Shown here: piece after piece, positions 1 through 64,000 of the stretch
Layout: every line of letters begins with the position of its first letter
How positions within the stretch are numbered: the stretch's first letter is position 1
Assembly (NCBI RefSeq): GCF_002733955.1
Contig: NZ_NVXQ01000001.1
Location: 434,001 to 498,000 of the forward strand
Length of the DNA stretch: 64,000 nucleotides
Reading direction: 5' to 3'
Origin: Hoeflea sp.
Lineage (GTDB): Bacteria > Pseudomonadota > Alphaproteobacteria > Rhizobiales > Rhizobiaceae
The notes under the pieces: model-generated
The model's database searches: none
What the model was told of the DNA's origin: nothing
Seen by the model: the letters and a program-made list of their open reading frames with translations, nothing else
Position numbers and translations under genes: made by a program

Positions 1-8
1 CCGCGCAC

Positions 9-37
9 AAAAAAACCGCCAGAGATCTCTCTGGCGG
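9..37 (-). terminator. Rho-independent terminator of the small DUF1328 gene
   Basis: A perfect 9-bp stem (ccgccagag/ctctggcgg, positions 16-37, loop atct) is followed on the minus strand by a run of seven T (plus-strand A 9-15). It lies 40 bp past the stop codon of the gene at 78-239. Confidence 0.85.
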
Positions 38-77
38 TCGAGGTGCTTCAGCTTGGGAGGGTGAAGAACGTGTCGCA

Positions 78-239
78 CTAGGCGATGGCGACGATACCGA
101 GGACGGCGAGCAGGAACAGGATCAGCACGATGCCGATCAGCAGTTTCGCGCCGGTCATGGCGGCACCGGACAGGCGGCCAAAGCCCAGAAGGCCCGCGAC
201 CGCGGCAACAATAAGCAAAATCAGGATCCACTGGATCAT
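78..239 (-). CDS. DUF1328 (UPF0391) small membrane protein
   Basis: A 53-residue, almost wholly hydrophobic protein of two predicted membrane helices joined by a short Gly/Ala-rich turn (GLLGFGRLSGAAMTGAKLL). This is the UPF0391/DUF1328 pattern, a family of small inner-membrane proteins of unknown function common in proteobacteria. The start was set at the ATG at 239 because a GGAGG lies 7-8 bases upstream; a start at 260 would place that site inside the gene. It is monocistronic with its own terminator. Family match is by pattern recognition. Confidence 0.8.
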   Translation of the reverse strand: MIQWILILLIVAAVAGLLGFGRLSGAAMTGAKLLIGIVLILFLLAVLGIVAIA

Positions 240-331
240 TGGAAAACCTCCGTTTGGCAATTACGGGGGTCCAACGCCGCCGCTGGCGGTTTGGTTCCAT
301 GAACGGCCGTGATTTTGGCGGCCTGTCCGGC

Positions 332-784
332 TCAGACGTCCTCGCCGGGCCAGTCGACCAGGTAGTTTTCGAACTCGTCGACATCCACCTCGTTTTCGCT
401 CACCGTGCTGCCGCGCACCGAAACGCCGGCCTCGTGCACGGTGTTGGGATCGCCCGAAACCAGCGGATGCCACCAGTAGAGATCGGCGCCCTCGCGCACC
501 AGGCGGTAGCCGCAGGTTGGCGGCAGCCAGCTGATGGTCTCAACCTGCTCGGGCGTCAGGCCGATGCAATCGGGCACCGTGGCCTGGCGGTTTTCATAAT
601 CCTTGCAGCGGCAGGTGTGGCCGTCGAGCAGGCGGCAGGCGATGTTGGTCCAGGCGATTTCGCCGGTGTCCCAGTCCTCAAGCTTGTTGAGGCAGCAGCG
701 GCCGCAGCCATCGCACAGGCTCTCCCATTCGGCCTCGGTCATCTGAGCCAGCGTCTTGGCCTTCCAGAATGGCTTGGGGTCCAT
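332..784 (-). CDS. YcgN-family cysteine cluster protein (UPF0260)
   Basis: About 150 residues with the Zn/Fe-binding cysteine cluster typical of YcgN/UPF0260: [11 protein letters not shown] near residue 25, then a Cys before LLDGH, CRCKDY, and DCIGLTP. The C-terminal half carries the family signature [13 protein letters not shown]...WHPLVSGD. Biochemical function is unknown; the cysteines suggest metal binding. The ATG at 784 (MDPKPFWK) follows an AGGAAG site; the longer reading starts with a basic stretch atypical of the family. Divergent from the penicillin-binding protein gene. Confidence 0.88.
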
Positions 785-917
785 TGCCGTCTTCCTTTTT
801 CGTGTCTGCTTGCGCACGAGCGCGCGCTGGCGGCTTGTCCTTTGACTGAAAATGATCCAAAAGCATAGACCAAAGGGGCGAAACTGTGGTGCTATCGTGC
901 ATCCCGGTCAAAGCAAC

Positions 918-3155
918 ATGCGGCAATACATGCCGCCGCCGCCCGCAATGGACCCAAGACCCGTGCAAGACCCGTTCAACCAGGAAAACCGGCCGCGAAA
1001 GCGCTCCAACATCCTTCTCCGCATCGATTCGTGGATTGATTCCTCGATCTGGAATGCCGGTTTCCGCCTCGGCGAGATCTGGGAGGAGATCACCATCTTC
1101 TTCCGCCGCTTCCGCACCCGCGGGGCCTGGAAGGCAGTGTTCGAGATTGCCGGCGAAGGCATGAATGTCGGCGTTGCCGGTTTCGTGCTGCTTTTGGCGC
1201 TGGCGCTGCCGGCGTTTGAGGAAACCGCCGGAAACTGGCGCGCGCGCGATGATTTTGCCGTCACCTTCCTCGACCGCTACGGCAACGAGATCGGTCACCG
1301 CGGCATCATCCACGAGGATTCCGCGCCTGTCGACCAGCTGCCCGACCACTTCATCAAGTCGGTGCTGGCGACGGAAGACCGGCGGTTCTTTGATCATTTC
1401 GGCATCGATTTCCTCGGTCTCGTCCGCGCCATGACGGAAAACGTCAAGGCCAACCAGTTGGTCCAGGGCGGCTCCACCATCACCCAGCAATTGGCCAAGA
1501 ACCTGTTCCTGACCAATGAGCGGACGCTCGAGCGCAAGATCAAGGAAGCGTTCCTGGCCTTCTGGCTCGAAGCCAACCTGTCGAAGAAGGAAATCCTCCG
1601 GCTCTATCTCGACCGCGCCTATATGGGCGGCGGCACCTTCGGGGCGGCTGCGGCGGCGCAGTTCTATTTCGGCAAGGACATCACCGAGGTCTCGATTGCG
1701 GAATCGGCGATGCTCGCCGGCCTGTTCAAGGCCCCTGCCCGCTACGCGCCGCACATCAACCTGCCGGCAGCCCGGGCGCGCGCCAACGAGGTTCTGTCCA
1801 ATCTGGTGCAAGGCAACCTGATGACCGAGGGCCAGGTGATCGGCGCCCGGCGCAACCCAGCCAGCGTGATCGACCGGGGCGACCATGACGCGCCGGATTA
1901 TTTCCTTGACTGGGCCTTTGACGAGGTCAAGCGCATTGCCGGCGGGTTCGAGCAGCACTCCCTGATCGTGCGCACCACCATCGATCCGGGCATGCAGGAA
2001 GCGGCGGATGCCGCGGTCGAAGCCGGGCTCCGGCAATATGGCGAGCGTTACCGCGCCAGCCAGGCAGCGCTGGTGCTGATCGAGAATGGCGGCGCGGTGC
2101 GCGCCATGGTCGGCGGCCGCGATTACGGGGAAAGCCAGTTCAACCGCGCCTCCCGCGCGCTCAGGCAGCCAGGTTCCTCGTTCAAGATCTACACCTATTC
2201 GCTGGCGATGGAAAAAGGCATGACGCCGGACAGTTCGATCGTCGACGCGCCGATCTACTGGGGCAACTGGAACCCAAAAAACTATGCCGGCGGCTATTTC
2301 GGACGGATCGATATCAAGACGGCGCTTGCTCGTTCGGTCAACACAATCCCGGTGCGGCTCGCCAAGGAGCGGCTCGGCGAGGATCCGATCGGCCAGATCA
2401 TGGCGCAGGCGAAGAAATTCGGCGTCGAGACCCCGATCCGTCGCGATGTGACCATCCCCATCGGCACGTCGGAAGTCACGGTGCTTGATCAGGCGACCGC
2501 CTATGCGGTGTTCCCGGCCGGCGGCTACGAATCGCGCCGCCACGGCATTGAGCAGATCATGAATTACAATGGCGATGTGCTCTATGATTTCGAGCGCGAC
2601 GAGCCGCCGGCAAAACGGGTTCTGTCGGAAGACGCCGGCAATTACATGAACCAGATGCTGACCCGGGTGCCCTATGTCGGCACCGCCCGGCGCGCGGCTG
2701 TCGACGGCGTGCTCACCGGTGGCAAGACCGGCACCACGCAGGCCTATCGCGATGCCTGGTTCTGCGGCTTTACCGGCAATTTCACCGCTGCGGTCTGGTT
2801 CGGCAATGACGACTACACCTCGTCCAACCGGATGACCGGCGGCTCGCTGCCGGCGATGACGTTCAAGCGGCTGATGGATTATGCCCATCAAGGCATCGAG
2901 CTGAGAGCCATTCCCGGTGTCGAAAACCCGCTGCCGACCCCCAAGGCCACACCGTTGACTGCCAGCGCCTCGACCGATGCCGACGGCAATGTGGTACCAA
3001 CGCGGCAGCGCGTCAGGTCACTCAACCGCGAAACCACCGATTTGCTGCGGGGCCTGGCGGAGAAGCTCAACACTGCGCGATCACTGGGCGCTCCGGAGCG
3101 CTTGGCCAAGGTCGACGCGCAGCCGGAACTGGCTCCGTCCACGCTCGAGCAGTGA
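918..3155 (+). CDS. Class A penicillin-binding protein (PBP1A family)
   Basis: Bifunctional peptidoglycan synthase. A cytoplasmic N-terminus is followed by one membrane anchor (VAGFVLLLALALPAF). The GT51 glycosyltransferase domain has EDRRFFDHFGID (Glu about 153) and QGGSTITQQLAKN. The transpeptidase domain has the serine motif SSFK (Ser about 420, Lys about 423), SVN in ARSVNTIPV, and KTGTT (Lys about 603). Length is about 745 residues. The start is uncertain: ATG 918 and ATG 948 both lack a clear ribosome site, and the frame is open back to 852. All catalytic motifs are intact. Confidence 0.93.
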   Translation: MRQYMPPPPAMDPRPVQDPFNQENRPRKRSNILLRIDSWIDSSIWNAGFRLGEIWEEITIFFRRFRTRGAWKAVFEIAGEGMNVGVAGFVLLLALALPAFEETAGNWRARDDFAVTFLDRYGNEIGHRGIIHEDSAPVDQLPDHFIKSVLATEDRRFFDHFGIDFLGLVRAMTENVKANQLVQGGSTITQQLAKNLFLTNERTLERKIKEAFLAFWLEANLSKKEILRLYLDRAYMGGGTFGAAAAAQFYFGKDITEVSIAESAMLAGLFKAPARYAPHINLPAARARANEVLSNLVQGNLMTEGQVIGARRNPASVIDRGDHDAPDYFLDWAFDEVKRIAGGFEQHSLIVRTTIDPGMQEAADAAVEAGLRQYGERYRASQAALVLIENGGAVRAMVGGRDYGESQFNRASRALRQPGSSFKIYTYSLAMEKGMTPDSSIVDAPIYWGNWNPKNYAGGYFGRIDIKTALARSVNTIPVRLAKERLGEDPIGQIMAQAKKFGVETPIRRDVTIPIGTSEVTVLDQATAYAVFPAGGYESRRHGIEQIMNYNGDVLYDFERDEPPAKRVLSEDAGNYMNQMLTRVPYVGTARRAAVDGVLTGGKTGTTQAYRDAWFCGFTGNFTAAVWFGNDDYTSSNRMTGGSLPAMTFKRLMDYAHQGIELRAIPGVENPLPTPKATPLTASASTDADGNVVPTRQRVRSLNRETTDLLRGLAEKLNTARSLGAPERLAKVDAQPELAPSTLEQ

Positions 3156-3338
3156 GACGTCCCGGTGCGGTTGGGCAATGGTGCATATCGTGATGTTTTC
3201 AGGCCGGGTGACTGGTTATTGCTGCGCGATTGTGCTTTTTCCTGTCACGTGGTGCGGTTCCCATATCTGACCTGACGCCGCAACGATGCCCTTTGCGCGG
3301 CGGCCGCCGTGCATCCCTGTTGAAGGAAGTTCCGCCAC

Positions 3339-3926
3339 GTGTTTCGTCTGCCCGCCCTGGTTGCTCTGACACTGGCGATCGCTTTCGGCGTCGGTGCCTG
3401 GTCGGCGTCCTGGACGCTCAAGGCCACTTCCGGATTCGGGGCGATCAAGCTCGGGCCGTGGACTGCCTATCCCGAATTGCAGACGGCGAGTGCAGATCCT
3501 TTCGCCAAGGCACACCGCGCCGGCGATGGCCGCATCCTTCTGGGCCGGGCCGAAGGCCTGATCTTCACCGCCAGCAGCGATGAAACAGGGGCCGCTCTTT
3601 CAGGACGCTGCAGCTACGAGATCTCTGGCACGACGCCACCGGCACGGTTCTGGACACTCAGGGTCACGGATGGCGACGGCGGTCAGCTCGAAGCGCCGCC
3701 ACGGGTGCCGACCAGTTTCAATTCCTGGACCACCCTGCGCGACATCGATGGCAGTTTTCGCATCCGGCTCGATGCCGCTGCCAGTCCCGGCAACTGGATA
3801 TGGCTCGATACGCCCGGCACTGTCAGCCTGGTGCTGACCCTGATCGACACGCCGTCGGCAGCCTCGCTCAGCATGGTCGAGCTGGACATGCCGGCCATTT
3901 CCAGGATCGGATGCGATGATGCGTAG
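3339..3926 (+). CDS. DUF1214 domain protein with N-terminal membrane anchor
   Basis: A 195-residue protein with an N-terminal signal or anchor helix (PALVALTLAIAFGVGAW) and the DUF1214 pattern GPWTAYPELQTASADPFAKAHRA, then C.YEISG..PPARFWTLRV. It starts with GTG after an AAGGAAG site. Its stop overlaps the start of the DUF1254 gene, so the two are translationally coupled. In larger proteins DUF1254 and DUF1214 form one chain; here they are split in the order DUF1214-DUF1254. Molecular function is unknown. Confidence 0.85.
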   Translation: MFRLPALVALTLAIAFGVGAWSASWTLKATSGFGAIKLGPWTAYPELQTASADPFAKAHRAGDGRILLGRAEGLIFTASSDETGAALSGRCSYEISGTTPPARFWTLRVTDGDGGQLEAPPRVPTSFNSWTTLRDIDGSFRIRLDAAASPGNWIWLDTPGTVSLVLTLIDTPSAASLSMVELDMPAISRIGCDDA

Positions 3927-4473
3927 CGTGCTGCTGGCCATTGCAATCGGACTGGTCGGTGCGGCGTTCATCCACATCGTCATCATCCTGGCCTTGCCGA
4001 TGTGGACGGGCAAGGATGCATGGACCAAGGTTCAGGCCCTGGGTGAAACCAACCGCTTCTATTCGCTTGCCAATGAACCCAACCTGACCGGGCTTTACAA
4101 TGAAGACACGTATATTCGCAGCGCGATCTGCCGCTTCAATGTCAGCGACGGTCCGGTGCGGGTCGTCGCATCGGGCGATGTCCCCTACTGGACGGTGTCG
4201 GTCTATGACCGGGCCTCAAACGAGACCTACTCGATGAACGACCGGTCTTCCATCGGCAGCAGCGTCAACATCGTCTTCGTCACCCCGGCACAGATGCTCA
4301 GGCTACGCCGCTTCATGCCGCGGACGCTGGAGCGCTCGGTGCTGGTGGAACTCAAGCAGCCGGAAGGCTACGTCGCACTGCGCGCCGTCGCCCCGACGCC
4401 CAGCCAGAGACCGGCAGCGCGGGGTTTTCTGTCCAATGCGGTCTGCACCGGCATTACCATTGACCCGGCCTGA
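3916..4473 (+). CDS. DUF1254 domain protein with N-terminal membrane anchor
   Basis: A 185-residue partner of the preceding gene, overlapping it by 11 bases. The N-terminal hydrophobic helix (AIAIGLVGAAFIHIVIILAL) anchors or exports it. The core (YNEDTYIRSAICRFNVSDGPVRV...PYWTVSVYDRASNETYSMNDRS) matches DUF1254. The pair DUF1214/DUF1254 is conserved in rhizobia and probably acts together at the envelope, but no reaction is established. The ATG at 3919 is an equally possible start. Confidence 0.85.
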   Translation: MMRSVLLAIAIGLVGAAFIHIVIILALPMWTGKDAWTKVQALGETNRFYSLANEPNLTGLYNEDTYIRSAICRFNVSDGPVRVVASGDVPYWTVSVYDRASNETYSMNDRSSIGSSVNIVFVTPAQMLRLRRFMPRTLERSVLVELKQPEGYVALRAVAPTPSQRPAARGFLSNAVCTGITIDPA

Positions 4474-4491
4474 TCCGAGCCACCGTCTGGT

Positions 4492-5091
4492 TCAAGCCGC
4501 GCATAATTTCATGAAGTGCGCAAAGGCCTGGTTGGCGCGCTGCGTGATCGCGGCTTCCTCCATCGGCGGTGCGCGGCCGATGACGCGGCGGATCTGCAGA
4601 TCGCCCACCAGCAGGTTGAGGTAGAGGCCGACCGCCTCCTCTGTGCTATCAAACACCAGATCTCCCTCCAGGCGCGCGCGCTCCATGACCTTGCCGATAA
4701 GCGGCGCCACCGTTTCCCTGCCGCGTTCGGAAATCACCGCACCAAGCTCTCCGGTCGGGTCGGCGGCGGCTGCGCGGTTGAGCTGCACTGCACGTGGACT
4801 GATCAGCAATGACAAGAGACGCGGCCCGAGCGACTGAAGCAGCTCCAGCGGGCGCGCATTGCCGTCCAGCCCCTCTTCCAGCTGCTGCTTGACTTGTTCG
4901 GCATTGCGCAGCACCAGCGCCTTGAACAGGCCGGTCTTGTCGCCGTACCAGTTGTAGAGCGTTTCGTTTGACGCCTTCGCCGCCTTGGCAATCGCCAGCA
5001 TCGAGGCGCCGGCATACCCCTTGGCTTCGAGAACGGCATAGGCGGCCTGCTCGATCTTCTCCTGCCGGGTCGCCTTGTTCTCATCACGCAT
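4492..5091 (-). CDS. TetR/AcrR family transcriptional regulator
   Basis: About 199 residues. The N-terminal helix-turn-helix is clear: KIEQAAYAVLEAKGYAGASMLAIAKAAKASNETLYNWYGDKTGLFKAL. The C-terminal half matches the AefR-like TetR ligand domain pattern (LLSLLISPRAVQLNRAAAADP). The ATG at 5091 has AGGAGG six bases upstream. It is divergent from the operon starting at 5179, and a perfect 12-bp inverted repeat lies between them, so it probably represses that operon and itself. Confidence 0.9.
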   Translation of the reverse strand: MRDENKATRQEKIEQAAYAVLEAKGYAGASMLAIAKAAKASNETLYNWYGDKTGLFKALVLRNAEQVKQQLEEGLDGNARPLELLQSLGPRLLSLLISPRAVQLNRAAAADPTGELGAVISERGRETVAPLIGKVMERARLEGDLVFDSTEEAVGLYLNLLVGDLQIRRVIGRAPPMEEAAITQRANQAFAHFMKLCAA

Positions 5092-5113
5092 CACATGCCT
5101 CCTGCGGTTGACG

Positions 5114-5167
5114 ATAAGCGTAATTAAGTTTACGGATATTTGCAACCGTACACACAATTACGCTTAT
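5114..5167. promoter_or_regulatory. Perfect 12-bp inverted repeat, candidate TetR operator region
   Basis: ataagcgtaatt (5114-5125) and its exact reverse complement aattacgcttat (5156-5167) are separated by 30 bp, in the gap between the divergent tetR (start 5091) and the gene at 5179. A shorter inverted pair, tacgg (5131-5135) and ccgta (5146-5150), lies inside. A -35-like TTGACG is at 5108-5113. The right arm ends 11 bases before the ATG at 5179, so a bound dimer would block expression. The role is inferred from position and symmetry. Confidence 0.55.
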
Positions 5168-5178
5168 GGAGATGTGAA

Positions 5179-5470
5179 ATGCACAATCAGAACCAGACTT
5201 CCACAGCCGCCTTGTCTGTGCTGATCATTCTGCAGCTGGTCATGCTGACGGCGCTTTATGCCGGCGTCCCGCCGCACCCGCCGGTCGCCACACCCCCTGT
5301 TCGGCATCGCGCCGCTTCTGGGCGCGTCCTTGGGCGCTGCCGTTGCGGCGATCGTGCTTGGCAGCAACACGAGCCGCGCCGGCAGGTTACTCAGCCTTGC
5401 GGTTATTTCGAGCCTGGTCTCGGGCGCGCGGTTTGCCCCTGCTGCTCAACCGGAAGGACAGGAAGCATGA
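5179..5470 (+). pseudogene. Small membrane protein gene with a frameshift in a C5 run
   Basis: The reading from ATG 5179 (site GGAG at 5168-5171) gives MHNQNQTSTAALSVLIILQ, a membrane helix, then ALYAGVPPHPPVAT. At the run of five C (5293-5297) this frame turns into Arg/Cys-rich junk, while the +1 frame continues as a second hydrophobic stretch (PLFGIAPLLGASLGAAVAAI...LLSLAVISSLVSG). That second frame ends in a TGA overlapping the next ATG (ATGA at 5467-5470), as expected of a coupled operon. Removing one C restores a protein of about 96 residues. This may be a sequencing error, a true mutation or slippage. Confidence 0.6.
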
Positions 5471-5955
5471 TCGCGACGCGCATTCTGCCCCTCACCTCGC
5501 TGCTGCTGTCAGGGGCGATCTTCGGTTTCTTCTATGCCTGGGTCTGCTCCACCATGTGGGGGCTGGACGCTGCCGATCCGGCAACAGCTATTCGCGCGAT
5601 GCAGGCCATGAACGCGTCGGTGCGCAATCCGGTCTTCTTTCCTGCGTTTTTCCTGACGCCCGTCGTTCTGGCCCTGACCGCTGGCGCGCTCCTGTTGCAG
5701 AAGCAGCGGGATGCGGGCCTCTGGTTCGCGGCGGCGGCAGGCGTCTACGCGATCGGGGGATTTGCGCTGACAGGCTTGATCAATGTTCCGATGAACCAGG
5801 CCCTGGCACTGGTTGAGGTTCCCGGTTCAACAGAGGCGGCAGCCGAAATCTGGAAGAGCTATTCGGAGCCATGGCAATTCTGGAACCAGGTGCGGACCGC
5901 AGCCAGCGGCATCACTGTCTTGCTGACAGGCATCGGCCTGATCAAGATTGCCTGA
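5467..5955 (+). CDS. DUF1772 (anthrone oxygenase-like) membrane protein
   Basis: A 162-residue integral membrane protein with four hydrophobic segments and the DUF1772 pattern: SGAIFGFFYAWVCSTMWGLDA near the N-terminus, AMQAMNASVRNPVFF, and the C-terminal NVPMNQALA...WNQVRTAASG. Members include fungal anthrone oxygenases, but most bacterial ones have no assigned role. The ATG overlaps the stop of the frameshifted upstream gene, so its translation may depend on that gene being read through. Likely under the divergent TetR regulator. Confidence 0.8.
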   Translation: MIATRILPLTSLLLSGAIFGFFYAWVCSTMWGLDAADPATAIRAMQAMNASVRNPVFFPAFFLTPVVLALTAGALLLQKQRDAGLWFAAAAGVYAIGGFALTGLINVPMNQALALVEVPGSTEAAAEIWKSYSEPWQFWNQVRTAASGITVLLTGIGLIKIA

Positions 5956-6095
5956 AACGGGCCGGGACGATTTCCGGCACTCCTGTCGGACTGATGCGCC
6001 GGGTCAATATTTTCTGAAGCCCCAAGCAAGCGAGCCTTCTCAACTTCCATAACCTCTTCCGGCCCGACAGATAAAAACCGGCAGCCAGACGGTGT

Positions 6096-6329
6096 TCAGC
6101 GGGTCTTGCTTCGGCGTCGCTTCTTGCCGCTTGGTTTTTCCGGCGCAGTATCATCAAACATCGGCGCATGACGGGCGGGCCTCGAAATGTCGTCTGTTGA
6201 ATACAGCGGCTCTCGCTGCACCCCGGTGAACATCAGTATTTCTGCAGAATCCGCGGTGTGTTTGCTTGCGCTGTGCGACCGTTCAAGTTTTCGGCATCTC
6301 GTCGGATCAAAGGTCAATATTGTCGCCAT
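6096..6329 (-). CDS. Small basic hypothetical protein
   Basis: A 77-residue protein beginning MATILTFDPTRCRKLERS, with a central EILMFTGVQREP and a very basic tail (KPSGKKRRRSKTR). I recall short rhizobial proteins with a similar FFTGV core, but know no function. The ATG at 6329 is preceded by GGAG seven bases upstream, which supports this start over the longer reading. It stands alone between the DUF1772 gene and the DUF2336 gene. Confidence 0.6.
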   Translation of the reverse strand: MATILTFDPTRCRKLERSHSASKHTADSAEILMFTGVQREPLYSTDDISRPARHAPMFDDTAPEKPSGKKRRRSKTR

Positions 6330-6479
6330 TTCTGGACTCCAACTTGGTGGAACAGGAAATACGCTCGACATTCTTCTCCTTGCTGAATTTCATCTAGCGG
6401 CCTCTTGGTTAACAGCTTGCTAACGCTTTTGCGATAAATTGACCCAAGTGTGTAGTTGCGTTTGAGTAAGGTGTGCCCC

Positions 6480-7661
6480 GTGTCAGACAGTTTCCGCGAC
6501 CTCGAACGGCCTGATGGTGGCCGCCGCAAGGATGCCGTGATGATGGCCGCGATCAGCGGTCTCGAGTGCCTCGATCACCCGACTCGTCAGGATCTGGTGC
6601 GCTTTTCCCGGCTCTTTATCCCCCTCTACAAAACTGCAAGCCAGGAGGCCCGCCGCACAGCCTCGGCAACCCTGTCACGGCTGTCGAGATTGCCTGAGGA
6701 TGTGGCGGAGATGCTGATCAACGAACCGATCGCCATCGCAGCGCCGTTTATCGTTCATTACCCGCGGCTTAGTGAAACCGCGCTGACCCAGGCGGTGATG
6801 CGCCATGGTGCGCCGCATGCCCGCGCGGCCGCGCGGCGCTCGGACCTGTCGCCGCAGGCGATCGCCAAGCTGCAGGAACTCAAGGATCCATCCGTCGACA
6901 GTCTGCTGGTGCTGCGCGGGATGATTCCGGCACCGGCACAGCCGCTCGCACAACCGGAGTCTCAAACACAGCCGGCAAAAGCTCCGGCCGCGCCGCCTTC
7001 CCCTTCGCGGCAGAGCGTCACCGCGCCGCCGCTCGATCCGAGCGAACGGCTCAGGACCCAGCTCAAGGCGCTTGTGGCTGCGAGCCCGGCGCCGAAATCG
7101 CCGCTCAACCGGCCTACGAGCCCGCGCAAGCTTGGCAACACACAGCAAGCCGCCGCTCCCGCCCTTGCCGAACCGGCCACGGCATCAGCCAGGGCCACTG
7201 CACGACGCAGGGTTGGAGACGTGCGGCTGGCGCAGCTGGCGCGGCACGCCCAGACGGACCAGGAATCCTGGTTTGCAACCGCGCTTGCCGATGCCATGGG
7301 GGCAAGCTTCGCGCTTGCCGAACGCATCATGATGGATCTGTCTGGCCGGCAGCTGGCCACGGCGATGATCGGGCTTGGCGCACCGGAAGACACCATCAAA
7401 TCGGCGCTCGAGAGCTTCTTTCCGCATCTGGCCAAACCATCGGCCCGCTACACGCTGGCGACCGACCTGATCGAGGAACTCGACAGCGACAGCTGCGCCG
7501 CGCGGCTTCAGTCCTGGCAGCGCGCCGACAGCTACACCAATGGCGCCGCCTCCCATGTGCCCGCGCTTGCCGACGGCAAGCCGGTGCGTCAGGACCGCGA
7601 CCAGCGGGTCTCCCCGCGCGATGTGCGCGACCGTATGCTGCCCTCGCGCAAGACGGGTTGA
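6480..7661 (+). CDS. DUF2336 domain-containing protein
   Basis: About 393 residues. The N-terminal third (LECLDHPTRQDLVRFSRLFIPLYKTAS...LSRLPEDVAEMLINEPIAIAAPFI) is the alpha-helical DUF2336 repeat pattern found in alphaproteobacteria. The middle is Pro/Ala-rich and probably disordered (residues about 155-240), and a second helical region follows. GTG at 6480 was chosen because AAGG lies eight bases upstream; TTG 6456 or GTG 6471 are alternatives. Function is unknown. Confidence 0.8.
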   Translation: MSDSFRDLERPDGGRRKDAVMMAAISGLECLDHPTRQDLVRFSRLFIPLYKTASQEARRTASATLSRLSRLPEDVAEMLINEPIAIAAPFIVHYPRLSETALTQAVMRHGAPHARAAARRSDLSPQAIAKLQELKDPSVDSLLVLRGMIPAPAQPLAQPESQTQPAKAPAAPPSPSRQSVTAPPLDPSERLRTQLKALVAASPAPKSPLNRPTSPRKLGNTQQAAAPALAEPATASARATARRRVGDVRLAQLARHAQTDQESWFATALADAMGASFALAERIMMDLSGRQLATAMIGLGAPEDTIKSALESFFPHLAKPSARYTLATDLIEELDSDSCAARLQSWQRADSYTNGAASHVPALADGKPVRQDRDQRVSPRDVRDRMLPSRKTG

Positions 7662-7703
7662 GCGGGCGCAAGCACCGTTGAGATACAGTGAGCAAGAAGC
7701 GCG

Positions 7704-7982
7704 CTAACGGCCCGCTTTTCTCCATCCCGCCGCGCGCGCGTCAGCTTCCGAGCAGAACCACCGCTCACCATATTCGGGCCGGATGATGGTCGATCGGTAG
7801 TCCTTCTGACCGGGCACGTGGTAGATGTGCTCGCCGGTGCTGATACTGACGTTTCCCTTAATCGCACATTCCTTGCCGGAAACACTCGATTGCGGCGACT
7901 GTGACAGGAGGCGACTGACAGCCGTTGGCGCAACGAATGCGAGGGCAGAGACGACGACGACCGAAGCAGCGAACCGCGACAT
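7704..7982 (-). CDS. Secreted sunset-domain-like protein (ExoI-like annotation)
   Basis: A 92-residue protein with an N-terminal signal helix (FAASVVVVSALAFVAPTAV) and the compact motif CAIKGNVSISTGEHIYHVPGQ followed by GERWFCSEADARAAGWRKA. This pattern recurs in rhizobial proteins labelled ExoI-like and in the so-called sunset domain; the two Cys and His may bind a metal. Probably periplasmic. A GGGGGG stretch upstream of the ATG at 7982 could serve as ribosome site. No function is established. Confidence 0.75.
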   Translation of the reverse strand: MSRFAASVVVVSALAFVAPTAVSRLLSQSPQSSVSGKECAIKGNVSISTGEHIYHVPGQKDYRSTIIRPEYGERWFCSEADARAAGWRKAGR

Positions 7983-8080
7983 GATACCCCCCGAGCCTGA
8001 GTTACAGGCTCGAACCATGCACACCAAAGAATAATCCCTGCTGACGATAATCCTTAAAATTGTAGCATTCAGATCTCGCG

Positions 8081-8863
8081 TCAGTCCCCAATCAGCCTGA
8101 TCGGGCTGCCGACCTCGATGACGCCATCGTTGAGCACCTCGGCATAGATGCCCATGTCGAAATGGCCATAGGCCTTCTTCAACAGCTTGGGCACCATGAT
8201 GTCACGTTCGGCCGTGTCGGGATTGACCTCGGTGGCGAGACAGCGCTGGGTCCGGTGCAGCACGTTGAAGGTCACCTCACCCACCTGAATGTGGCGGCCG
8301 ACCAGATCGAGCTCGCTGAAGGCGGGCCAGCCCTCAAACACGATGTTTCCGCGAAAGCGACGCGCGTCGACCTCCCGCGAGATCTCCTTCTCAAACGCCC
8401 GCACCGAATCCAGGTTGATGAAGGAAATGGCGTTCATCAGCGTGGTCGAGGCCACGGACGCATCGGTGAAGCGATGCGGAAAGGCCGAAGCGAAGAACGG
8501 GACTTCCTCATCCTTGAGGTCGAGCAAGTCGGTGAGAAACCGGCTGGCCTCGCTGGCCCCTGTTTCGGTGTTCATGTCGAATTCAAGCTTCGGCTCGGCG
8601 CTGGTGCTGATCGTCAGGATCCTGGACCGGGCGTCAAACGCCGTTTCGAGACCGGCAAGCTTGGCGTGCTGCAGCAGAACGATAAAGCGGTTTTTCGGCA
8701 GCGGTTTGGGATCGGAGGGGTTAAAGCCGCTGTTTTTCTTGGCGAAACCGAACAGGCGATCGCCGGGGAAGCCATCACCGGCTGTGAGCACGGCCTGGTC
8801 ATGGCTTTGCGGACTGAGCCCCTTGATCGGGTAACTCGACAGCGAGAGGATTTTTCCGTTCAT
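8081..8863 (-). CDS. MOSC domain-containing protein
   Basis: A 260-residue protein with an N-terminal MOSC beta-barrel (ILSLSSYPIKGLSPQSHDQAVL...FPGDRLFGFA) and a C-terminal MOSC domain with the expected Cys in RTQRCLATEVNPDTAERD and later MGIYAEVLNDGVIEVGSPIRL. MOSC proteins carry sulfur or molybdenum-cofactor chemistry, as in mARC and YiiM. The substrate is unknown. It follows the amidase gene by 29 bases on the same strand and may be co-transcribed. Confidence 0.88.
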   Translation of the reverse strand: MNGKILSLSSYPIKGLSPQSHDQAVLTAGDGFPGDRLFGFAKKNSGFNPSDPKPLPKNRFIVLLQHAKLAGLETAFDARSRILTISTSAEPKLEFDMNTETGASEASRFLTDLLDLKDEEVPFFASAFPHRFTDASVASTTLMNAISFINLDSVRAFEKEISREVDARRFRGNIVFEGWPAFSELDLVGRHIQVGEVTFNVLHRTQRCLATEVNPDTAERDIMVPKLLKKAYGHFDMGIYAEVLNDGVIEVGSPIRLIGD

Positions 8864-8892
8864 GTCATTCTCTTTCGGGCTTCAATCGGGCT

Positions 8893-10224
8893 TCAGTTTA
8901 ATAGCGGTTCAAGAGCGCGGCCGATGGCAAGCAGATCCCGGTCAGTTCCGGCTGGCGCCACCAGCTCCATGGCAAAGGGCAGCTTGTCCGCGCACTGCCC
9001 GGCGGGGAGTGAGAGCGCCGGCAGGCCGGCAATGCTGGCGGAGAGCTCGCGCCGGGTCATGGTGGGAAACAGCGGCAGGCTTTCGCCATCGAGATCGATC
9101 ATCTCGGTCTCATCGATCGGCGGCGCGGAGCGCACGAGGGTCGGAAAGATGAGCGCGTCAGCGCCGGTCTCGGCAAACAGTGCGGCGAAAGCCTTCTGCA
9201 AGTCCGGCCGGTGTTGATCCATGGCCGCGCGATAGGCAGCTTCGCCCGGTGTCTCGCCGCGCGCCATCATCTGGTACAATCCCCGCACGTCAGGGCTCGC
9301 AATCCTGTCGGCGAATTCGCCCAGGGTAAGCCCCGCCAGCTCACGGGCTGACTTCTGCCAGTTGCGTTCGGTCTCATGGAGCGCAATGGGAAAACCTGCC
9401 GCTTCGGTAAGGCTCTCGATCTGCGGCATATCCGTCTCCACGACCGTGACCCCGGCATCGGCGAGTTTGGCCAGTGCCCGACGCCCCAGTGCGGTCATTT
9501 CGCGGTTGATGCCGCGCCAGAACGGGTCTGCCACAACCGCCAGCCGGATCTTGCCGGCATCGGCGGGTCCAGCGACAGGTTCCGACATGATTGCCGCATC
9601 GAGGCGCGCCAGATGCGCCATGTCCGCGGCCATGATCGAGATCGTGTCGAGCGTGTCGGTGAGCTTGAGGATCCCGTCCCCGGGGTAGCGGCCGGTGGTC
9701 GGGCGCAGGCCCGCGCAACCGCAAAAACCGGCCGGGATCCGGCCCGAGCCGCCGGTGTCGGTGCCAAGTCCGATCTTGAAGACACCGGCGCCGATGGCTG
9801 CCGCGGTGCCGCCGCTCGACCCGCCGGTCATGCGTGTCGGGTCATGCGGGTTGCCGACCGAGCCGAAATGGGCATTGGCGCTGGTGGTGCCGAACGCCAG
9901 TTCGTGCAGATTGGCCATGGCGAGAGGAATGGCGCCGGCATCGCGAAGCCGTTGCACCACGCCGGCATCTCGACCGGCGATGTTGTCAGCCAGTGCCGGA
10001 CAGCCGCCATCATGGCGCATGCCCTCAACCGCGATGTTGGCCTTGACGATCAGCGGCACCCCGTGCAGCGGGCCGCGCCCGGCTTCAGCGGTCTGGTCAA
10101 GGCTTTCCGCCATGGCGAGGGCTACTTGCTGATTGAGCTCGGTGACAAGATTGAGGCTCGCATGCGCCGCAAGCCCGGCGACAGCGTCTTTAACCGCCCT
10201 GGTGGCTGAATGGATCTCGCTCAA
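8893..10224 (-). CDS. Amidase signature family enzyme
   Basis: A 443-residue hydrolase with the Ser-cisSer-Lys triad regions of the amidase signature: Lys in PLIVKANIAVEG, the Gly/Ser loop MTGGSSGGTAAAIGAG, and the nucleophile region GTDTGGSGRIPAGFCGCAGLRPT. It hydrolyses a carbon-nitrogen amide bond; the substrate cannot be read from sequence. A TTG start at 10224 (LSEIHSATRAV) is preceded by GAGGAG; upstream sequence in this frame is Arg-rich and non-coding in character. It lies behind an NmrA-like gene and nitronate monooxygenase, probably one operon. Confidence 0.88.
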   Translation of the reverse strand: MSEIHSATRAVKDAVAGLAAHASLNLVTELNQQVALAMAESLDQTAEAGRGPLHGVPLIVKANIAVEGMRHDGGCPALADNIAGRDAGVVQRLRDAGAIPLAMANLHELAFGTTSANAHFGSVGNPHDPTRMTGGSSGGTAAAIGAGVFKIGLGTDTGGSGRIPAGFCGCAGLRPTTGRYPGDGILKLTDTLDTISIMAADMAHLARLDAAIMSEPVAGPADAGKIRLAVVADPFWRGINREMTALGRRALAKLADAGVTVVETDMPQIESLTEAAGFPIALHETERNWQKSARELAGLTLGEFADRIASPDVRGLYQMMARGETPGEAAYRAAMDQHRPDLQKAFAALFAETGADALIFPTLVRSAPPIDETEMIDLDGESLPLFPTMTRRELSASIAGLPALSLPAGQCADKLPFAMELVAPAGTDRDLLAIGRALEPLLN

Positions 10225-10285
10225 CGGATGTCTCCTCTGCTTGGGTTGGGCGCGATATTGGCTCGAACGCCCGGTTCTCTCTGTA

Positions 10286-11152
10286 TCATGCCTGAAAACT
10301 CGCCAGATGTTCCTTGAGGAAGCCGTCCAGCGTACGGGGCTCATCACCGGTGACCGCCGCCACATCGCCGGTGACCTGTTCCTGCGCACCATGGCTGATC
10401 GCCACCATCAGGTCGACCAGAAGGCTGGTTTTCCAGCGCGGCATGCCGGTCAGGAACGGCATCACAAGACGCGCAAGCGGCGCGGGCGGGCTGGTGTAGC
10501 CGACCTTGACGCCAAGCAGCGCGGTCAACTTCTCGGTGACATCCCTCATGCCATGGGCTGCAGGACCGGTCAGCGTGTAGGTCTTGCCATTGTGCCCTGG
10601 TTCGACAAGGCAAAGTGCTGCAACGGCGGCGATGTCGCGGACATCGATCATGGCGGTTCGGCCCTTGCCCATCGGAGCGGTGATGGCCTTCTTCCTGGCC
10701 ACATCTTCGGCCATCAACAAAAGCGATTGCTGGAAGAAGGTCGGGCGCAGCACGGTGTGGCTCAGGCCGCTGCGTTTGAGAGCCTGTTCCACCTTGCAGT
10801 GCTGGACCCCGAAGCTCACGGGCGGTGTGAGGCCCGCCGACTGCGCCGACAGTTTGACGACATGCGGCGCGCCCTCTGCCCGCAGGCATTCGATCAGTCC
10901 GGTTTCGACCACGTTCTGGTCCCGGGCGTCGGACGATGCCAGGAAGACGCTGTCAAAGCCCGACATGCGGGGACCGAGGTCACCCAGATGCCTCACATCA
11001 CCGACCACCGGCGTGATGCCACGCTGGATCATTCTCCCGGCGGCGGCCTCGCTCCGGGTCACGCCTGTTACCATGTGGCCCAGCGACAGGAGTTCCGTGC
11101 ACAAGGCCGAGCCGACCTGACCGGTCGCGGTGAAGACCAGGATCTTCGCCAT
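10286..11152 (-). CDS. NmrA-like NAD(P)-binding protein
   Basis: A 288-residue atypical short-chain dehydrogenase. The N-terminus ILVFTATGQVGSALCTELL carries the nucleotide-binding Gly motif in degenerate form (TGQVGS), followed by VVGDVRHLGDL and a substrate region TVLRPTFFQQSLLL. NmrA-like proteins act as redox sensors or reductases on NAD(P)H. ATG 11152 was preferred over GTG 11158 because MAKILVF is the usual family start. It begins six bases past the stop of the nitronate monooxygenase gene, so the two are coupled. Confidence 0.83.
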   Translation of the reverse strand: MAKILVFTATGQVGSALCTELLSLGHMVTGVTRSEAAAGRMIQRGITPVVGDVRHLGDLGPRMSGFDSVFLASSDARDQNVVETGLIECLRAEGAPHVVKLSAQSAGLTPPVSFGVQHCKVEQALKRSGLSHTVLRPTFFQQSLLLMAEDVARKKAITAPMGKGRTAMIDVRDIAAVAALCLVEPGHNGKTYTLTGPAAHGMRDVTEKLTALLGVKVGYTSPPAPLARLVMPFLTGMPRWKTSLLVDLMVAISHGAQEQVTGDVAAVTGDEPRTLDGFLKEHLASFQA

Positions 11153-11157
11153 GACCA

Positions 11158-12174
11158 CTACGCCCCGAAACGCTTGAGCTGCTCGTCAGCCTCGGCAGCC
11201 ATGCGGGCAACGATGTCAGCTGCCGATGGCAGATCTCGGATCAGGCCCAGCCCCTCGCCTGCGAGCATCGGCAACTCGTCAAAACTGCCGGTCGCGCCCT
11301 GCATCGGGACCATGTTGGTGAAGCGGTGCAGCGGCACCTGCTGGCCCAGCAGATCCATTTCGCCAATCTTGGGATGATGCTCCGGACCAACCGCGATCTC
11401 GTCGACCCTGTCGTTCCATTCTGTCACCAGCGAGGTCCTGAGCACCCGGATCGGATTGAACACGGGATGTTCCCTGCCAAAAATATGGGTGAGCTCGGTG
11501 CCGGCGGTGTCGCAATCGACAATGCGCTGCTTGTACTCGTCGGCAACCGAGGCTTCCCGGGTGGCGACAAACCTTGTGCCGATCCAGGCACCGTCGGCGC
11601 CAAGCATCAGCGCAGCAGCTAGGCCACGGCCATCCACGATACCGCCCGCAGCCAGTACGAGCGCCCTGTCACCGACCGCATCGACAATCGCAGGCGTCAG
11701 GGCGATGGTGCCGGCGGTGCCGTAATTGTGGCCACCCGCCTCACTGCCCTGGGCAATCACAAGATCGATGCCATCGTCCACCGCCGCGACCGCGTCCTGC
11801 ACAGAGCCGACCTGTTCCCAGACATCGATGCCGGCGGCGTGCATCTGCTCGATCCATGCCTTCTCCGGATGCCCCCAGTGAAACGAGACAGCTTTCGGCT
11901 TCATCTCGCACATCAGGTCGATATGGGCCTGGCTGGTAAAGATGGTGATGAAATTGACGTGGTAGGGCTTGGCGGTGCCCTCATTCATGCCGCCGACCAG
12001 CATGCGCACCCCTTCGGGCGGGATGATGCCGACGCCGGCGATGGAGCCCATCCCGCCCGCTTCGCTGACCGCAATGCCCAAGGGAGGGGTCATGCCTGCA
12101 AAGGCCATCCCGGCCTGCACGATGGGAACGGACAGGCCGTATTTCTGAGTTAGTCTCGTGCCGATCGATGCCAT
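11158..12174 (-). CDS. Nitronate monooxygenase (2-nitropropane dioxygenase family)
   Basis: A 338-residue FMN TIM-barrel enzyme that oxidises alkyl nitronates to carbonyl compounds and nitrite. Seen: the N-terminal PIVQAGMAFAGMTPPLGIAVSEAGGMGSIAG, the phosphate and flavin region DLVIAQGSEAGGHNYG (containing the family His), and LAAGGIVDGRGLAAALMLGADGAWIGTRF. First gene of a run with the NmrA-like protein and amidase, opposite an AraC regulator, which suggests a small inducible detoxification or catabolic operon. Confidence 0.88.
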   Translation of the reverse strand: MASIGTRLTQKYGLSVPIVQAGMAFAGMTPPLGIAVSEAGGMGSIAGVGIIPPEGVRMLVGGMNEGTAKPYHVNFITIFTSQAHIDLMCEMKPKAVSFHWGHPEKAWIEQMHAAGIDVWEQVGSVQDAVAAVDDGIDLVIAQGSEAGGHNYGTAGTIALTPAIVDAVGDRALVLAAGGIVDGRGLAAALMLGADGAWIGTRFVATREASVADEYKQRIVDCDTAGTELTHIFGREHPVFNPIRVLRTSLVTEWNDRVDEIAVGPEHHPKIGEMDLLGQQVPLHRFTNMVPMQGATGSFDELPMLAGEGLGLIRDLPSAADIVARMAAEADEQLKRFGA

Positions 12175-12302
12175 TTTTCAAACCCCTCGACTGTTGTTTT
12201 TCGTTGCTCCCAGCGAACGGCATTGGTCCTGACGGCGCAAGGCGGGCACTTGATCGAGAGTGACCTTTGCTCTTATCTGGACATGGTCTGGAGACACTTT
12301 GC

Positions 12303-13244
12303 ATGCATCTTGAGCCCCCTGAGCAGACACATTTGCCCGCAAAAACCTGGTCGACCAACGGCCACCGGAAGCCGTTTCGCTACTGGCAGGAGACCGTCAG
12401 CCAGGCCTATACGGCGCTGTCGCCGGAACGCATTGATGCCGAGCCTTTTCGCGGTCAAATCAAGCTGTTCGAGCTTCCCGACAGGGCCAGCATTTCCTCG
12501 ATAAGGGCTGGCGCGCAGATCGTCAGGCGGACGAAAACCGACATCAGGCGTCAGGCCAGCGAAGCCGTGTTCGTGAATTTCCAACTGGCCGGAAAGAGCA
12601 CGATTTCCCAGCGCGGAATCGAGGCGAAAATTGACGCCGGATCGCTGGTTCTGCTCGACGCGACCGAACCGTTTGCGATGAAATTCGGCGGAGAATTCGA
12701 GCAGGCCTGCCTGCATCTGCCAAAAGTCACTCTGGAGCAAAACGGCATTCGCGTGTCCGATTTCGTCGGCCGGGTGGTGACCCGGCAATCGGGTTATGCC
12801 ACGCCGCTGTTTGCGGCCATCGACAACCTGGCCGGCGGCATGCCGCCCGAGCATGTCCTGCCCGGCCTGATGCAGATGCTGTCGTTCGGGTTTTCCAGCG
12901 CCCGCAGAAATGCCGTTGCGGATCAGCATCTTGCCATGGTTCGAGACCACATCCTGCAGCGGCTCGTGGAGCGCGATCTGTCACCCGGACAGGTTGCCAC
13001 GCATTTTCGGATCTCGACACGTCACCTGCACAAGCTGTTTGCCAGGGACGGCACGACATTCGGCAAGTATCTGCTTGATGCCCGGCTGCTCGCCTGCCGG
13101 GAAAGCCTGCTGGCATCTTCGGGCGAGCCTCTGAGCGAAATTGCCTTCAGCCATGGCTTCCAGAGCCAGAGCCATTTCTCCAGAGCCTTCCGGCATAAAT
13201 TCGGCTGCACGCCAAATCAGCTTCGCAAAACCGTTCGCAGCTGA
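12303..13244 (+). CDS. AraC family regulator (AraC_binding_2 type)
   Basis: About 313 residues. The N-terminal two thirds resemble the FeaR-like AraC_binding_2 sensor (FRYWQETVSQAYTALSPERI...FVNFQLAGKSTISQRG). The C-terminal AraC helix-turn-helix pair is clear: DLSPGQVATHFRISTRHLHKLFA and PLSEIAFSHGFQSQSHFSRAFRHKFGCTPNQLRK. ATG 12303 follows a GGAG; TTG 12267 is possible. Divergent from nitronate monooxygenase, so that operon is the likely target. Confidence 0.88.
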   Translation: MHLEPPEQTHLPAKTWSTNGHRKPFRYWQETVSQAYTALSPERIDAEPFRGQIKLFELPDRASISSIRAGAQIVRRTKTDIRRQASEAVFVNFQLAGKSTISQRGIEAKIDAGSLVLLDATEPFAMKFGGEFEQACLHLPKVTLEQNGIRVSDFVGRVVTRQSGYATPLFAAIDNLAGGMPPEHVLPGLMQMLSFGFSSARRNAVADQHLAMVRDHILQRLVERDLSPGQVATHFRISTRHLHKLFARDGTTFGKYLLDARLLACRESLLASSGEPLSEIAFSHGFQSQSHFSRAFRHKFGCTPNQLRKTVRS

Positions 13245-13287
13245 CCTGCCCAGAGGTTTGCGCCAGGCGTTCAGGCCGGAGTTGAAG

Positions 13288-13629
13288 CTATGCCTCGGCG
13301 AAAGGCAGATAGGTTTCGGGGCTGTCGGTTTCGATCTCCACCACCCAGATATCGGGGTCAAACCGCGCCTCGCGGGCAATCAGCTCGGAGACTTCGCTTT
13401 CGGGAACGCGGGACTTTCTCAGTTCGAACAGCCTGCCCTCCGGGTGATCATCGTCGAAAGCCGCTTGCGGTGCCGGCGCGGCAAGGCTTTCGCTGCCATC
13501 GCGGTGGCGGATACGGATGAAGATCGCGCCCGCCTCTTCCGCCCCGCGCCTTTCGATTGCCGCCATGCCACCTTCGGCAAACAGCCGGCGGGTCAGCGCC
13601 GAGACGAAAATGCCGGCTTTCAGCCTCAC
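13288..13629 (-). CDS. DUF1491 family protein
   Basis: A 113-residue protein with the DUF1491 pattern: LKAGIFVSALTRRLFAEGGMAAIERRGAEEAGAIFIRIRHRDG and a C-terminal RFDPDIWVVEIE. It starts with GTG overlapping the stop of the peptidoglycan-binding gene (GTGA), so it is the last gene of a three-gene coupled operon behind the histidine kinase. Function is unknown; the family is found mainly in alphaproteobacteria. Confidence 0.85.
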   Translation of the reverse strand: MRLKAGIFVSALTRRLFAEGGMAAIERRGAEEAGAIFIRIRHRDGSESLAAPAPQAAFDDDHPEGRLFELRKSRVPESEVSELIAREARFDPDIWVVEIETDSPETYLPFAEA

Positions 13630-14529
13630 AGCGCGCCGATTTCGAGCAGCTTCTTCAGCACCGTTTCATTGGGCTCGCCGGTCACCGGCAGGCGGTAGTG
13701 CTTTTCAAAGGCGCTGATCGCCGCACGGGTCTGAGATCCGGCGACGCCATCAACCGTGATGTCGGCATAGGCGATGTTGGACAGACCCGACTGGATCTGC
13801 TGCACCAGTTCGCTCGGACCTTCCACGGTTTCCGCGGGAACAGTCACCGGTTCTCCTGCACGCGCATCGGAAGCGACGGCCGGGGCCGGTCGTGGCTTCG
13901 GCGTCGGACGCACCACCGGCTGGGTGCTGGCAATTTCGGCCGGCGCGGTTTCAACCCTGGTCTGAGCTTTGGCCGGCTTCATGATGGCAAGCAGCGCCGC
14001 ACTGGCTTCACCTGTCTCGGTGTAGCCATTGTTTTTCTCCCAGGCGCGAATGGCGGCTGCGGATTTGGGGCCCATCAGACCGTCAATCTCACCCGAATAC
14101 AGTCCCTTTTCGGCAAGCACCGTCTGGATGCGCGCCAGAATCGGGTCGGACGCGGGTGCTGCGGCGACTTCCGGCGTGATCTTCGGCACGGCCGGAGCCG
14201 GCGGATTGGGAACAGGGATCGAGGCGGTCGGGGTCTCGTCGCTGCGCTCGATCCGGTAAGTGGTCACGATCCGGGTTGGCGCACCCTTGATCAAAGGCGT
14301 CATGACGTCCGGTTGCGTGGAGACGCGCGGAGCTGCAGACGAGGCCACATCACGGGTCTTGAGGATCGGCGCGGGATGCTGGCCAGGCTGGTGCCACAAC
14401 GCATTGGTGGCCACGAAACCGAAAATCACCGCGAACGCCACACTGCCCCCGGCGAGCGAAGGGTGTGCCGATACGATCGAGCCGAGCAATCCAAGGATGC
14501 CCTGGCCGTCGGTTTCATCATCAATCAAG

Positions 14530-14555
<26 letters not shown>
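13626..14555 (-). CDS. Membrane-anchored protein with two peptidoglycan-binding domains
   Basis: About 309 residues: a short cytoplasmic start, one membrane helix (SLAGGSVAFAVIFGFVATNAL), a Pro/Ala-rich linker, and two PG_binding_1 repeats. The first is IQTVLAEKGLYSGEIDGLMGPKSAAAIRAWEKNNG; the second, at the C-terminus, is IQSGLSNIAYADITVDGVAGSQTRAAISAFEKHYRLP. It probably tethers the inner membrane to the cell wall. The start at ATG 14555 overlaps the kinase gene end by 26 bases; AGGA lies upstream. The operon context links it to the sensor kinase. Confidence 0.85.
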
Positions 14556-16479
<1,924 letters not shown>

Positions 16480-16884
16480 TGCTGACTTAAGGAAAGGATA
16501 AGCGAGGCGACAGCAGGCAGCTGAATCTGCCCGATTTCAGACTTCAGGAGCGGCACTGAAGCGGCTTTGGCGATTATGGTTAATTGTTGCTTTCGGGATT
16601 GAAGAGCACTCCTCCGGCTGGAAACACGGGCTTGAAACCCCGTAAAACCGGTGTTGTCGAGGCCGTGGCGCTGTGCGCTCCCTTCATGCCGCCCGGACCG
16701 CGGACGGGATATGGCGGTGGAAAACCTGCTCAAGCCAATTGACTAAAATTTTCGGCAAATTTGGCTCAAAACCTATCGCCGGCTTCAAATCCGCCTTGAA
16801 GTTTTTGTCGCATGGTGTCGACAAGTTCGGGACAACCCGGACATCTCCGCCCAAAGATGGCGGGCAAACAGGAAGGGCTAACCG
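16480..16884. other. Intergenic region between the kinase and DUF5330 genes
   Basis: 405 bases between divergent genes, so both promoters should lie here. The left part, next to the kinase, has an AT-rich patch around 16575-16590, and the right part one around 16740-16760. I saw no convincing paired -35/-10 boxes, no strong hairpin and no plausible small gene. Confidence 0.5.
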
Positions 16885-17208
16885 ATGTGGTTTCTAATTA
16901 AGGGAAGTTTCTGGTTTTCACTTGTGCTGATCACCTTGCCGTTTCTCGACCAGACCTCGCGTGAGGCGCTTGAGGATGCGCCACCGCTGGAAGTCGGCCA
17001 GAGCATGGCCGCGGCCGTCGAAGCGCTCGATGACATCAGACAGATCTGTGTCCGCAAGCCCGAGATCTGCGAGACCGGAAGCGAGACCTTTGCAGCTCTG
17101 GGATCGCGGGCAAAGGAAGGCGCACGGATCGCCTACCAGTTCCTCGATTCCAAGTTCGCCGATGGCGAACCCGACCTGACGACAGGCTCCCTGCCCGTCG
17201 TCAACTAA
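16885..17208 (+). CDS. DUF5330 domain protein
   Basis: A 107-residue protein with an N-terminal hydrophobic helix (FLIKGSFWFSLVLITLPFL) and a conserved-looking region with two Cys: DDIRQICVRKPEICETGSETFAALGSRAKEGARIAYQFLD. This matches rhizobial DUF5330. Probably membrane-anchored, facing the periplasm. AGGAAGGGC upstream of the ATG supports the start. Function is unknown. A strong terminator lies about 100 bases downstream. Confidence 0.83.
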   Translation: MWFLIKGSFWFSLVLITLPFLDQTSREALEDAPPLEVGQSMAAAVEALDDIRQICVRKPEICETGSETFAALGSRAKEGARIAYQFLDSKFADGEPDLTTGSLPVVN

Positions 17209-17550
17209 GTTCCCTCGCCCGTATGCTTCATGATGAAGCAATGGCCGGGGATGTCCGACCGTCCGTTACATGATGCTAAAAACTGCCAACTCCAGTCGCG
17301 TCTGACGCGCCGCCGCCGGGAACAGCCCTTCCTCCCGGCGGCGCTTTTCTTTTGTCAGGGCGACGGGAACAGCCCTCCTCGCGACCCGCCCTGGAGCGCG
17401 CGTGGCTGTTTTTCCCGCTTGCCGCTCCCCAAGCAACCATACACAGCTGCGCAGCCTGCGACCGGGCGCCCGGTCTTCGATTTGCATTCCGACGGGGTGC
17501 ATAAACGGGCAAACCCGCCTATATGAGTTTGCGAGTTACAGGGAACACCA
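17209..17550. other. Intergenic region between DUF5330 and sufE genes
   Basis: 342 bases. It contains the terminator at 17311-17353. The remainder, about 17355-17550, should hold the sufE promoter; I see nothing else that can be named. Confidence 0.5.
17311..17353 (+). terminator. Rho-independent terminator downstream of DUF5330 gene
   Basis: A perfect 11-bp GC stem (cgccgccggga 17311-17321 with tcccggcggcg 17333-17343), an 11-base loop, then cttttctttt. Confidence 0.85.
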
Positions 17551-17979
17551 ATGTCCACGCTGCAAACCATCATTGACGACTTCGAATATCTTGAAGACTG
17601 GGAAGACCGCTACCGTTACCTGATCGAGATCGGCAAGGCGTTGCCCGAGATGCCGGCCGCCGAGAAGATCGACGACAACAAGGTCAAGGGCTGCGCCAGC
17701 CAGGTCTGGCTGGTGGCCGAGACCGAAGCCGGAGATCCCGGCGATCCGGTGATGGTCTACCGGGGCGATTCCGACGCGCATATCGTTCGCGGCCTGGTTG
17801 CCATCGTTCTGGCGGCGACATCGGGGCAGAAGGCATCCGCAGTCGAGGCGCTGGATGAAACCGCGTTGATGTCGCAGCTGGGGCTGGGCGAACATCTTTC
17901 GACCCAGCGCGCCAACGGATTGCGATCGATGGTTTTGCGCATCAAGGCGCATGCGGCGGCGGCGCGGGCTGACGGGTAG
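17551..17979 (+). CDS. sufE: SufE family sulfur acceptor
   Basis: A 142-residue SufE: it takes sulfane sulfur from the cysteine desulfurase SufS and passes it to Fe-S cluster assembly. Seen: the N-terminal EYLEDWEDRYRYLIEIGKALPEMP, the active-site Cys in DNKVKGCASQVWLVAE, and the C-terminal LSTQRANGLRSMVLRIKAHA. It stands apart from any suf cluster in this window. Its 3' end overlaps the oppositely oriented DUF6456 gene by 38 bases. Confidence 0.93.
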   Translation: MSTLQTIIDDFEYLEDWEDRYRYLIEIGKALPEMPAAEKIDDNKVKGCASQVWLVAETEAGDPGDPVMVYRGDSDAHIVRGLVAIVLAATSGQKASAVEALDETALMSQLGLGEHLSTQRANGLRSMVLRIKAHAAAARADG

Positions 17980-18757
17980 AGTTGCGCCTGGGCACGGCAT
18001 AGTGCCTTGCCAGTGCCGCCAGCGCGGTGCGCAACATCAGCTTGGCTGAACGGGCCGGCCATTGGCGCTCACGCTCGACCTCACTCAAGCCTTTGAGAAA
18101 ACAGCAGACATCAACCAGCACACCGGAGAGTTCCGGCCCGACCTGAGCCAGCGCCGTATCCACCCGCTCACGGGCCGCCATGGCGGCGTCGGTGAGTTCG
18201 GCGGCACCACCGGCCGACCCGGGCTGCCGCCCCGCGCGCACCGGTTCCCAGCTCTGGCCCAGCGAAGGCTGCATCTGTCCGCGGGTGAAATCGCTGCGCA
18301 ATCTTTCACCGGCCTCGACCTGAGAGGGCTCGAGAAACAGATCGCCGCCCCTGCCCTTGATCCGCGCCAGAGCCGCTAGGGGCGATTCGGCCAGATTGAC
18401 GGAAACATGCCCGTGGTCGGGATCCGGACGCGTTGTCAGCGTGCGGTGCTGATCCTGAAACGCGCTGTCGGGATCGGCAAGCCAGCGCTTGAGCGCCGAG
18501 CGGCCTTCCGTCGTGGCGGAACAGGACAGCAGCCCATCTGCCTGTTTTTCGGCCAGGATCAGGCCTTGTGCAAGCGCCACCCGGAAAATCCGGATGTTGG
18601 TTTTTCGCTCGGTTCCGTTTTCGCGCAGCAAGCACAGCTGGCCCGTGCGTGACGCGAGCTCGACGGCCTGGCATTCTGCCGGGGCTCGCGCGACAAAACC
18701 CACCAGTGCTGCCAGCGCCTTGCGGGAGCGGCGCGCCTCAGAGCTCTGCATTGTCAT
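17942..18757 (-). CDS. DUF6456 domain protein
   Basis: About 271 residues. An N-terminal winged-helix-like part (ALAALVGFVARAPAECQAVELAS...TATTEGRSALKRWLADPDS-like) leads to the C-terminal DUF6456 region (ESPLAALARIKGRGG..FLEPSQVEAGERLRSDFTRGQMQPSLGQSWEPV...VDVCCFLKGLSEVERERQWPARSAKLMLRTALAALARHYA). It probably binds DNA. It starts inside the end of the DnaA-like gene (ATG 18757 versus stop at 18738), indicating coupling. This two-gene unit recurs in rhizobia; its role is not known to me. Confidence 0.8.
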   Translation of the reverse strand: MTMQSSEARRSRKALAALVGFVARAPAECQAVELASRTGQLCLLRENGTERKTNIRIFRVALAQGLILAEKQADGLLSCSATTEGRSALKRWLADPDSAFQDQHRTLTTRPDPDHGHVSVNLAESPLAALARIKGRGGDLFLEPSQVEAGERLRSDFTRGQMQPSLGQSWEPVRAGRQPGSAGGAAELTDAAMAARERVDTALAQVGPELSGVLVDVCCFLKGLSEVERERQWPARSAKLMLRTALAALARHYAVPRRNSTRQPAPPPHAP

Positions 18758-19325
18758 GGTCCAGCGGTGCGAAGACGGCCTTGATGCAGCGCTCGCACTG
18801 CTCGACAAAACGGTCATAGGCGGCTTCGTCCCGCCGATCTTCAACCACGGAGCAGGCATGGACAACGGTTGTGCGGTCGCGCCCGAACGCTATGGCGATG
18901 CTCTGGTAGGGCACTGACAGCACCACGTGACTGAGATACATGGCAATCTGTCGCATGTGGCATCGTGGCCTGCGCCGTGCAGCCCCTTCGGGCAAATCCC
19001 GTTCGCAGGCAGCAGCGAACAGTTCCGCCACCAGCCGCCAGGTTATGCGGCAGCGCAAGGTGTCGATCATGCTGGCATGACGGGTGCGCTGTTTTTGTTG
19101 CGCAGGCGCAGAGGAAAGGGCTGACATGGTTGCCGGGGTTTCGCCAACGGCCGATGTGGCGGGAGTGATGCTGCAATCGACAAGACAGGCGATCGCCAGC
19201 GCCGTATCATTGCCGAGCAAGGTACCGGACAAGACCTTTCCCAGATCCGGGTTGCGTTTTCCGACCCCGGACTTCGCTGCGGTGGCGGGACGGCGTGAGC
19301 TGCTCAATGTGGATTGACGGGCCAT
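18738..19325 (-). CDS. DnaA domain IV-like helix-turn-helix protein
   Basis: About 195 residues. The C-terminal half resembles DnaA domain IV: RQIAMYLSHVVLSVPYQSIAIAFGRDRTTVVHACSVVEDRR, matching the DnaA-box-binding signature (GRDHTTV-HA in DnaA). No AAA+ domain is present, so it cannot be the replication initiator; it may compete for or recognise DnaA-box-like sites. The ATG at 19325 follows AGGAG. An IS1595 element is inserted 31 bases upstream, replacing the original promoter region. Confidence 0.82.
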   Translation of the reverse strand: MARQSTLSSSRRPATAAKSGVGKRNPDLGKVLSGTLLGNDTALAIACLVDCSITPATSAVGETPATMSALSSAPAQQKQRTRHASMIDTLRCRITWRLVAELFAAACERDLPEGAARRRPRCHMRQIAMYLSHVVLSVPYQSIAIAFGRDRTTVVHACSVVEDRRDEAAYDRFVEQCERCIKAVFAPLDHDNAEL

Positions 19326-19347
19326 GATGAAAATCTCCTTTGATAGG

Positions 19348-19355
19348 AATATTTT
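19348..19355. repeat. Left 8-bp target-site duplication of the IS1595 element
   Basis: aatatttt, identical to 22222-22229. Eight base pairs is the expected duplication length for IS1595-family insertion. Confidence 0.88.
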
Positions 19356-19380
19356 CCGCATATTATACTTTGCGTACCCA
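19356..19380 (+). repeat. Left terminal inverted repeat of the IS1595 element
   Basis: 25 bp, ccgcatattat to gcgtaccca, exactly matched in reverse complement at 22197-22221. It contains a perfect outward-facing TATAAT (minus strand, 19367-19362), 37 bases from the DnaA-like gene's ATG. Confidence 0.9.
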
Positions 19381-19487
19381 TCGCCAAAATTGGCATACAA
19401 GATGTAGATGCGACCACGGGACATTTATGGAACACCCGCCTATCTTGTGCCGCAGTTGGCGGAATCTTAGAATCATTGTAAAGTAGA

Positions 19488-19519
19488 AGCGGAATCAGTG
19501 GTGAGACACTGATTCCGCT
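19488..19519 (+). ncRNA. Perfect 13-bp hairpin in the leader of the HNH gene
   Basis: agcggaatcagtg and its reverse complement cactgattccgct surround a six-base loop gtgaga. Two further potential stems follow before the HNH start codon: ccccg...cgggg around 19523-19549 and gggc...gccc around 19577-19593. The leader as a whole (about 19480-19615) therefore looks structured. Whether it acts as an attenuator, a binding site for the nuclease or an independent RNA is unknown. Confidence 0.45.
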
Positions 19520-19615
19520 ATGACCCCGGCCATGTGGATGAGCCGTCGGGGCCAAACGGGAGGTTCACGTTGAACCGGGCATCGGCTCTGCCCTTTCGAG
19601 ATGAAAGGATGAGCC

Positions 19616-19921
19616 ATGACTGGCTTGTTTGAAGCAATAAGCAACGAAGAGGCCCGCAAGATTGCGGTGTGGTCCAAGGGCCATGAGGTTGACGGGATGC
19701 CTCCTGCCGAATGGCGGCGGGACGACTTCGGAAATTTGACTTCGTACACCGACTACGGGAAATCAACGTCTCCCCACGGTTGGGAAATCGATCACATTAC
19801 GGCCAAGGCCATCGGCGGGCCCGACGACATTTTCAACCTCCGGCCCCTCCGTTGTGCCGCCAATTCCGCGCTCGGCGGATTGCTTGGCGCGTTGATCAGC
19901 GGAGATTTGGGGAAACGGTAG
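19616..19921 (+). CDS. HNH endonuclease, passenger of the IS1595 element
   Basis: A 101-residue compact HNH nuclease. The beta-beta-alpha metal motif is GWEIDHITAKAIGGPDDIFNLRPLRCAANSA: the DH pair, the Gly-Gly turn, and Asn in NLRPL, with the last His position taken by the NS region. There is no separate DNA-binding domain. ATG 19616 follows AAGGATGAGCC. It lies inside the transposon behind a structured leader, and its last 159 bases are overlapped by an antisense reading frame. It could cut DNA to aid mobility or defence; that is inference. Confidence 0.83.
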   Translation: MTGLFEAISNEEARKIAVWSKGHEVDGMPPAEWRRDDFGNLTSYTDYGKSTSPHGWEIDHITAKAIGGPDDIFNLRPLRCAANSALGGLLGALISGDLGKR

Positions 19922-20062
19922 GTCTGCCGAAACCACCATCTTGATGATCGCGTCAGGGTTGGCCTCGTCTGTGATGGGGTCAACGTATAGCCCCATACCT
20001 TTTAGGGTTTCGTAGAGCCGCAGATTGCGGCTCGCCTTGTCCATATGCTCGGGGATAATCAA
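19763..20062 (-). CDS. Hypothetical protein, antisense overlap with HNH gene
   Basis: A 99-residue reading starting at TTG 20062, with GGAGG eight bases upstream. The N-terminal half (PEHMDKASRNLRLYETLKGMGLYVDPITDEANPDAIIKMVVSADLP) has the character of a real protein. The C-terminal half lies opposite the HNH gene and may be only passively open. It shares a promoter gap with the divergent transposase gene. No family was recognised. It may be a true passenger gene or partly a shadow. Confidence 0.4.
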   Translation of the reverse strand: MIIPEHMDKASRNLRLYETLKGMGLYVDPITDEANPDAIIKMVVSADLPFPQISADQRAKQSAERGIGGTTEGPEVENVVGPADGLGRNVIDFPTVGRR

Positions 20063-20080
20063 GAAAAATTCCTCCGATAC

Positions 20081-20117
20081 TTGACGTACCCAATCTCGTG
20101 ATTATATAAATAATCAC
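20081..20117. promoter_or_regulatory. Transposase promoter region with perfect palindrome
   Basis: A TTGACG (20081-20086) precedes an AT-rich -10-like region near 20104-20110. Over it lies gtgattat-ataa-ataatcac (20098-20117), an 8-bp perfect inverted repeat. The string gtaccca (20086-20092) also occurs at the inner edge of the terminal repeats, so transposase binding and autoregulation are possible. Confidence 0.45.
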
Positions 20118-20131
20118 AGGGAGATAAAGCC

Positions 20132-21082
20132 ATGTCGTCCATTCTTTCAGATCGCCACTTTCATAACGAGGCCGCAGCCTATCGCTTTGTCGAGGCTCGC
20201 GTTTGGCCAAATGGCCCTGTCTGCCCGCATTGCGGCGGCGTGGAGCGCATCAGCCCCATGAAAGGCAAGAGCACCCGGATTGGCACCTACAAGTGCTACC
20301 AGTGCCGCAAGCCATTCACCGTGAAGATCGGGACCATCTTTGAAAGCAGCCATGTTGCAATGAACCTGTGGCTACAGGCGATTTTCCTTATGGCCTCGTC
20401 CAAGAAGGGCATCAGCGCAAATCAACTGCACCGGACCCTTGGTGTAACTCTCAAGACTGCTTGGTTCATGGCGCATCGCATTCGTGAAGCCATGCGCGAA
20501 GGTAGCCTTGGTCCTCTTGGCGGCGAAGGCAAAACCGTTGAGGCCGACGAAACCTATCTTTGGAAGGCTACCGATCAGAGCTTGTCACCGCAGCGCAAGG
20601 GCCGTCCGCTTCTCAAGCGCAAGGCTGGCACCAATAACAAGCGCGTTGTCGTTGGCCTGATCGAACGCGGCGGTTCAGTTCGCACCTTTCACGTCAAGCA
20701 GGCAACCAAGGTCAATGTTGCGGAGCTTGTTTCGCAGAATGTCGCCATTGAAAGCGCCCTCTACACCGACGAAAGCCGCCTCTACACCGAAGTCGGCAAG
20801 ACCTTCGAAACCCACGAGAGCGTCAAACACTCCGCTGGCGAGTATGTCCGTGGCGAGGTCCATTCCAACACCATCGAAAGCTATTTCTCCATCTTCAAGC
20901 GCGGTATGCGCGGCACCTATCAGCATTGCGCCGAAAAGCACCTGCACCGCTACCTTGCTGAATTTGACTTCCGCCATAATCGCCGTGTAGCGGTTGGGGT
21001 GAATGACACCGACCGCGCCGACAGCATCCTTGGCGGCGTCGTTGGCAAGCGCCTGACCTACGAAACGACTCTTACAAGGTGA
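20132..21082 (+). CDS. IS1595 family transposase
   Basis: A 316-residue transposase. The N-terminal zinc ribbon is seen in CPHCGG...YKCYQCRKPFTVKIGTIFESS. The DDE/DDN-type catalytic core begins at VEADETYLWK; the second carboxylate lies in YTDESRLY and the region HSNTIESYFSIFKRGMRGTYQH follows, as in the ISXO2-like family. Full length and intact. ATG 20132 follows GGGAG. It is the only transposase in the element and should move it. Confidence 0.93.
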   Translation: MSSILSDRHFHNEAAAYRFVEARVWPNGPVCPHCGGVERISPMKGKSTRIGTYKCYQCRKPFTVKIGTIFESSHVAMNLWLQAIFLMASSKKGISANQLHRTLGVTLKTAWFMAHRIREAMREGSLGPLGGEGKTVEADETYLWKATDQSLSPQRKGRPLLKRKAGTNNKRVVVGLIERGGSVRTFHVKQATKVNVAELVSQNVAIESALYTDESRLYTEVGKTFETHESVKHSAGEYVRGEVHSNTIESYFSIFKRGMRGTYQHCAEKHLHRYLAEFDFRHNRRVAVGVNDTDRADSILGGVVGKRLTYETTLTR

Positions 21083-21090
21083 GGAACCCT

Positions 21091-21288
21091 ATGGCGTCTG
21101 GCGACCATCGAGATACAAGCCAAAGCCCAAAGCCAACCGGCAAAAAGGCTAAGAAGCTTACCCAAAAAGAGCAATCCGAGCGGTTTATTCAGACCGCTCG
21201 GGAGCTTGAAGCGGATGAGTCGGGAGCGTGCTTCGAGGACGTGATACGGGGGATAGTCAAGCCGAGAATTGCTTCAGATCCACAATAG
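21091..21288 (+). CDS. Small charged passenger protein of the IS1595 element
   Basis: A 65-residue Lys/Glu-rich protein (KPTGKKAKKLTQKEQSERFIQTARELEADESGACFEDVIRGI). Similar short proteins are often seen right behind IS1595-type transposases in alphaproteobacteria, but no function is known. ATG 21091 has GAGGAA upstream, within the end of the transposase gene; GTG 21079 is an alternative. Its last 32 bases overlap the convergent DUF3800 gene. Confidence 0.7.
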   Translation: MASGDHRDTSQSPKPTGKKAKKLTQKEQSERFIQTARELEADESGACFEDVIRGIVKPRIASDPQ

Positions 21289-22180
21289 TGGCGTCGGGTC
21301 TCTGTCCTCGTATCAGAGTTTTAATCGCTTCAACTATCTGGTCCTCGGTAAAGGTGATGTGCGCGCGGGGGTATCTGAGCGGATCTGCGCGCCAATCTCC
21401 GAAACTCAGATCGCGTAGCGATTCATCTGCTATTCCTGCAGTCGTCCATTTGCGTATCCACCATGCGATGAAATCCGCAGCTTGCAGCGGTAAAAATTCG
21501 TGATCCTTCTCGAAGCGGGGGCGGTGCCCGTATGTACTCCTAATGTCTTCCGATCTTTCGGAAATGTAATCATCCCATGCCATCTCTATTTTTTTACGCT
21601 CCGATTGTTCGTCGAAGAAAAAATCAACTCGTTCCGACAGAGGAAGGATTGAGGCCATCTCCTTGGATTGGCGGTGGGTATGAAACATATCCATTAATGC
21701 TCGGAAAACAAACATGTAGGTGTTTCCCACGTAGTCCCATTCAACTCGAGCGCCAGGGACATGAAGACGCGCGCGGGCATTCCTCAGGTCTTCCTGTAGA
21801 ATGGCGCAGGAAAGCCCCATCACTACGTGGTCCTCAATCAATCGGTAAAGTCCTGCAACGCGGTCCATATGATATGCGGCCATTTCGCTCATCTTAAAAT
21901 GGTAGTGCCCCTTGTCGGTCACACGTCCCCATCGCGGTAATGCCTTTTCCCATTCCCGAGAGAACGCCGCCCACTTTTCCGCAGTCGATATGAACCCAGC
22001 CAAGACGTAAGCGCCGGAACCGTGCGGCTCGTAACTGTCGTCCATGTAGGCTTGTAGAAACATGAATAAGCGTCCGCCTGCCTTTGCTGGTGAAACGCCC
22101 GATACCTCCGCCCAAATTTGATCGGAAGCCTTCGACTCCCCCCAAGTGTGCGCACTTATTGCAGGAATTTCATTCCACAC
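21257..22180 (-). CDS. DUF3800 domain protein, passenger of the IS1595 element
   Basis: A 307-residue protein. The DUF3800 pattern begins at FLQAYMDDSYEPHGSGAYVLAGFIS and continues with WAAFSREWEKAL, VDFFFDEQSERK and, near the end, EFLPLQAADFIAWWIRKW. Conserved acidic residues (YMDDS, FFFDE, AADF) suggest a nuclease-like fold, but activity is unproven. The GTG start at 22180 has a full AAGGAGGT six bases upstream, right next to the right terminal repeat. DUF3800 genes are frequent cargo of mobile elements. Confidence 0.85.
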   Translation of the reverse strand: MWNEIPAISAHTWGESKASDQIWAEVSGVSPAKAGGRLFMFLQAYMDDSYEPHGSGAYVLAGFISTAEKWAAFSREWEKALPRWGRVTDKGHYHFKMSEMAAYHMDRVAGLYRLIEDHVVMGLSCAILQEDLRNARARLHVPGARVEWDYVGNTYMFVFRALMDMFHTHRQSKEMASILPLSERVDFFFDEQSERKKIEMAWDDYISERSEDIRSTYGHRPRFEKDHEFLPLQAADFIAWWIRKWTTAGIADESLRDLSFGDWRADPLRYPRAHITFTEDQIVEAIKTLIRGQRPDATIVDLKQFSA

Positions 22181-22196
22181 CGTACCACCTCCTTAT

Positions 22197-22221
22197 TGGG
22201 TACGCAAAGTATAATATGCGG
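22197..22221 (-). repeat. Right terminal inverted repeat of the IS1595 element
   Basis: 25 bp, exact reverse complement of 19356-19380. It also carries an outward TATAAT (plus strand, about 22210-22215). Confidence 0.9.
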
Positions 22222-22229
22222 AATATTTT
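22222..22229. repeat. Right 8-bp target-site duplication
   Basis: aatatttt, identical to 19348-19355. Confidence 0.88.
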
Positions 22230-22544
22230 CTTACATGATATGCAGATGACGAGGACGTGCAGCCACCCACCGGCTACAGCCTGACGTTGATATTTCGATG
22301 TTTTTGGGTTTTCAACGGCATTTAATAAGGAATTTTTTCCTCACGCTTACTCGAAAACACCCGGAGCGGCTTGCGGTGACCGGGCCGGTCGGCCCTGCCA
22401 AACAAAAAACCGCAGCCCAAGGGCTGCGGTTTTTGCAGTCTGCTGATCAAGTGAGCTCTTCAAGCATCGCCTGCTGTGACTTCTGCCTGCACCGGCAGGG
22501 GTTGACGAACAAACCGGAGCCAAGCCGAAGCTTGCAACAGGAGC
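22230..22544. other. Displaced upstream region of the DnaA-like gene
   Basis: 315 bases between the IS right end and mucR. Before insertion the left part was the upstream region of the DnaA-like gene at 18738-19325. It holds the bidirectional terminator at 22402-22434. I saw no gene. Confidence 0.5.
22402..22434 (-). terminator. Terminator of mucR (bidirectional shape)
   Basis: ccgcagccc and gggctgcgg (22410-22429) form a 9-bp stem flanked by A-rich sequence on the left and T-rich on the right. It lies about 110 bases after the mucR stop codon. Confidence 0.75.
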
Positions 22545-22967
22545 TTACTTGCCGCGCTTGCGCTTCTGACCGAGGCCCATTTCCTTTGCCAGACGCGAGC
22601 GCGCCTCTGCATAGGATGGAGCAACCATCGGGTAATCGGCAGGCAGATCCCACTTTTCGCGGTACTGTTCAGGTGTCAGTCCGTAATGGGTCATGAGATG
22701 GCGCTTGAGCGACTTGAACTTCTGGCCATCTTCCAAGCAGATCAAATAGTCATTCTGGATCGAACGACGAACCGAGACTGCCGGCTTCGGCTTTTCAACG
22801 ACTTCTTCGGTCGGCATCGTGGCTCCACCCAGTGCAGCATGCACCTGGGTAATGACGTTCGGAAGATCATTTGCAGCCACAGAATTGTTGCTTACATAGG
22901 CCGCAACAATTTCTGCGGTCAGCTCGATGAGCAATTCCGCACCATTGTCATTGGTTGTTTCTGTCAT
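22545..22967 (-). CDS. mucR: MucR/Ros family zinc-finger transcriptional regulator
   Basis: A 140-residue global regulator. The prokaryotic Cys2His2 finger is seen in [34 protein letters not shown]; only one of the usual two Cys is kept (YLICLEDG), as in rhizobial MucR, with both His in RHLMTH. In rhizobia MucR controls exopolysaccharide, motility and cell-cycle genes and represses itself by binding AT-rich DNA. The upstream gap is strikingly AT-rich, as expected for autoregulation. Confidence 0.93.
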
Positions 22968-23235
22968 AGTCTGGTCCTAACTCTTTTCTAATATTCCAAC
23001 TGTCTGGCCCACGAAGAAGAATGGCTGCAAAGAACGCACTGCCTGCCTGACGAGTTGCTGCCTTGGATTTACATCCTTTTATACCTTAAACAAGTACTAT
23101 TTCTTATATAAAGTTATCTGCATCACTACATTTTTAAGAAATTTTACAACTAAATGTAATTCAAGCGGGTGCACTACACGTGATTGAATTTATAAGTTGT
23201 GTTAGACGTTGAACTACATATTTTATTTTATTTTG
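22968..23235 (-). promoter_or_regulatory. AT-rich mucR upstream region
   Basis: 268 bases, much richer in A+T than the rest of the window, especially 23070-23235. It has many TA steps (ttataccttaaac, ttcttatataaag, ttttattttatttt). MucR binds AT-rich DNA cooperatively, so this is a plausible autoregulatory and promoter region. Confidence 0.55.
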
Positions 23236-23568
23236 CTAATCTTCACGTTTCATATCATCCATGACAGAACTTGAATGCAAACGGTACCCGACCGCATAGG
23301 CCGCCTTGGCAAGCAAATGCGAGGAGACCGGCGCCGTCAGCAGGAAGAACACAACACCGGCGAGCGCCCGCGACATGGTTCCGATGTCATCCGCATGGAT
23401 GGCTAGTGCGATCAGCAACAGGCAGGAGCCCATGGTGCCGGCCTTGGACGCCGCGTGCATCCGCGTATAGAGATCAGGCAAGCGCAACAGGCCGACGGAG
23501 GCCACAAGTGCGAAAAAAGAGCCTATGACGAGCAAGGCCGCAGATGCGAGCATGGCAATCTCAGTCAT
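23236..23568 (-). CDS. mrpG: Monovalent cation/proton antiporter subunit G
   Basis: A 110-residue subunit with three membrane helices and the MnhG/PhaG pattern [37 protein letters not shown]. Last gene of the Mrp operon. The ATG at 23568 follows GGAGG and overlaps the mrpF stop by eight bases. Confidence 0.93.
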
Positions 23569-23956
23569 TGTCCGGCCTCCCTGTCGTGGTCCCTGCTCCA
23601 GATCTTGACGCCGCCTTGGCTTCGCGGCGCGCGGCAGCAGCCGCTTCGCGGGCTTCGGTGATGATGTCATCCTCGGTCTTGCCGCGCGACAGCACGAAGC
23701 GGGCGAAAGCAACAGTTGCAAGAAAGCCAACAAGCCCAAGTGCAATGGCAACATCGACATAGAGCGTGTAGCCGGTCTTGATGCCGATCACCGCAATGAA
23801 GCCGATGGCAATGGCAACCAGCATATCAAGACCCAGTATCCGGTCCGGCAAGGTCGGTCCCTTGACGATGCGGTAAATGGTAACCAGGAACGACAGGCTG
23901 AGGATCCCCAGCGCAAGGGTGACGGCAGAATCGAAAATCGCGGCGACACTGATCAT
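23561..23956 (-). CDS. mrpF: Monovalent cation/proton antiporter subunit F
   Basis: A 131-residue subunit with three helices and the MrpF signature [30 protein letters not shown]. The C-terminal 40 residues are an unusually long, charged Ala/Arg tail ([19 protein letters not shown]) beyond the usual family end. The start overlaps the mrpE stop (ATGA). Confidence 0.93.
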
Positions 23957-24426
23957 CGGAACGCCTCCATGATCTTGCGCTCGAAGCCTTCGGCAATGTC
24001 GCGCCGGGCGGCGTCCGGATCCGAGGCATCAATGGCATGCACATACAGGATGCGCCGATCATCCGAGACATCTACCGACAGGGTGCCGGGCGTCAGGGTG
24101 ATGAGGTTGGCCAGCATAGTGATTTCGAAATCCCGGTCGACCCGCAACGGATAGGCGAAAATTCCAGGTTTCAGGTTCATGTTCGGCGACAGCACCATGA
24201 CCGCGACCCGCCAGGCGGAGAGCACCAGTTCGTACAGGAACAGCACCAACAGCGACAGCACGCGGCGGGCGCGCGAAAAATAACCGACCGATCCGACCTG
24301 TTCGCGGATCAGCGACAGCGCGAAGATCGCCAGCACGAAGCCGAAGGCAAAGTTCAAGAAGCTGAACGAGCCGGTGACCGCCGACCAGGTCAGAGCGAGC
24401 AGGAGGTTGACCAGAAACAGGCTCAT
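23953..24426 (-). CDS. mrpE: Monovalent cation/proton antiporter subunit E
   Basis: A 157-residue subunit with an N-terminal helix pair ([30 protein letters not shown]) and the MrpE pattern [29 protein letters not shown]. Overlaps mrpD and mrpF by four bases each. Confidence 0.93.
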
Positions 24427-25991
24427 TGCGACGCCTCCACGGGAAAGACCGACAGCACATAGGCGGAGGGATCAATGAGCCCGCGCGCGGCATCCTGCGC
24501 CAGCGCCATCACCGGCTCGGGCCACACACCGGCTGCAATTGTGATCGCGACAAGGCCGGCAAGTGCAACCGTCGCGCCGGCGGGCAGCGAGATCGGCAGC
24601 GTATCCGCATCATCCCCGCCCGGAGCCGGACGCCAATAGGCCAGCACCCAGATCCGCCCGACGGTAATCGTGGTCAGGAAACCGGTCACGAGGATCGATG
24701 CGGCCAGCCACCAGGCGCCGATATCGAGCGAGGCCTTGACCAGCATGATCTTGGGCCAGAGCCCGGAGAACGGCGGCAGGCCGGCAACCGAAAGAAACAG
24801 GATCAGCGTCATCGCCGCCAGAAACGCGTTCCTGGCATAGAGCCCGCCTGCACTGGTGAGTTCGAAACTGCCGCCAAGCCGCGCGCCAATGCCGGCGGCA
24901 AAATACAGCGCCGTCATCACCACCATGGAATGGGCGGCGTAGAAAATCGCGCCGGAGAGCCCGGCCGGGCTGCCGAGCGCCAGACCCGCCATCATCACCC
25001 CGATGCCGGAAATCACCAGGAAGCCGAGCGAACGGCGGATGTCGTTTTGCGCCAGTGCACCGATGACGCCCAGGACCATGGTGAGCGCTGCGGTGATGGC
25101 GATGAGGAAGGACAGTTCCTCGCGCTCGAACGGAAACAGCATGCCGAGGATACGAAGAAGCGCATAGATGCCGACCTTGGTCAGCAGGCCGGCAAACAGC
25201 GCCGAGACCACCAGCCGCGGCGTGTGGTAGGACGCCGGCAGCCAGAAATTGACCGGAAACGCAGCCGCCTTCATGGCGAACGCCAGCAGATAGAGCGTGA
25301 CCAGCGTCATCAGCGGTGCGGTGCCACGCAGTTCCGACGCCTTGACGGCGATGTCGGCCATGTTGAGCGTGCCGAACAGGCCATAGAGGTACCCGGTTGC
25401 GACCAGGAACAGGGTCGTGGCGATCAGGTTGAGGAAGGCATATTTGACCGCGCCATCAAGCTGCTTGCGTTCGGAGCCCAGCACCAGCAGCCCGAAGGAG
25501 GAGATCAGCAGCACTTCGAACCAGACATAGAGGTTGAAGATGTCCCCGGTCATGAAGGCGCCGAGGATACCGGCCATGATCAACAGCAGGAACGGGTAGA
25601 AACCATAGCGGCGGCCGGTGTCATCCACATCGCTGCGGCCATAGATGCCGGCGCCCAGCGCCACCAGAGCCGAGGTTGCGGCAAAAAATGCGCCGAGCAG
25701 GTCGACGGTGAAGGAAATCCCGAAGGGCGGCAGCCAGCGCCCCATGGTCATGGTCACGGTGCCATTCTGGATGACGTGCCCCAGAAGCCCCAGCGTCATC
25801 AGAGCCAGGATGCCGAGCGCCGGAATGGCGATCAGCGGCTGAATGCGGGTGTGCTTGCGCAGCATCAGCAGAAGCGAGCCGACAAGAATGCACCAGATGA
25901 CCGGCGCGGCGACCAGCCAGTCTGCGGCCGCCACCTTTTCCATGGTGTAGGCGACGGAGAGATCTGCCAAAGGTTCTGTTTTTCCAGCCAT
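24423..25991 (-). CDS. mrpD: Monovalent cation/proton antiporter subunit D
   Basis: A 522-residue proton-channel subunit homologous to NuoN/NuoM. It has about 14 helices, with the conserved membrane Lys/Glu region FMTGDIFNLYVWFEVLLISSFGLLVLG and FPVNFWLPASYHTPRLVVSALFAGLLTKVGIYALLR. ATG 25991 was chosen because GAGGAG lies seven bases upstream; it begins 12 bases before the mrpC stop. Confidence 0.93.
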   Translation of the reverse strand: MAGKTEPLADLSVAYTMEKVAAADWLVAAPVIWCILVGSLLLMLRKHTRIQPLIAIPALGILALMTLGLLGHVIQNGTVTMTMGRWLPPFGISFTVDLLGAFFAATSALVALGAGIYGRSDVDDTGRRYGFYPFLLLIMAGILGAFMTGDIFNLYVWFEVLLISSFGLLVLGSERKQLDGAVKYAFLNLIATTLFLVATGYLYGLFGTLNMADIAVKASELRGTAPLMTLVTLYLLAFAMKAAAFPVNFWLPASYHTPRLVVSALFAGLLTKVGIYALLRILGMLFPFEREELSFLIAITAALTMVLGVIGALAQNDIRRSLGFLVISGIGVMMAGLALGSPAGLSGAIFYAAHSMVVMTALYFAAGIGARLGGSFELTSAGGLYARNAFLAAMTLILFLSVAGLPPFSGLWPKIMLVKASLDIGAWWLAASILVTGFLTTITVGRIWVLAYWRPAPGGDDADTLPISLPAGATVALAGLVAITIAAGVWPEPVMALAQDAARGLIDPSAYVLSVFPVEASQ

Positions 25992-26002
25992 ACCCGGTCT
26001 CC

Positions 26003-26380
26003 TCAATAACCGGCCGGTGGCGATTGCTCGACCATCGGTTCAGCGACGCGCATTTCGTCGGAATTGTCGGTGTGCAGTTCCTGAAACGCGCGATAGCCGA
26101 GCACCAGAAGAAAGGCAAAGAACGAGAACGAGATCACGATGGCCGTCAGGATCAGCGCCTGCGGCAGCGGGTTGGCGGCTGCGTTGCTCAGCGTGTCGGT
26201 GTCGCCGCCGATGATCGGCGGCACTTCCCGCGTCACCCGTCCGGCGGTGAAGATCAACAGGTTGACGGCGTTGCCCAGAATGGCTGCGCCCATCAGCACG
26301 CGGATGATGTGCTTGGACAGGAACAGGTAGATGGCGACGGTAAACAGCGCGCCCACAAGAATGGCAAAGATCGGTTCCAT
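26003..26380 (-). CDS. mrpC: Monovalent cation/proton antiporter subunit C
   Basis: A 125-residue NuoK-like subunit with three helices (FAILVGALFTVAIYLFL, VLMGAAILGNAVNLLIFTAG, PQALILTAIVISFSFFAFLLVL). Start and mrpB stop share a base (TGATG). It also overlaps the mrpD frame only beyond its stop. Confidence 0.93.
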   Translation of the reverse strand: MEPIFAILVGALFTVAIYLFLSKHIIRVLMGAAILGNAVNLLIFTAGRVTREVPPIIGGDTDTLSNAAANPLPQALILTAIVISFSFFAFLLVLGYRAFQELHTDNSDEMRVAEPMVEQSPPAGY

Positions 26381-26799
26381 CAGTCGCGGTCCCTTTCCTC
26401 AAGCGCCAGCGCAATCGAGCCGATGGCGCCGACGACCACGAGATAGACGCCGATATCAAACACCAGCACGCTCGACAGCGCGACTTCGACACCGAAGAGG
26501 TGCGGATAGATCCAGAGCCCGGACATGTAGGGCACACCGGCGAAGACCGAGAGAACGCCGGCCATGGCCGACATGAACAGGCCGAAAGCGGAAATCGCCA
26601 TGGGGTGGAAATAGATGGCGCGGCGGACCGGCGCGACGCCACAGGCAATGCCGTAGATCGCCAGTGCGGAGGCTGCAATCAGCCCGCCGATGAAGCCGCC
26701 ACCAGGCTCGTTGTGGCCGCGCAGCAGCACGAAAATCGAAAACAGCACCATCAGGCTGGTCAGGTAGGGCGCAATCGAGCGGAAGATCACCGTACGCAT
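26380..26799 (-). CDS. mrpB: Monovalent cation/proton antiporter subunit B
   Basis: A 139-residue MnhB-type subunit with four helices, including [34 protein letters not shown] and [25 protein letters not shown]. As a separate gene it shows that this is a seven-gene Mrp operon rather than the six-gene type with fused A and B. Confidence 0.93.
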
Positions 26800-26800
26800 G

Positions 26801-29185
26801 TCATCTCACCTCCGCAGTCTGATCCGGCGCGGGCGGCAGGTCGGGATCATTGTCGGCCACCTTGACGCGCGAAGTGCGGATGCGGATCAGCGACAGGATG
26901 GCAAGACCGGTGACCATGACCACCGCAATTTCGCCCAGCGTATCGGTGCCGCGGAAATCGACGATGATGACGTTGACGACATTGGTGCCGTGGGCCACGA
27001 CCTTGGAATAGGCCGAGAAGAAATCGCTCAGCGCGGTGTTGAACGGCTGCTGGGTGACCGCCATCAGATAGAGCGTGAAGCCGACACCGCAGGCGATCGC
27101 CACGCTCATGTCGGCCAGCTTCTGCGCGGTTGGCCGGTGATCGGAGGCATGCAGCTTCAGCCGGGTCATGACCAGGGCCAGGATGACGACTGCAAGGGTT
27201 TCAACCATGAACTGGGTGAAAGAGAGATCCGGCGCGCCAAACAGCATGAAGATCAGCGCCACCGCAAAGCCCTGGATGCCAAGCGAGACGATGGCTGTCA
27301 GCCGGTCGCGGGCATAGATCACCGCCAGCAGGCCGATAATGACAATGGCGAAGACCACGAATTCGTGGAACTGGACATCTTCCGGCCAGACCGGCATCGC
27401 CGGCCATTCGCCGTACCAGGCCATCGGCCCGATCAGCGCGGCAGCGATCATCAGGAAGGTGACCGTCATGTAGATATCAAGCCGGCCGGGCTGAATGAAG
27501 CGGGTGATCCCGCCCGAGAGCCGCACCAGGCCTGAAATGAACTGATCAAAGCCACGGTCCGGACCCCAGCCGATGGCGGCAAGGAGCGACGCCATGCCGG
27601 CGCGCAGATGGTCGAGCATGCGGTAAGCGATGATGCCGAAGATGATGGTGACAATCGACAGGATCAGCGCCGGGCCCATATGCGGGATCACCGAGATGGT
27701 GACCTCTTCCGCAGCCCCGGCCACGGCACTGGCCATCGGAGAGGAGATGAAACGGTGGGTGAACGGCGAGACCAGCGCTGCGACAAGCGCCGTCAGCCCC
27801 AGCGTCAGCGGACCGAGCCAGAGCAGCGCCGGGCCCTCATGAGCTGGTTTCGGGGTTTTGACCGCGGGGCCGAAGAACGGCTTGATGGCAACGGCAAAAC
27901 CGATGACGAACATCAGGCCATTGCCGACAACCGCCACCGCCACAAAGGCCAATGACCAGGGATCGGTGGCCCAGAGCGCGTAGTAGATTTCTTCCTTGGC
28001 AAGGAAGCCGATGAAGGGCGGCAGACCGGCCATGGAGATCGCGGCAGCCATGGCGGCAACAAAGGTGATCGGCATCGCCTTGCGCAACCCGCCAAGTTTG
28101 GTGACGTCGCGGGTGCCGGCTTCGTGGTCGATCAGGCCGGCGACCATGAACAGCCCGCCCTTGAACAGCGAATGCGCCACCAGATAGAGCACGGCTGCGG
28201 CAATGGCGTGCTCGGAGCCGAAACCGGTGAGCATGACCAGCAGGCCGAGCGAGGAGACCGTGGTGTAGGCCAGCATCAGCTTGAGATCGGTCTGGCGGAT
28301 TGCAAGCAACGTCCCGACGATCAGCGTTGTGCCACCGAACACCGGCAGGATGGTTTCCCACCAGACGGTGTCGCCGAGCACCGGATTAAACCGCATCAAA
28401 AGATAGACGCCGGCTTTGACCATGGTGGCCGAATGCAGATAGGCCGAAACCGGGGTCGGCGCTTCCATGGCGTTCGGCAACCAGAAATGCAGCGGAAACT
28501 GCGCCGATTTGGAAAACGCGCCACCGAGCACCAGGAACAGTGCGAGCAGGTAGAACGGGCTGTTCCGCAGCTCGTCGCCGTAGTTGAGCAACAGGGAAAT
28601 CTGGGTGACGCCGGTGATGTTCCAGATCACCAGCAGGCCTGCGAGCAGCGCCAGCCCGCCGCCACCTGTCACCACCAGCGCCTGGACGGCCGCGCGGCGC
28701 GAGGCTTCGCGGGTGTGATCAAAGCCGATCAGCAGGAACGAGGTGATCGAGGTCAGTTCCCAATAGACAAACAGCATCAGGAAGCTGTCGGAGATGACCA
28801 CGCCGAGCATCGCACCCATGAACAGAAGCATGAACGAGAAGAAGCGGCCAAGCTGGGCGTTGCCCATAAGGTAAGCGCCCGAATAGAGAATGATCAGCGT
28901 GCCGATGCCGGAGATCAGCAACGCGAATGTCAGCGACAGGCCGTCAATCAGCCAGGAGAAGCTGACATTGTAGGACGGCACCCACTGAAAACCGCCGGTG
29001 ACAATGCCACCATCGGCCACATCCGTAGCAAAGCCAAGAAAATGGATGAAGATCGCCAGCGGCGCCAAGGCCAGAAGCCAGGCGGCATTGTGGCCAAGAC
29101 GACGTGTCAGCCACGGGGCAATCATCGCCGCCAGAAATGGCAGCATCAAGACAATAAAAGTCGCACCAGGCGCAGCTGCGCTCAT
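26801..29185 (-). CDS. mrpA: Monovalent cation/proton antiporter subunit A
   Basis: A 794-residue NuoL-like subunit, first of the seven-gene operon, which together exports Na+ or K+ in exchange for protons (pH and salt homeostasis; Pha in Sinorhizobium). Seen: [69 protein letters not shown], and a C-terminal extension containing [24 protein letters not shown] and [17 protein letters not shown] 29185 (second codon of a TTG-started frame) follows GGGG. Confidence 0.93.
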
Positions 29186-29590
29186 CAATATTCCCCGGGG
29201 GATAGCCCTCTGATTTCCACTTGGCGTGGAATTATGTTCGTCACTTAGTCATCGGATTCGATCAGGACAAGGCAATCCTTTGCATTATTCGTGGAAAAGC
29301 AATGGCCGGGAAGCACGAATTGAACAGCTGCGTCAATCTAACCGATTAGGGTTGGCACAGCTGGCCGATCCCGACACCAATGGCAGAGGCAAAATCCATC
29401 GGAGCGGTTCCCGCGAGCAAAATAGGTCAGCATTATTGACATAAATTTCGATTTGTGATTATTGTTTCCCCCGGACCGCTTTGAACGCATGATTGTTGCG
29501 CCCAGACCGTTCTGCCTGACTGGATTGAAAATACATGCTGTCAACCGGCGAGGCGTTCCGCCCCGGGCCGGGCGAAGGGGAGGAATGGAC
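29186..29590. other. Divergent promoter region of mrp operon and aminotransferase
   Basis: 405 bases between divergent genes. AT-rich patches occur near 29205-29245 and 29425-29465, and GGGGAGGA at 29577-29584 serves the aminotransferase. No clear gene or strong hairpin was seen. Confidence 0.5.
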
Positions 29591-30856
29591 ATGAGCACTC
29601 AGATGCAGGCTGACGCATCCGCCGGAACCACACTGACCGGTCACGGGCTCGACTGGCCGCATCTGTTCGCCACGCGGGCGGAGCGGATGAAGGCATCGGA
29701 AATCCGTGAACTGCTGAAGCTTCTCGATCAGCCCGACGTGATCTCCTTCGCCGGCGGCATTCCCGACCCGGCGCTGTTTCCGGCCGAAGCCTTTGGCGCG
29801 GCGTTGAGCTCGGCGCTGTCGGGCGACATGAAGGGCGCGGCGCTGCAATATTCGGTCAGCGAAGGTTACCGACCATTGCGTGACTGGCTGGTCAGCCGCA
29901 TGGCCTCGCTCGGCGTCGCCTGCACTGCCGACAACATCATGATCACATCGGGCTCGCAACAGGCGCTGGACTATCTCGGCAAGCTGTTCCTGTCGAAAGG
30001 CGACACGGCGCTGGTCGGCTGGCCGACCTATCTCGGTGCGCTGCAGGCGTTCAATGCCTACGAGCCGAGCTACGACCGGCTCACGCCTTTGGGCAACCGC
30101 TCGGCGGATGATTTCCGCGAAACGGCCGCGGCCAAGGGCGGCGAAGTCAAATTCGCCTATGCCTCGGCGGATTTCGCCAACCCCACCGGCGAGACACTTG
30201 CGGAGTCCGCGCGCCAAAAAATTCTCGATCTTGCGGAAGAGCTCGACATCGCGGTGATCGAGGACGCCGCCTACCAGTCGCTGCGCTATGACGGCGACGA
30301 GGTCCCTCCCCTGCTGGCGCTCGACATCAAGCGCACCGGTTCGATCGAGACCACCCGCACGATTTATTGCGGCAGTTTTTCCAAGACGCTGGCGCCGGGC
30401 CTGCGCGTCGGCTGGGTCTGCGCCGCCACCCCGGTGATCTCGAAACTGGTGTTGATGAAACAGGCCGCCGACCTGCATTCGGCGACGCTGAACCAGATGG
30501 CGATCCACACAGTCGCCTCCGACGGCTTCGACGCGCAGGTGGCGAAGATCAAGGCCACCTACCACGCCCGCCGCGACGCCATGCTGGCGGCACTCTCCCG
30601 CCACATGCCTGAAGGGGTCACATGGACCAGGCCCGATGGCGGCATGTTCGTCTGGGTCACCCTGCCCGAGCATTTCGACGGCGCGGCGCTGCTCGCCGAA
30701 AGCATCAGAAGCGAACGCGTGGCATTTGTTCCGGGCAAGGCCTTCTTCGCCGATGGCTCGGGGGCGAACACGATAAGGCTGTCGTTTTCGTGCGCCAGCG
30801 AGGCGATGATCGAGGAAGGCATAATGCGGCTGGGGCGGGTGGTTCGGGCGCGTTAG
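29591..30856 (+). CDS. PLP-dependent aminotransferase, class I/II fold
   Basis: About 421 residues. Seen: substrate loop ISFAGGIPDPALFP, the cofactor region ITSGSQQALDYLGKLFL, DFANPTGETL, EDAAYQSLRY, and the PLP lysine in IYCGSFSKTLAPGLRVGW. The whole pattern matches 2-aminoadipate or LysN-type aminotransferases that use 2-oxoglutarate; the precise amino acid is not determined. ATG 29591 was chosen because GGAGG is seven bases upstream; ATG 29585 would be too close to it. Confidence 0.88.
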   Translation: MSTQMQADASAGTTLTGHGLDWPHLFATRAERMKASEIRELLKLLDQPDVISFAGGIPDPALFPAEAFGAALSSALSGDMKGAALQYSVSEGYRPLRDWLVSRMASLGVACTADNIMITSGSQQALDYLGKLFLSKGDTALVGWPTYLGALQAFNAYEPSYDRLTPLGNRSADDFRETAAAKGGEVKFAYASADFANPTGETLAESARQKILDLAEELDIAVIEDAAYQSLRYDGDEVPPLLALDIKRTGSIETTRTIYCGSFSKTLAPGLRVGWVCAATPVISKLVLMKQAADLHSATLNQMAIHTVASDGFDAQVAKIKATYHARRDAMLAALSRHMPEGVTWTRPDGGMFVWVTLPEHFDGAALLAESIRSERVAFVPGKAFFADGSGANTIRLSFSCASEAMIEEGIMRLGRVVRAR

Positions 30857-30862
30857 AGCGAC

Positions 30863-32083
30863 CTAGCCTCGCAACGGATAGGGCCGGGCAATCGAATTGC
30901 TCGGCGGCCGGGCCGGAGCGATGGCTGCGCCTGAGGTGTCGGCAGACCGGACCGCCTTCCGCCTCACCCCGTTGAACATCAGCGTGAGAACCGTGCTGCG
31001 ACTCAACGCCAGATGGATGGCGTAGGAGATCAGGCCGGCTGAGACCGCGATGACGGCGAATTCGAGGATTGGCGGCAGGTCGACCAACAGGAACAGCGTC
31101 GCCAGCACGTAGATCACCGGGTGGTGGAACAGGTAGATGGTGAAAGAAGCGTCGACCAGCTTGCGCACCCGCGCATCGGGGCGGTTGAAATGCCTGTGCG
31201 CGAGGCTCGAGATGTAGCCGACGATCATGAGCGCACCGAAGATTGCGGCCATGACCTTCAATGTGTGGGTGAACAGATCGGCGTGCGGAACTTGCGAGAC
31301 GATGACCAGTCCCGCACCGGCCAGGGCCGCGACCGGGCCCGGCCTGAGCAGCAGGTCGTTGAGCCTGGGGCTTGCATGGACCAGCGCGCCGAAGCCGAAA
31401 TAGACCACATAGAGATTGTAGTTGATGACCGCGTTTCCATAGTAGGGACTGGCGGCAACGATGTGCGTCTGGGCCTGGGCGGCGAGTTCGCAGATCGCGG
31501 CGAAGGCCGCGAGCGAGAGGATGCGGTTTTCGGCGACCCAGGACACAAAAGCATCGAGCCGGGCGCGCAAACTGCCGCAGCTCAGCGCCTGCAGCACAGC
31601 AAGGCCGATGCAATAGGCAATCAGCACCCAGAGAAACCACAAATGCGCGATCCAGGGTTCGCCGAAATGGGTGAGCTGGGCCGCGATCAGTCCCGGCACA
31701 TCTGTGGCCGGCACCGTGCCCTTGACGGCAAGGGCTGCCTGCTGGACCACGATCTGAAATGGCACGATGAGCAAAGTTGCCGAAATCAGCGGCAGGCCGA
31801 GACGGAACAGCCGGCTCTTGAGCCAGGGCCAGGCGCCGTTGCGTTCAAGCAGCATCATCGAGAACAGGCCCGCCAGCAGAAAGAAGCCAGGCATGCGGAA
31901 ACCATGCAGGAAATCGGCAACAAAGGTCAGGGCCTGGCTCTTTTCGGGCGAACCGATCGACCATTCATGGCTGAGCGAATAGATCACGGCGGCATGAAAC
32001 GGAATTCCGAGCAGGAGATAGAGCGCCCGGGAAAAATCCCAATGGTGCAGGCGTTCGGGGTGTTTGGCCGGCATCGAAGCCAT
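30863..32083 (-). CDS. Acyltransferase 3 family membrane protein
   Basis: About 406 residues with ten or more hydrophobic segments and the acyltransferase-3 pattern: HHWDFSRALYLLLGIPFHAAVIYS near the start (His for acyl transfer), FFLLAGLFSMMLLERNGAWPWLKSRLFRLGLPL, HLWFLWVLIAYC, and SFTIYLFHHPVIYVLATLFL. It probably adds an acetyl or succinyl group to an extracellular glycan, as OpgC does for periplasmic glucans. Start may be ATG 32083 or 32074; GTG 32110 is less likely. Confidence 0.85.
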   Translation of the reverse strand: MASMPAKHPERLHHWDFSRALYLLLGIPFHAAVIYSLSHEWSIGSPEKSQALTFVADFLHGFRMPGFFLLAGLFSMMLLERNGAWPWLKSRLFRLGLPLISATLLIVPFQIVVQQAALAVKGTVPATDVPGLIAAQLTHFGEPWIAHLWFLWVLIAYCIGLAVLQALSCGSLRARLDAFVSWVAENRILSLAAFAAICELAAQAQTHIVAASPYYGNAVINYNLYVVYFGFGALVHASPRLNDLLLRPGPVAALAGAGLVIVSQVPHADLFTHTLKVMAAIFGALMIVGYISSLAHRHFNRPDARVRKLVDASFTIYLFHHPVIYVLATLFLLVDLPPILEFAVIAVSAGLISYAIHLALSRSTVLTLMFNGVRRKAVRSADTSGAAIAPARPPSNSIARPYPLRG

Positions 32084-32252
32084 CCGCAGTCCGATCGTGT
32101 TGATTACCACTCCATCGAACGCGCATTATGCGCTGCCAAGGGTTAAGGCCGGGTTGGAAGCAGCGGATGGGTTTGACTCAAATCCGCTTCAACTGATCGG
32201 CGCCGAGCAGTTTCGCCTGCGACAACGACGCAGCCTGTGCCAAAACGGGAAA

Positions 32253-32274
32253 GGCCGGGGATTTCGCCCCGGCC
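32253..32274 (-). terminator. Terminator-like hairpin downstream of ilvC
   Basis: ggccgggg (32253-32260) and ccccggcc (32267-32274) with a six-base loop, about 30 bases past the ilvC stop. On the minus strand it is followed by a short T stretch (ttt). Confidence 0.65.
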
Positions 32275-32303
32275 TCCGCAGTCATTCCGAACTCGCAAGA
32301 AGC

Positions 32304-33449
<1,146 letters not shown>

Positions 33450-34133
33450 TCAGCCTCGTCCGTAAAGGCGCATGAAGTGGGCCGCAGCGGTGGCGGATAT
33501 GGTCTGGATTTCGGTCTCGTCGGGGCGGTGGTCCTCGCCCAGAAGCGCCCGGATCTGGGTGTCGGCCACCACCAGCCCGAAGAAGCTGCGGCAAGCCGTA
33601 TCAACCTGATCGAAGCTCAGCAAGCCCTCTGCCCTGCCCGCCTCGAACAGCGGCTCGAGCCGGTGCCGCATGGCGAAAGGGCCGTTGGTCAAAACGATGG
33701 CGCCAAGCCGGCTCTTGCCCGATCCGGCGTGGCTAACGGCGGCACGGTTGAGCGCGATCGACAGGTCACCGGTGATCACCGTGAGCCAGCTCTGGGCAAA
33801 GCCGGTCAGTGCTGCTTCCAGGCTCTCGCGAGTGAGCTTGTCCTGCGGCAGTTTCGGCATCCGCACTTTCGACGCCTGCCAGCGCACGGTGGCGGTGAGC
33901 AGCCCGTCGCGGTCGCCGAACCACTTGTACAGCGTCTCCTTGGAGCAGCTTGCAGCGCGGGCCACGGCAGCCACGGAAAAGCCGTCGCCCTCGGCCACCA
34001 TCAGCTTGAGCACCGCACCCAGCACTTCCTGCTGCCGCTCCGACAGCCCCTCACCCACCGATGCGCCAAAGGCGGCATCAGCGGGTGCAGCGGTCTGCTT
34101 GGGAGCAGTTTCGGGGGCAAGCGTCAATGTCAT
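33450..34133 (-). CDS. TetR family transcriptional regulator
   Basis: About 227 residues with a TetR helix-turn-helix (LSERQQEVLGAVLKLMVAEGDGFSVAAVARAASCSKETLYKWFGDRDGLLTA) and an AefR-like C-terminal domain (ALNRAAVSHAGSGKSRLG...FFGLVVADTQIRALLG). A TTGACA (34169-34164) with a -10-like GTACAT (34146-34141) places transcription start about one base from ATG 34133, so the mRNA may be leaderless; ATG 34142 would lie inside the -10. The palindrome in the spacer suggests autorepression. Confidence 0.85.
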   Translation of the reverse strand: MTLTLAPETAPKQTAAPADAAFGASVGEGLSERQQEVLGAVLKLMVAEGDGFSVAAVARAASCSKETLYKWFGDRDGLLTATVRWQASKVRMPKLPQDKLTRESLEAALTGFAQSWLTVITGDLSIALNRAAVSHAGSGKSRLGAIVLTNGPFAMRHRLEPLFEAGRAEGLLSFDQVDTACRSFFGLVVADTQIRALLGEDHRPDETEIQTISATAAAHFMRLYGRG

Positions 34134-34140
34134 GAGCGGC

Positions 34141-34169
34141 ATGTACCGTACCGTACGGTACTGTGTCAA
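34141..34169 (-). promoter_or_regulatory. TetR gene promoter with 14-bp palindromic operator
   Basis: The -35 TTGACA is at 34169-34164. The exact palindrome gtaccgtacggtac (34148-34161) fills the 17-bp spacer, and a second overlapping copy of the half-site gtaccg lies at 34143-34148. Binding here would block RNA polymerase. Confidence 0.7.
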
Positions 34170-34226
34170 GCCGCAAATAACGGGGCTCTGCAGGCAGGCC
34201 CCGTTTGTGGCCTTATGGCCTAGAAA

Positions 34227-34673
34227 TCAGCGTTCGGAATCCATCACGTGCAGTTTCTCGACGCGGCGACGGAATTCCTCGCTGGTGGAGAATTCGGCTT
34301 CCAGAAAGGCGCGTATCAGATCGCTGGCGAGCCAGGGGCCGACGATCTGGGCGCCGATACACATGACATTGACATCATCATGCTCGACACATTGGTGCGC
34401 CGAGTGGACATCGTGGCATACGGCAGCGCGGATGCCCTTGACCTTGTTGGCGGCAATCGAGGCGCCAACGCCTGTGCCGCAGACCATGATGGCGCGGTCC
34501 GCGGTGCCGTCAGCCAGCGCACCGGTCACCAGCTTGGCAATGTCGGGAAAATCCACCGGCTGATCGTCGAAGGAGCCGACATCGGTGACTTCATGGCCCA
34601 GTGCCTTGATGGTTTCCAGGGCATGCGCCTTCATGGGGAAACCGGCATGATCGGAACCGACAACTATTCGCAT
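34227..34673 (-). CDS. rpiB: RpiB/LacA/LacB family sugar-phosphate isomerase
   Basis: A 148-residue isomerase: ribose-5-phosphate/ribulose-5-phosphate or a related sugar phosphate. Seen: MRIVVGSDHAGFPMK, DFPDIAKLV, the Cys region ADRAIMVCGTGVGASIAANKVKGIRAAVCHD, and SAHQCVEHDDVNVMCIGAQI. It is the last gene of the TRAP operon (23 bases after dctM stop), which suggests it acts on the imported compound, possibly a tetrose or pentose derivative. ATG 34673 follows AAGGA. Confidence 0.9.
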   Translation of the reverse strand: MRIVVGSDHAGFPMKAHALETIKALGHEVTDVGSFDDQPVDFPDIAKLVTGALADGTADRAIMVCGTGVGASIAANKVKGIRAAVCHDVHSAHQCVEHDDVNVMCIGAQIVGPWLASDLIRAFLEAEFSTSEEFRRRVEKLHVMDSER

Positions 34674-34696
34674 TTTGGATTTTCCTTCCAATGGGG

Positions 34697-35971
34697 CTAA
34701 CGCAGGAAGCTGGGAAGCCAGAGTACAAGATCAGGGGCGAAGGTGATCACGCCGAGCGTCAGCAACAGCGGGATGTAGAACGGGGCAAGCGCCTTGAGCA
34801 GTTCGCGCAATGATATTTCGGCGATCGAGCAGACCAGGAACAGCGAAAGCCCCATCGGTGGCGTCAGCAGTCCGATCATCAGGTTGAAGATCGCAACAAT
34901 GCCCAGGTGCACGGGATCGACGCCAGCGAGCACCATTGGCGGCGCGATGACCGGCACCACGAGCAACGTCGCAGTGGTGGAATCGAGGAACATGCCGGCA
35001 ATGAAGAAAATAAGATTGGCGATCAGCAGCAGCACCAGCGGGTTGGTCGACAGTTGCAGGATCATCGCGGCAAAATCCTGCGGCACCTGCTCGACGGCAA
35101 GGATCCAGCCGAACAGCGCCGCGGCGGCAACAATGATTAGAATCGCGCTGGTGGAACGCACCGTGGCCAGCATCGAGTTCCACAAATGGGCCCATGTCAG
35201 CTCTCCGTAAATGAGCGCGCTGATCAGGATCACATAGACCGCGGTGACGGCGGCTGCTTCGGTCGGCGTGAACAGGCCGAGCAGCATGCCCGCGATCATC
35301 AGCACCGGCGCAAGAATGGCCGGAAGAGCCGGAAGCAGCGAGACCCAGACTTCGCTCACGGTGGGCCAGCGGTCAGCCCGCGGCATGGCGTGGCGCACCG
35401 AAAGGACGGCGGCTGTCAACATCAGAAGCGCAACACAAATCAGTGCGGGAACGATGCCTGCGAGCAGCAATTGCACGATCGAGACGCTTGTCACCGAGCC
35501 GTAGACAATGAGCGGAATGCTGGGCGGGAAGATCGGACCGACGACAGCCGATGAAGCGGTGACGGCCGCCGAGAAAGGCGCACTGAAACCGCGCTTGCGC
35601 ATGGCCTCGATCTCGATCTTTCCCAGACCGCCGACATCGGCCAGGGCCGCGCCCGACATGCCCGAAAAGATCAGCGACGAAAAGATATTGACCTGCGCCA
35701 GACCGCCTGGCGCACGACCGACCAGGGTGTCGGCGAAACGGAAGATGCGATCAGTCACGCCGGACAGGTTCATCAGATTGCCGACAAAGATGAACACCGG
35801 CACGGCAACAAGCGGGAAACTGTCAAGCGCATAGGTGATGCGCTGGGCCAGCAGACCGAGCGGAAAGCCTTCGATCAGGATATAGACGATGCTCGGCAGC
35901 AGGATGGCATAGACCACCGGGAAGCCAAGGATGAAGAGCGCCAGAAAGGCGAGAATTATGACAATACCCAT
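34697..35971 (-). CDS. dctM: TRAP transporter large permease (DctM)
   Basis: A 424-residue, 12-helix permease. Seen: LILGFPVVYAILLPSIVYIL..., the SGMSGAALADVGGLGKIEIEAMRKRGFSAPFSAAVTASSAVVGPIFPPSIPLIVYG signature, and GLLTPPMGLSLFLVCSIA. It forms the channel with DctQ and takes substrate from DctP using the sodium gradient. Nine bases separate it from dctQ. Confidence 0.94.
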   Translation of the reverse strand: MGIVIILAFLALFILGFPVVYAILLPSIVYILIEGFPLGLLAQRITYALDSFPLVAVPVFIFVGNLMNLSGVTDRIFRFADTLVGRAPGGLAQVNIFSSLIFSGMSGAALADVGGLGKIEIEAMRKRGFSAPFSAAVTASSAVVGPIFPPSIPLIVYGSVTSVSIVQLLLAGIVPALICVALLMLTAAVLSVRHAMPRADRWPTVSEVWVSLLPALPAILAPVLMIAGMLLGLFTPTEAAAVTAVYVILISALIYGELTWAHLWNSMLATVRSTSAILIIVAAAALFGWILAVEQVPQDFAAMILQLSTNPLVLLLIANLIFFIAGMFLDSTTATLLVVPVIAPPMVLAGVDPVHLGIVAIFNLMIGLLTPPMGLSLFLVCSIAEISLRELLKALAPFYIPLLLTLGVITFAPDLVLWLPSFLR

Positions 35972-35979
35972 GGCTGCTC

Positions 35980-36447
35980 TCAGATGCTGACACTGGTGGC
36001 CTTCTGCGGCGGTTTGCGCAGATGGACAAGGTGGACCACGGCGGCTGCCGCGAAACCGAAGAGGGTGGAGCCGAGGAACAGCCAGAACGGAATCTTCAGC
36101 GTCGGCGTGGCGTTGTTGAGGTTCTTGCCGATGGTGCCCAGCACCGCGTAGGCAACCAGCCCGGCAATGAAGATGGCTGAAAGCGAGGTCAGCAGGTTGA
36201 GGAAGCGCCGGGGCAGATCCGGCATCGCCTTGCGCAGGTCGCCCATGACGATGTTCTCACCCGCCTCGACCACCAGCGGGAAGCTGATAAAGACAACGCA
36301 GATCAACAAAAAGCGGGTGAACTCTTCCGCGCCAACAATCGGCGCGCCGAAGATCGAGCGCATGATGATCTGGGCGAATGGCACGAAGACCAAGGCGCCG
36401 AGCAAAAACACGCTGGCAATTTCGACAATGCGTCTGGCAAGTTTCAT
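35980..36447 (-). CDS. dctQ: TRAP transporter small permease (DctQ)
   Basis: A 155-residue, four-helix subunit with the DctQ pattern FAQIIMRSIFGAPIVGAEEFTRFLLICVVFISFPLVVEAGENIVMGDL. ATG 36447 follows GGGAGGG; the longer upstream reading is non-coding. Confidence 0.92.
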   Translation of the reverse strand: MKLARRIVEIASVFLLGALVFVPFAQIIMRSIFGAPIVGAEEFTRFLLICVVFISFPLVVEAGENIVMGDLRKAMPDLPRRFLNLLTSLSAIFIAGLVAYAVLGTIGKNLNNATPTLKIPFWLFLGSTLFGFAAAAVVHLVHLRKPPQKATSVSI

Positions 36448-36459
36448 GGCACCCTCCCC

Positions 36460-36489
36460 CAAAAAATGACGGGCGCCCGAAGACGCCCG
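36460..36489 (-). terminator. Partial terminator between dctP and dctQ
   Basis: cgggcg (36470-36475) and cgcccg (36484-36489) form a hairpin followed on the minus strand by six T after a short gap. In TRAP and ABC operons such sites raise the level of the binding protein relative to the permeases. Confidence 0.6.
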
Positions 36490-36505
36490 CCGTTCAGCAC
36501 AAGGG

Positions 36506-37498
36506 TTACTTAACCGCTGCGATCTGTTCAATGTAGGGGGCAAAATCCGGGAAGTCGGCCCGGATCTGATCCAGCACCGGGGTGCGGAAAGCATCCATGT
36601 CGAGACCGTCGGCTTCGGTGACAACGGTCATACCGTTGGCCTTGAGTTCCTCGACCAGACCGGCTTCCGACTCCTGCGCCCAGCGCAGCGATTCATCGGC
36701 CTTTTCATCCAGCACCTTGGTGATCTTGGCGCGGTTATCTTCGCTCAAAGCCTGCCAGGCGTCTTCATTGACGAAGACAGCCAGCACGGAGTGCATGTGG
36801 CCGGTCATGGCGACGTGCGACTGCACCTCATAGAGCTTGTTGGCCGAAATCATGGTCAGCGGATTTTCCTGCCCGACCACCAGACCGGTCATCAGCGCGG
36901 TGGGGAGTTCGGAGACTTCCACCGGGGTCGGCGTGGCGCCGAAGCCCTTGACCATCGACACCCAGAGATCGAGTGGAACAGCACGGAACGGCTTGTCCTT
37001 CAGGTCGGCCGGCGTCTTGACCTCGAAATTGGACGAGATGTGGCGGGCGCCGCGATAGATGCGACCGATGATGCGGACACCGCCCTCCTCGACCAGCTTG
37101 GCGTTGATCTCCTGCAGCGCAGGCGATGTTTCCGGATCAGTCGCCGCCAGCGCCTGTTCGGCATTGCGGTAGATAAACGGAGCGTTGAACACCGCCACGT
37201 CCGGCACGATCCGTGCCAGCGAGGCAAAGTCATGGTGACCCATCGAGATCGAACCGAGGCGGACGCCATCAACCATTTCGGCGACGCCGCCGAGCTGGCT
37301 GGCCGGGAACACCTTGACCGTGACATCACCGCCGGTGGCTTCACCGATACCGGCAGCGGCTTCTGCCGCATACTGGGTCTGGATATCGCCCTCGGAGCCG
37401 ACATGGGCATACCGAAGCTCTTCCGACACAGCCGGGACCGACATAAGACCCAGGGCCAGAATTGTGGACGCAATGCGCCCGGTAATCGAAGTATACAT
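36506..37498 (-). CDS. dctP: TRAP transporter substrate-binding protein (DctP)
   Basis: A 330-residue periplasmic protein with a signal peptide (GRIASTILALGLMSVPAVSE). Seen: LRYAHVGSEGDIQTQYAAEAAAGI, GGDVTVKVFPASQLGG, the conserved Arg region ADLKDKPFRAVPLDLWVSMVKGFGATPTPVEVSELPTALMTGLVVGQENPL. The substrate is probably a carboxylate, as for most TRAP systems; it is not determined. ATG 37498 follows GGAGG. Confidence 0.92.
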   Translation of the reverse strand: MYTSITGRIASTILALGLMSVPAVSEELRYAHVGSEGDIQTQYAAEAAAGIGEATGGDVTVKVFPASQLGGVAEMVDGVRLGSISMGHHDFASLARIVPDVAVFNAPFIYRNAEQALAATDPETSPALQEINAKLVEEGGVRIIGRIYRGARHISSNFEVKTPADLKDKPFRAVPLDLWVSMVKGFGATPTPVEVSELPTALMTGLVVGQENPLTMISANKLYEVQSHVAMTGHMHSVLAVFVNEDAWQALSEDNRAKITKVLDEKADESLRWAQESEAGLVEELKANGMTVVTEADGLDMDAFRTPVLDQIRADFPDFAPYIEQIAAVK

Positions 37499-37527
37499 AC
37501 TCACTCCTCCACTGTTGATCTTTTAGT

Positions 37528-38277
37528 CTACTCCGCCATTCCACCACTGCTGAAAGCAGCAATGATGCTCTTGCGGCGCAGTTCGTCGCCGATCGCGAAG
37601 TGCTGTCGCAGCCGACGATCGGCAGCGTCTCCATCCCCCTCCACGATTGAAAGAAAAACCTGGCGATGAGAGTCCACCAGGTCGTCAATTACCTCCGGCG
37701 TCTTGTGCGTTACCTGACGGCGCTCGACATGGTTCTGCTTGAGCAGTTCCGAGATCGCCTTATAGAGCGTGATCAGCGCCTGGCTGTGGCTCGCCTGAAC
37801 GATGGCCGCATGGAAACGGAAATCGGCCATGCCGCCCTTTTCGGGATCAGACAGGGTGTTGATCAGGGCCGTCAGGCAGCCGCCGATCCGGTCGAGATCG
37901 CTGTCGGTGGCGCGCTCGCAGGCCAGCCGGATGGCCTGACATTCAATCGCCATGCGGGCCTGCATGATGTCTTCGGAGACATTTTGCTCCTGCGCCAAGC
38001 TGAAGGTGAAGAAATTGGTGAGGACGGAGATATCGGCCTTGCCGACAAAGGCGCCGCTGCCGTGCCGGATATCCACCAGGCCGAGCATGGCCAGCGACCG
38101 CATGGTCTCGCGCAAAAGCGGACGACCGACATTGAGCTGGGTGGCCAGATCGCGTTCGGCCGGTAGACGGTCGCCGGTCCTGAGCTCACCGGACAGAACC
38201 TTTTCACGAAAAAACGCAAACACGCGTTCGCTTCCGGTCTGCGGGTCTGAATCTTCTTTTGTGACGGTGTCGTTCAT
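37528..38277 (-). CDS. FadR-type GntR family regulator of the TRAP operon
   Basis: A 249-residue regulator: an N-terminal GntR winged helix (GDRLPAERDLATQLNVGRPLLRETMRSLAMLGLVDIRHGSGAFVG) and a C-terminal FCD domain with metal-binding residues (DFRFHAAIVQASHSQAL...DDLVDSHRQVFLSIVEGD). First gene of the operon, 29 bases before dctP. It likely senses the imported substrate or its product and controls the operon through the palindrome at 38291-38310. Confidence 0.9.
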   Translation of the reverse strand: MNDTVTKEDSDPQTGSERVFAFFREKVLSGELRTGDRLPAERDLATQLNVGRPLLRETMRSLAMLGLVDIRHGSGAFVGKADISVLTNFFTFSLAQEQNVSEDIMQARMAIECQAIRLACERATDSDLDRIGGCLTALINTLSDPEKGGMADFRFHAAIVQASHSQALITLYKAISELLKQNHVERRQVTHKTPEVIDDLVDSHRQVFLSIVEGDGDAADRRLRQHFAIGDELRRKSIIAAFSSGGMAE

Positions 38278-38930
38278 CGGCCTCACCAAGTGGTCTTACC
38301 TCTTTAGACCTTTTTCAAAACCGAGAGTCAAGACCGGAAACACGAGCCCTCACAAATCCCGTTGTGTGGGCACAAACAGCATTTTTTCTTTGTTATGAGA
38401 TTTCACAGTCTAACAAATTGTCCTGACCACTTTCGATCAATTGCGGTGCGTCGGGGAAAACTCCTGCGTTAAACCTTGGCCTGACCGGAGCGGGCTGCTG
38501 GTCGATACGCGAACAGCATGCGGACGCAACCATGTTTCTCCGACCACCTCTCCCCACCGCATAAAGCCTGAAACCAGGAGATATCAGCGCCTTCGGGGAC
38601 TGAAGCCTTTTGCGGACCGCTGTATGGACTTTCGACATGTCTCCAACTGTCAGCGATCTTTGCCGGGGCGCTGGATCCGGAGTTCCGGGTGACGTCGAGT
38701 TCGCTCTCGGCCTTGATCAACAGGGTGGCGACGATCATGATGTTCATTCTGATCGCCCCCTATCTCGCCGGTCTCACCGACGGCGTGGTGTCAGGCAAGG
38801 TCAATCAGGGGTTTTACCCTCGGGTGCTGGTCAGGATGGTGCTGAGCCGACTGGCCGGCGCCGTGTTCGCATAAATCCTGCTGCTGCTCGCCACTCTTCT
38901 GATCGCCGCCGTCACAGACTCGACCTTGCC
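38278..38930. other. Intergenic region upstream of the TRAP operon
   Basis: 653 bases. It contains the operator candidate at 38291-38310 and the decayed reading frame at 38572-38955. The middle, about 38320-38560, shows no convincing gene or hairpin. Confidence 0.45.
38291..38310. promoter_or_regulatory. Candidate FadR/GntR operator
   Basis: Inverted pair ggtct (38292-38296) and agacc (38306-38310), with an inner ggt-ctt-acc, begins 13 bases upstream of the regulator's ATG at 38277. FadR-type proteins bind short dyads of the form TGGTnnnACCA; tggtcttacc fits the left part. Confidence 0.5.
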
Positions 38931-38955
38931 TTACGGCCTGCCCGAGACCGGCTGA
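38572..38955 (+). pseudogene. Decayed membrane-protein reading frame with internal stop
   Basis: From 38572 the frame is open but has no normal start. It gives LQLSAIFAGALDPEFRVT, then INRVATIMMFILIAPYLAGL, TDGVVSGKVNQGFYPRVLVR, a TAA at 38872-38874, and in the same frame a further hydrophobic run ILLLLATLLIAAVTDSTLPYG ending at TGA 38953-38955. A GTG at 38689 could start a 61-residue product. The in-frame hydrophobic continuation suggests a broken membrane gene. Family not recognised. Confidence 0.35.
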
Positions 38956-39437
38956 GGTGTTGGCAGCAGGCGGCAGCGGACCATGGCGGTGGGCGGGTTT
39001 CCGGGGGCGGTGGTGAGAGCCAGCTGCCGGCTCGAGAGCATCTGGATGCCCAAGGTCCGGCTGGTGGTCTTGTTGCCTCTCGCCTTACAGGTGGCTTCAA
39101 GACGTACATAGGGCGACCCGGGCTGGCCTTGCTCGAATGTGCAGGTTTCGGCCGAGCGGCGCATGCTGTCGGGCGTGATGACGGCAAAGCCCTGAAACGC
39201 GGTCTGGTCCATCATCGCGCATTTGTCGCCATCGGTCGCCCAGACGCCGACATAGGGAAGCCGGCTCTGGTTGCGGTCATGGTTGAGCGCGGTCAGCGTG
39301 TCTTCGCGCAGCAGGCTTTGCGGCGGTAGCACCGCCTCCAGATTCACGGCTGGTTTCTTTGCGGAAGGCGGCGGTGGGGCAACACAGCCGGACAGCGCCA
39401 GCGCCATGATGGCGAGTGTGAACTTGGTGCGACTCAT
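38931..39437 (-). CDS. Putative lipoprotein
   Basis: A 168-residue protein with a type II signal peptide: FTLAIMALALSGC, where the lipobox LSGC predicts lipidation of Cys18. After a Pro-rich linker, the mature part has PYVGVWATDGDKCAMMDQT and several Cys. It resembles small rhizobial envelope lipoproteins with a PYVGVWA core. Function is unknown. GGGG lies upstream of the ATG at 39437. Confidence 0.8.
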   Translation of the reverse strand: MSRTKFTLAIMALALSGCVAPPPPSAKKPAVNLEAVLPPQSLLREDTLTALNHDRNQSRLPYVGVWATDGDKCAMMDQTAFQGFAVITPDSMRRSAETCTFEQGQPGSPYVRLEATCKARGNKTTSRTLGIQMLSSRQLALTTAPGNPPTAMVRCRLLPTPQPVSGRP

Positions 39438-39664
39438 AAGGACCCCGGTTGAAGCGTTGCCGCTTTCTGGCCGACCCGTTTGCCGATTTCAAGATTGTTT
39501 GCCGAGATTTGGGCTGCCGGCGCTGTTGCCGCAGCTCATTTCAGGCCGGATTGGCGTCGCAACCTCGAAAAACATCGAAGAGAAGAGCAATGTGCGTCCT
39601 CCGGGATGGCCGGGAACCATAACAAGGCGATGACGGAGCGAACGCAGCCATGGCCGTCATACCG

Positions 39665-40066
39665 TCAGGCCCCGACGTCCGCGTCATAGTGTTTTCTCGC
39701 CGCATCGACCCTGGCAAAATTGTCGCCGGCCCAGATGACGAGGTCCTGCAACGGGGTCAGCATCGATGTGCCCAGCCCGGTCAGCCCATATTCGACGCTT
39801 GGCGGCTTGGTGGCATAGACCTTGCGGTAGACATAGCCGTCGCGCTCGAGGTCGCGCAGCGTCTGGGTCAGCATGCGCTGCGAGATGTCGGGCACCAGAC
39901 GGCGCAGCTCGCCAAACCTGTACGGCTTTTCGCTCAGCGCCAGCAACAGCAAGGTGCTCCATTTGCCGAAGATGCCCTGCATGACCTGGCGCACCGGGCA
40001 ATTCTCCAGCTTGTGGTCGTCCGGCATCATCTTCAAGCGGTCGGAAAACGGGATATGCGCGTCCAT
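39665..40066 (-). CDS. HxlR family regulator (QorR-like)
   Basis: A 133-residue winged-helix regulator with the HxlR signature [63 protein letters not shown]; the Cys of NCPV is the usual redox or electrophile sensor. ATG 40066 follows AAGGAACC. Divergent from a quinone-oxidoreductase-like gene, the same pairing as QorR/QorB, so it probably responds to quinones or disulfide stress. Confidence 0.9.
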
Positions 40067-40109
40067 GGTGGTTCCTTCAAGGTAACTATCGGCAGCAAAA
40101 CTGCCTTCT

Positions 40110-40139
40110 TTCACATGTCCTTTACATACCATATGTGAA
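40110..40139. promoter_or_regulatory. Inverted repeat between HxlR and QorB-like genes
   Basis: ttcacat (40110-40116) and atgtgaa (40133-40139) with a 16-bp spacer, in the divergent promoter gap. Candidate HxlR operator. Confidence 0.5.
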
Positions 40140-40214
40140 GCAACTCTCAATAAGAGAGCAGCTTGATTTTTGAGACAACGATTTCCGCGATGTCTCCCAT
40201 GAAAGGACAACGAC

Positions 40215-41099
40215 ATGACAGGCAAACTTCTTGTAACCGGCGCTTCAGGCAAGCTTGGCGCAGCGGTGGTGCATCACCTGCTGGACACATTCCATGTGCC
40301 GGCCTCATCGCTCATTGCCGGTTCGCGTGACCCGGCCAGACTCGCCGACATCGCCGCACGCGGTGTCGAAACCCGCGCGGTTGATTTCGATGATGCTGCG
40401 CTTGCAGAAGGTTTCGCGGGCGCGGACCGGGTGCTGATCATCTCCACCGACGCGCTTGATGCCGAAGGCACCCGGCTGCGCCAGCAGCTGGTCGCTGTTG
40501 CTGCGGCGAAATCTGCCGGTGTCAGCCATATCGCCTACACCTCGATGCCGAACCCGGGCGAGGCCAAGGTGCTGTTTGCGCCGGACCACAAGGGCACCGA
40601 AGACGCGATCAAGGCCACCGGCCTCGGCTACACCATCTTCCGCAACAGCTGGTACATGGAAAACCTGATGATGACACTGCCGCAGGCGCTCGCCATGGGT
40701 CAGTGGTTCACCTCGGCAGGCACCGGCAGGATTGCCCATATCGCCCGCGACGACGTGGCCCGTGCGATCGCGGCAAGTCTGGCGAAGGAGGCCTCCGAAA
40801 ACGCTACCTACACGCTGACCGGCCCGGCCGCCCGCACGACGGAGGACATCGCAGCGCTGGTTTCGAAGGTCACCGGCAAGCCGCTGGCCGTTGTGCACGT
40901 CAGCGACGAGCAGCTGGCCCAGGGCATGGAAGGCGCCGGCGTTCCAGCCCCGATGGTGCCGACACTTGTCTCGTTTGACACCAACACGCGGGACGGCAAG
41001 GTCGACATCGTGACCGACGACGCGACCGCGCTTTCGGGCAGCGGGGCGACTTCGCTCGAAGACTTCCTCACCACCGTCAAGCCGGCATTGCTGGGCTGA
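40215..41099 (+). CDS. QorB-like NAD(P)H:quinone oxidoreductase (NmrA fold)
   Basis: A 294-residue atypical short-chain dehydrogenase. Seen: the nucleotide-binding start [45 protein letters not shown], and [19 protein letters not shown], matching QorB (YtfG), which reduces quinones with NADPH. ATG 40215 follows AAAGGA. Controlled probably by the divergent HxlR regulator. Confidence 0.88.
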
Positions 41100-41195
41100 A
41101 CTAGCACATACCCGGTTGCGCCGTGGTCTTGATCTCCTGCCACGACGCTCGCCTCCCTCTGTCCGCCGTCGACGGAGGGAGGTTGCGAACAGGAC

Positions 41196-41939
41196 TCAGC
41201 CGCAGGCCCTGACAAACCGGCGGACGGTTTCGGCCATGCCGTATTCGAGGGCGTCCGCGGTCAGGCCGTGGCCGATGGAGACCTCGAGAAGCTCCGGAAT
41301 GGCGCGGGCGAGGCCGGGCAGGTTGTCGACGGTGAGATCATGGCCGGCATTGACGCCAAGGCCCAGCTCGGCGGCGATCTTTCCCGAGACTTCCAGTTTC
41401 TTCAGCTCCTCGGCAGCGCGGGCCGGATCGTCATAGGTTCCGCCATAGGGACCGGTGTAGAATTCGACCCGGTCGGCGCCGGTGGTCCTGGCCGCTTCCA
41501 GTGCCGCGCGGCTGGCATCGGGATCGCAAAACAGCGAAACCCGCGCGCCGCCCTTTTTCAGGCGCTGAACCACCGAGCGCAGGAGGTTGCCCTTTCCCTC
41601 GAAATCCCAGCCGTGATCGGAGGTGGCCTGCGATGGATCGTCGGGCACAAGGGTCACCTGCTCGGGCGCATTGGCCTCGACCAGATCGAGGAATTCCTCG
41701 GTCGGGTAGCCTTCCATGTTGAACTCCGCCTGCGGGAACTCGTCGTCAATCAAGGCCCGGATCTCGGGAAGGTCGGCAAAGCGGATGTGACGCTGGTCGG
41801 GACGCGGGTGCACAGTCAGGCCATGGGCGCCGTTTTGCAGCGCGATGCGGCCCAGGCCGGTGACGCTCGGCCAGGGCAGGTCACGGCGGTTGCGCAACAT
41901 GGCGACGGCGTTGAGATTGACGGAGAGTTGAGCAGGCAT
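41196..41939 (-). CDS. pdxJ: Pyridoxine 5'-phosphate synthase
   Basis: A 247-residue TIM barrel that condenses 3-amino-1-hydroxyacetone phosphate with deoxyxylulose phosphate in vitamin B6 synthesis. Seen: [20 protein letters not shown] (phosphate and substrate loop), [58 protein letters not shown] and [16 protein letters not shown] 41939 follows AAGG; the longer reading lacks family similarity. Confidence 0.95.
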
Positions 41940-42025
41940 GGCGACACCTTGGAGATGAACAATCTGACGAGCCACTGGCCCTCAGAGGTTTCCTAAAGCA
42001 TCTGCCTTCGATGTAAAAATGAATT

Positions 42026-42047
42026 TCGGGAAAGCCTGCATTCCCGA
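42026..42047 (-). terminator. Weak terminator-like hairpin
   Basis: tcgggaa (42026-42032) and ttcccga (42041-42047) with an 8-base loop, followed on the minus strand by an AT-rich stretch with several T. About 90 bases past the stop of the gene at 42134-42409. Confidence 0.4.
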
Positions 42048-42133
42048 TTTCGATCAGTGGCCGCTGTTGCGGTCCAGACGGGGCATGACCCCGCCTGATC
42101 CCGTTCGGAAAAGAGCGGAACCATGCCTCAAGT

Positions 42134-42409
42134 TCAGATCTTGCCGCGCCGCAGCCGGGTCGAATAATCCTTGATGTCGGCATCGTAGTTCTCGATCATG
42201 CGGCGCTGGCGTTTCTTGCCGATCCTGAGCGCGCCCCAGAAGAACAGCAATGCAATCAGGCCAATCAGGACAAAGATCGGCCCGCCAAGATCCTTCGGAT
42301 CCGAGGAGCCGAAGACCTGCACCAGCGCGTTCTTGAAGTCGAAAGCATGGGCGGGCATTGCGGTGACCAGCAAGGCAGGCAATGCAGCAATGGCGGACAG
42401 AGGTCGCAT
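42134..42409 (-). CDS. Small membrane protein with signal peptide
   Basis: A 91-residue protein: signal peptide (LSAIAALPALLVTAMPAHA), a short extracytoplasmic part, one membrane helix (GGPIFVLIGLIALLFFWGAL) and a very basic cytoplasmic tail (RIGKKRQRRM). No family recognised. ATG 42409 was chosen because AAGGATG lies upstream at a usable distance; ATG 42418 is too close to it. Confidence 0.65.
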   Translation of the reverse strand: MRPLSAIAALPALLVTAMPAHAFDFKNALVQVFGSSDPKDLGGPIFVLIGLIALLFFWGALRIGKKRQRRMIENYDADIKDYSTRLRRGKI

Positions 42410-42579
42410 GAGCTTCATCCTTGTTCAGATAATCCGGCATCACCCTAGCGCAAGTTCGTTAAGGAACTGGGCATTTCCCACTCGCTTGGCGAGATGCTTG
42501 CTCCAACCGGTGCGCGGGCCTACCATCCGCCTGAGCGCAAGGGAGGCTTGCCAGAATCCGGCGGCTTGGGAGCGGAATA

Positions 42580-43776
42580 ATGATCTTCATCAGCACGGCC
42601 CGGAACGGCGACAGAATCGAATACCGCGACAACAAACGCTGGCTTTGGGTTCTCTCGGTGCTGTCGCCGTCGCTGCCGGGGCTGGCGGCCCTGACCTATC
42701 TCATGACCGGTAACGCCTGGTGGACGCTTGCGCCGCTGGCTTTCTACTACGGGGTCTACATTGTCGGCGACCACCTGGTCGGCACCGATCCGAACAACCC
42801 GCCCGAGGAGGTGGTCGAGGCGATGGCTTCGGACCAATATTACCGGGTGCTGCTGTTTCTTTCGGTGCCGGTGTTCTGGTTTTCGTTCCTGGCCTGCGCA
42901 ATCGCGGCGGGCCAGTCCGATACGCCGGTCTGGGGCTGGCTCGGCTTGGTGGTCGCCGCGGGCGTGAGTTCAGGCACGGCCATCACCGTCGGGCACGAGC
43001 TCGGCCACAAGCCCAACCGGCTCGACCAGTGGGGAGCCAAATTCGCCAATGCGGTGTCGGGCTACGGCCATTTCTGCATCGAGCACAATCGCGGCCACCA
43101 CGTCCATGCCGCCACCCCGGAGGACCCCGCCTCCGCCCGGCTTGGGGAAAGCCTGTGGCGCTTCGCATTGCGCGAGATCCCCGGCACGGCCCGGCGCGGC
43201 TGGCAGATGGAGCGGGCGCGGCTTGAACGCAAGGGCCTGCCGTTCTGGCACTGGCGCAACGACATCCTGCAGGGCTATGCCATCACGCTGGTGGCTGACG
43301 GGCTGCTGATCGCGGCCTTCGGCTGGACCATGCTGACGTTCTTGTTTTTGCACAATCTGATCGGCTGGTTTCACCTGACGACGGCCAACTATATCGAGCA
43401 TTACGGGCTCAAGCGGGAGCTCAAAGCCGACGGGCGCTATGCACCATGCGAGCCGCGGCATTCGTGGAACACCAGTCACATCATTTCCAACCTGATGCTG
43501 TTTCACCTTCAGCGGCATTCCGATCACCATGCCAATCCGCTCCGACCCTACCAGGCGCTGCGGTCGTTTGAGGACCTTCCGACCTTGCCGTCGGGCTATC
43601 CCGGCACCTTTCTGCTGGCATCGTTTCCATCGCTGTGGTTCCGGGTGATGGACCCGAAAGTGATGGCCTGGGCCGGGGGCGACCTTGGCAAGACCAACCT
43701 GGATCCGTCGCGGGCCAAGGACTACGAGGCGCGCTGGCCTGGCCCGGTTGCGCAGGCACAAGCGGCTGCAGAATGA
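42580..43776 (+). CDS. alkB: Alkane 1-monooxygenase
   Basis: A 398-residue di-iron membrane hydroxylase that oxidises medium-chain n-alkanes to 1-alkanols using rubredoxin. All histidine boxes are present: HELGHK (from His139), EHNRGHHVH (from Glu168), NYIEHYGL and LQRHSDHHA (His about 313). About six hydrophobic segments. No rubredoxin or rubredoxin reductase gene lies nearby, so electron partners must be elsewhere. The stop overlaps the start of the HD-domain gene. Confidence 0.94.
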   Translation: MIFISTARNGDRIEYRDNKRWLWVLSVLSPSLPGLAALTYLMTGNAWWTLAPLAFYYGVYIVGDHLVGTDPNNPPEEVVEAMASDQYYRVLLFLSVPVFWFSFLACAIAAGQSDTPVWGWLGLVVAAGVSSGTAITVGHELGHKPNRLDQWGAKFANAVSGYGHFCIEHNRGHHVHAATPEDPASARLGESLWRFALREIPGTARRGWQMERARLERKGLPFWHWRNDILQGYAITLVADGLLIAAFGWTMLTFLFLHNLIGWFHLTTANYIEHYGLKRELKADGRYAPCEPRHSWNTSHIISNLMLFHLQRHSDHHANPLRPYQALRSFEDLPTLPSGYPGTFLLASFPSLWFRVMDPKVMAWAGGDLGKTNLDPSRAKDYEARWPGPVAQAQAAAE

Positions 43777-44357
43777 GCATGACGCCGACAGCCGACCGGA
43801 TCGCGGCAATCCTCGGTTTTCTCGACGAGGCCAACCGGCTCAAGGACACGCTGCGCAGTGGCCACACGCCGCAAGGACGACAGGAAAGCACCGCCGAACA
43901 CAGCTGGAGGCTCTGCCTGCTTGCGATCCTGCTCGGTGACACGCTCGAAGGCGTGGACCTGCTCCGGCTGATCAAGATCTGCATTGTGCACGATCTCGGC
44001 GAGGCGATTTCCGGGGATGTACCGGCAACCGACCAGCGGGCCGGCGATGACCGCGCCGCCCGGGAACGGGCCGACCTTGTGACGCTGTGCGCTCCCCTGC
44101 CCGATGATCTGAAGGCCGAGATGATCGCCCTGTGGGACGAGTATGCGGCGGCGCAGACGCCGGAAGCCGTGGTGGCAAAGGGTCTCGACAAGATCGAAAC
44201 CATGCTGACCCATTCCACCGGCAGCAACCCGGCGGATTTCGACTATGGCTTCAATCTGAGCTACGGCGTGGAAGCGACCGACCGGCACCCGCTGCTGGCC
44301 AGCATTCGCAGCCATGTCGACGCCCGAACCCGCAGGCGCGCGTCAGAAGAAGGCTGA
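43773..44357 (+). CDS. HD domain phosphohydrolase (YfbR/HDDC2-like)
   Basis: About 194 residues. The HD metal ligands are seen: His in ESTAEHSWRLCLLAILL, HD in IVHDLGEAISGDVPATDQ, and the later Asp in KGLDKIETMLTHS. This pattern matches 5'-deoxynucleotidases of the YfbR/HDDC2 type, which remove phosphate from nucleoside monophosphates. ATG 43773 overlaps the alkB stop (ATGA), so the two are translated together; the functional link to alkane oxidation is not obvious. Confidence 0.85.
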   Translation: MSMTPTADRIAAILGFLDEANRLKDTLRSGHTPQGRQESTAEHSWRLCLLAILLGDTLEGVDLLRLIKICIVHDLGEAISGDVPATDQRAGDDRAARERADLVTLCAPLPDDLKAEMIALWDEYAAAQTPEAVVAKGLDKIETMLTHSTGSNPADFDYGFNLSYGVEATDRHPLLASIRSHVDARTRRRASEEG

Positions 44358-44378
44358 AACCAGAACTGTGGAAACTGC

Positions 44379-44407
44379 CCCGGTTGAAACCTGGTGTTTC
44401 AACCGGG
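44379..44407. terminator. Perfect 12-bp hairpin between convergent genes
   Basis: cccggttgaaac (44379-44390) and gtttcaaccggg (44396-44407) around a five-base loop, between the convergent HD-domain and chemoreceptor genes. It lacks a T run, so termination may be inefficient or protein-assisted. Confidence 0.5.
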
Positions 44408-44431
44408 TAGCGCAGCCTGCAACGGCCTATC

Positions 44432-45937
44432 TCAGGCTACCTTTGCGAGCCCCGACTGGACAAGCGTCTGCCTGGACTGGGTCGAGACCGTGAAGCGCGA
44501 TGCCAGTTCGGCAAGCGTCTGGTTGATGCCAAGCAGGTTCTGGGTGGCGGCGTTGGTCTGCTCCACCATTGCCGCGTTCTGCTGGGTAATCTGATCCATT
44601 GCATTCACGGAGCTGTTGATCTCGGAGATCCCGGTGCTCTGCTCCTGGGCAGCCTGGGAGATCGTGGCAAAGTGCTCGCTGATGATCTGAACCTGGCTGC
44701 CGATACTGCCGAGCGCGTCGCCGGTCTTGTTGACCAGTTCGACACCGGTGAGAACGTCGTTGAAGGACGCCTCGATCAGTTCCTTGATTTCCCGGGCCGC
44801 CGAGGCCGAGCGTTGCGCCAGTTCCCGGACTTCCTGTGCGACAACGGCAAATCCCCTGCCAGCCTCGCCGGCGCGAGCGGCTTCGACACCCGCGTTGAGT
44901 GCCAGCAGGTTGGTCTGGAACGAGATCTCGTCAATCACGGTGATGATCTGGGTGATCTTCTTCGAGGATTCCTCGATCTTTCCCATGGCCGCAATGGCTT
45001 CGGTTACGGTGTGACCGGACTGCGTGGCCTGCTCGGAGGTCTGGCTCACCACCTCCCGGGCTTGCTTGGTGCGCTCGGAGGATTGTTGGGAAATCGTGGT
45101 GATCTGCTCGAGTGCGGCCGCGGTCTGTTCAAGTGCCGCGGCCTGCTGCTCGGTGCGGCGGGCCATGTCATCGGTTGCGCCGGAGAGTTCGCGGGTGTCA
45201 CTGGCCGACTGGCTGATCGCCGAAGAGATATCAAGAAACGCCTCGTTCAGCTTCGACACGGCGGTGTTGAACTTGCTTTTGAGCGCGTCAAAATCCGAGC
45301 CGAGATCCTGCGAGATCGAAGCACGCAGATCGCCTTTGGCCAAAATGCTCAAGGCGTCTTCCAGTGCCGCCAACGCCCTGTCCTGCTCGGCCTTCCGGCG
45401 CTGGCGTTCGCGTTCAGCCCTGGCACGCTCCTCGCTCAATTCGTCCAGATACACGGATATTGCGTAATCCATGTCGATCATCGCGGCCTTGATCACGGCA
45501 GCGACGCCCTTGCCCGCCTTTTCAGCCTTCTTGCCGGTCCCGAAGCCTTTCAACTCGGTCGCAATGATGCGGGTCACGAGCTCTTCAAGGATCAGCGAAT
45601 AACCGCCGATGTACCATTTCGGCTCAAGCCCGAGTTTCGCATGGACCTTGCCAATGCGCGTAACCCCTTCGATGTAGGCGTCATCAAATTTTCCCGTCGC
45701 GATGATGCCCCAGTGCCCCACCTGCTTTTGCTTGGCGTGCTCGATATGGGATGCATCGCGGAAATGGCGTGCTGTTTCCGGATTGGATTTGGCCTGGGAA
45801 TAGAACCGGTCCAGCGCCGGTCCGACAGACTGCTCGATCTGCGGTTTGAGCGCAGAGAGCAAGTCCCTTTGTGCCTTGTCCATACCGACGAAGGCCAGTT
45901 TCCGTGAAATCTCATTTCGTCCCGAATTTTCGCTCAT
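44432..45937 (-). CDS. Globin-coupled methyl-accepting chemotaxis protein
   Basis: A 501-residue soluble chemoreceptor. The N-terminal protoglobin domain (residues about 10-165) has the proximal-His region GKVHAKLGLEPKWYIGGYSLI. A coiled coil (LSEERARAERERQRRKAEQDRA) and HAMP-like segment follow. The signalling domain has the tip QTNLLALNAGVEAARAGEAGRGFAVVAQEVRELAQRSA. No membrane helix. It resembles the aerotaxis receptor HemAT and rhizobial McpY, so it probably senses oxygen or NO. Confidence 0.92.
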   Translation of the reverse strand: MSENSGRNEISRKLAFVGMDKAQRDLLSALKPQIEQSVGPALDRFYSQAKSNPETARHFRDASHIEHAKQKQVGHWGIIATGKFDDAYIEGVTRIGKVHAKLGLEPKWYIGGYSLILEELVTRIIATELKGFGTGKKAEKAGKGVAAVIKAAMIDMDYAISVYLDELSEERARAERERQRRKAEQDRALAALEDALSILAKGDLRASISQDLGSDFDALKSKFNTAVSKLNEAFLDISSAISQSASDTRELSGATDDMARRTEQQAAALEQTAAALEQITTISQQSSERTKQAREVVSQTSEQATQSGHTVTEAIAAMGKIEESSKKITQIITVIDEISFQTNLLALNAGVEAARAGEAGRGFAVVAQEVRELAQRSASAAREIKELIEASFNDVLTGVELVNKTGDALGSIGSQVQIISEHFATISQAAQEQSTGISEINSSVNAMDQITQQNAAMVEQTNAATQNLLGINQTLAELASRFTVSTQSRQTLVQSGLAKVA

Positions 45938-46143
45938 TGTCGCTTCTCAACTCCTGTGCCTTGAGTGAGGGGCGTCCAATGTGCCGTTGCCAGGGCTTAC
46001 AACAAGATCTTCATGGTCTCGTAACCATGTCTAATTCGGCATTGCTAATAAGTGTTAAAAAGATTTTGTGACATGTTGCACATCGTGGTGTGACGCCGCC
46101 TGAGCCCCGCTTGGCATACCGTCGGCGCCCTCGTGAAGGCGTG

Positions 46144-46818
46144 TCATCCCGGCTTGACGGCGAGCCAGATCATGTGCCGGGCGCCGCGCTTTTTCGTGCT
46201 CGCGCGGGTCGGCATCTCGGTGACCTGGAAACTGGCCTGTTTCAGCCGCCGGGTGAAGGCCGCATCGGGCGCGGATGACCACACGGAGAAGACGCCGCCC
46301 GGCGCCAGCGCACGATAGGCGGCGCCCAGCCCGGCGGCTGAGTAGAGCGCGTCATTGCCCTGCCGGGTCAGGCCGTCGGGGCCATTGTCGACATCGAGCA
46401 GGATGGCGTCCCAGTCACCGCTCGCGGTGCGGATCAGTTCGCCGACGTCCCCCCGATGCACGCTGACACGCGGATCATCAAGACAGCCGTCAAAGACTTC
46501 GGCCATCGGGTCTTTCGCCCAGGCGATGACCTGCGGCACCAGTTCGGCAACCGAGATATGGGCATCCGCCGGCAATGCGGCCAGGGCGGCGCGCAAGGTG
46601 AACCCCATCCCGAGCCCGCCGATCAGCATGCGCGGTGCGGCCCTGCCCGCAAGCTTTTCAGCCGCGAGCCTGGCCAGCGCCTCCTCCGAGCCGCTCAGCC
46701 GGCTGTTCATCAGCTCGTTGGTACCAAGCATGATGGAAAATTCGGCACCGCGGCGCATCAGCTTGAGCTCGACGCCGTCTTCGAGTTGAACGGCGTCTAA
46801 CCGTTTCCAGGGAATCAT
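46144..46818 (-). CDS. Spermidine synthase-like methyltransferase-fold protein
   Basis: About 224 residues. The core has the nucleotide-binding motif RMLIGGLGMGFTLRAALAALPADAHISVAELVPQVIAWA and DWDAILLDVDNGPDGLT, like SpeE without its N-terminal domain. The start of the core (EFSIMLGTNELMNSRLSGSEEALARLA) matches a rhizobial family labelled spermidine synthase. Actual substrate unknown. ATG 46818 (MIPWKRLD) fits the family start; readings up to 47010 are Arg/Cys-rich and unlikely. Confidence 0.85.
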   Translation of the reverse strand: MIPWKRLDAVQLEDGVELKLMRRGAEFSIMLGTNELMNSRLSGSEEALARLAAEKLAGRAAPRMLIGGLGMGFTLRAALAALPADAHISVAELVPQVIAWAKDPMAEVFDGCLDDPRVSVHRGDVGELIRTASGDWDAILLDVDNGPDGLTRQGNDALYSAAGLGAAYRALAPGGVFSVWSSAPDAAFTRRLKQASFQVTEMPTRASTKKRGARHMIWLAVKPG

Positions 46819-47382
46819 GAGGTTATCCATCGCCGGGGTGAAAATGCCGCCCATTCCTACACGGGCGGGCAGCATTTTCACAGCCATCATGGCTTCAGGT
46901 TTCGGATCTTGCCCGACCCTGCCCCGGAACTTGCAACGGTCTCGACTGCGACAGGCAATAGGCCCGTATGGCCACCTGCAGAAGACCGTTATTACCTTGC
47001 GGAGAGCCACGCGGTGTGCCGCGGCTCTTCACATCCTTGCAAACAGGCCCTGACAGTTCGGTTCAAGCGCTACCTGATGTCGTGGCGATAGCGGCATCGA
47101 TCAGTGCCATATTGCGGTCAAACGAGAGATCGGCCGTGCGGGCTGTAATTGCCAAGGACCGAAGGAAGGGTGAAACATCACACCCGGAAACACGTCCACA
47201 GCTAACCAAATCAGCACCCAAACTTCTCTAGCAACAGACACAAAAATACTCGCAAATCGCGACAGCTGCAGCCAGGCCTCCCGAGAATTACGGGTGGCAC
47301 AGCGGGGCGGCTTTGGCTAAGGGTGCGGGCAGAGCCTGCGCTGAAGAGATTCGCAAAGCCTAATCAACACCATACGCGTTCG
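46819..47382. other. Intergenic region between spermidine synthase-like and AraC genes
   Basis: 564 bases between divergent genes. A hairpin-like agagcc...ggctct with inner gcgg/ccgc lies around 47000-47030. AT-richer sequence follows at 47200-47260. No convincing gene was seen. Part of the right side could be the start of the AraC gene if GTG 47323 is used. Confidence 0.45.
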
Positions 47383-48348
47383 ATGATACATATTCTGAAG
47401 ACCATCGTCAGGGTTCTCGACCTCAACGAGCAGGATCTGCTTGACGCGGCAGGCCTGCCCCGTGACTTCATGCAGCGCAGCAACCAGGACGTGACACCAG
47501 ACCAGATTCTGGCCACAGACATCGCCATCGAAAAGATCAGCGGGCGGGACGATCTCGCGCACTATCTGGCCATGTTCAGGGCCCGCACTCCGCGCCCGCA
47601 CTCCACGCTCGCGTTTTCGCAATGCGCAACCGTGGAAGCCGGCATTGAAAAGCTTGCGATGGGCCGGTCAGCGGACGATTACACGACCATAACCGTGTCC
47701 CGGCGCGATGATTGCGTCCGGGTTGCGCTGAAGCCGCGGTCGGAGGACGTGGTGCTGGTACACTGGGTGCTGCTTTGCGAAATTCTCTACATCGTCGAGC
47801 TGTGCCGCACCTATACCGCCCGCACCATCGTGCCGCGCGCGGTCGGCATTGCGGGCGCCGATCGCGTCCGGCCTGATGACATCGCCTTTCTGGGCGTGGC
47901 ACCACGCGAAGCCGAGCACGCTTTCATAGACTTCGATCTCCAGGATGCAGACCAGCGGCTTCTCACCGCCCTGAGCCCGTCTGCTGCCACGGCCGGTTCA
48001 CAGACGCCCGACCAAGCAGCGTTGCCGAAGCCGGGCCGGGCAAGCAGAGCGGTGAGCGACGCACTGCAGCAGATCCTGCCGTCGGGACGCTTTTCCATCG
48101 AGGATGTCGGCCAGCGCCTGAACCTCAATGTCCGCAAGCTGCAACGGCAGCTCAAGGCCGAGGACAGCAATTTCCGTTCAGTCCTCGACGAGACCCGGAA
48201 GATGCTCGCGGTCCGTTACCTGCAGGACGAACAACGCCCGGTGGCTGAAGTTGCGCATCTGCTGGGTTACCGCGACCAGAACTCGTTTTACCGGGCGTTC
48301 AAGAGCTGGACCGGAACGACAACGAAGAGCTTGCGCGAGCTGGGCTGA
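47383..48348 (+). CDS. AraC family regulator (Arabinose_bd type)
   Basis: About 321 residues. The N-terminal region resembles the Arabinose_bd sensor of OruR/ArgR-like regulators (DLLDAAGLPRDFMQRSNQDVTPDQILA...TVEAGIEKLA). The C-terminal AraC motif is FSIEDVGQRLNLNVRKLQRQLKAEDSNFRSVLDETRK and PVAEVAHLLGYRDQNSFYRAFKSWTGTTTKSLRE. The start is uncertain: ATG 47383 lacks a clear ribosome site; GTG 47323 is possible. No target gene is obvious; the next genes face an HxlR regulator. Confidence 0.87.
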   Translation: MIHILKTIVRVLDLNEQDLLDAAGLPRDFMQRSNQDVTPDQILATDIAIEKISGRDDLAHYLAMFRARTPRPHSTLAFSQCATVEAGIEKLAMGRSADDYTTITVSRRDDCVRVALKPRSEDVVLVHWVLLCEILYIVELCRTYTARTIVPRAVGIAGADRVRPDDIAFLGVAPREAEHAFIDFDLQDADQRLLTALSPSAATAGSQTPDQAALPKPGRASRAVSDALQQILPSGRFSIEDVGQRLNLNVRKLQRQLKAEDSNFRSVLDETRKMLAVRYLQDEQRPVAEVAHLLGYRDQNSFYRAFKSWTGTTTKSLRELG

Positions 48349-48406
48349 AACCGATCCCCTGCCCGGCACGAAAAGCATGAGAGCTCGCAGAAACCGGCCA
48401 GAGGGA

Positions 48407-48781
48407 TCAGTCTTCAGCGGCACGATTGTCGAAATTGCGCCGCGCCGCCTCGACGTCGGGCATCTTTTTCATGGTCCAGGCATAGAGCGCCCTGAACGGC
48501 GGTTGCAGCGTGCGCCCGAGCGGGGTGATCTCGTATTCGACGCCGACGGGCGACGCCGGGATAACGCGCCTCTCCACCAGACCGTTGCGCTCCAGCCGCC
48601 TAAGACAGTCGGTCAGCGCCTTCTGGGTGATGCCTTCAAGATGCCGCTTGATGGCGTTGAAGCGCATCGGACCTGAATCAAGCACGGTCAGCACCATCAT
48701 CGACCATTTGCCGGCGATCTGGTCGAACAGCTCCCGGCTTGGGCAGGTTGCCGAAAAGCTCTGGCAGGTGGCTTTGTCCAT
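48407..48781 (-). CDS. HxlR family regulator of the divergent OYE gene
   Basis: A 124-residue winged-helix regulator with the HxlR signature FSATCPSRELFDQIAGKWSMMVLTVLDSGPMRFNAIKRHLEGITQKALTDCLRRLERNGLVER. Cys residues at the N-terminus may sense electrophiles. ATG 48781 follows AAGGAAACC. Divergent from an ene-reductase gene, with a palindrome and repeated half-sites between them. Confidence 0.9.
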   Translation of the reverse strand: MDKATCQSFSATCPSRELFDQIAGKWSMMVLTVLDSGPMRFNAIKRHLEGITQKALTDCLRRLERNGLVERRVIPASPVGVEYEITPLGRTLQPPFRALYAWTMKKMPDVEAARRNFDNRAAED

Positions 48782-48796
48782 GTTGGTTTCCTTGCG

Positions 48797-48853
48797 TATA
48801 CCTAGGCACTTCCAGGTGCGTTCTTGATCCTCGGTATATATTATATACCTAGG
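48797..48853. promoter_or_regulatory. HxlR/OYE operator: palindrome and repeated half-sites
   Basis: ggtatata-t-tatatacc (48833-48849) is a perfect 17-bp dyad. The string tatacctagg occurs at 48797-48806 and again at 48844-48853. The dyad overlaps -10-like sequence, so HxlR binding would control both directions. Confidence 0.6.
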
Positions 48854-48882
48854 GTGTCCGTTAGAAAAGGACACCCTTGCTC

Positions 48883-50004
<1,122 letters not shown>

Positions 50005-50012
50005 ACCAGTAC

Positions 50013-50046
50013 TGCCGCCGGGCGTTGCGTCCGGCGGCATTTTTTT
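50013..50046 (+). terminator. Rho-independent terminator of the OYE gene
   Basis: tgccgccgg (50013-50021) and ccggcggca (50031-50039) with a nine-base loop and seven T. It also separates the convergent ABC operon. Confidence 0.88.
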
Positions 50047-50050
50047 GTGA

Positions 50051-50809
50051 TCAGGCGGTGCGGTCGGCCCAGCCGGCGAAGATCTTCTCCAGCGCCACCA
50101 CGACGTAGTAAAGCACAATGCCGAGGAAGGCCAAGGCGATCAGCACGGCGAACATCAGCGGGTAGTCCGAATTGGTCTTGCCGCTGTCAAACAGCGCGCC
50201 AAGGCCGCGACCATGGGGCGAGACGATCTCCATCAGATTGGTGCCGATGAAGGCCAGCGTAACCGCCACCTTCAGCGCGCCGAAGAATTCGGGCAAGGTC
50301 TTGGGCAGCGCGATCTTCCAGAAGATCGTCGCCTGCGATGCGCCGAGTGACCGGAGGATATCGCGGTATTCCGGCTCCAGCGTCGACAGCCCGATCGAGA
50401 CGGAGACGGCGATCGGGAAGAAGCTGATCATGAAGGCGATGAGCACGGTGTTGAAATCATGCGCGCCGACAAACATCAGCGCCACGATCGGCACCACGGT
50501 GGCCTTTGGCACCGCATTGAATCCGACCAGCAGCGGATAGAGCGCATCGCGCATCACCCGCGAAAAGCCCATGATCATGCCAAGCGCGATCCCGAAAATG
50601 ACAGCCAGCAAAAGGCCCACAACCGTGCGCCAGAGGGTCTGCCACCCCATGATCAGGAACAGCTCCCAGTATTTCTCATAGGCCGGGATCAGGTCGCTCG
50701 GCGACGCCATCTTGTAGTTGGGCCAGCCCATGACCCAGACCAGCGCTTCCCACAGCGCCAGAAACACGATCACCGCGAGCACCGGCACATAGATCTGACG
50801 CGCCTTCAT
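50051..50809 (-). CDS. ABC transporter permease, NitT/TauT type
   Basis: A 252-residue permease with six helices and the EAA loop DILRSLGASQATIFWKIALPKTLPEFFGALKVAVTLAFIGTNLMEI. Typical of SsuC/TauC/ThiX-like uptake systems. Its start overlaps the ATP-binding gene stop by four bases. The terminator of the convergent OYE gene lies right at its stop codon. Confidence 0.9.
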   Translation of the reverse strand: MKARQIYVPVLAVIVFLALWEALVWVMGWPNYKMASPSDLIPAYEKYWELFLIMGWQTLWRTVVGLLLAVIFGIALGMIMGFSRVMRDALYPLLVGFNAVPKATVVPIVALMFVGAHDFNTVLIAFMISFFPIAVSVSIGLSTLEPEYRDILRSLGASQATIFWKIALPKTLPEFFGALKVAVTLAFIGTNLMEIVSPHGRGLGALFDSGKTNSDYPLMFAVLIALAFLGIVLYYVVVALEKIFAGWADRTA

Positions 50810-51606
50810 GCGGCAGCTCCTGCCGGCACCCGGCCCTGGGCGATCTCGATCTGGTGGCGCAAGGTGTTGAGCATGGCCGCAGCCTCGGGCGTATAGAGAT
50901 GGTCGAGGGTACGGACACCCGTGTCGGGGATATCCAGAACAAACTGAGTCTTTGCCGGCCGTCCGGAGAGGACCACCACCTGGTCGGCAAGAAAGATCGA
51001 CTCGCGCAGATCATGGGTGATGAGCACGCCGGTGAACGGCTCTTCGGCTTTCACCCGGTGCATGATCTGCCAGAGATCTTCGCGTGTGAAGGCATCAAGC
51101 GCGCCGAAGGGTTCATCAAGGATGAGCACTTCCGGCGAATGGATCAGCGCGCGGCACAGCGAGGCGCGCTGTTTCATGCCGCCCGAAAGCTCCGACGGGC
51201 GCTTGTTCTCGAACCCCTCGAGGCCGACAAGGGCGAGCAATCTGCGGGCGCGCTCTTCGCCCTCGGCTTTCGACAGTTTGGAAGGCACGATTTCGAGCGG
51301 CAGCAGCACATTTTGCAAAATGGTCCGCCACTCGAGCAGAACCGGGTTCTGAAAGGCCATGCCGACATTGGAGCGCGGCGCGGTAATCCGGGTGCCGTGC
51401 ACATTGACTTCGCCGTGATCGGGGATCAGAAGCCCCGCGACCAGCCGGGTAAGGGTCGACTTGCCGCAGCCCGACGGGCCGACGACGGCCACGAAACCGC
51501 CTTCCGGCACCGACAGTTCAAGACCGTCAAGCACCGGAAGAGGACCTGAAGCGGTGCGGTATGAATGCCGCACCGCCTTGATTTCAATCAGATTTTCCAA
51601 GCTCAA
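50806..51606 (-). CDS. ABC transporter ATP-binding protein, NitT/TauT type
   Basis: A 266-residue ATPase. Walker A is VVGPSGCGKSTLTRLVAG, Q loop VGMAFQNPVLLEWRTI, signature LSGGMKQRASLCRALIHSPEVLILDEPFGALD, and switch His in GVLITHDLRES. Overlaps both neighbours by four bases, so all three genes form one operon. Confidence 0.94.
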   Translation of the reverse strand: MSLENLIEIKAVRHSYRTASGPLPVLDGLELSVPEGGFVAVVGPSGCGKSTLTRLVAGLLIPDHGEVNVHGTRITAPRSNVGMAFQNPVLLEWRTILQNVLLPLEIVPSKLSKAEGEERARRLLALVGLEGFENKRPSELSGGMKQRASLCRALIHSPEVLILDEPFGALDAFTREDLWQIMHRVKAEEPFTGVLITHDLRESIFLADQVVVLSGRPAKTQFVLDIPDTGVRTLDHLYTPEAAAMLNTLRHQIEIAQGRVPAGAAA

Positions 51607-52604
51607 TCCGTCAGCTTGAAGCCGCCGGCAGGCAGGTAGGCATCGGTGAAGTACAGCGCCGCATCCGGGGTTGTGGTGAAGCTGTAGGTGGTTGCGATCT
51701 GCTCGAGAGATTCGGCCATGCGGTCGCTGTCGATGACGCCGAAGCCGTTTGCCTTGACCGCGTCGGTCAGCACGTTGGCCTCGAGTGCCAGTTCCAGACG
51801 GCGCTGTTCCAGTGCCGCATCGGCTGCCGGGTTGCGCTCGATCAACATAGGAATGACCGCTGCCGGGTCGGCCACGGCGGCCTTCCAGCCCTCGGCGGTT
51901 GCCGCCAGAAAGTCCTTGACGGCGTCGGGGTTCTTCTCGGCGAAATCGGTGTTGATGATGATGACGTTGCCGTAGAGCTTGAGCCCATGATCGGCCATCA
52001 GCAGCGTGACCAGATCATCCTCGGGCACACCAAGACGCGCGGCGTTCAGGTAGGATGTGAAGGAGAAGCCGGTGATCGAGGCGACATTGCCCTCGGCCAG
52101 CATCGGCTCGCGGGTGGGGAAGCCGACGGGCTCGACGGTGATCTTGTCCATGTCGAGACCGTTTTCCGCGGCAAAGATCGGGAACTGCGCCCAGGCGCCA
52201 TCCGGTGGCGGCGCGCCGAGCACCTTGCCTTCAAGGCTCTTCGGATCGGAGATCCCCAGCGACTTGCGGCCAATCACCGCGAAGGGCGGCTTGTCATAGA
52301 GCATCATGGCCGCGATCACCGGCGCATCCGGGTTCTGGTCGAGAAACTTGATCAGGCTGTTGATGTCGGCGGAGCCAACCGGAAACGCACCGGTCGCCAC
52401 CTTCGGAATGGCATCCAGCGAACCATTGCCGGCCTCGACAGACACGGTCAGGCCCTTGTCGGCGTAGTAGCCATTGTCAATGGCGGCAAAGAAGGGCGCA
52501 GCCGGGCCTTCGAATTTCCAGTCAAGGGCGAATGGCATGTCGGTTTCTGCGTGGGCAGCGGTTGCGCCGAGCAGCGCGACGGCCAGCATAGTACGAAGGA
52601 ACAT
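51603..52604 (-). CDS. ABC transporter substrate-binding protein (NMT1/THI5-like)
   Basis: A 333-residue periplasmic protein with a signal peptide (LRTMLAVALLGATAAHA). The NMT1/THI5-like pattern is FALDWKFEGPAAPFFAAIDNGYYADKGLTVSVEAGNGSLDAIPKVATGAFPVGSADINSLIKF. Relatives bind sulfonates, nitrate, riboflavin or pyrimidine precursors; the ligand is unknown here. GGAAAA lies upstream of the ATG. A dyad at 52709-52729 may regulate the operon. Confidence 0.9.
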   Translation of the reverse strand: MFLRTMLAVALLGATAAHAETDMPFALDWKFEGPAAPFFAAIDNGYYADKGLTVSVEAGNGSLDAIPKVATGAFPVGSADINSLIKFLDQNPDAPVIAAMMLYDKPPFAVIGRKSLGISDPKSLEGKVLGAPPPDGAWAQFPIFAAENGLDMDKITVEPVGFPTREPMLAEGNVASITGFSFTSYLNAARLGVPEDDLVTLLMADHGLKLYGNVIIINTDFAEKNPDAVKDFLAATAEGWKAAVADPAAVIPMLIERNPAADAALEQRRLELALEANVLTDAVKANGFGVIDSDRMAESLEQIATTYSFTTTPDAALYFTDAYLPAGGFKLTD

Positions 52605-52708
52605 GGATGATTTTCCCGTCAGCTTGAGGGTCGAATGATGAATACCGGAGCGACCATAGGTTTGGCCTCAAAGCGGAGTCAATAGACGGGCAGATATCAA
52701 TCGCAAAA

Positions 52709-52729
52709 AATTTGTGCAGTGTGCAAATT
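52709..52729. promoter_or_regulatory. Dyad upstream of the ABC operon
   Basis: aatttg (52709-52714) and caaatt (52724-52729) with an inner partly symmetric tgcagtgtg, about 105 bases upstream of the binding-protein ATG. Candidate operator; the regulator is not encoded nearby. Confidence 0.4.
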
Positions 52730-52866
52730 GCAGGCAATCAGCGCAAAAACCGTGCAATCAGACTGGCTTTGAACCAGGCGGCGCAAAGATTGCGCCGCGA
52801 AATACGGCCAGTGGAGCATGACACAAGGGAATGCCGAACCTGTCCGGCAAGCCGCTTGAAGCAAGC

Positions 52867-53994
52867 CTATCTGACAATGACCAGCCGCTCGGCGGCGCGG
52901 GTGATCGCGGTGTAGAGCCAGCGCTCGCGAGTTTCGCGAAAGGCGTAGCTTTCGTCGAAAAGAACGACCGAATTCCACTGCGAGCCTTGCGCCTTGTGCA
53001 CGGTGAGCGCGTAGCCGTAATCGAAATCGTCGTAGCGTTTTTTTGTCTGCCAGGGGACTTCGAGATCGGGGTCGTCAAACACGCTCTTGAGCAGCTTGAT
53101 CTTGGCGGAGCCGCGATCCATGTCGTCGTCTTCGGGCCGGACCAGCAGGTTGATGCCGGGCTTGACGGTTTCCTTGGACGAGGTCATCACCTGCCAGAGC
53201 GAGCCGTTGAGCAGCGCCTTCGAGGGATCGTTCCTGAGGCACACCAGCTTGTCGCCGGCCTGCGGGAAGGCCTGGGTAAAGCCCTTGAGTTCACGCAGGC
53301 GCTGGTTGTAGCGGCGGCGGGTGCGGTTGGTGCCGACCAGTACCTGATCGGCCTCGAGCACCATGTCGCGGTCGACCTCGTTCTTGCCGATCACCTGGGC
53401 AGCACCATAGTCGCCATGCATGATCTCGTTACCTTCGCGCACCTGCATGGCCAGATCGATGATCGGGTTGTCGCGGGCCTGGCGGTGGATCTCGGTGAGC
53501 AGGATATCGGGCTCCTGCTCGGTGAAGAACCCGCCCCCGGAAATCGGCGGCAGCTGGCCCGGATCGCCGAGCACCAGAATCGGCGTGCCGAAGCTCATCA
53601 GGTCGCGACCCAGCGCCTCGTCGACCATCGAGCATTCGTCGATGACGATCAGGGCGGCCTGCGCCAGCGGGCTCTGCCGATTGATCGAGAACAGGGGCGA
53701 GACAGTGGTCTTGCCGGTCTCCTCGTCGGAGACCTCTTCCTCGCCCTTGGGCCGGTAGATCAGCGAGTGAATGGTGCGGGCGTTCTTGGCGCCGCGGGCG
53801 CGCAGCACCTGGGCGGCCTTGCCGGTGAAGGCAGCAAACAGCACTTCGCCATCGACATGTTCGGCGAAATACCTGGCCAGCGTGGTCTTGCCGGTGCCGG
53901 CATAGCCGAACAGCCGGAAGACCGGCGTGCGGCCATCCTTGAGCCAACGCGAGACGGCCTTGAGCGCCTCATCCTGTTGCGGTGAAAATTCCAT
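52867..53994 (-). CDS. Stand-alone RecD/Dda-like DNA helicase
   Basis: A 375-residue superfamily 1B helicase, much shorter than RecD2. Motif I is LFGYAGTGKTTLARYF, motif II LIVIDECSMVDEALG, motif III LVLGDPGQLPPISGGGFF, then LTEIHRQARDNPII, and motif V/VI YALTVHKAQGSQWNSVVLFDES and LYTAITRAAERLVIVR (UvrD_C_2). It likely unwinds DNA 5' to 3' in repair. It has its own promoter region to the right, next to a repeat mosaic. Confidence 0.9.
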   Translation of the reverse strand: MEFSPQQDEALKAVSRWLKDGRTPVFRLFGYAGTGKTTLARYFAEHVDGEVLFAAFTGKAAQVLRARGAKNARTIHSLIYRPKGEEEVSDEETGKTTVSPLFSINRQSPLAQAALIVIDECSMVDEALGRDLMSFGTPILVLGDPGQLPPISGGGFFTEQEPDILLTEIHRQARDNPIIDLAMQVREGNEIMHGDYGAAQVIGKNEVDRDMVLEADQVLVGTNRTRRRYNQRLRELKGFTQAFPQAGDKLVCLRNDPSKALLNGSLWQVMTSSKETVKPGINLLVRPEDDDMDRGSAKIKLLKSVFDDPDLEVPWQTKKRYDDFDYGYALTVHKAQGSQWNSVVLFDESYAFRETRERWLYTAITRAAERLVIVR

Positions 53995-54052
53995 GATCCC
54001 TCATGGCAGATTCGGCAGGCGGGCGCGAGCCCGGGAAACGCTCACTCATCGC

Positions 54053-54225
54053 GGGGACAGTTTACTTTTCAATCGCCACAGCTACAGCGCCGCGCATCCA
54101 ATTGGATGCGCAAAGGTCGCTGTAACACTTTGAAATGATGCATGTACGTTATCGTTCAAATGAATCCATTTGAACGCGACATGCATTTAGTCCCGGAGTG
54201 CTCGGCCAAAAAGTAAACTGTCCCC
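54053..54225. repeat. Composite inverted repeat enclosing a RIME-like element
   Basis: Left arm ggggacagtttactttt (54053-54069) and its exact reverse complement at 54209-54225, 17 bp each, flank about 139 bases that include the RIME-like element. The same arm sequence recurs in a compact hairpin at 55318-55366, so it is a dispersed repeat family. No protein is encoded. Confidence 0.85.
54079..54190. repeat. RIME-like double-palindrome element
   Basis: Two large palindromes in about 110 bp. The first is centred on a perfect 20-bp dyad (54092-54111, gcgcatcca/tggatgcgc) with outer acagcg/cgctgt. The second has gttcaaatg/catttgaac (54154-54175) with outer tgcatgt/acatgca (54139-54145 and 54179-54185). 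Length and shape match the Rhizobium-specific intergenic mosaic element RIME1 as I remember it. Confidence 0.65.
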
Positions 54226-54235
54226 AACCTAGCTG

Positions 54236-54625
54236 CTATAGGATCGAGGCCAGGTCGTGCTTGCCGAGCGTTTGCAGAAAGGCTGATTTGGCCTGGCCCA
54301 GCACGCCCTTGAGCCCGCAGCGGGGAAAAAACACGCAATCATCACCGCCAAAGCAGCCGGCGATGTTGAAATCGGGCTCCATGTGCTCGGCCACCGCCTT
54401 GAGATTGATCTCGTCCGGCGGCATGGCCAGCCGCAAGCCGCCATTGCGGCCGCGCACCGCAATGACAAAGCCGCCGGCGGTGAGGTTTTGCGCGACCTTC
54501 ATCAAATGATGTTTCGACACACCGAATTCGCGGGCCAGATCATCGACCGACTTGACCATAGCGGGTGCACGGCCCAGCGCCATGAGAACGCGGAAGGCGT
54601 AGTCGGTGTGAAGGGTCAGGCGCAT
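54236..54625 (-). CDS. nsrR: Rrf2 family NO-responsive regulator (NsrR-like)
   Basis: A 129-residue winged-helix regulator: MRLTLHTDYAFRVLMALGRAP, DDLAREFGVSKHHLMKVAQNLTAGGFVIAVRGRNGGLRLA, and the three-Cys Fe-S cluster motif CFGGDDCVFFPRCGLKG. This is the NsrR pattern; NO damages the cluster and relieves repression. ATG 54625 follows GAGG. Divergent from a small membrane protein and a truncated hemoglobin, consistent with an NO-detoxification role. Confidence 0.88.
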   Translation of the reverse strand: MRLTLHTDYAFRVLMALGRAPAMVKSVDDLAREFGVSKHHLMKVAQNLTAGGFVIAVRGRNGGLRLAMPPDEINLKAVAEHMEPDFNIAGCFGGDDCVFFPRCGLKGVLGQAKSAFLQTLGKHDLASIL

Positions 54626-54635
54626 CGTCAACCTC

Positions 54636-54697
54636 AATAGTGGTATTTCATATGTTGCTTTTTATCGCGCAAGTGAATAGTGGTAAATCGAATACCA
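54636..54697. promoter_or_regulatory. Candidate NsrR sites between divergent genes
   Basis: Direct repeats aatagtggta at 54636-54645 and 54676-54685, exactly 40 bp apart, and a dyad tggta-N7-tacca at 54681-54697. They lie between nsrR and the membrane protein gene. Confidence 0.5.
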
Positions 54698-54711
54698 GAA
54701 AAGAGGACGAG

Positions 54712-54870
54712 ATGAAAACATTGCTTTGGCTTTTTCTGCTTCCCGGCGATCTGGTCCGACGCCAGCTCGGCATCACCGTCGAACAGGATGGCGGCTTGAT
54801 CCGCTCCTTCATCAACATGTGTTTCTGGGGAGCGATCACGCTGCTGATCGGCTTGAAATATTATGGCTGA
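54712..54870 (+). CDS. 52-residue membrane protein in NO module
   Basis: Starts MKTLLWLFLLPGDLVRRQLG, then TVEQDGGLIRSFINMCFWGAITLLIGLKYYG. One or two membrane helices. ATG 54712 follows GAGGA. It overlaps the hemoglobin gene by eight bases, indicating co-translation. No family recognised; the context suggests a role in NO or oxygen handling at the membrane. Confidence 0.7.
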   Translation: MKTLLWLFLLPGDLVRRQLGITVEQDGGLIRSFINMCFWGAITLLIGLKYYG

Positions 54871-55312
54871 CAGGCCCGATCCGATCGTCATTTCCGCGCG
54901 GCCGGCGCCGCCGCGGGTGCCCGCCGTCGAGATCTCGCCGGACGAGATCGCCGCGCTGGTTGACCGGTTTTACGGCGCGATCCGCGAGCATGAGCGGCTC
55001 GGCCCGCTGTTCGAGGACAGGCTGGCCGGCAAGTGGGATCTGCATCTGGAACGAATGAACCAGTTCTGGCGCTCGGTGCTGTTGCATTCGGGCGAGTATT
55101 CCGGGCAGCCGGTGGTCAAGCACAATGGTCTGCCGGATCTTCGCCAAGATGATTTCCGGCTGTGGCTGGAGCTGTTCGAACAGACCACGGCAGAGCTGTT
55201 TGAACCCGGCACGGCAGCCCCGATTCTGGTCATCGCCCGGCGCATCGCCCGCAGCCTGTGGCTGGCGCGCTTCGGCACGCCGTTCAACAAGGCGCCGGAC
55301 TGGCTGGGCTGA
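54863..55312 (+). CDS. Group III truncated hemoglobin
   Basis: A 149-residue heme protein: ISPDEIAALVDRFYGAIREHERLGPLFEDRLAGKWDLHLERMNQFWRSVLLHSGEYSGQPVVKHNGLPDLRQDDFRLWLELFEQT matches group III (TrHbP). Such proteins bind oxygen or NO and are linked to NO or peroxide stress. The N-terminus carries about 20 extra Pro/Arg-rich residues. It lies under probable NsrR control. Confidence 0.9.
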   Translation: MADRPDPIVISARPAPPRVPAVEISPDEIAALVDRFYGAIREHERLGPLFEDRLAGKWDLHLERMNQFWRSVLLHSGEYSGQPVVKHNGLPDLRQDDFRLWLELFEQTTAELFEPGTAAPILVIARRIARSLWLARFGTPFNKAPDWLG

Positions 55313-55317
55313 GAAGG

Positions 55318-55366
55318 TCGGGGACAGTTTACTTTTGGGGTTTGCCCAAAAGTAAACTGTCCCCGA
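55318..55366. repeat. Compact hairpin of the ggggacag repeat family
   Basis: 22-bp perfect arms (55318-55339 and 55345-55366) with a five-base loop gtttg. The core ggggacagtttactttt equals the arms at 54053-54225. It lies between convergent genes and may also terminate both transcripts. Confidence 0.88.
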
Positions 55367-55376
55367 TTTTCCGATT

Positions 55377-55772
55377 TCACGCCCTCTCGGGATCGTTTTC
55401 CAGCGTGATCGGCTGGCCGTGCGGGGTGGCGTGGGCGGCGCGTTGCCAGGCGCTTGAGACCGCATCGACGGTCTCGGGACCGGCCACGCCCTTTTGAGCC
55501 AGCAGCGCTTCGATTGCTGCGAGCCAGTGCTGGTAATAATCGCTGCCATCCTGCGCGGCACCGGGCCTGGCCACCTGGCGGGACAGTTCCGCCGCCCATT
55601 CGCTCCAGGTGAAGACACCGCGCTGATGCAGCGCCACGGCAAGTGCGAAGGCCTGGGCCTGCCAGGGTTCGGCGAAGGCCGGTGCGTCGGGATCCGAACC
55701 GTCAGGCAGACGGAACGGGGCGTTGGCGGCGGCAGGATCTGGCGCGGGTGCGGTGGGATCAGGCCGGCTCAA
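55377..55772 (-). CDS. Nitrile hydratase activator (accessory) protein
   Basis: About 131 residues, matching the P14K-type accessory: LPDGSDPDAPAFAEPWQAQAFALAVALHQRGVFTWSEWAAELSRQV...YYQHWLAAIEALLAQKGV. It helps insert cobalt into the alpha subunit, probably by alpha-subunit exchange. TTG 55772 was chosen because GGGAGAG lies upstream; ATG 55790 is an alternative without a clear ribosome site. It overlaps the beta-subunit gene end. Confidence 0.85.
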   Translation of the reverse strand: MSRPDPTAPAPDPAAANAPFRLPDGSDPDAPAFAEPWQAQAFALAVALHQRGVFTWSEWAAELSRQVARPGAAQDGSDYYQHWLAAIEALLAQKGVAGPETVDAVSSAWQRAAHATPHGQPITLENDPERA

Positions 55773-56418
55773 GATAGCTCTCCCAAGCATCGATCGAGAC
55801 AGTGAGCGCCGGATCAGCCCCCTGCCCCCAGAGCTCGCGCCCATCGAAACAGACAGTATAGACATGTTCGGGATTTTCACCCTTGCCGTGTGCATTGCTG
55901 TCGGGGAACACGAACCCGTCGCGGACCGCCTCGATGGTGCCTGTCTTGCCGCGGGCATAGCGCGGCAGGCGCGTGTGGGTCTCGGGGTGTTCGTTGAGGG
56001 TGCGGATCCGGTCGCCGGGCTTGAAGCGGGGCGCCGTCGAGACGTCCCGGTCGCAGGGCGCACCGCGGGCCAGAACGGCGGCGACATCGCCTTCGTGCAG
56101 CACCCGCTTTGGCGTGACGCCGCGCCAGATCTTGTGGCCGGCCTCCAGCTCGTCGTCCGAGACAAAACCATGGCGCTCGAGCAGGGTTTCAAGCGCCCGG
56201 ATCCAGATCTCGTAATAGCTGGCGGAATAATAGGTTGCCGGATGCAGGCTTTCGCGGGCGTGGCGGCTTTCATCGATGGTCCAGGCGCCGAAGGCGCCGG
56301 TGGCAAGCGTCACGCCGAGCGCGCGCTTTTCCCAATCCGTATGAAACACCGGCTCGTCGATTTCCGGCGCGACCGGGCCAAAGCCCATCTGGCCACCGAG
56401 ATCATGCGGGCCGTTCAC
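55759..56418 (-). CDS. nthB: Nitrile hydratase beta subunit
   Basis: A 219-residue beta subunit: [72 protein letters not shown], and the C-terminal SH3-like part [47 protein letters not shown]. It completes the active site with the alpha subunit. It overlaps the alpha gene by four bases. Confidence 0.95.
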
Positions 56419-57089
56419 GACGCCGCTCCCTTTTCATCCGCTGCGGGCCAAAGCGCACCGGGCTCGCGTGAACCGGGCCTGAGCGGCAGGCCGGTGCCGA
56501 TCATGGCGTCTCGGGTGACCAGCTTCGCCAGTTCCTCTTCGCTCAGTCCGTCTGTCTCCACCGGCCGCATCGGCACCACCATGTAGCGCAGCTCTGCGGT
56601 GGAATCCCACACCCGGATGCGGGTCTCCTCGGGCAGGATCAGGCCGAATTCGGCCAGCACGCCGCGCGGATTGATCACCGCCTGGCTGCGATAGGGCGGC
56701 GCCTTGTACCAGACCGGCGGCACGCCAAGCACCGTCCACGGATAACAGGAGCACAGCGTGCAGACGACAAGATTGTGGGTGTCTTCGGTGTTGAACACCG
56801 CCTGCATGTGTTCGCCCTGGCGGCCCATGTATCCCATCGAGGCGATGGCGGCGGTGGCGTCACGTTCGAGCCACTCGGCAAATTCGGGATCAGTCCAGGC
56901 CTTCGCCACCACGCGGGCGCCGTTGCGCGGGCCGACCTTGTGCTCATAGGTGTCGACGATGGCGTCGATGGCGGCAGGATCGATGAGCCCCTTTTCGGTG
57001 AGGATCGTCTCCAGCGCCCTGACCCGGGCCGCGAATGGATCGAGCTCGTTGTCGTGGTGGTGATCATGGTCATGATGGTCGTGTGTCAT
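56415..57089 (-). CDS. nthA: Nitrile hydratase alpha subunit, cobalt type
   Basis: A 224-residue metal-binding subunit that hydrates nitriles to amides. The claw motif is [10 protein letters not shown], with C110, C113 and C115; Thr at the second position indicates a Co3+ rather than Fe3+ enzyme. The N-terminus is unusually His/Asp-rich ([13 protein letters not shown]) and may bind metal. No amidase, nitrilase or cobalt transporter is adjacent; the amidase at 8.9-10.2 kb is distant. Confidence 0.95.
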
Positions 57090-57115
57090 GGCGTGAGCCT
57101 AGTCCTCTCGATCGA

Positions 57116-57709
57116 CTACCGCAACATCGGCCAGAGGCTCAGAACCAGCAACGCGGCCATGGTGATGTTGAACCATTTGAGCCGCACCGGATCGGCCAAC
57201 CAGGACCTGAGCACGGAGCCGAATCCGGCCCAGGCTGCGACGCAGGGTATGGTGGCAAGCGCAAAGGCGAGGAAGATCAGCATCACCGTATCGGAGTAAT
57301 GATCCGGGTCGGTGTAGATCCCCATCGCGGTGACCAACATCACCCAGGCCTTGGGATTGACCCACTGAAACGCGGCCGCCTCAAGAAAGGTCATCGGCCG
57401 CGCACCTGCCTTCGCTTCGGGCAGCGTGGTCGAGGTGGCGATGCGCCAGGCGATGTAGACGAGATAGCCGCCGCCCAGAATCTTGAGCACCAGATAGAGA
57501 AAGGGAAAGGCCGTCAGCAGTGCGCCAAGCCCGAATCCGACCCCCAGAAGCAGCGCCAGAAAACCGATGCCGATGCCCGCCATGTGCGGCACCGTGTTGC
57601 GGAAGCCGAAATTCACGCCCGAGGTGAACAGCATCATGGTGTTCGGCCCCGGCGTGCCGGAAGCAACGAAGGCGAAGGCGACCAGCGTCAGGAAGGTTTC
57701 GAGTGCCAT
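57116..57709 (-). CDS. LysE family exporter
   Basis: A 197-residue, six-helix exporter with the LysE signature FVASGTPGPNTMMLFTSGVNFGFRNTVPHMAGIGIGF and FQWVNPKAWVMLVTAM. It probably exports an amino acid or derivative; substrate unknown. It lies 26 bases before nthA on the same strand, so co-transcription with nitrile hydratase is possible. Confidence 0.9.
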   Translation of the reverse strand: MALETFLTLVAFAFVASGTPGPNTMMLFTSGVNFGFRNTVPHMAGIGIGFLALLLGVGFGLGALLTAFPFLYLVLKILGGGYLVYIAWRIATSTTLPEAKAGARPMTFLEAAAFQWVNPKAWVMLVTAMGIYTDPDHYSDTVMLIFLAFALATIPCVAAWAGFGSVLRSWLADPVRLKWFNITMAALLVLSLWPMLR

Positions 57710-57833
57710 GGTCTTTCCCGCCGGCCAAATGCCGGTCCGTGTGTGTTAAACCACCTTCGGTGCGAGACAAACAAATTGTCGTCATACCCGCATTCCAGAA
57801 TGCGATTGATTGAAGCCCGCACAGGAGACCAAG

Positions 57834-58679
57834 ATGAGCAATGCGCTGCCCTCAGTCACGTTCCGCGACGGACAAAGTGTTACCGCGCTCGGGCTCGGTA
57901 CATGGCACATGGGCGAACGCAGCAGCGAGAAGGCCGGTGAAATCCGGGCGCTGCAGGCCGGCATCGAGTGCGGCATGACGCTGATCGACACCGCGGAAAT
58001 GTACGCCAATGGCGGCGCGGAGGAGGTTACCGGCGAGGCCATCAGGGGCCGTCGTGACGAGATCTTTCTCGTCTCCAAGGTGCTGCCGTCGAACGCCAGC
58101 CACCATGGCACGATCGCCGCCTGCGAGGCGAGCCTGAAACGGCTTGGCACCGATCATATCGATCTTTATCTGCTGCACTGGCCGGGTCGGCATCCGCTGG
58201 ACGGCACGATCGAGGCATTCGAGGAATTGCGCAGTTCCGGCAAGATCGGCCGCTGGGGCGTCTCCAATTTCGACACGGTCGCACTGCGGCAGCTCACCGC
58301 CCTGCCCCACGGCTACAAGTGCGCGGCCAACCAGGTGCTCTACAACCTGTCGACCCGCGGCATCGAGTTCGACCTGCTGCCCTGGATGACGGACAATGCC
58401 ATGCCGCTGATGGCCTATTCGCCGCTGGACGAAGGCCGGCTGCTCAGGCATCCGGGCCTGGGCAAACTGGCAAAGCGGCTCGGCCTGCCGCCGGCGCAAC
58501 TGGCGCTGGCCTTCCTGCTCCACCGTGACAATGTGATCGCGATCCCGAAATCATCCAGTCCCGAGCGGGTGGCTGAAAACCGCGCCGCGGCGGATATCAG
58601 CCTGACCAAGGAGCAACTGGCGGAGCTCGACCAGATCTTTCCGCCGCCCCGCGCGCGCGAACCGCTGCAGATGATCTGA
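57834..58679 (+). CDS. Aldo/keto reductase
   Basis: A 281-residue TIM-barrel NADPH reductase. The catalytic tetrad regions are visible: Asp in TLIDTAEMYANGGAEE with Tyr nearby, Lys in FLVSKVLPSNASH, and His in DLYLLHWPGRHPL. The C-terminal NADPH region is VIAIPKSSSPERVAENRAAAD. Substrate unknown. ATG 57834 follows AGGAGA. Divergent from the LysE exporter. Confidence 0.92.
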   Translation: MSNALPSVTFRDGQSVTALGLGTWHMGERSSEKAGEIRALQAGIECGMTLIDTAEMYANGGAEEVTGEAIRGRRDEIFLVSKVLPSNASHHGTIAACEASLKRLGTDHIDLYLLHWPGRHPLDGTIEAFEELRSSGKIGRWGVSNFDTVALRQLTALPHGYKCAANQVLYNLSTRGIEFDLLPWMTDNAMPLMAYSPLDEGRLLRHPGLGKLAKRLGLPPAQLALAFLLHRDNVIAIPKSSSPERVAENRAAADISLTKEQLAELDQIFPPPRAREPLQMI

Positions 58680-58715
58680 AATAACCCTGTCTCCGGGCCC
58701 GCCACCCCGGATAGC

Positions 58716-58749
58716 AAAACGCCGTCGGAGAGGATGGTCTCCAACGGCG
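58716..58749 (-). terminator. Terminator of ilvN
   Basis: cgccgtcggaga (58720-58731) pairs with tctccaacggcg (58738-58749), one G-U pair in 12, loop ggatgg, followed on the minus strand by tttt. About 50 bases past the ilvN stop. Confidence 0.75.
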
Positions 58750-58799
58750 GGAATGCCGGGTACAACCGGGAGCGGGTGTCGCGCCATGTTCACATGGCG

Positions 58800-59372
58800 T
58801 TACATGCCCTGCGGGCCACGGTTCATGGCGGCGATGCCGGTACGGCAGATCTCGACCAGGCCGAGCGGACGCATGATCGAGATGAACTGTTCGATCTTGG
58901 AGACGCGGCCGGTGATCTCGAAGATGAAATGCTCGGTGTTGGCGTCGATCACCTGGGCGCGGAAGGCGTCGGCCAAGCGCAATGCTTCGACCCGGTTGTC
59001 ATTGGTGCCGGTGACCTTGACCAGGGCGAGCTCGCGTTCGAGCGGCTTGTCATGGCCGAGTTCGGCCGAGCGGACCGTGAGATCGACCACCCGGTGCACC
59101 GGCACGATGCGCTCGAGCTGCGACTTGATCTGCTCAAGCACATTCGGGGTGGCGGTGGTGACGATGGTGATGCGCGACAGATGCGCCTCGTGCTCGGTTT
59201 CCGATACCGTCAGGCTCTCGATGTTGTAGCCGCGGCCGGAAAACAGGCCGATAACCCGGGCCAGGACGCCCGGTTCGTTGTCGACCAGTACCGATAGGGT
59301 GTGGGTTTCAGGCCGGGTGGTTTCGGCGGTCATGAAATAGGCCGAACCGGTGGGCTGATGCTGTGCGTTCAT
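58800..59372 (-). CDS. ilvN: Acetolactate synthase small (regulatory) subunit
   Basis: A 190-residue regulatory subunit with an ACT domain: HTLSVLVDNEPGVLARVIGLFSGRGYNIESLTVSETEHEAHLSRITIV, and a C-terminal second domain ending GLVEICRTGIAAMNRG. It binds valine and confers feedback control on the large subunit. GAGGAA lies upstream. It follows the large-subunit gene by 27 bases. The symbol ilvH is also used. Confidence 0.96.
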   Translation of the reverse strand: MNAQHQPTGSAYFMTAETTRPETHTLSVLVDNEPGVLARVIGLFSGRGYNIESLTVSETEHEAHLSRITIVTTATPNVLEQIKSQLERIVPVHRVVDLTVRSAELGHDKPLERELALVKVTGTNDNRVEALRLADAFRAQVIDANTEHFIFEITGRVSKIEQFISIMRPLGLVEICRTGIAAMNRGPQGM

Positions 59373-59399
59373 GAGATTGTTTCCTCTAACAGGCGCGGC

Positions 59400-61175
59400 T
59401 CAAACGAGCGCACGGCCCTTTGCATCAATGGCGTTGGCGACAGCTTCATCGGAGGCCTCGTCGGGCAGCAGCATATCATTATGCGCCTTGCCTGACGGAA
59501 TCATCGGGAAGCAGTTGGCGAGCGCTGCGACACGGCAATCGAAGATCACCGGCTGCGGCGTGTCGATCATGGTGCGGATTGCATCATCGAGATCGGCGGG
59601 CTTTTCGCAACGGATGCCGACGCCGCCATAGGCTTCGGCCAGCTTGACGAAATCGGGCATGGATTCGGTGTAGGAATGCGACAGCCGGTTGCCGTGCAAG
59701 AGCTGCTGCCACTGCCGCACCATGCCCATATACTGGTTGTTCAAAATGAAGATCTTGACCGGCAGGCCGTACTGTACCGCACAGGACATTTCCTGGATGC
59801 ACATCTGGATCGAGGCGTCACCTGCAATGTCGATGACCAGGCTGTCGCGGTGCGCAACCTGCACGCCGACGGCTGCCGGGAAACCATAACCCATTGTGCC
59901 CAGACCACCCGAGGTCATCCAGCGGTTCGGTTCCTCGAAGCCGTAGAACTGCGCCGCCCACATCTGGTGCTGGCCGACTTCGGTGGTGATGTAGGTATCG
60001 CGGTCCTTGGTCAGCTCATAGAGCCGCTGGATCGCGTATTGCGGCATAATGACGTCCTTGTTGGACGCGTAGGCGAGCGAATTGCGGCCGCGCCACTTTT
60101 CGATCTGCGTCCACCAGTCGGCAAGCTGGCTCTTGTCGGTCTTCTTCGACGCCCGCCACAGCCGGACCATGTCTTCCAGCACGTGGCCGACATCGCCGAC
60201 GATGCCGACTTCGGTGCGGACGATCTTGTTGATCGAGGACGGGTCGATGTCGATGTGGATCTTCTTCGAGTGCGGCGAAAACGCGTCCAGGCGTCCGGTG
60301 ATGCGGTCATCGAAACGGGCGCCGATGCAGACCATGACATCGCAATCATGCATCGCCATGTTGGCTTCATAGGTGCCGTGCATGCCGAGCATGCCCATCC
60401 AGTTCTTGCCCGACGCGGGATAGGCGCCAAGCCCCATCAGGGTCGAGGTGATGGGGAAACCGGTGAGATCGACCAGTTCGCGCAGCAACTGGCTGGCTTC
60501 GCGGCCGGAATTGACCACGCCGCCGCCGGAATAGATGATCGGACGCTTGGCGCCAGCCATCAGCTCGATGGCCTCGCGGATCTTGTCGAGGTCGCCGGAA
60601 ACCTTCGGCTGGTAGCTCTTCTGCTCGATCACCGGTGATGGCGGCGTGTAGATGCCGGTTGCGAACTGGACGTCCTTGGGGATGTCGACAACGACTGGTC
60701 CGGGACGGCCGGTGGTGGCGATGCGGAAGGCTTCATGGATGATGCGGGAGAGCTGGTTGACGTCCTTGACCAGCCAGTTGTGCTTGGTGCAGGGCCGTGT
60801 GATGCCGACGGTGTCGCATTCCTGAAATGCATCCGAGCCGATCAGTGAGGTCGGAACCTGGCCGGTCAGACAGACCAGCGGGATCGAATCCATCAGCGCA
60901 TCCTGCAAGGCGGTGACCACATTGGTCGCACCCGGGCCGGAGGTGACGAGGACGACGCCGGGCTTGCCGGTGGAGCGGGCATAGCCTTCGGCCATATGGC
61001 CGGCGCCCTGCTCGTGGCGCACCAGAATGTGCTCGACATCATCCTGCTGGTGAAGTTCGTCGTAAATCGGCAGAACCGCGCCGCCGGGATATCCGAAGAT
61101 ATGCTCGACGCCGTTGTCCTTCAGCGCCTGCAGAACCATTTCCGCGCCCGTCATTTCCATCTGCTTGCCGGCCAT
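59400..61175 (-). CDS. ilvB: Acetolactate synthase large (catalytic) subunit
   Basis: A 591-residue TPP and FAD enzyme, the first common step of branched-chain amino acid synthesis. Seen: MVLQALKDNGVEHIFGYPGGAVLPIYDELH, the catalytic Glu in VRHEQGAGHMAEGYARSTGKPGVVLVTSGPGATNVV, and the TPP motif GDASIQMCIQEMSCAVQYGLPVKIFILNNQYMGMVRQWQ. It is preceded by an attenuator-like leader. The symbol ilvI is also used. Confidence 0.96.
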   Translation of the reverse strand: MAGKQMEMTGAEMVLQALKDNGVEHIFGYPGGAVLPIYDELHQQDDVEHILVRHEQGAGHMAEGYARSTGKPGVVLVTSGPGATNVVTALQDALMDSIPLVCLTGQVPTSLIGSDAFQECDTVGITRPCTKHNWLVKDVNQLSRIIHEAFRIATTGRPGPVVVDIPKDVQFATGIYTPPSPVIEQKSYQPKVSGDLDKIREAIELMAGAKRPIIYSGGGVVNSGREASQLLRELVDLTGFPITSTLMGLGAYPASGKNWMGMLGMHGTYEANMAMHDCDVMVCIGARFDDRITGRLDAFSPHSKKIHIDIDPSSINKIVRTEVGIVGDVGHVLEDMVRLWRASKKTDKSQLADWWTQIEKWRGRNSLAYASNKDVIMPQYAIQRLYELTKDRDTYITTEVGQHQMWAAQFYGFEEPNRWMTSGGLGTMGYGFPAAVGVQVAHRDSLVIDIAGDASIQMCIQEMSCAVQYGLPVKIFILNNQYMGMVRQWQQLLHGNRLSHSYTESMPDFVKLAEAYGGVGIRCEKPADLDDAIRTMIDTPQPVIFDCRVAALANCFPMIPSGKAHNDMLLPDEASDEAVANAIDAKGRALV

Positions 61176-61233
61176 ATCGCCTGACCCCTCATTTCCGTCT
61201 GTTTGTCGAGCTCAATAGCCCGGTTTAAGCCAT

Positions 61234-61258
61234 AAAAAAAGGCCCCCGGAGGAGCCTG
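61234..61258 (-). terminator. Attenuator terminator upstream of ilvB
   Basis: aggcccc (61241-61247) and ggagcct (61252-61258) around cgga, followed on the minus strand by seven T. It lies between the leader peptide and the ilvB start, 59 bases before the ATG. Confidence 0.75.
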
Positions 61259-61263
61259 TGTTT

Positions 61264-61312
61264 CGCGCATGGGAGCTTTCGCCGGGTGGCTACGCCACCC
61301 TGCCCATGCGCG
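61264..61312 (-). promoter_or_regulatory. Leader RNA stems of the ilv attenuator
   Basis: Outer perfect 10-bp stem cgcgcatggg (61264-61273) with cccatgcgcg (61303-61312). Inside is a hairpin gggtggc-tac-gccaccc (61284-61300). The upstream strand of the outer stem lies within the leader peptide coding region, so ribosome position would decide whether it forms. Confidence 0.65.
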
Positions 61313-61346
61313 GTCCTACCACGAGAATGTTCGCGATCTTGTTCAT
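61290..61346 (-). CDS. Candidate ilv leader peptide (18 residues)
   Basis: Reads MNKIANILVVGPRMGRVA then TAG. The run Ile-Leu-Val-Val with a further Ile three residues earlier is just what attenuation by branched-chain aminoacyl-tRNA would need. The control codons end a few bases before the outer stem. No strong ribosome site is seen upstream of the ATG at 61346, which lowers confidence. Confidence 0.6.
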   Translation of the reverse strand: MNKIANILVVGPRMGRVA

Positions 61347-61459
61347 GCGAGAAGTGGTACCGTCTAGCTGACCCCGCGTCAACGGATTAATTGCAGGAAT
61401 ATGCGTTTCAAAAACGCGTATCGGCGATTTCTGCAACTCCCCATTAACCTCGTGGTGCG

Positions 61460-63424
61460 ATGGTGACCCGGATGGACAATGGGCAAATCAGCAACACCGG
61501 AATGACAGCGCCGTCTCCCGAAGAGGAGGACGGTCGCGCGCGCCGTGGCACCTTCCCGCCGGGCAACCGGCTGATGGGCCGCGTCGTCGGCTGTTCGGGT
61601 TCCAAGGCGACAGTGAGCGCGATCGCAAGCAAGGACGGCAACGGCCTGGCCGAACTCTGGTCAGTCGGCCGGCTGATTTCGATCAGTGTCGGCGAGAACC
61701 GGGTGGCAGCCCTTGTCTGCTCGATGGCGACCGCGGCCTCGGCGTGGTCCGAGAACACGGAAAACGTGATGCATATCGAGGTCGAGCTGGTGGGCGAGAT
61801 CCGCAATGGCGTCGACGGGAAACCGGAATTCAGCGCCGGCATCACCCAGTACCCCTATCTCGGCGCGGTGGCGCACCGGATGCGCTCTTCCGATCTTGCC
61901 GTTATCTATGATCCCGGCGTGGGCGATACGGCCGTGATCGGCAAACTGACCCAGGACACGTCGCTTGGCGCGCTGGTTCATGTCCCCTCGCTGCTGTCGC
62001 GCCACTTCGCCGTCGTCGGCACCACCGGGGTGGGCAAGACCACGGCCGTGACACTGCTGTTGCACAAGGCGCTGAAGGCAGACCCGTCGCTGAGGGTGCT
62101 GATCCTGGATCCGCACAATGAGTTTGCCGCCGCCTTTCCCGACAAATCGGTGGTCATCGACACCGACACGCTGGACCTGCCATTCTGGCTGTTCAAGCTC
62201 GAGGAATTCACAGAGGTCCTGTTTCGCGGCCGGCCGCCGATCGTGGAAGAGATCGATGTCCTGCGTGACCTGATCCCCGAAGCCAAGCGGATGTTCAAGG
62301 GCACCACCGACACGACCCTGATCCGCCGCGGCCCGGAAAAATCCTCGCTCACCGCCGACACGCCGGTGCCCTACCGCATCGCCGACCTGATGGCGCTGAT
62401 CGACGAACGCATCGGCAAGCTCGAGGGACGCTCGGAAAAGCCGCATCTTCGGTCGCTGAAAGTCAGGGTGCAGGCCGCGATCAATGATCCGCGTTACGAG
62501 TTCATGTTCTCGTCGAACACGATCCATGACACGATCCTGACGACAATCAGCCATATCTTCCGCATCCCCGGCGAAGGCAAGCCGGTCACCACATTCCAGC
62601 TGTCGGGCATTCCGTCCGAAGTGGTCAATTCGGTCGCCTCGATCCTGTGCCGGATGGCCTTCGAGATCGCTCTGTGGAGCGCCGGCGGCGTGCGCATTCT
62701 GGTGGTCTGCGAAGAAGCCCACCGCTATGTGCCGGCAGACCCCAAACTCGGCTTCTTCCCGACGCGTCAGGCAATCTCGCGGATTGCCAAGGAAGGCCGC
62801 AAATACGGTGTCAGTCTGGGCGTGATCACCCAGCGCCCCGGCGAGCTTGATCCGACGATCCTGTCGCAGTGTTCGACCGTGTTCGCGATGCGGCTGTCCA
62901 ACGATCATGACCAGGACATCATCCGGTCGGCCATTCCGGATTCGTCAGCTTCGACGATGAGCTTCCTGTCGTCGATCGGCAACGGCGAAGCGATCGCATT
63001 CGGTGAGGCGGTTGCAGTGCCGATGCGGATGGTTTTCGAGCGGGTTTCCGAGGCGGTCCTGCCGCGGGCTAATTCGGGCCTGCAGCCGGTCAACCGTGGC
63101 GACCCGAACAATGTCGACCTGGGCAAGATCGTGATGCGGATGCGCCATATCGACGATACGCAAAGAACGCCTGCGCCACCACCGGCAGCCGACGCGGTGA
63201 AACCCCAGCCGGCGTCGATCACCCCGCAGATGCCATCGATCGACCCGGCACAGGAATTCGACGTGGCGGCGGCGCACAGGCGGCTTACCGATGCCCAGTC
63301 AGCCCGCCCGGCGGGTTTGGCGCCAAGAGACGGCGCTGGCGCTGCAGCCGCACCGCGCAGCGAGATGGGCTCCTTGCGGTCGAGCCTGCTGAAGAAACCG
63401 CTGTCCTCGCTGATCAAGGACTAG
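61460..63424 (+). CDS. HerA/DUF87 family ATPase
   Basis: A 654-residue ATPase of the HerA-FtsK superfamily. Walker A is VVGTTGVGKTTAVTLLLHKAL, Walker B RILVVCEEAHRYV, and a sensor region VSLGVITQRPGELDPTILSQCSTVFAMRLSNDHDQDII. The N-terminal HAS-barrel begins MGRVVGCSGSKATVSAI. The C-terminal 100 residues are Pro/Ala-rich and probably disordered. Such proteins move DNA in repair or end-processing, but no NurA partner is adjacent. ATG 61472 is a possible start. Confidence 0.88.
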   Translation: MVTRMDNGQISNTGMTAPSPEEEDGRARRGTFPPGNRLMGRVVGCSGSKATVSAIASKDGNGLAELWSVGRLISISVGENRVAALVCSMATAASAWSENTENVMHIEVELVGEIRNGVDGKPEFSAGITQYPYLGAVAHRMRSSDLAVIYDPGVGDTAVIGKLTQDTSLGALVHVPSLLSRHFAVVGTTGVGKTTAVTLLLHKALKADPSLRVLILDPHNEFAAAFPDKSVVIDTDTLDLPFWLFKLEEFTEVLFRGRPPIVEEIDVLRDLIPEAKRMFKGTTDTTLIRRGPEKSSLTADTPVPYRIADLMALIDERIGKLEGRSEKPHLRSLKVRVQAAINDPRYEFMFSSNTIHDTILTTISHIFRIPGEGKPVTTFQLSGIPSEVVNSVASILCRMAFEIALWSAGGVRILVVCEEAHRYVPADPKLGFFPTRQAISRIAKEGRKYGVSLGVITQRPGELDPTILSQCSTVFAMRLSNDHDQDIIRSAIPDSSASTMSFLSSIGNGEAIAFGEAVAVPMRMVFERVSEAVLPRANSGLQPVNRGDPNNVDLGKIVMRMRHIDDTQRTPAPPPAADAVKPQPASITPQMPSIDPAQEFDVAAAHRRLTDAQSARPAGLAPRDGAGAAAAPRSEMGSLRSSLLKKPLSSLIKD

Positions 63425-63599
63425 TCCCCCGCAATTCACCATTGTTGCAGGTTGGTTCGCACACGCGGACTCACCGCATTTGTTCGGTTGCGCCGCATCT
63501 ATAGCGATCGCCCTTCACGATGCAGGCATTTGTTGTCGCGGGAATCAGGTTAGTTGCGCGGCACAGGTTACCGGCAGAGCCAGACAGCTGGTGTGAAGA

Positions 63600-64000
63600 T
63601 CAGGCCGCGCAGACGCGGTTGCGGCCCTGGCGCTTGGCTTCGTAGAGCTGCTTGTCCGCCCGGCGATAGAGCTCTTCGCCGGTTTCGGCGCCGTCCCAGA
63701 TCGCCAGCCCGGCGCTCACCGTCACCTTGAGGGTGACATTGCCATTGACAATGCGCAGCTCGGAGACGGCCTGGCGAATGCGATCGGACAGACTGTAGAG
63801 CTGCTGCTCGGTGATGTTGGGCGAGAGAATGGCGAACTCCTCGCCGCCCAGGCGGGCAAGCACGTCATGGTAGCGGGTGAAGACCTGAAGACATTCGGCG
63901 ACTTCGCGCAGAACCTTGTCACCGACATCATGGCCGTGGGTGTCGTTGACTTTCTTGAAGTGGTCGAGATCAAGAATGACCATACCGATGGGCTTGTTGA
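63600..64000 (-). CDS. Diguanylate cyclase (GGDEF), truncated by window edge
   Basis: The C-terminal part of a GGDEF protein; the frame is open to the window end and continues beyond it. Seen: NKPIGMVILDLDHFKKVNDTHGHDVGDKVL (metal Asp and base contacts), the active GGEEF, and an intact allosteric I-site RYHD five residues before it, so the enzyme can make cyclic di-GMP and be inhibited by it. The sensor domain lies outside the window. Confidence 0.93.
   Translation of the reverse strand, partial: NKPIGMVILDLDHFKKVNDTHGHDVGDKVLREVAECLQVFTRYHDVLARLGGEEFAILSPNITEQQLYSLSDRIRQAVSELRIVNGNVTLKVTVSAGLAIWDGAETGEELYRRADKQLYEAKRQGRNRVCAA

Follow-up and report, generated by a model that had tools for sequence, protein, structure and literature searches.

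An intact IS1595-family transposon of Hoeflea sp. with a DUF3800 gene in its right cargo bay and an HNH gene in a left extension

The window, i.e., the whole stretch of 64,000 nucleotides from Hoeflea sp. that was analyzed, contains an intact IS1595-family transposon of 2,866 bp (positions 19356-22221), which carries passenger genes and duplicated AATATTTT on insertion. Taken as a whole, it is probably best explained as a transposon of the tIS type, with a cargo bay on the right, a second bay gained on the left, and passengers that pay for its upkeep. The engine would consist of the promoter half-repeat of the left end, the transposase and a companion ORF of 69 aa. On the right side, which would act as the cargo bay, one gene begins just inside the terminal inverted repeat (TIR) and reads back toward the transposase, a layout filled here by a DUF3800 gene. 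As to the left side, a newly acquired outer end would have caught an HNH gene together with its convergent partner, and the former left end would have been retained as the transposase promoter. For the passengers, the most likely role is that of defence or addiction factors made up of one or two genes.

The preliminary description of this DNA had proposed a complete IS1595-family transposon with passengers, more than a plain insertion sequence, and this is borne out by the TIRs, the target site duplication (TSD), the empty sites and the transposase models. The two TIRs are, as it had claimed, identical over 25 of 25 bases as inverted repeats, diverging further inward, and the 8-bp duplication that it had reported is seen on both sides (Table 1). 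The comparison with empty sites, named beforehand as the refuting test, covered the 17 further congeneric genomes in the sample: the right flank of the element is matched in 16 of them (G302 being the exception), and in 15 of these 16 the flanks are continuous with exactly one AATATTTT; the sixteenth, L116, gave no alignment across the insertion junction. The insertion lies at an intergenic, AT-rich site between a gene with a DnaA_C domain and mucR, and the element is present in one copy in its own genome. As a chance control, 49 related loci were scored for a TIR match of at least 19/25 combined with an exact 8-bp TSD: 42 had both as they stand, vs. one of 49 once the right half had been swapped in from another locus. 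As in a tIS, the HNH and DUF3800 genes lie between the TIRs, with limits set by the TSD and the empty site. No relaxase was found among the scanned ORFs of the element (Pfam, NCBIfam), and at the DNA level the whole element matched 40 records of a plasmid collection, none covering more than 80% of it. A candidate promoter spanning the left junction, with TTGATA lying in the flanking DNA and TATACT inside the TIR (10/12), was rejected, since the region has two such sites vs. 2.6 expected in shuffles, which gives no evidence for it.

Table 1. Features of the element and its borders (positions in the window).
Feature	Positions	Strand	Basis
TSD, left copy, AATATTTT	19348-19355		Sequence; single copy at 15 same-genus empty sites
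Outer left TIR, 25 bp, right-end type, without TTGAC	19356-19380		Sequence
13-bp perfect hairpin upstream of the HNH gene	19488-19519		Terminator-like score on minus strand
Small HNH protein, 101 aa, left cargo	19616-19921	+	Pfam, motif
Small ORF, ~99 aa, starting with TTG; overlaps the HNH gene in convergent orientation	19763-20062	-	Homology, codon pattern
Remnant of standard left end: ATACTTGACGTACCCA intact (transposase -35 region), outer 9 bases altered	20068-20092	+	Sequence comparison
IS1595-family transposase, 316 aa, zinc ribbon and DDE_Tnp_IS1595	20132-21082	+	Pfam, NCBIfam
Small basic ORF, 69 aa, overlaps transposase stop	21079-21288	+	tblastn conservation
DUF3800 protein, 307 aa, right cargo, reads inward from right TIR	21257-22180	-	Pfam, AlphaFold, PDB match
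Right TIR, 25 bp; inward then AAGGAGG and GTG start of DUF3800	22197-22221		Sequence
TSD, right copy, AATATTTT	22222-22229		Sequence; empty sites

The transposase is recognized by its DDE_Tnp_IS1595 domain (Pfam 120 bits, cut-off 27), its N-terminal zinc ribbon PF12760 (45 bits, cut-off 25.4) and NCBIfam NF033547 (203.4 bits, cut-off 75). The 69-aa ORF has no family match in Pfam, NCBIfam or PADLOC; of 81 sequences, 40 have a tblastn match to it, which in 38 lies at most 200 bp after the transposase, and this conservation points to a component of the element group, a companion kept with the engine. It is one of the two small unknown proteins announced in the preliminary description, the other being the ORF of about 99 aa antisense to the 3' end of the HNH gene.

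Regarding the right cargo, the earlier assignment to DUF3800 (PF12686) holds above the curated Pfam cut-off (40.7 bits against 21). The structure prediction that had been proposed along with it gave an AlphaFold model (pLDDT 78.7, pTM 0.80) with an RNase HII-like predicted fold: the top Foldseek matches are RNase HII/HIII (TM 0.33-0.37 for the query), the best PDB match being RNase HII 1eke (E 2.3e-4, TM 0.37), a structural match to be read with its low TM-scores (0.37 and 0.47) and its single hit at E ≤0.001. D47 and D236 are invariant in a 12-row alignment and, judging from the fold and these conserved acidic residues, the protein may cut nucleic acid. Solved structures searched by sequence returned no match for either DUF3800 or the transposase. 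Outside the element, the usual neighbours of DUF3800 are ordinary genes, type I specificity subunits accounting for 3 of 64 neighbour ORFs. One record of the plasmid collection holds a DUF3800, with no IS1595 among the listed features of that record, and the viral contig collection holds none. As for RNA families, Rfam gave none better than E 1 for 19200-22400, a single match at E 2.2 falling short of the gathering score, and no gathering-level match within the element bounds of nine DUF3800 relatives, the only such match in them, suhB in L071, lying beyond those bounds.

The window element is left-extended: a promoter half-repeat in its interior is what survives of the former left end. Among standard relatives, a median of 67 bp separates the left end from the matched transposase start that follows it, and TTGAC is found in the left TIR of 55/65 and in the right TIR of 7/65. 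The new outer left end of the window element lies 712 bp outside the former one, encloses the HNH pair and is identical to the right end. The same arrangement occurs in L037, L042 and L045, all three having (A)CTTGACGTACCCA internally and no TTGAC in the outer left end. Two further elements, L052 and L076, have far left ends, yet no internal TTGACGTACCCA was found in them, and in L041 the internal half-repeat is present and the outer end was not found; none of these three was counted as left-extended, L041 being labelled as such in the transposase tree. As to the order of events, a new outer end would have been gained and the HNH pair captured.

The left cargo had been described as an HNH nuclease, an assignment sustained by the motif rather than by Pfam, where the score (19.4 bits) falls just below the curated cut-off of 21.4. 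The motif W-E-x-D-H-I ... N-L-R-P-L-x-C-x-x-N is conserved in two homologues, and E57, D59, H60, N74 and N83, which we take to be the His/Asn metal site of HNH, are invariant across the three sequences. HNH matches in the collections comprise two plasmids, one phage record and three viral contigs. The antisense ORF shares 53% identity with an ORF adjoining the HNH gene of L087, and its N-terminal half (47 codons), with 16 differences at first, 13 at second and 30 at third codon positions, has a pattern that argues for a real coding region. Since the C-terminal half also matches the antisense of another HNH gene (L095), the N-terminal half alone is counted as evidence for a gene. The 139-nt leader upstream of the HNH gene has a folding z of -4.65 (-2.25 and -3.20 in two homologues); an RNA part is not claimed there, because the leaders have no confidently alignable shared sequence and the strongest hairpin is terminator-like on the minus strand.

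Cargo was tallied in the best 80 of 411 transposase hits, among which 68 related elements have placeable ends, placed by hand without an exact TSD in nine. All 68 carry at least one ORF of at least 100 aa besides the transposase, some of which may be spurious. With lengths of 1,505-4,627 bp (median 2,322) for these relatives, the cargo of the window element is not unusual, contrary to the previous view that it was large for a 2.9-kb element. Close relatives have in common a block formed by the left end, the transposase and the small ORF, and diverge after it: in 16 of 17 compared pairs this block stops 99-167 bp past the transposase match, and in eight of the 17 an extra common block of 25-52 bp is found at the right end. 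GTGCTA is seen at 13/57 right borders and 0/57 left borders (shuffled mean 0.87, maximum 4 of 200), a count inflated by relatedness as several carriers have one passenger cluster in common. The sampled relatives have the bay filled anew with other genes, many of which are of a defence or toxin-antitoxin kind. DUF3800 (Pfam) makes up 13 of the 99 cargo ORFs, in 12 of the 68 elements from these best hits, and along the transposase tree (71 rows counted) its state switches 14 times; other passengers match Dcm, Vsr, PD-Lambda-5 A and B, GmrSD_N, RelA_SpoT/PDC-S33, SocA, PemK, PIN, Abi_2 and HEPN. Such restriction, PD-Lambda-5 and toxin-antitoxin passengers, together with the predicted fold of DUF3800, lend partial support to the defence-type role that had been suggested, although PADLOC itself adds nothing to it, the five window proteins having no match at E ≤0.1 and ten DUF3800 or neighbouring passengers scanned separately having none.

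The recurrence of DUF3800 next to a wide variety of IS1595 transposases, with the convergent layout unchanged and three more such elements having TIR and TSD in an independent genome sample, would also fit DUF3800 and HNH taking part in transposition or target processing, as self-serving passengers of no benefit to the host. This is nevertheless quite unlikely: no Pfam-matched DUF3800 occurs in 56 of the 68 related elements (from the best 80 of 411 transposase hits), 26 of the 29 DUF3800 loci other than the element's own are without an IS1595 transposase, and the companion retained with the engine is the 69-aa ORF rather than DUF3800. Homing, which the preliminary description had considered in view of two putative nucleases inside the element, and by which the HNH or DUF3800 nuclease would cut the empty allele and drive copying into it, is highly improbable. 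The ends are of transposase type and the 8-bp duplication lies at an AT-rich intergenic target, both of which speak against it, as do the empty site in 15 of the 17 sampled congeners, the different targets and TSDs of the relatives (85% A+T in the TSDs of 59) and the DUF3800 loci without IS1595 just mentioned.

With regard to the left bay, the HNH gene and its antisense partner could be chance hitch-hikers, i.e., host DNA trapped at the new left end with no selected function. The HNH family is widespread without IS1595 transposase, e.g., in viral contigs, and of 14 other HNH places examined one adjoins such a transposase, as in the window. A chance capture still appears rather unlikely, given that the pair is also found next to the remnant of an IS1595 transposase in a different family of the order, and that the N-terminus of the partner, with its coding pattern, occurs in 2 of 249 genomes of the order, HNH adjoining in both. 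A composite or nested structure, in which two inverted IS1595 copies, the left one cut down to its right end, would move as a unit, can be entertained with some doubt. It agrees with the outer left end being identical to the right end and lacking TTGAC and with the old left end being internal, and would fit as one route to left extension, de novo formation of the end being another, but the likeness of the two ends is limited to 25 bp and 19381-20060 showed no remnant of a second transposase. A classical composite transposon with two flanking IS copies was rejected on the single transposase and the same 25-bp limit.

Beyond the tIS-type transposon with a gained left bay, which is the preferred explanation for the window, a broader proposal can be put forward tentatively. 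One branch of IS1595 elements within the Alphaproteobacteria might be an obligately cargo-bearing cassette platform, with a fixed engine and a right bay having a shared expression border, that exchanges defence or toxin-antitoxin genes, DUF3800 being the commonest recognizable type; the window copy would then show a second bay arising, the left end being divided between a half-repeat inside, which has the promoter, and an outer end that lacks it and captures the HNH pair. If so, some of the smallest autonomous transposons (~2-4.6 kb) would shuttle single defence-type genes, and the cargo bay would be a short, easily bounded place to seek uncharacterised ones, with DUF3800, an RNase H-type family still unassigned, as a first candidate given its clear boundary and conserved acidic residues. 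In left extension one has a concrete path, found repeatedly, by which an insertion sequence can become a larger transposon.

Among known systems, IS1595 insertion sequences share with the window element the transposase domains, the TIR pair and the 8-bp TSD (here AATATTTT), an 8-bp TSD and a zinc finger being given as family traits in PMC8101967; unlike the plain members with a single transposase gene described there, the window element has further genes. A second IS1595 element in the same genome (L126:3965-6309), with 25-bp TIRs (23/25), an exact 8-bp TSD and one passenger of about 222 aa, differs from it by another TIR type, other cargo and a left side without extension. Regarding DUF3800, a predicted RNase H-type fold is also reported, in PMC10910872, for the TPR-DUF3800 protein beside a Cas12a2 branch; unlike that protein, the window DUF3800 has neither TPR nor CRISPR and forms a single-gene cargo. 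Since tIS elements, i.e., IS1595 with passengers, are already known, the kind of element is known as well. MTnSag1 (tISSag10) and tISCpe8, reported in PMC5704250 as mobilizable elements of Firmicutes, the latter, to judge from its cited title, conferring lincomycin resistance, likewise combine an IS1595 transposase, 25-bp TIRs, 8-bp direct repeats and passengers. Unlike in these two elements as described in that text, the passengers of the window element are nuclease-like and a second cargo bay is found on the left.

The element is 2,866 bp long (19356-22221) and is bounded by inverted repeats that match at 25/25 positions, the bases beyond them differing, with AATATTTT directly outside each end as target-site duplication (TSD). 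G+C content is 0.52-0.57 in 1-kb stretches over the element, against 0.57-0.67 in nearly all of the remaining window. The strongest evidence for a real insertion is provided by empty sites in the same genus. The right flank can be matched in 35 of 41 genomes (own genome included) and in 16/17 other genomes of the genus. From the 24 loci taken from this search, 15 could be aligned across the junction, all same-genus, and every one of them has an uninterrupted GGAATATTTTC with one AATATTTT. The preliminary description had reported a complete IS1595-family transposon and had proposed comparing unoccupied sites with the duplication; run on these 15 loci, the comparison gave exactly one copy each time, so that repeats, duplication and empty sites all confirm the element.

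The insertion is located directly upstream of a DnaA C-terminal domain gene, in a region that is conserved throughout the genus. The insertion site itself, ATAGGAATATTTTC (19340-19355 / 22222-22250), is strongly conserved in the 15 loci, a degree of conservation that would suit a regulatory site. The DnaA_C-domain gene's open frame (18738-19424) now extends into the element, and an outward TATAAT can be found inside the left terminal inverted repeat (TIR; region 19340-19380); the promoter or start of this gene may therefore have been altered by the insertion.

Layout of the element in the window
Feature	Position	Strand	Remark
Left TIR	from 19356		outermost left part
Structured stretch			between left TIR and HNH gene
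HNH gene	19616-19921	+	
Convergent ORF	19763-20062	-	overlaps HNH gene end
Former left end	20068-20092		
Transposase	20132-21082	+	
69-aa ORF	21079-21288	+	overlaps transposase stop
DUF3800 gene	21257-22180	-	
Right TIR			right end of element, beyond DUF3800 gene

In the transposase, the zinc ribbon and the DDE domain of IS1595 type both score above their Pfam cut-offs, and the protein also passes the NCBIfam IS1595 model. A public-genome scan gave 411 relatives, the best 80 of which (56-78% identity) were used. Paired TIRs flanked by an exact 8-bp TSD were identified in 59/80 loci; this kind of test is positive in 42/49 real and 1/49 mismatched loci. Nine further elements, without exact TSD, had their ends placed by hand from TIR similarity, giving 68 elements with placed ends (1,505-4,627 bp, median 2,322); the other 12 loci, several cut by contig ends, were left out. 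A+T content is 85% in the 59 TSDs and 38% in the loci that contain them. The window's genome harbors a second, different IS1595 element (L126:3965-6309, on G000:C17), which has a passenger of about 222 aa and is flanked by an exact TSD, AAAAATAT.

The element in the window can be divided into an engine, comprising a left-end promoter half-repeat, the transposase and the 69-aa ORF, and a right-hand cargo bay. At least one ORF of at least 100 aa besides the transposase is present in 68/68 elements from the best 80 of 411 relatives, a count that includes chance ORFs; L051, with a single 113-aa ORF, is a doubtful case. In 16 of 17 element pairs compared, the common block stops 99-167 bp past the transposase match; in the remaining pair, L040/L056, which has one additional internal piece in common, the block stops 32 bp before that match. 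A further block of 25-52 bp at the right end is common to 8/17 pairs, and the cargo to one (L023/L029). Similar transposases with passengers from different clusters are found in L057/L077, L059/L074, L021/L026 and L061/L072. The 69-aa ORF was matched in 40/81 sequences, directly 3' of the transposase in 38 of these, and a minus-strand ORF starts at most 75 bp from the right end in 42/69 elements (window included), as does the window's DUF3800 gene. In relatives, GTGCTA occurs near the cargo start codon, some 25-60 bp in from the right end, at 13/57 right borders and 0/57 left borders; it is common to unrelated passengers, but also to one passenger cluster.

Regarding the passengers, 99 cargo ORFs were scanned with Pfam (E up to 0.01). 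Among the 25 of 27 families listed, DUF3800 accounts for 13 ORFs, GmrSD_N for 5 and HNH for 4, with two each for RelA_SpoT, SocA_Panacea and DUF6932; single-ORF families include DNA_methylase, Vsr, MethyltransfD12, PIN, PemK, Abi_2 and HEPN. PADLOC matches, 25 of 119 being listed, include PD-Lambda-5 A and B, PDC-S33, PDC-M63, PDC-M04 and type II methyltransferases. Many cargo ORFs had no match, as did 8/20 scanned individually against Pfam at E 0.1; tabulated loci with such cargo are L008, L005, L015, L031, L045, L030, L042 and L080. "Rich in defence-type genes" describes this sample and is not an enrichment claim. A 4.6-kb element (L036:5938-10564) has three plus-strand passengers, encoding a cytosine methylase, a protein that matches PD-Lambda-5_A weakly, and a Vsr endonuclease; the passenger of L062:6944-8509, with an AlbA/Schlafen-type domain, matches the PADLOC model named pAgo (E 5.6e-42). 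The defence, competition or homing-like role proposed in the preliminary description for two putative nucleases is partly borne out: sister-element passengers speak for defence, but the window's own genes gave no direct match to defence models. Because of the company passengers keep in sister elements, defence or addiction would be the best guess.

The 13 DUF3800 cargo proteins are spread over 12/68 elements, one of which (L025:5931-9636) has two different DUF3800 genes in tandem. On a transposase tree of 81 rows built by a quick method, DUF3800 is carried by 15 rows, among them the window as well as L012 and L016, whose ends were not placed, and it changes state 14 times over the 71 rows counted; it has therefore been gained or lost many times. 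An independent sample of the order gave 32 PF12686 sites, distributed over 28/150 genomes. From 30 DUF3800 loci retrieved, one being the window's own, an IS1595 transposase adjoins the gene in 3/29 others, and all three have TIRs matching at 20-23/25 and an exact 8-bp TSD. The window's genome has a second DUF3800 gene (G000:C15:2529-2825). The AlphaFold model of the window's protein (mean pLDDT 78.7, pTM 0.80) was built on 12 aligned rows, 11 from retrieved loci, including L031 (no Pfam match) and L072 (match under cut-off). The PDB structures that match it best are RNase HII (E 2.3e-4, query TM 0.37) and RNase HIII (E 1.4e-3, query TM 0.35), from which a putative nuclease can be inferred. A published AlphaFold prediction likewise places DUF3800, beside a Cas12a2 branch, in the RNase H fold (PMC10910872).

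The HNH gene lies in a left extension, outside the former left end. In standard relatives, the left TIR is a median of 67 bp before the transposase match, and a -35-like TTGAC is found in 55/65 left TIRs but in 7/65 right TIRs. In the window this place is occupied by the half-repeat ATACTTGACGTACCCA, its outer nine bases changed. The empty site proves which end was in fact used: one of right-end type, 712 bp farther out. The same split is found in L037, L042 and L045 (the last without exact TSD). On the transposase tree, the left-extended state shows three changes, and the window does not fall in the clade that unites the other cases, where L041 is also labelled left-extended; this tree therefore implies at least two origins of the split. 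It may have come from an inverted neighbouring copy that was mostly lost, or from some other route. HNH homologues are rare, being present in 4/297 genomes of the order and 8/289 of the class sample (own included). Codon-position counts support coding in the convergent ORF's N-terminal half; the N-terminus of this ORF was found in 2/249 order genomes and, in the class sample, only in the window's own genome (1/289). The one other case adjoins an HNH gene that has an IS1595 transposase remnant beside it, and is the only one of 14 other HNH places with such a transposase in the retrieved DNA. Immediately ahead of the IS1595 transposase remnant lies a gene pair (L125:1336-1942) that resembles a HigB/HigA toxin-antitoxin.

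No paper on IS1595 together with DUF3800 was found in the open literature searched; since subscription journals were mostly outside the search, this absence is weak evidence of novelty. The founding IS1595 paper of Siguier, Gagnevin and Chandler in 2009 reportedly describes passenger-bearing subgroups. Passenger-bearing IS1595 elements are an established kind, represented by tISSag10/MTnSag1 and tISCpe8, and these, like the window element, have 25-bp TIRs, 8-bp repeats and passengers (PMC5704250).
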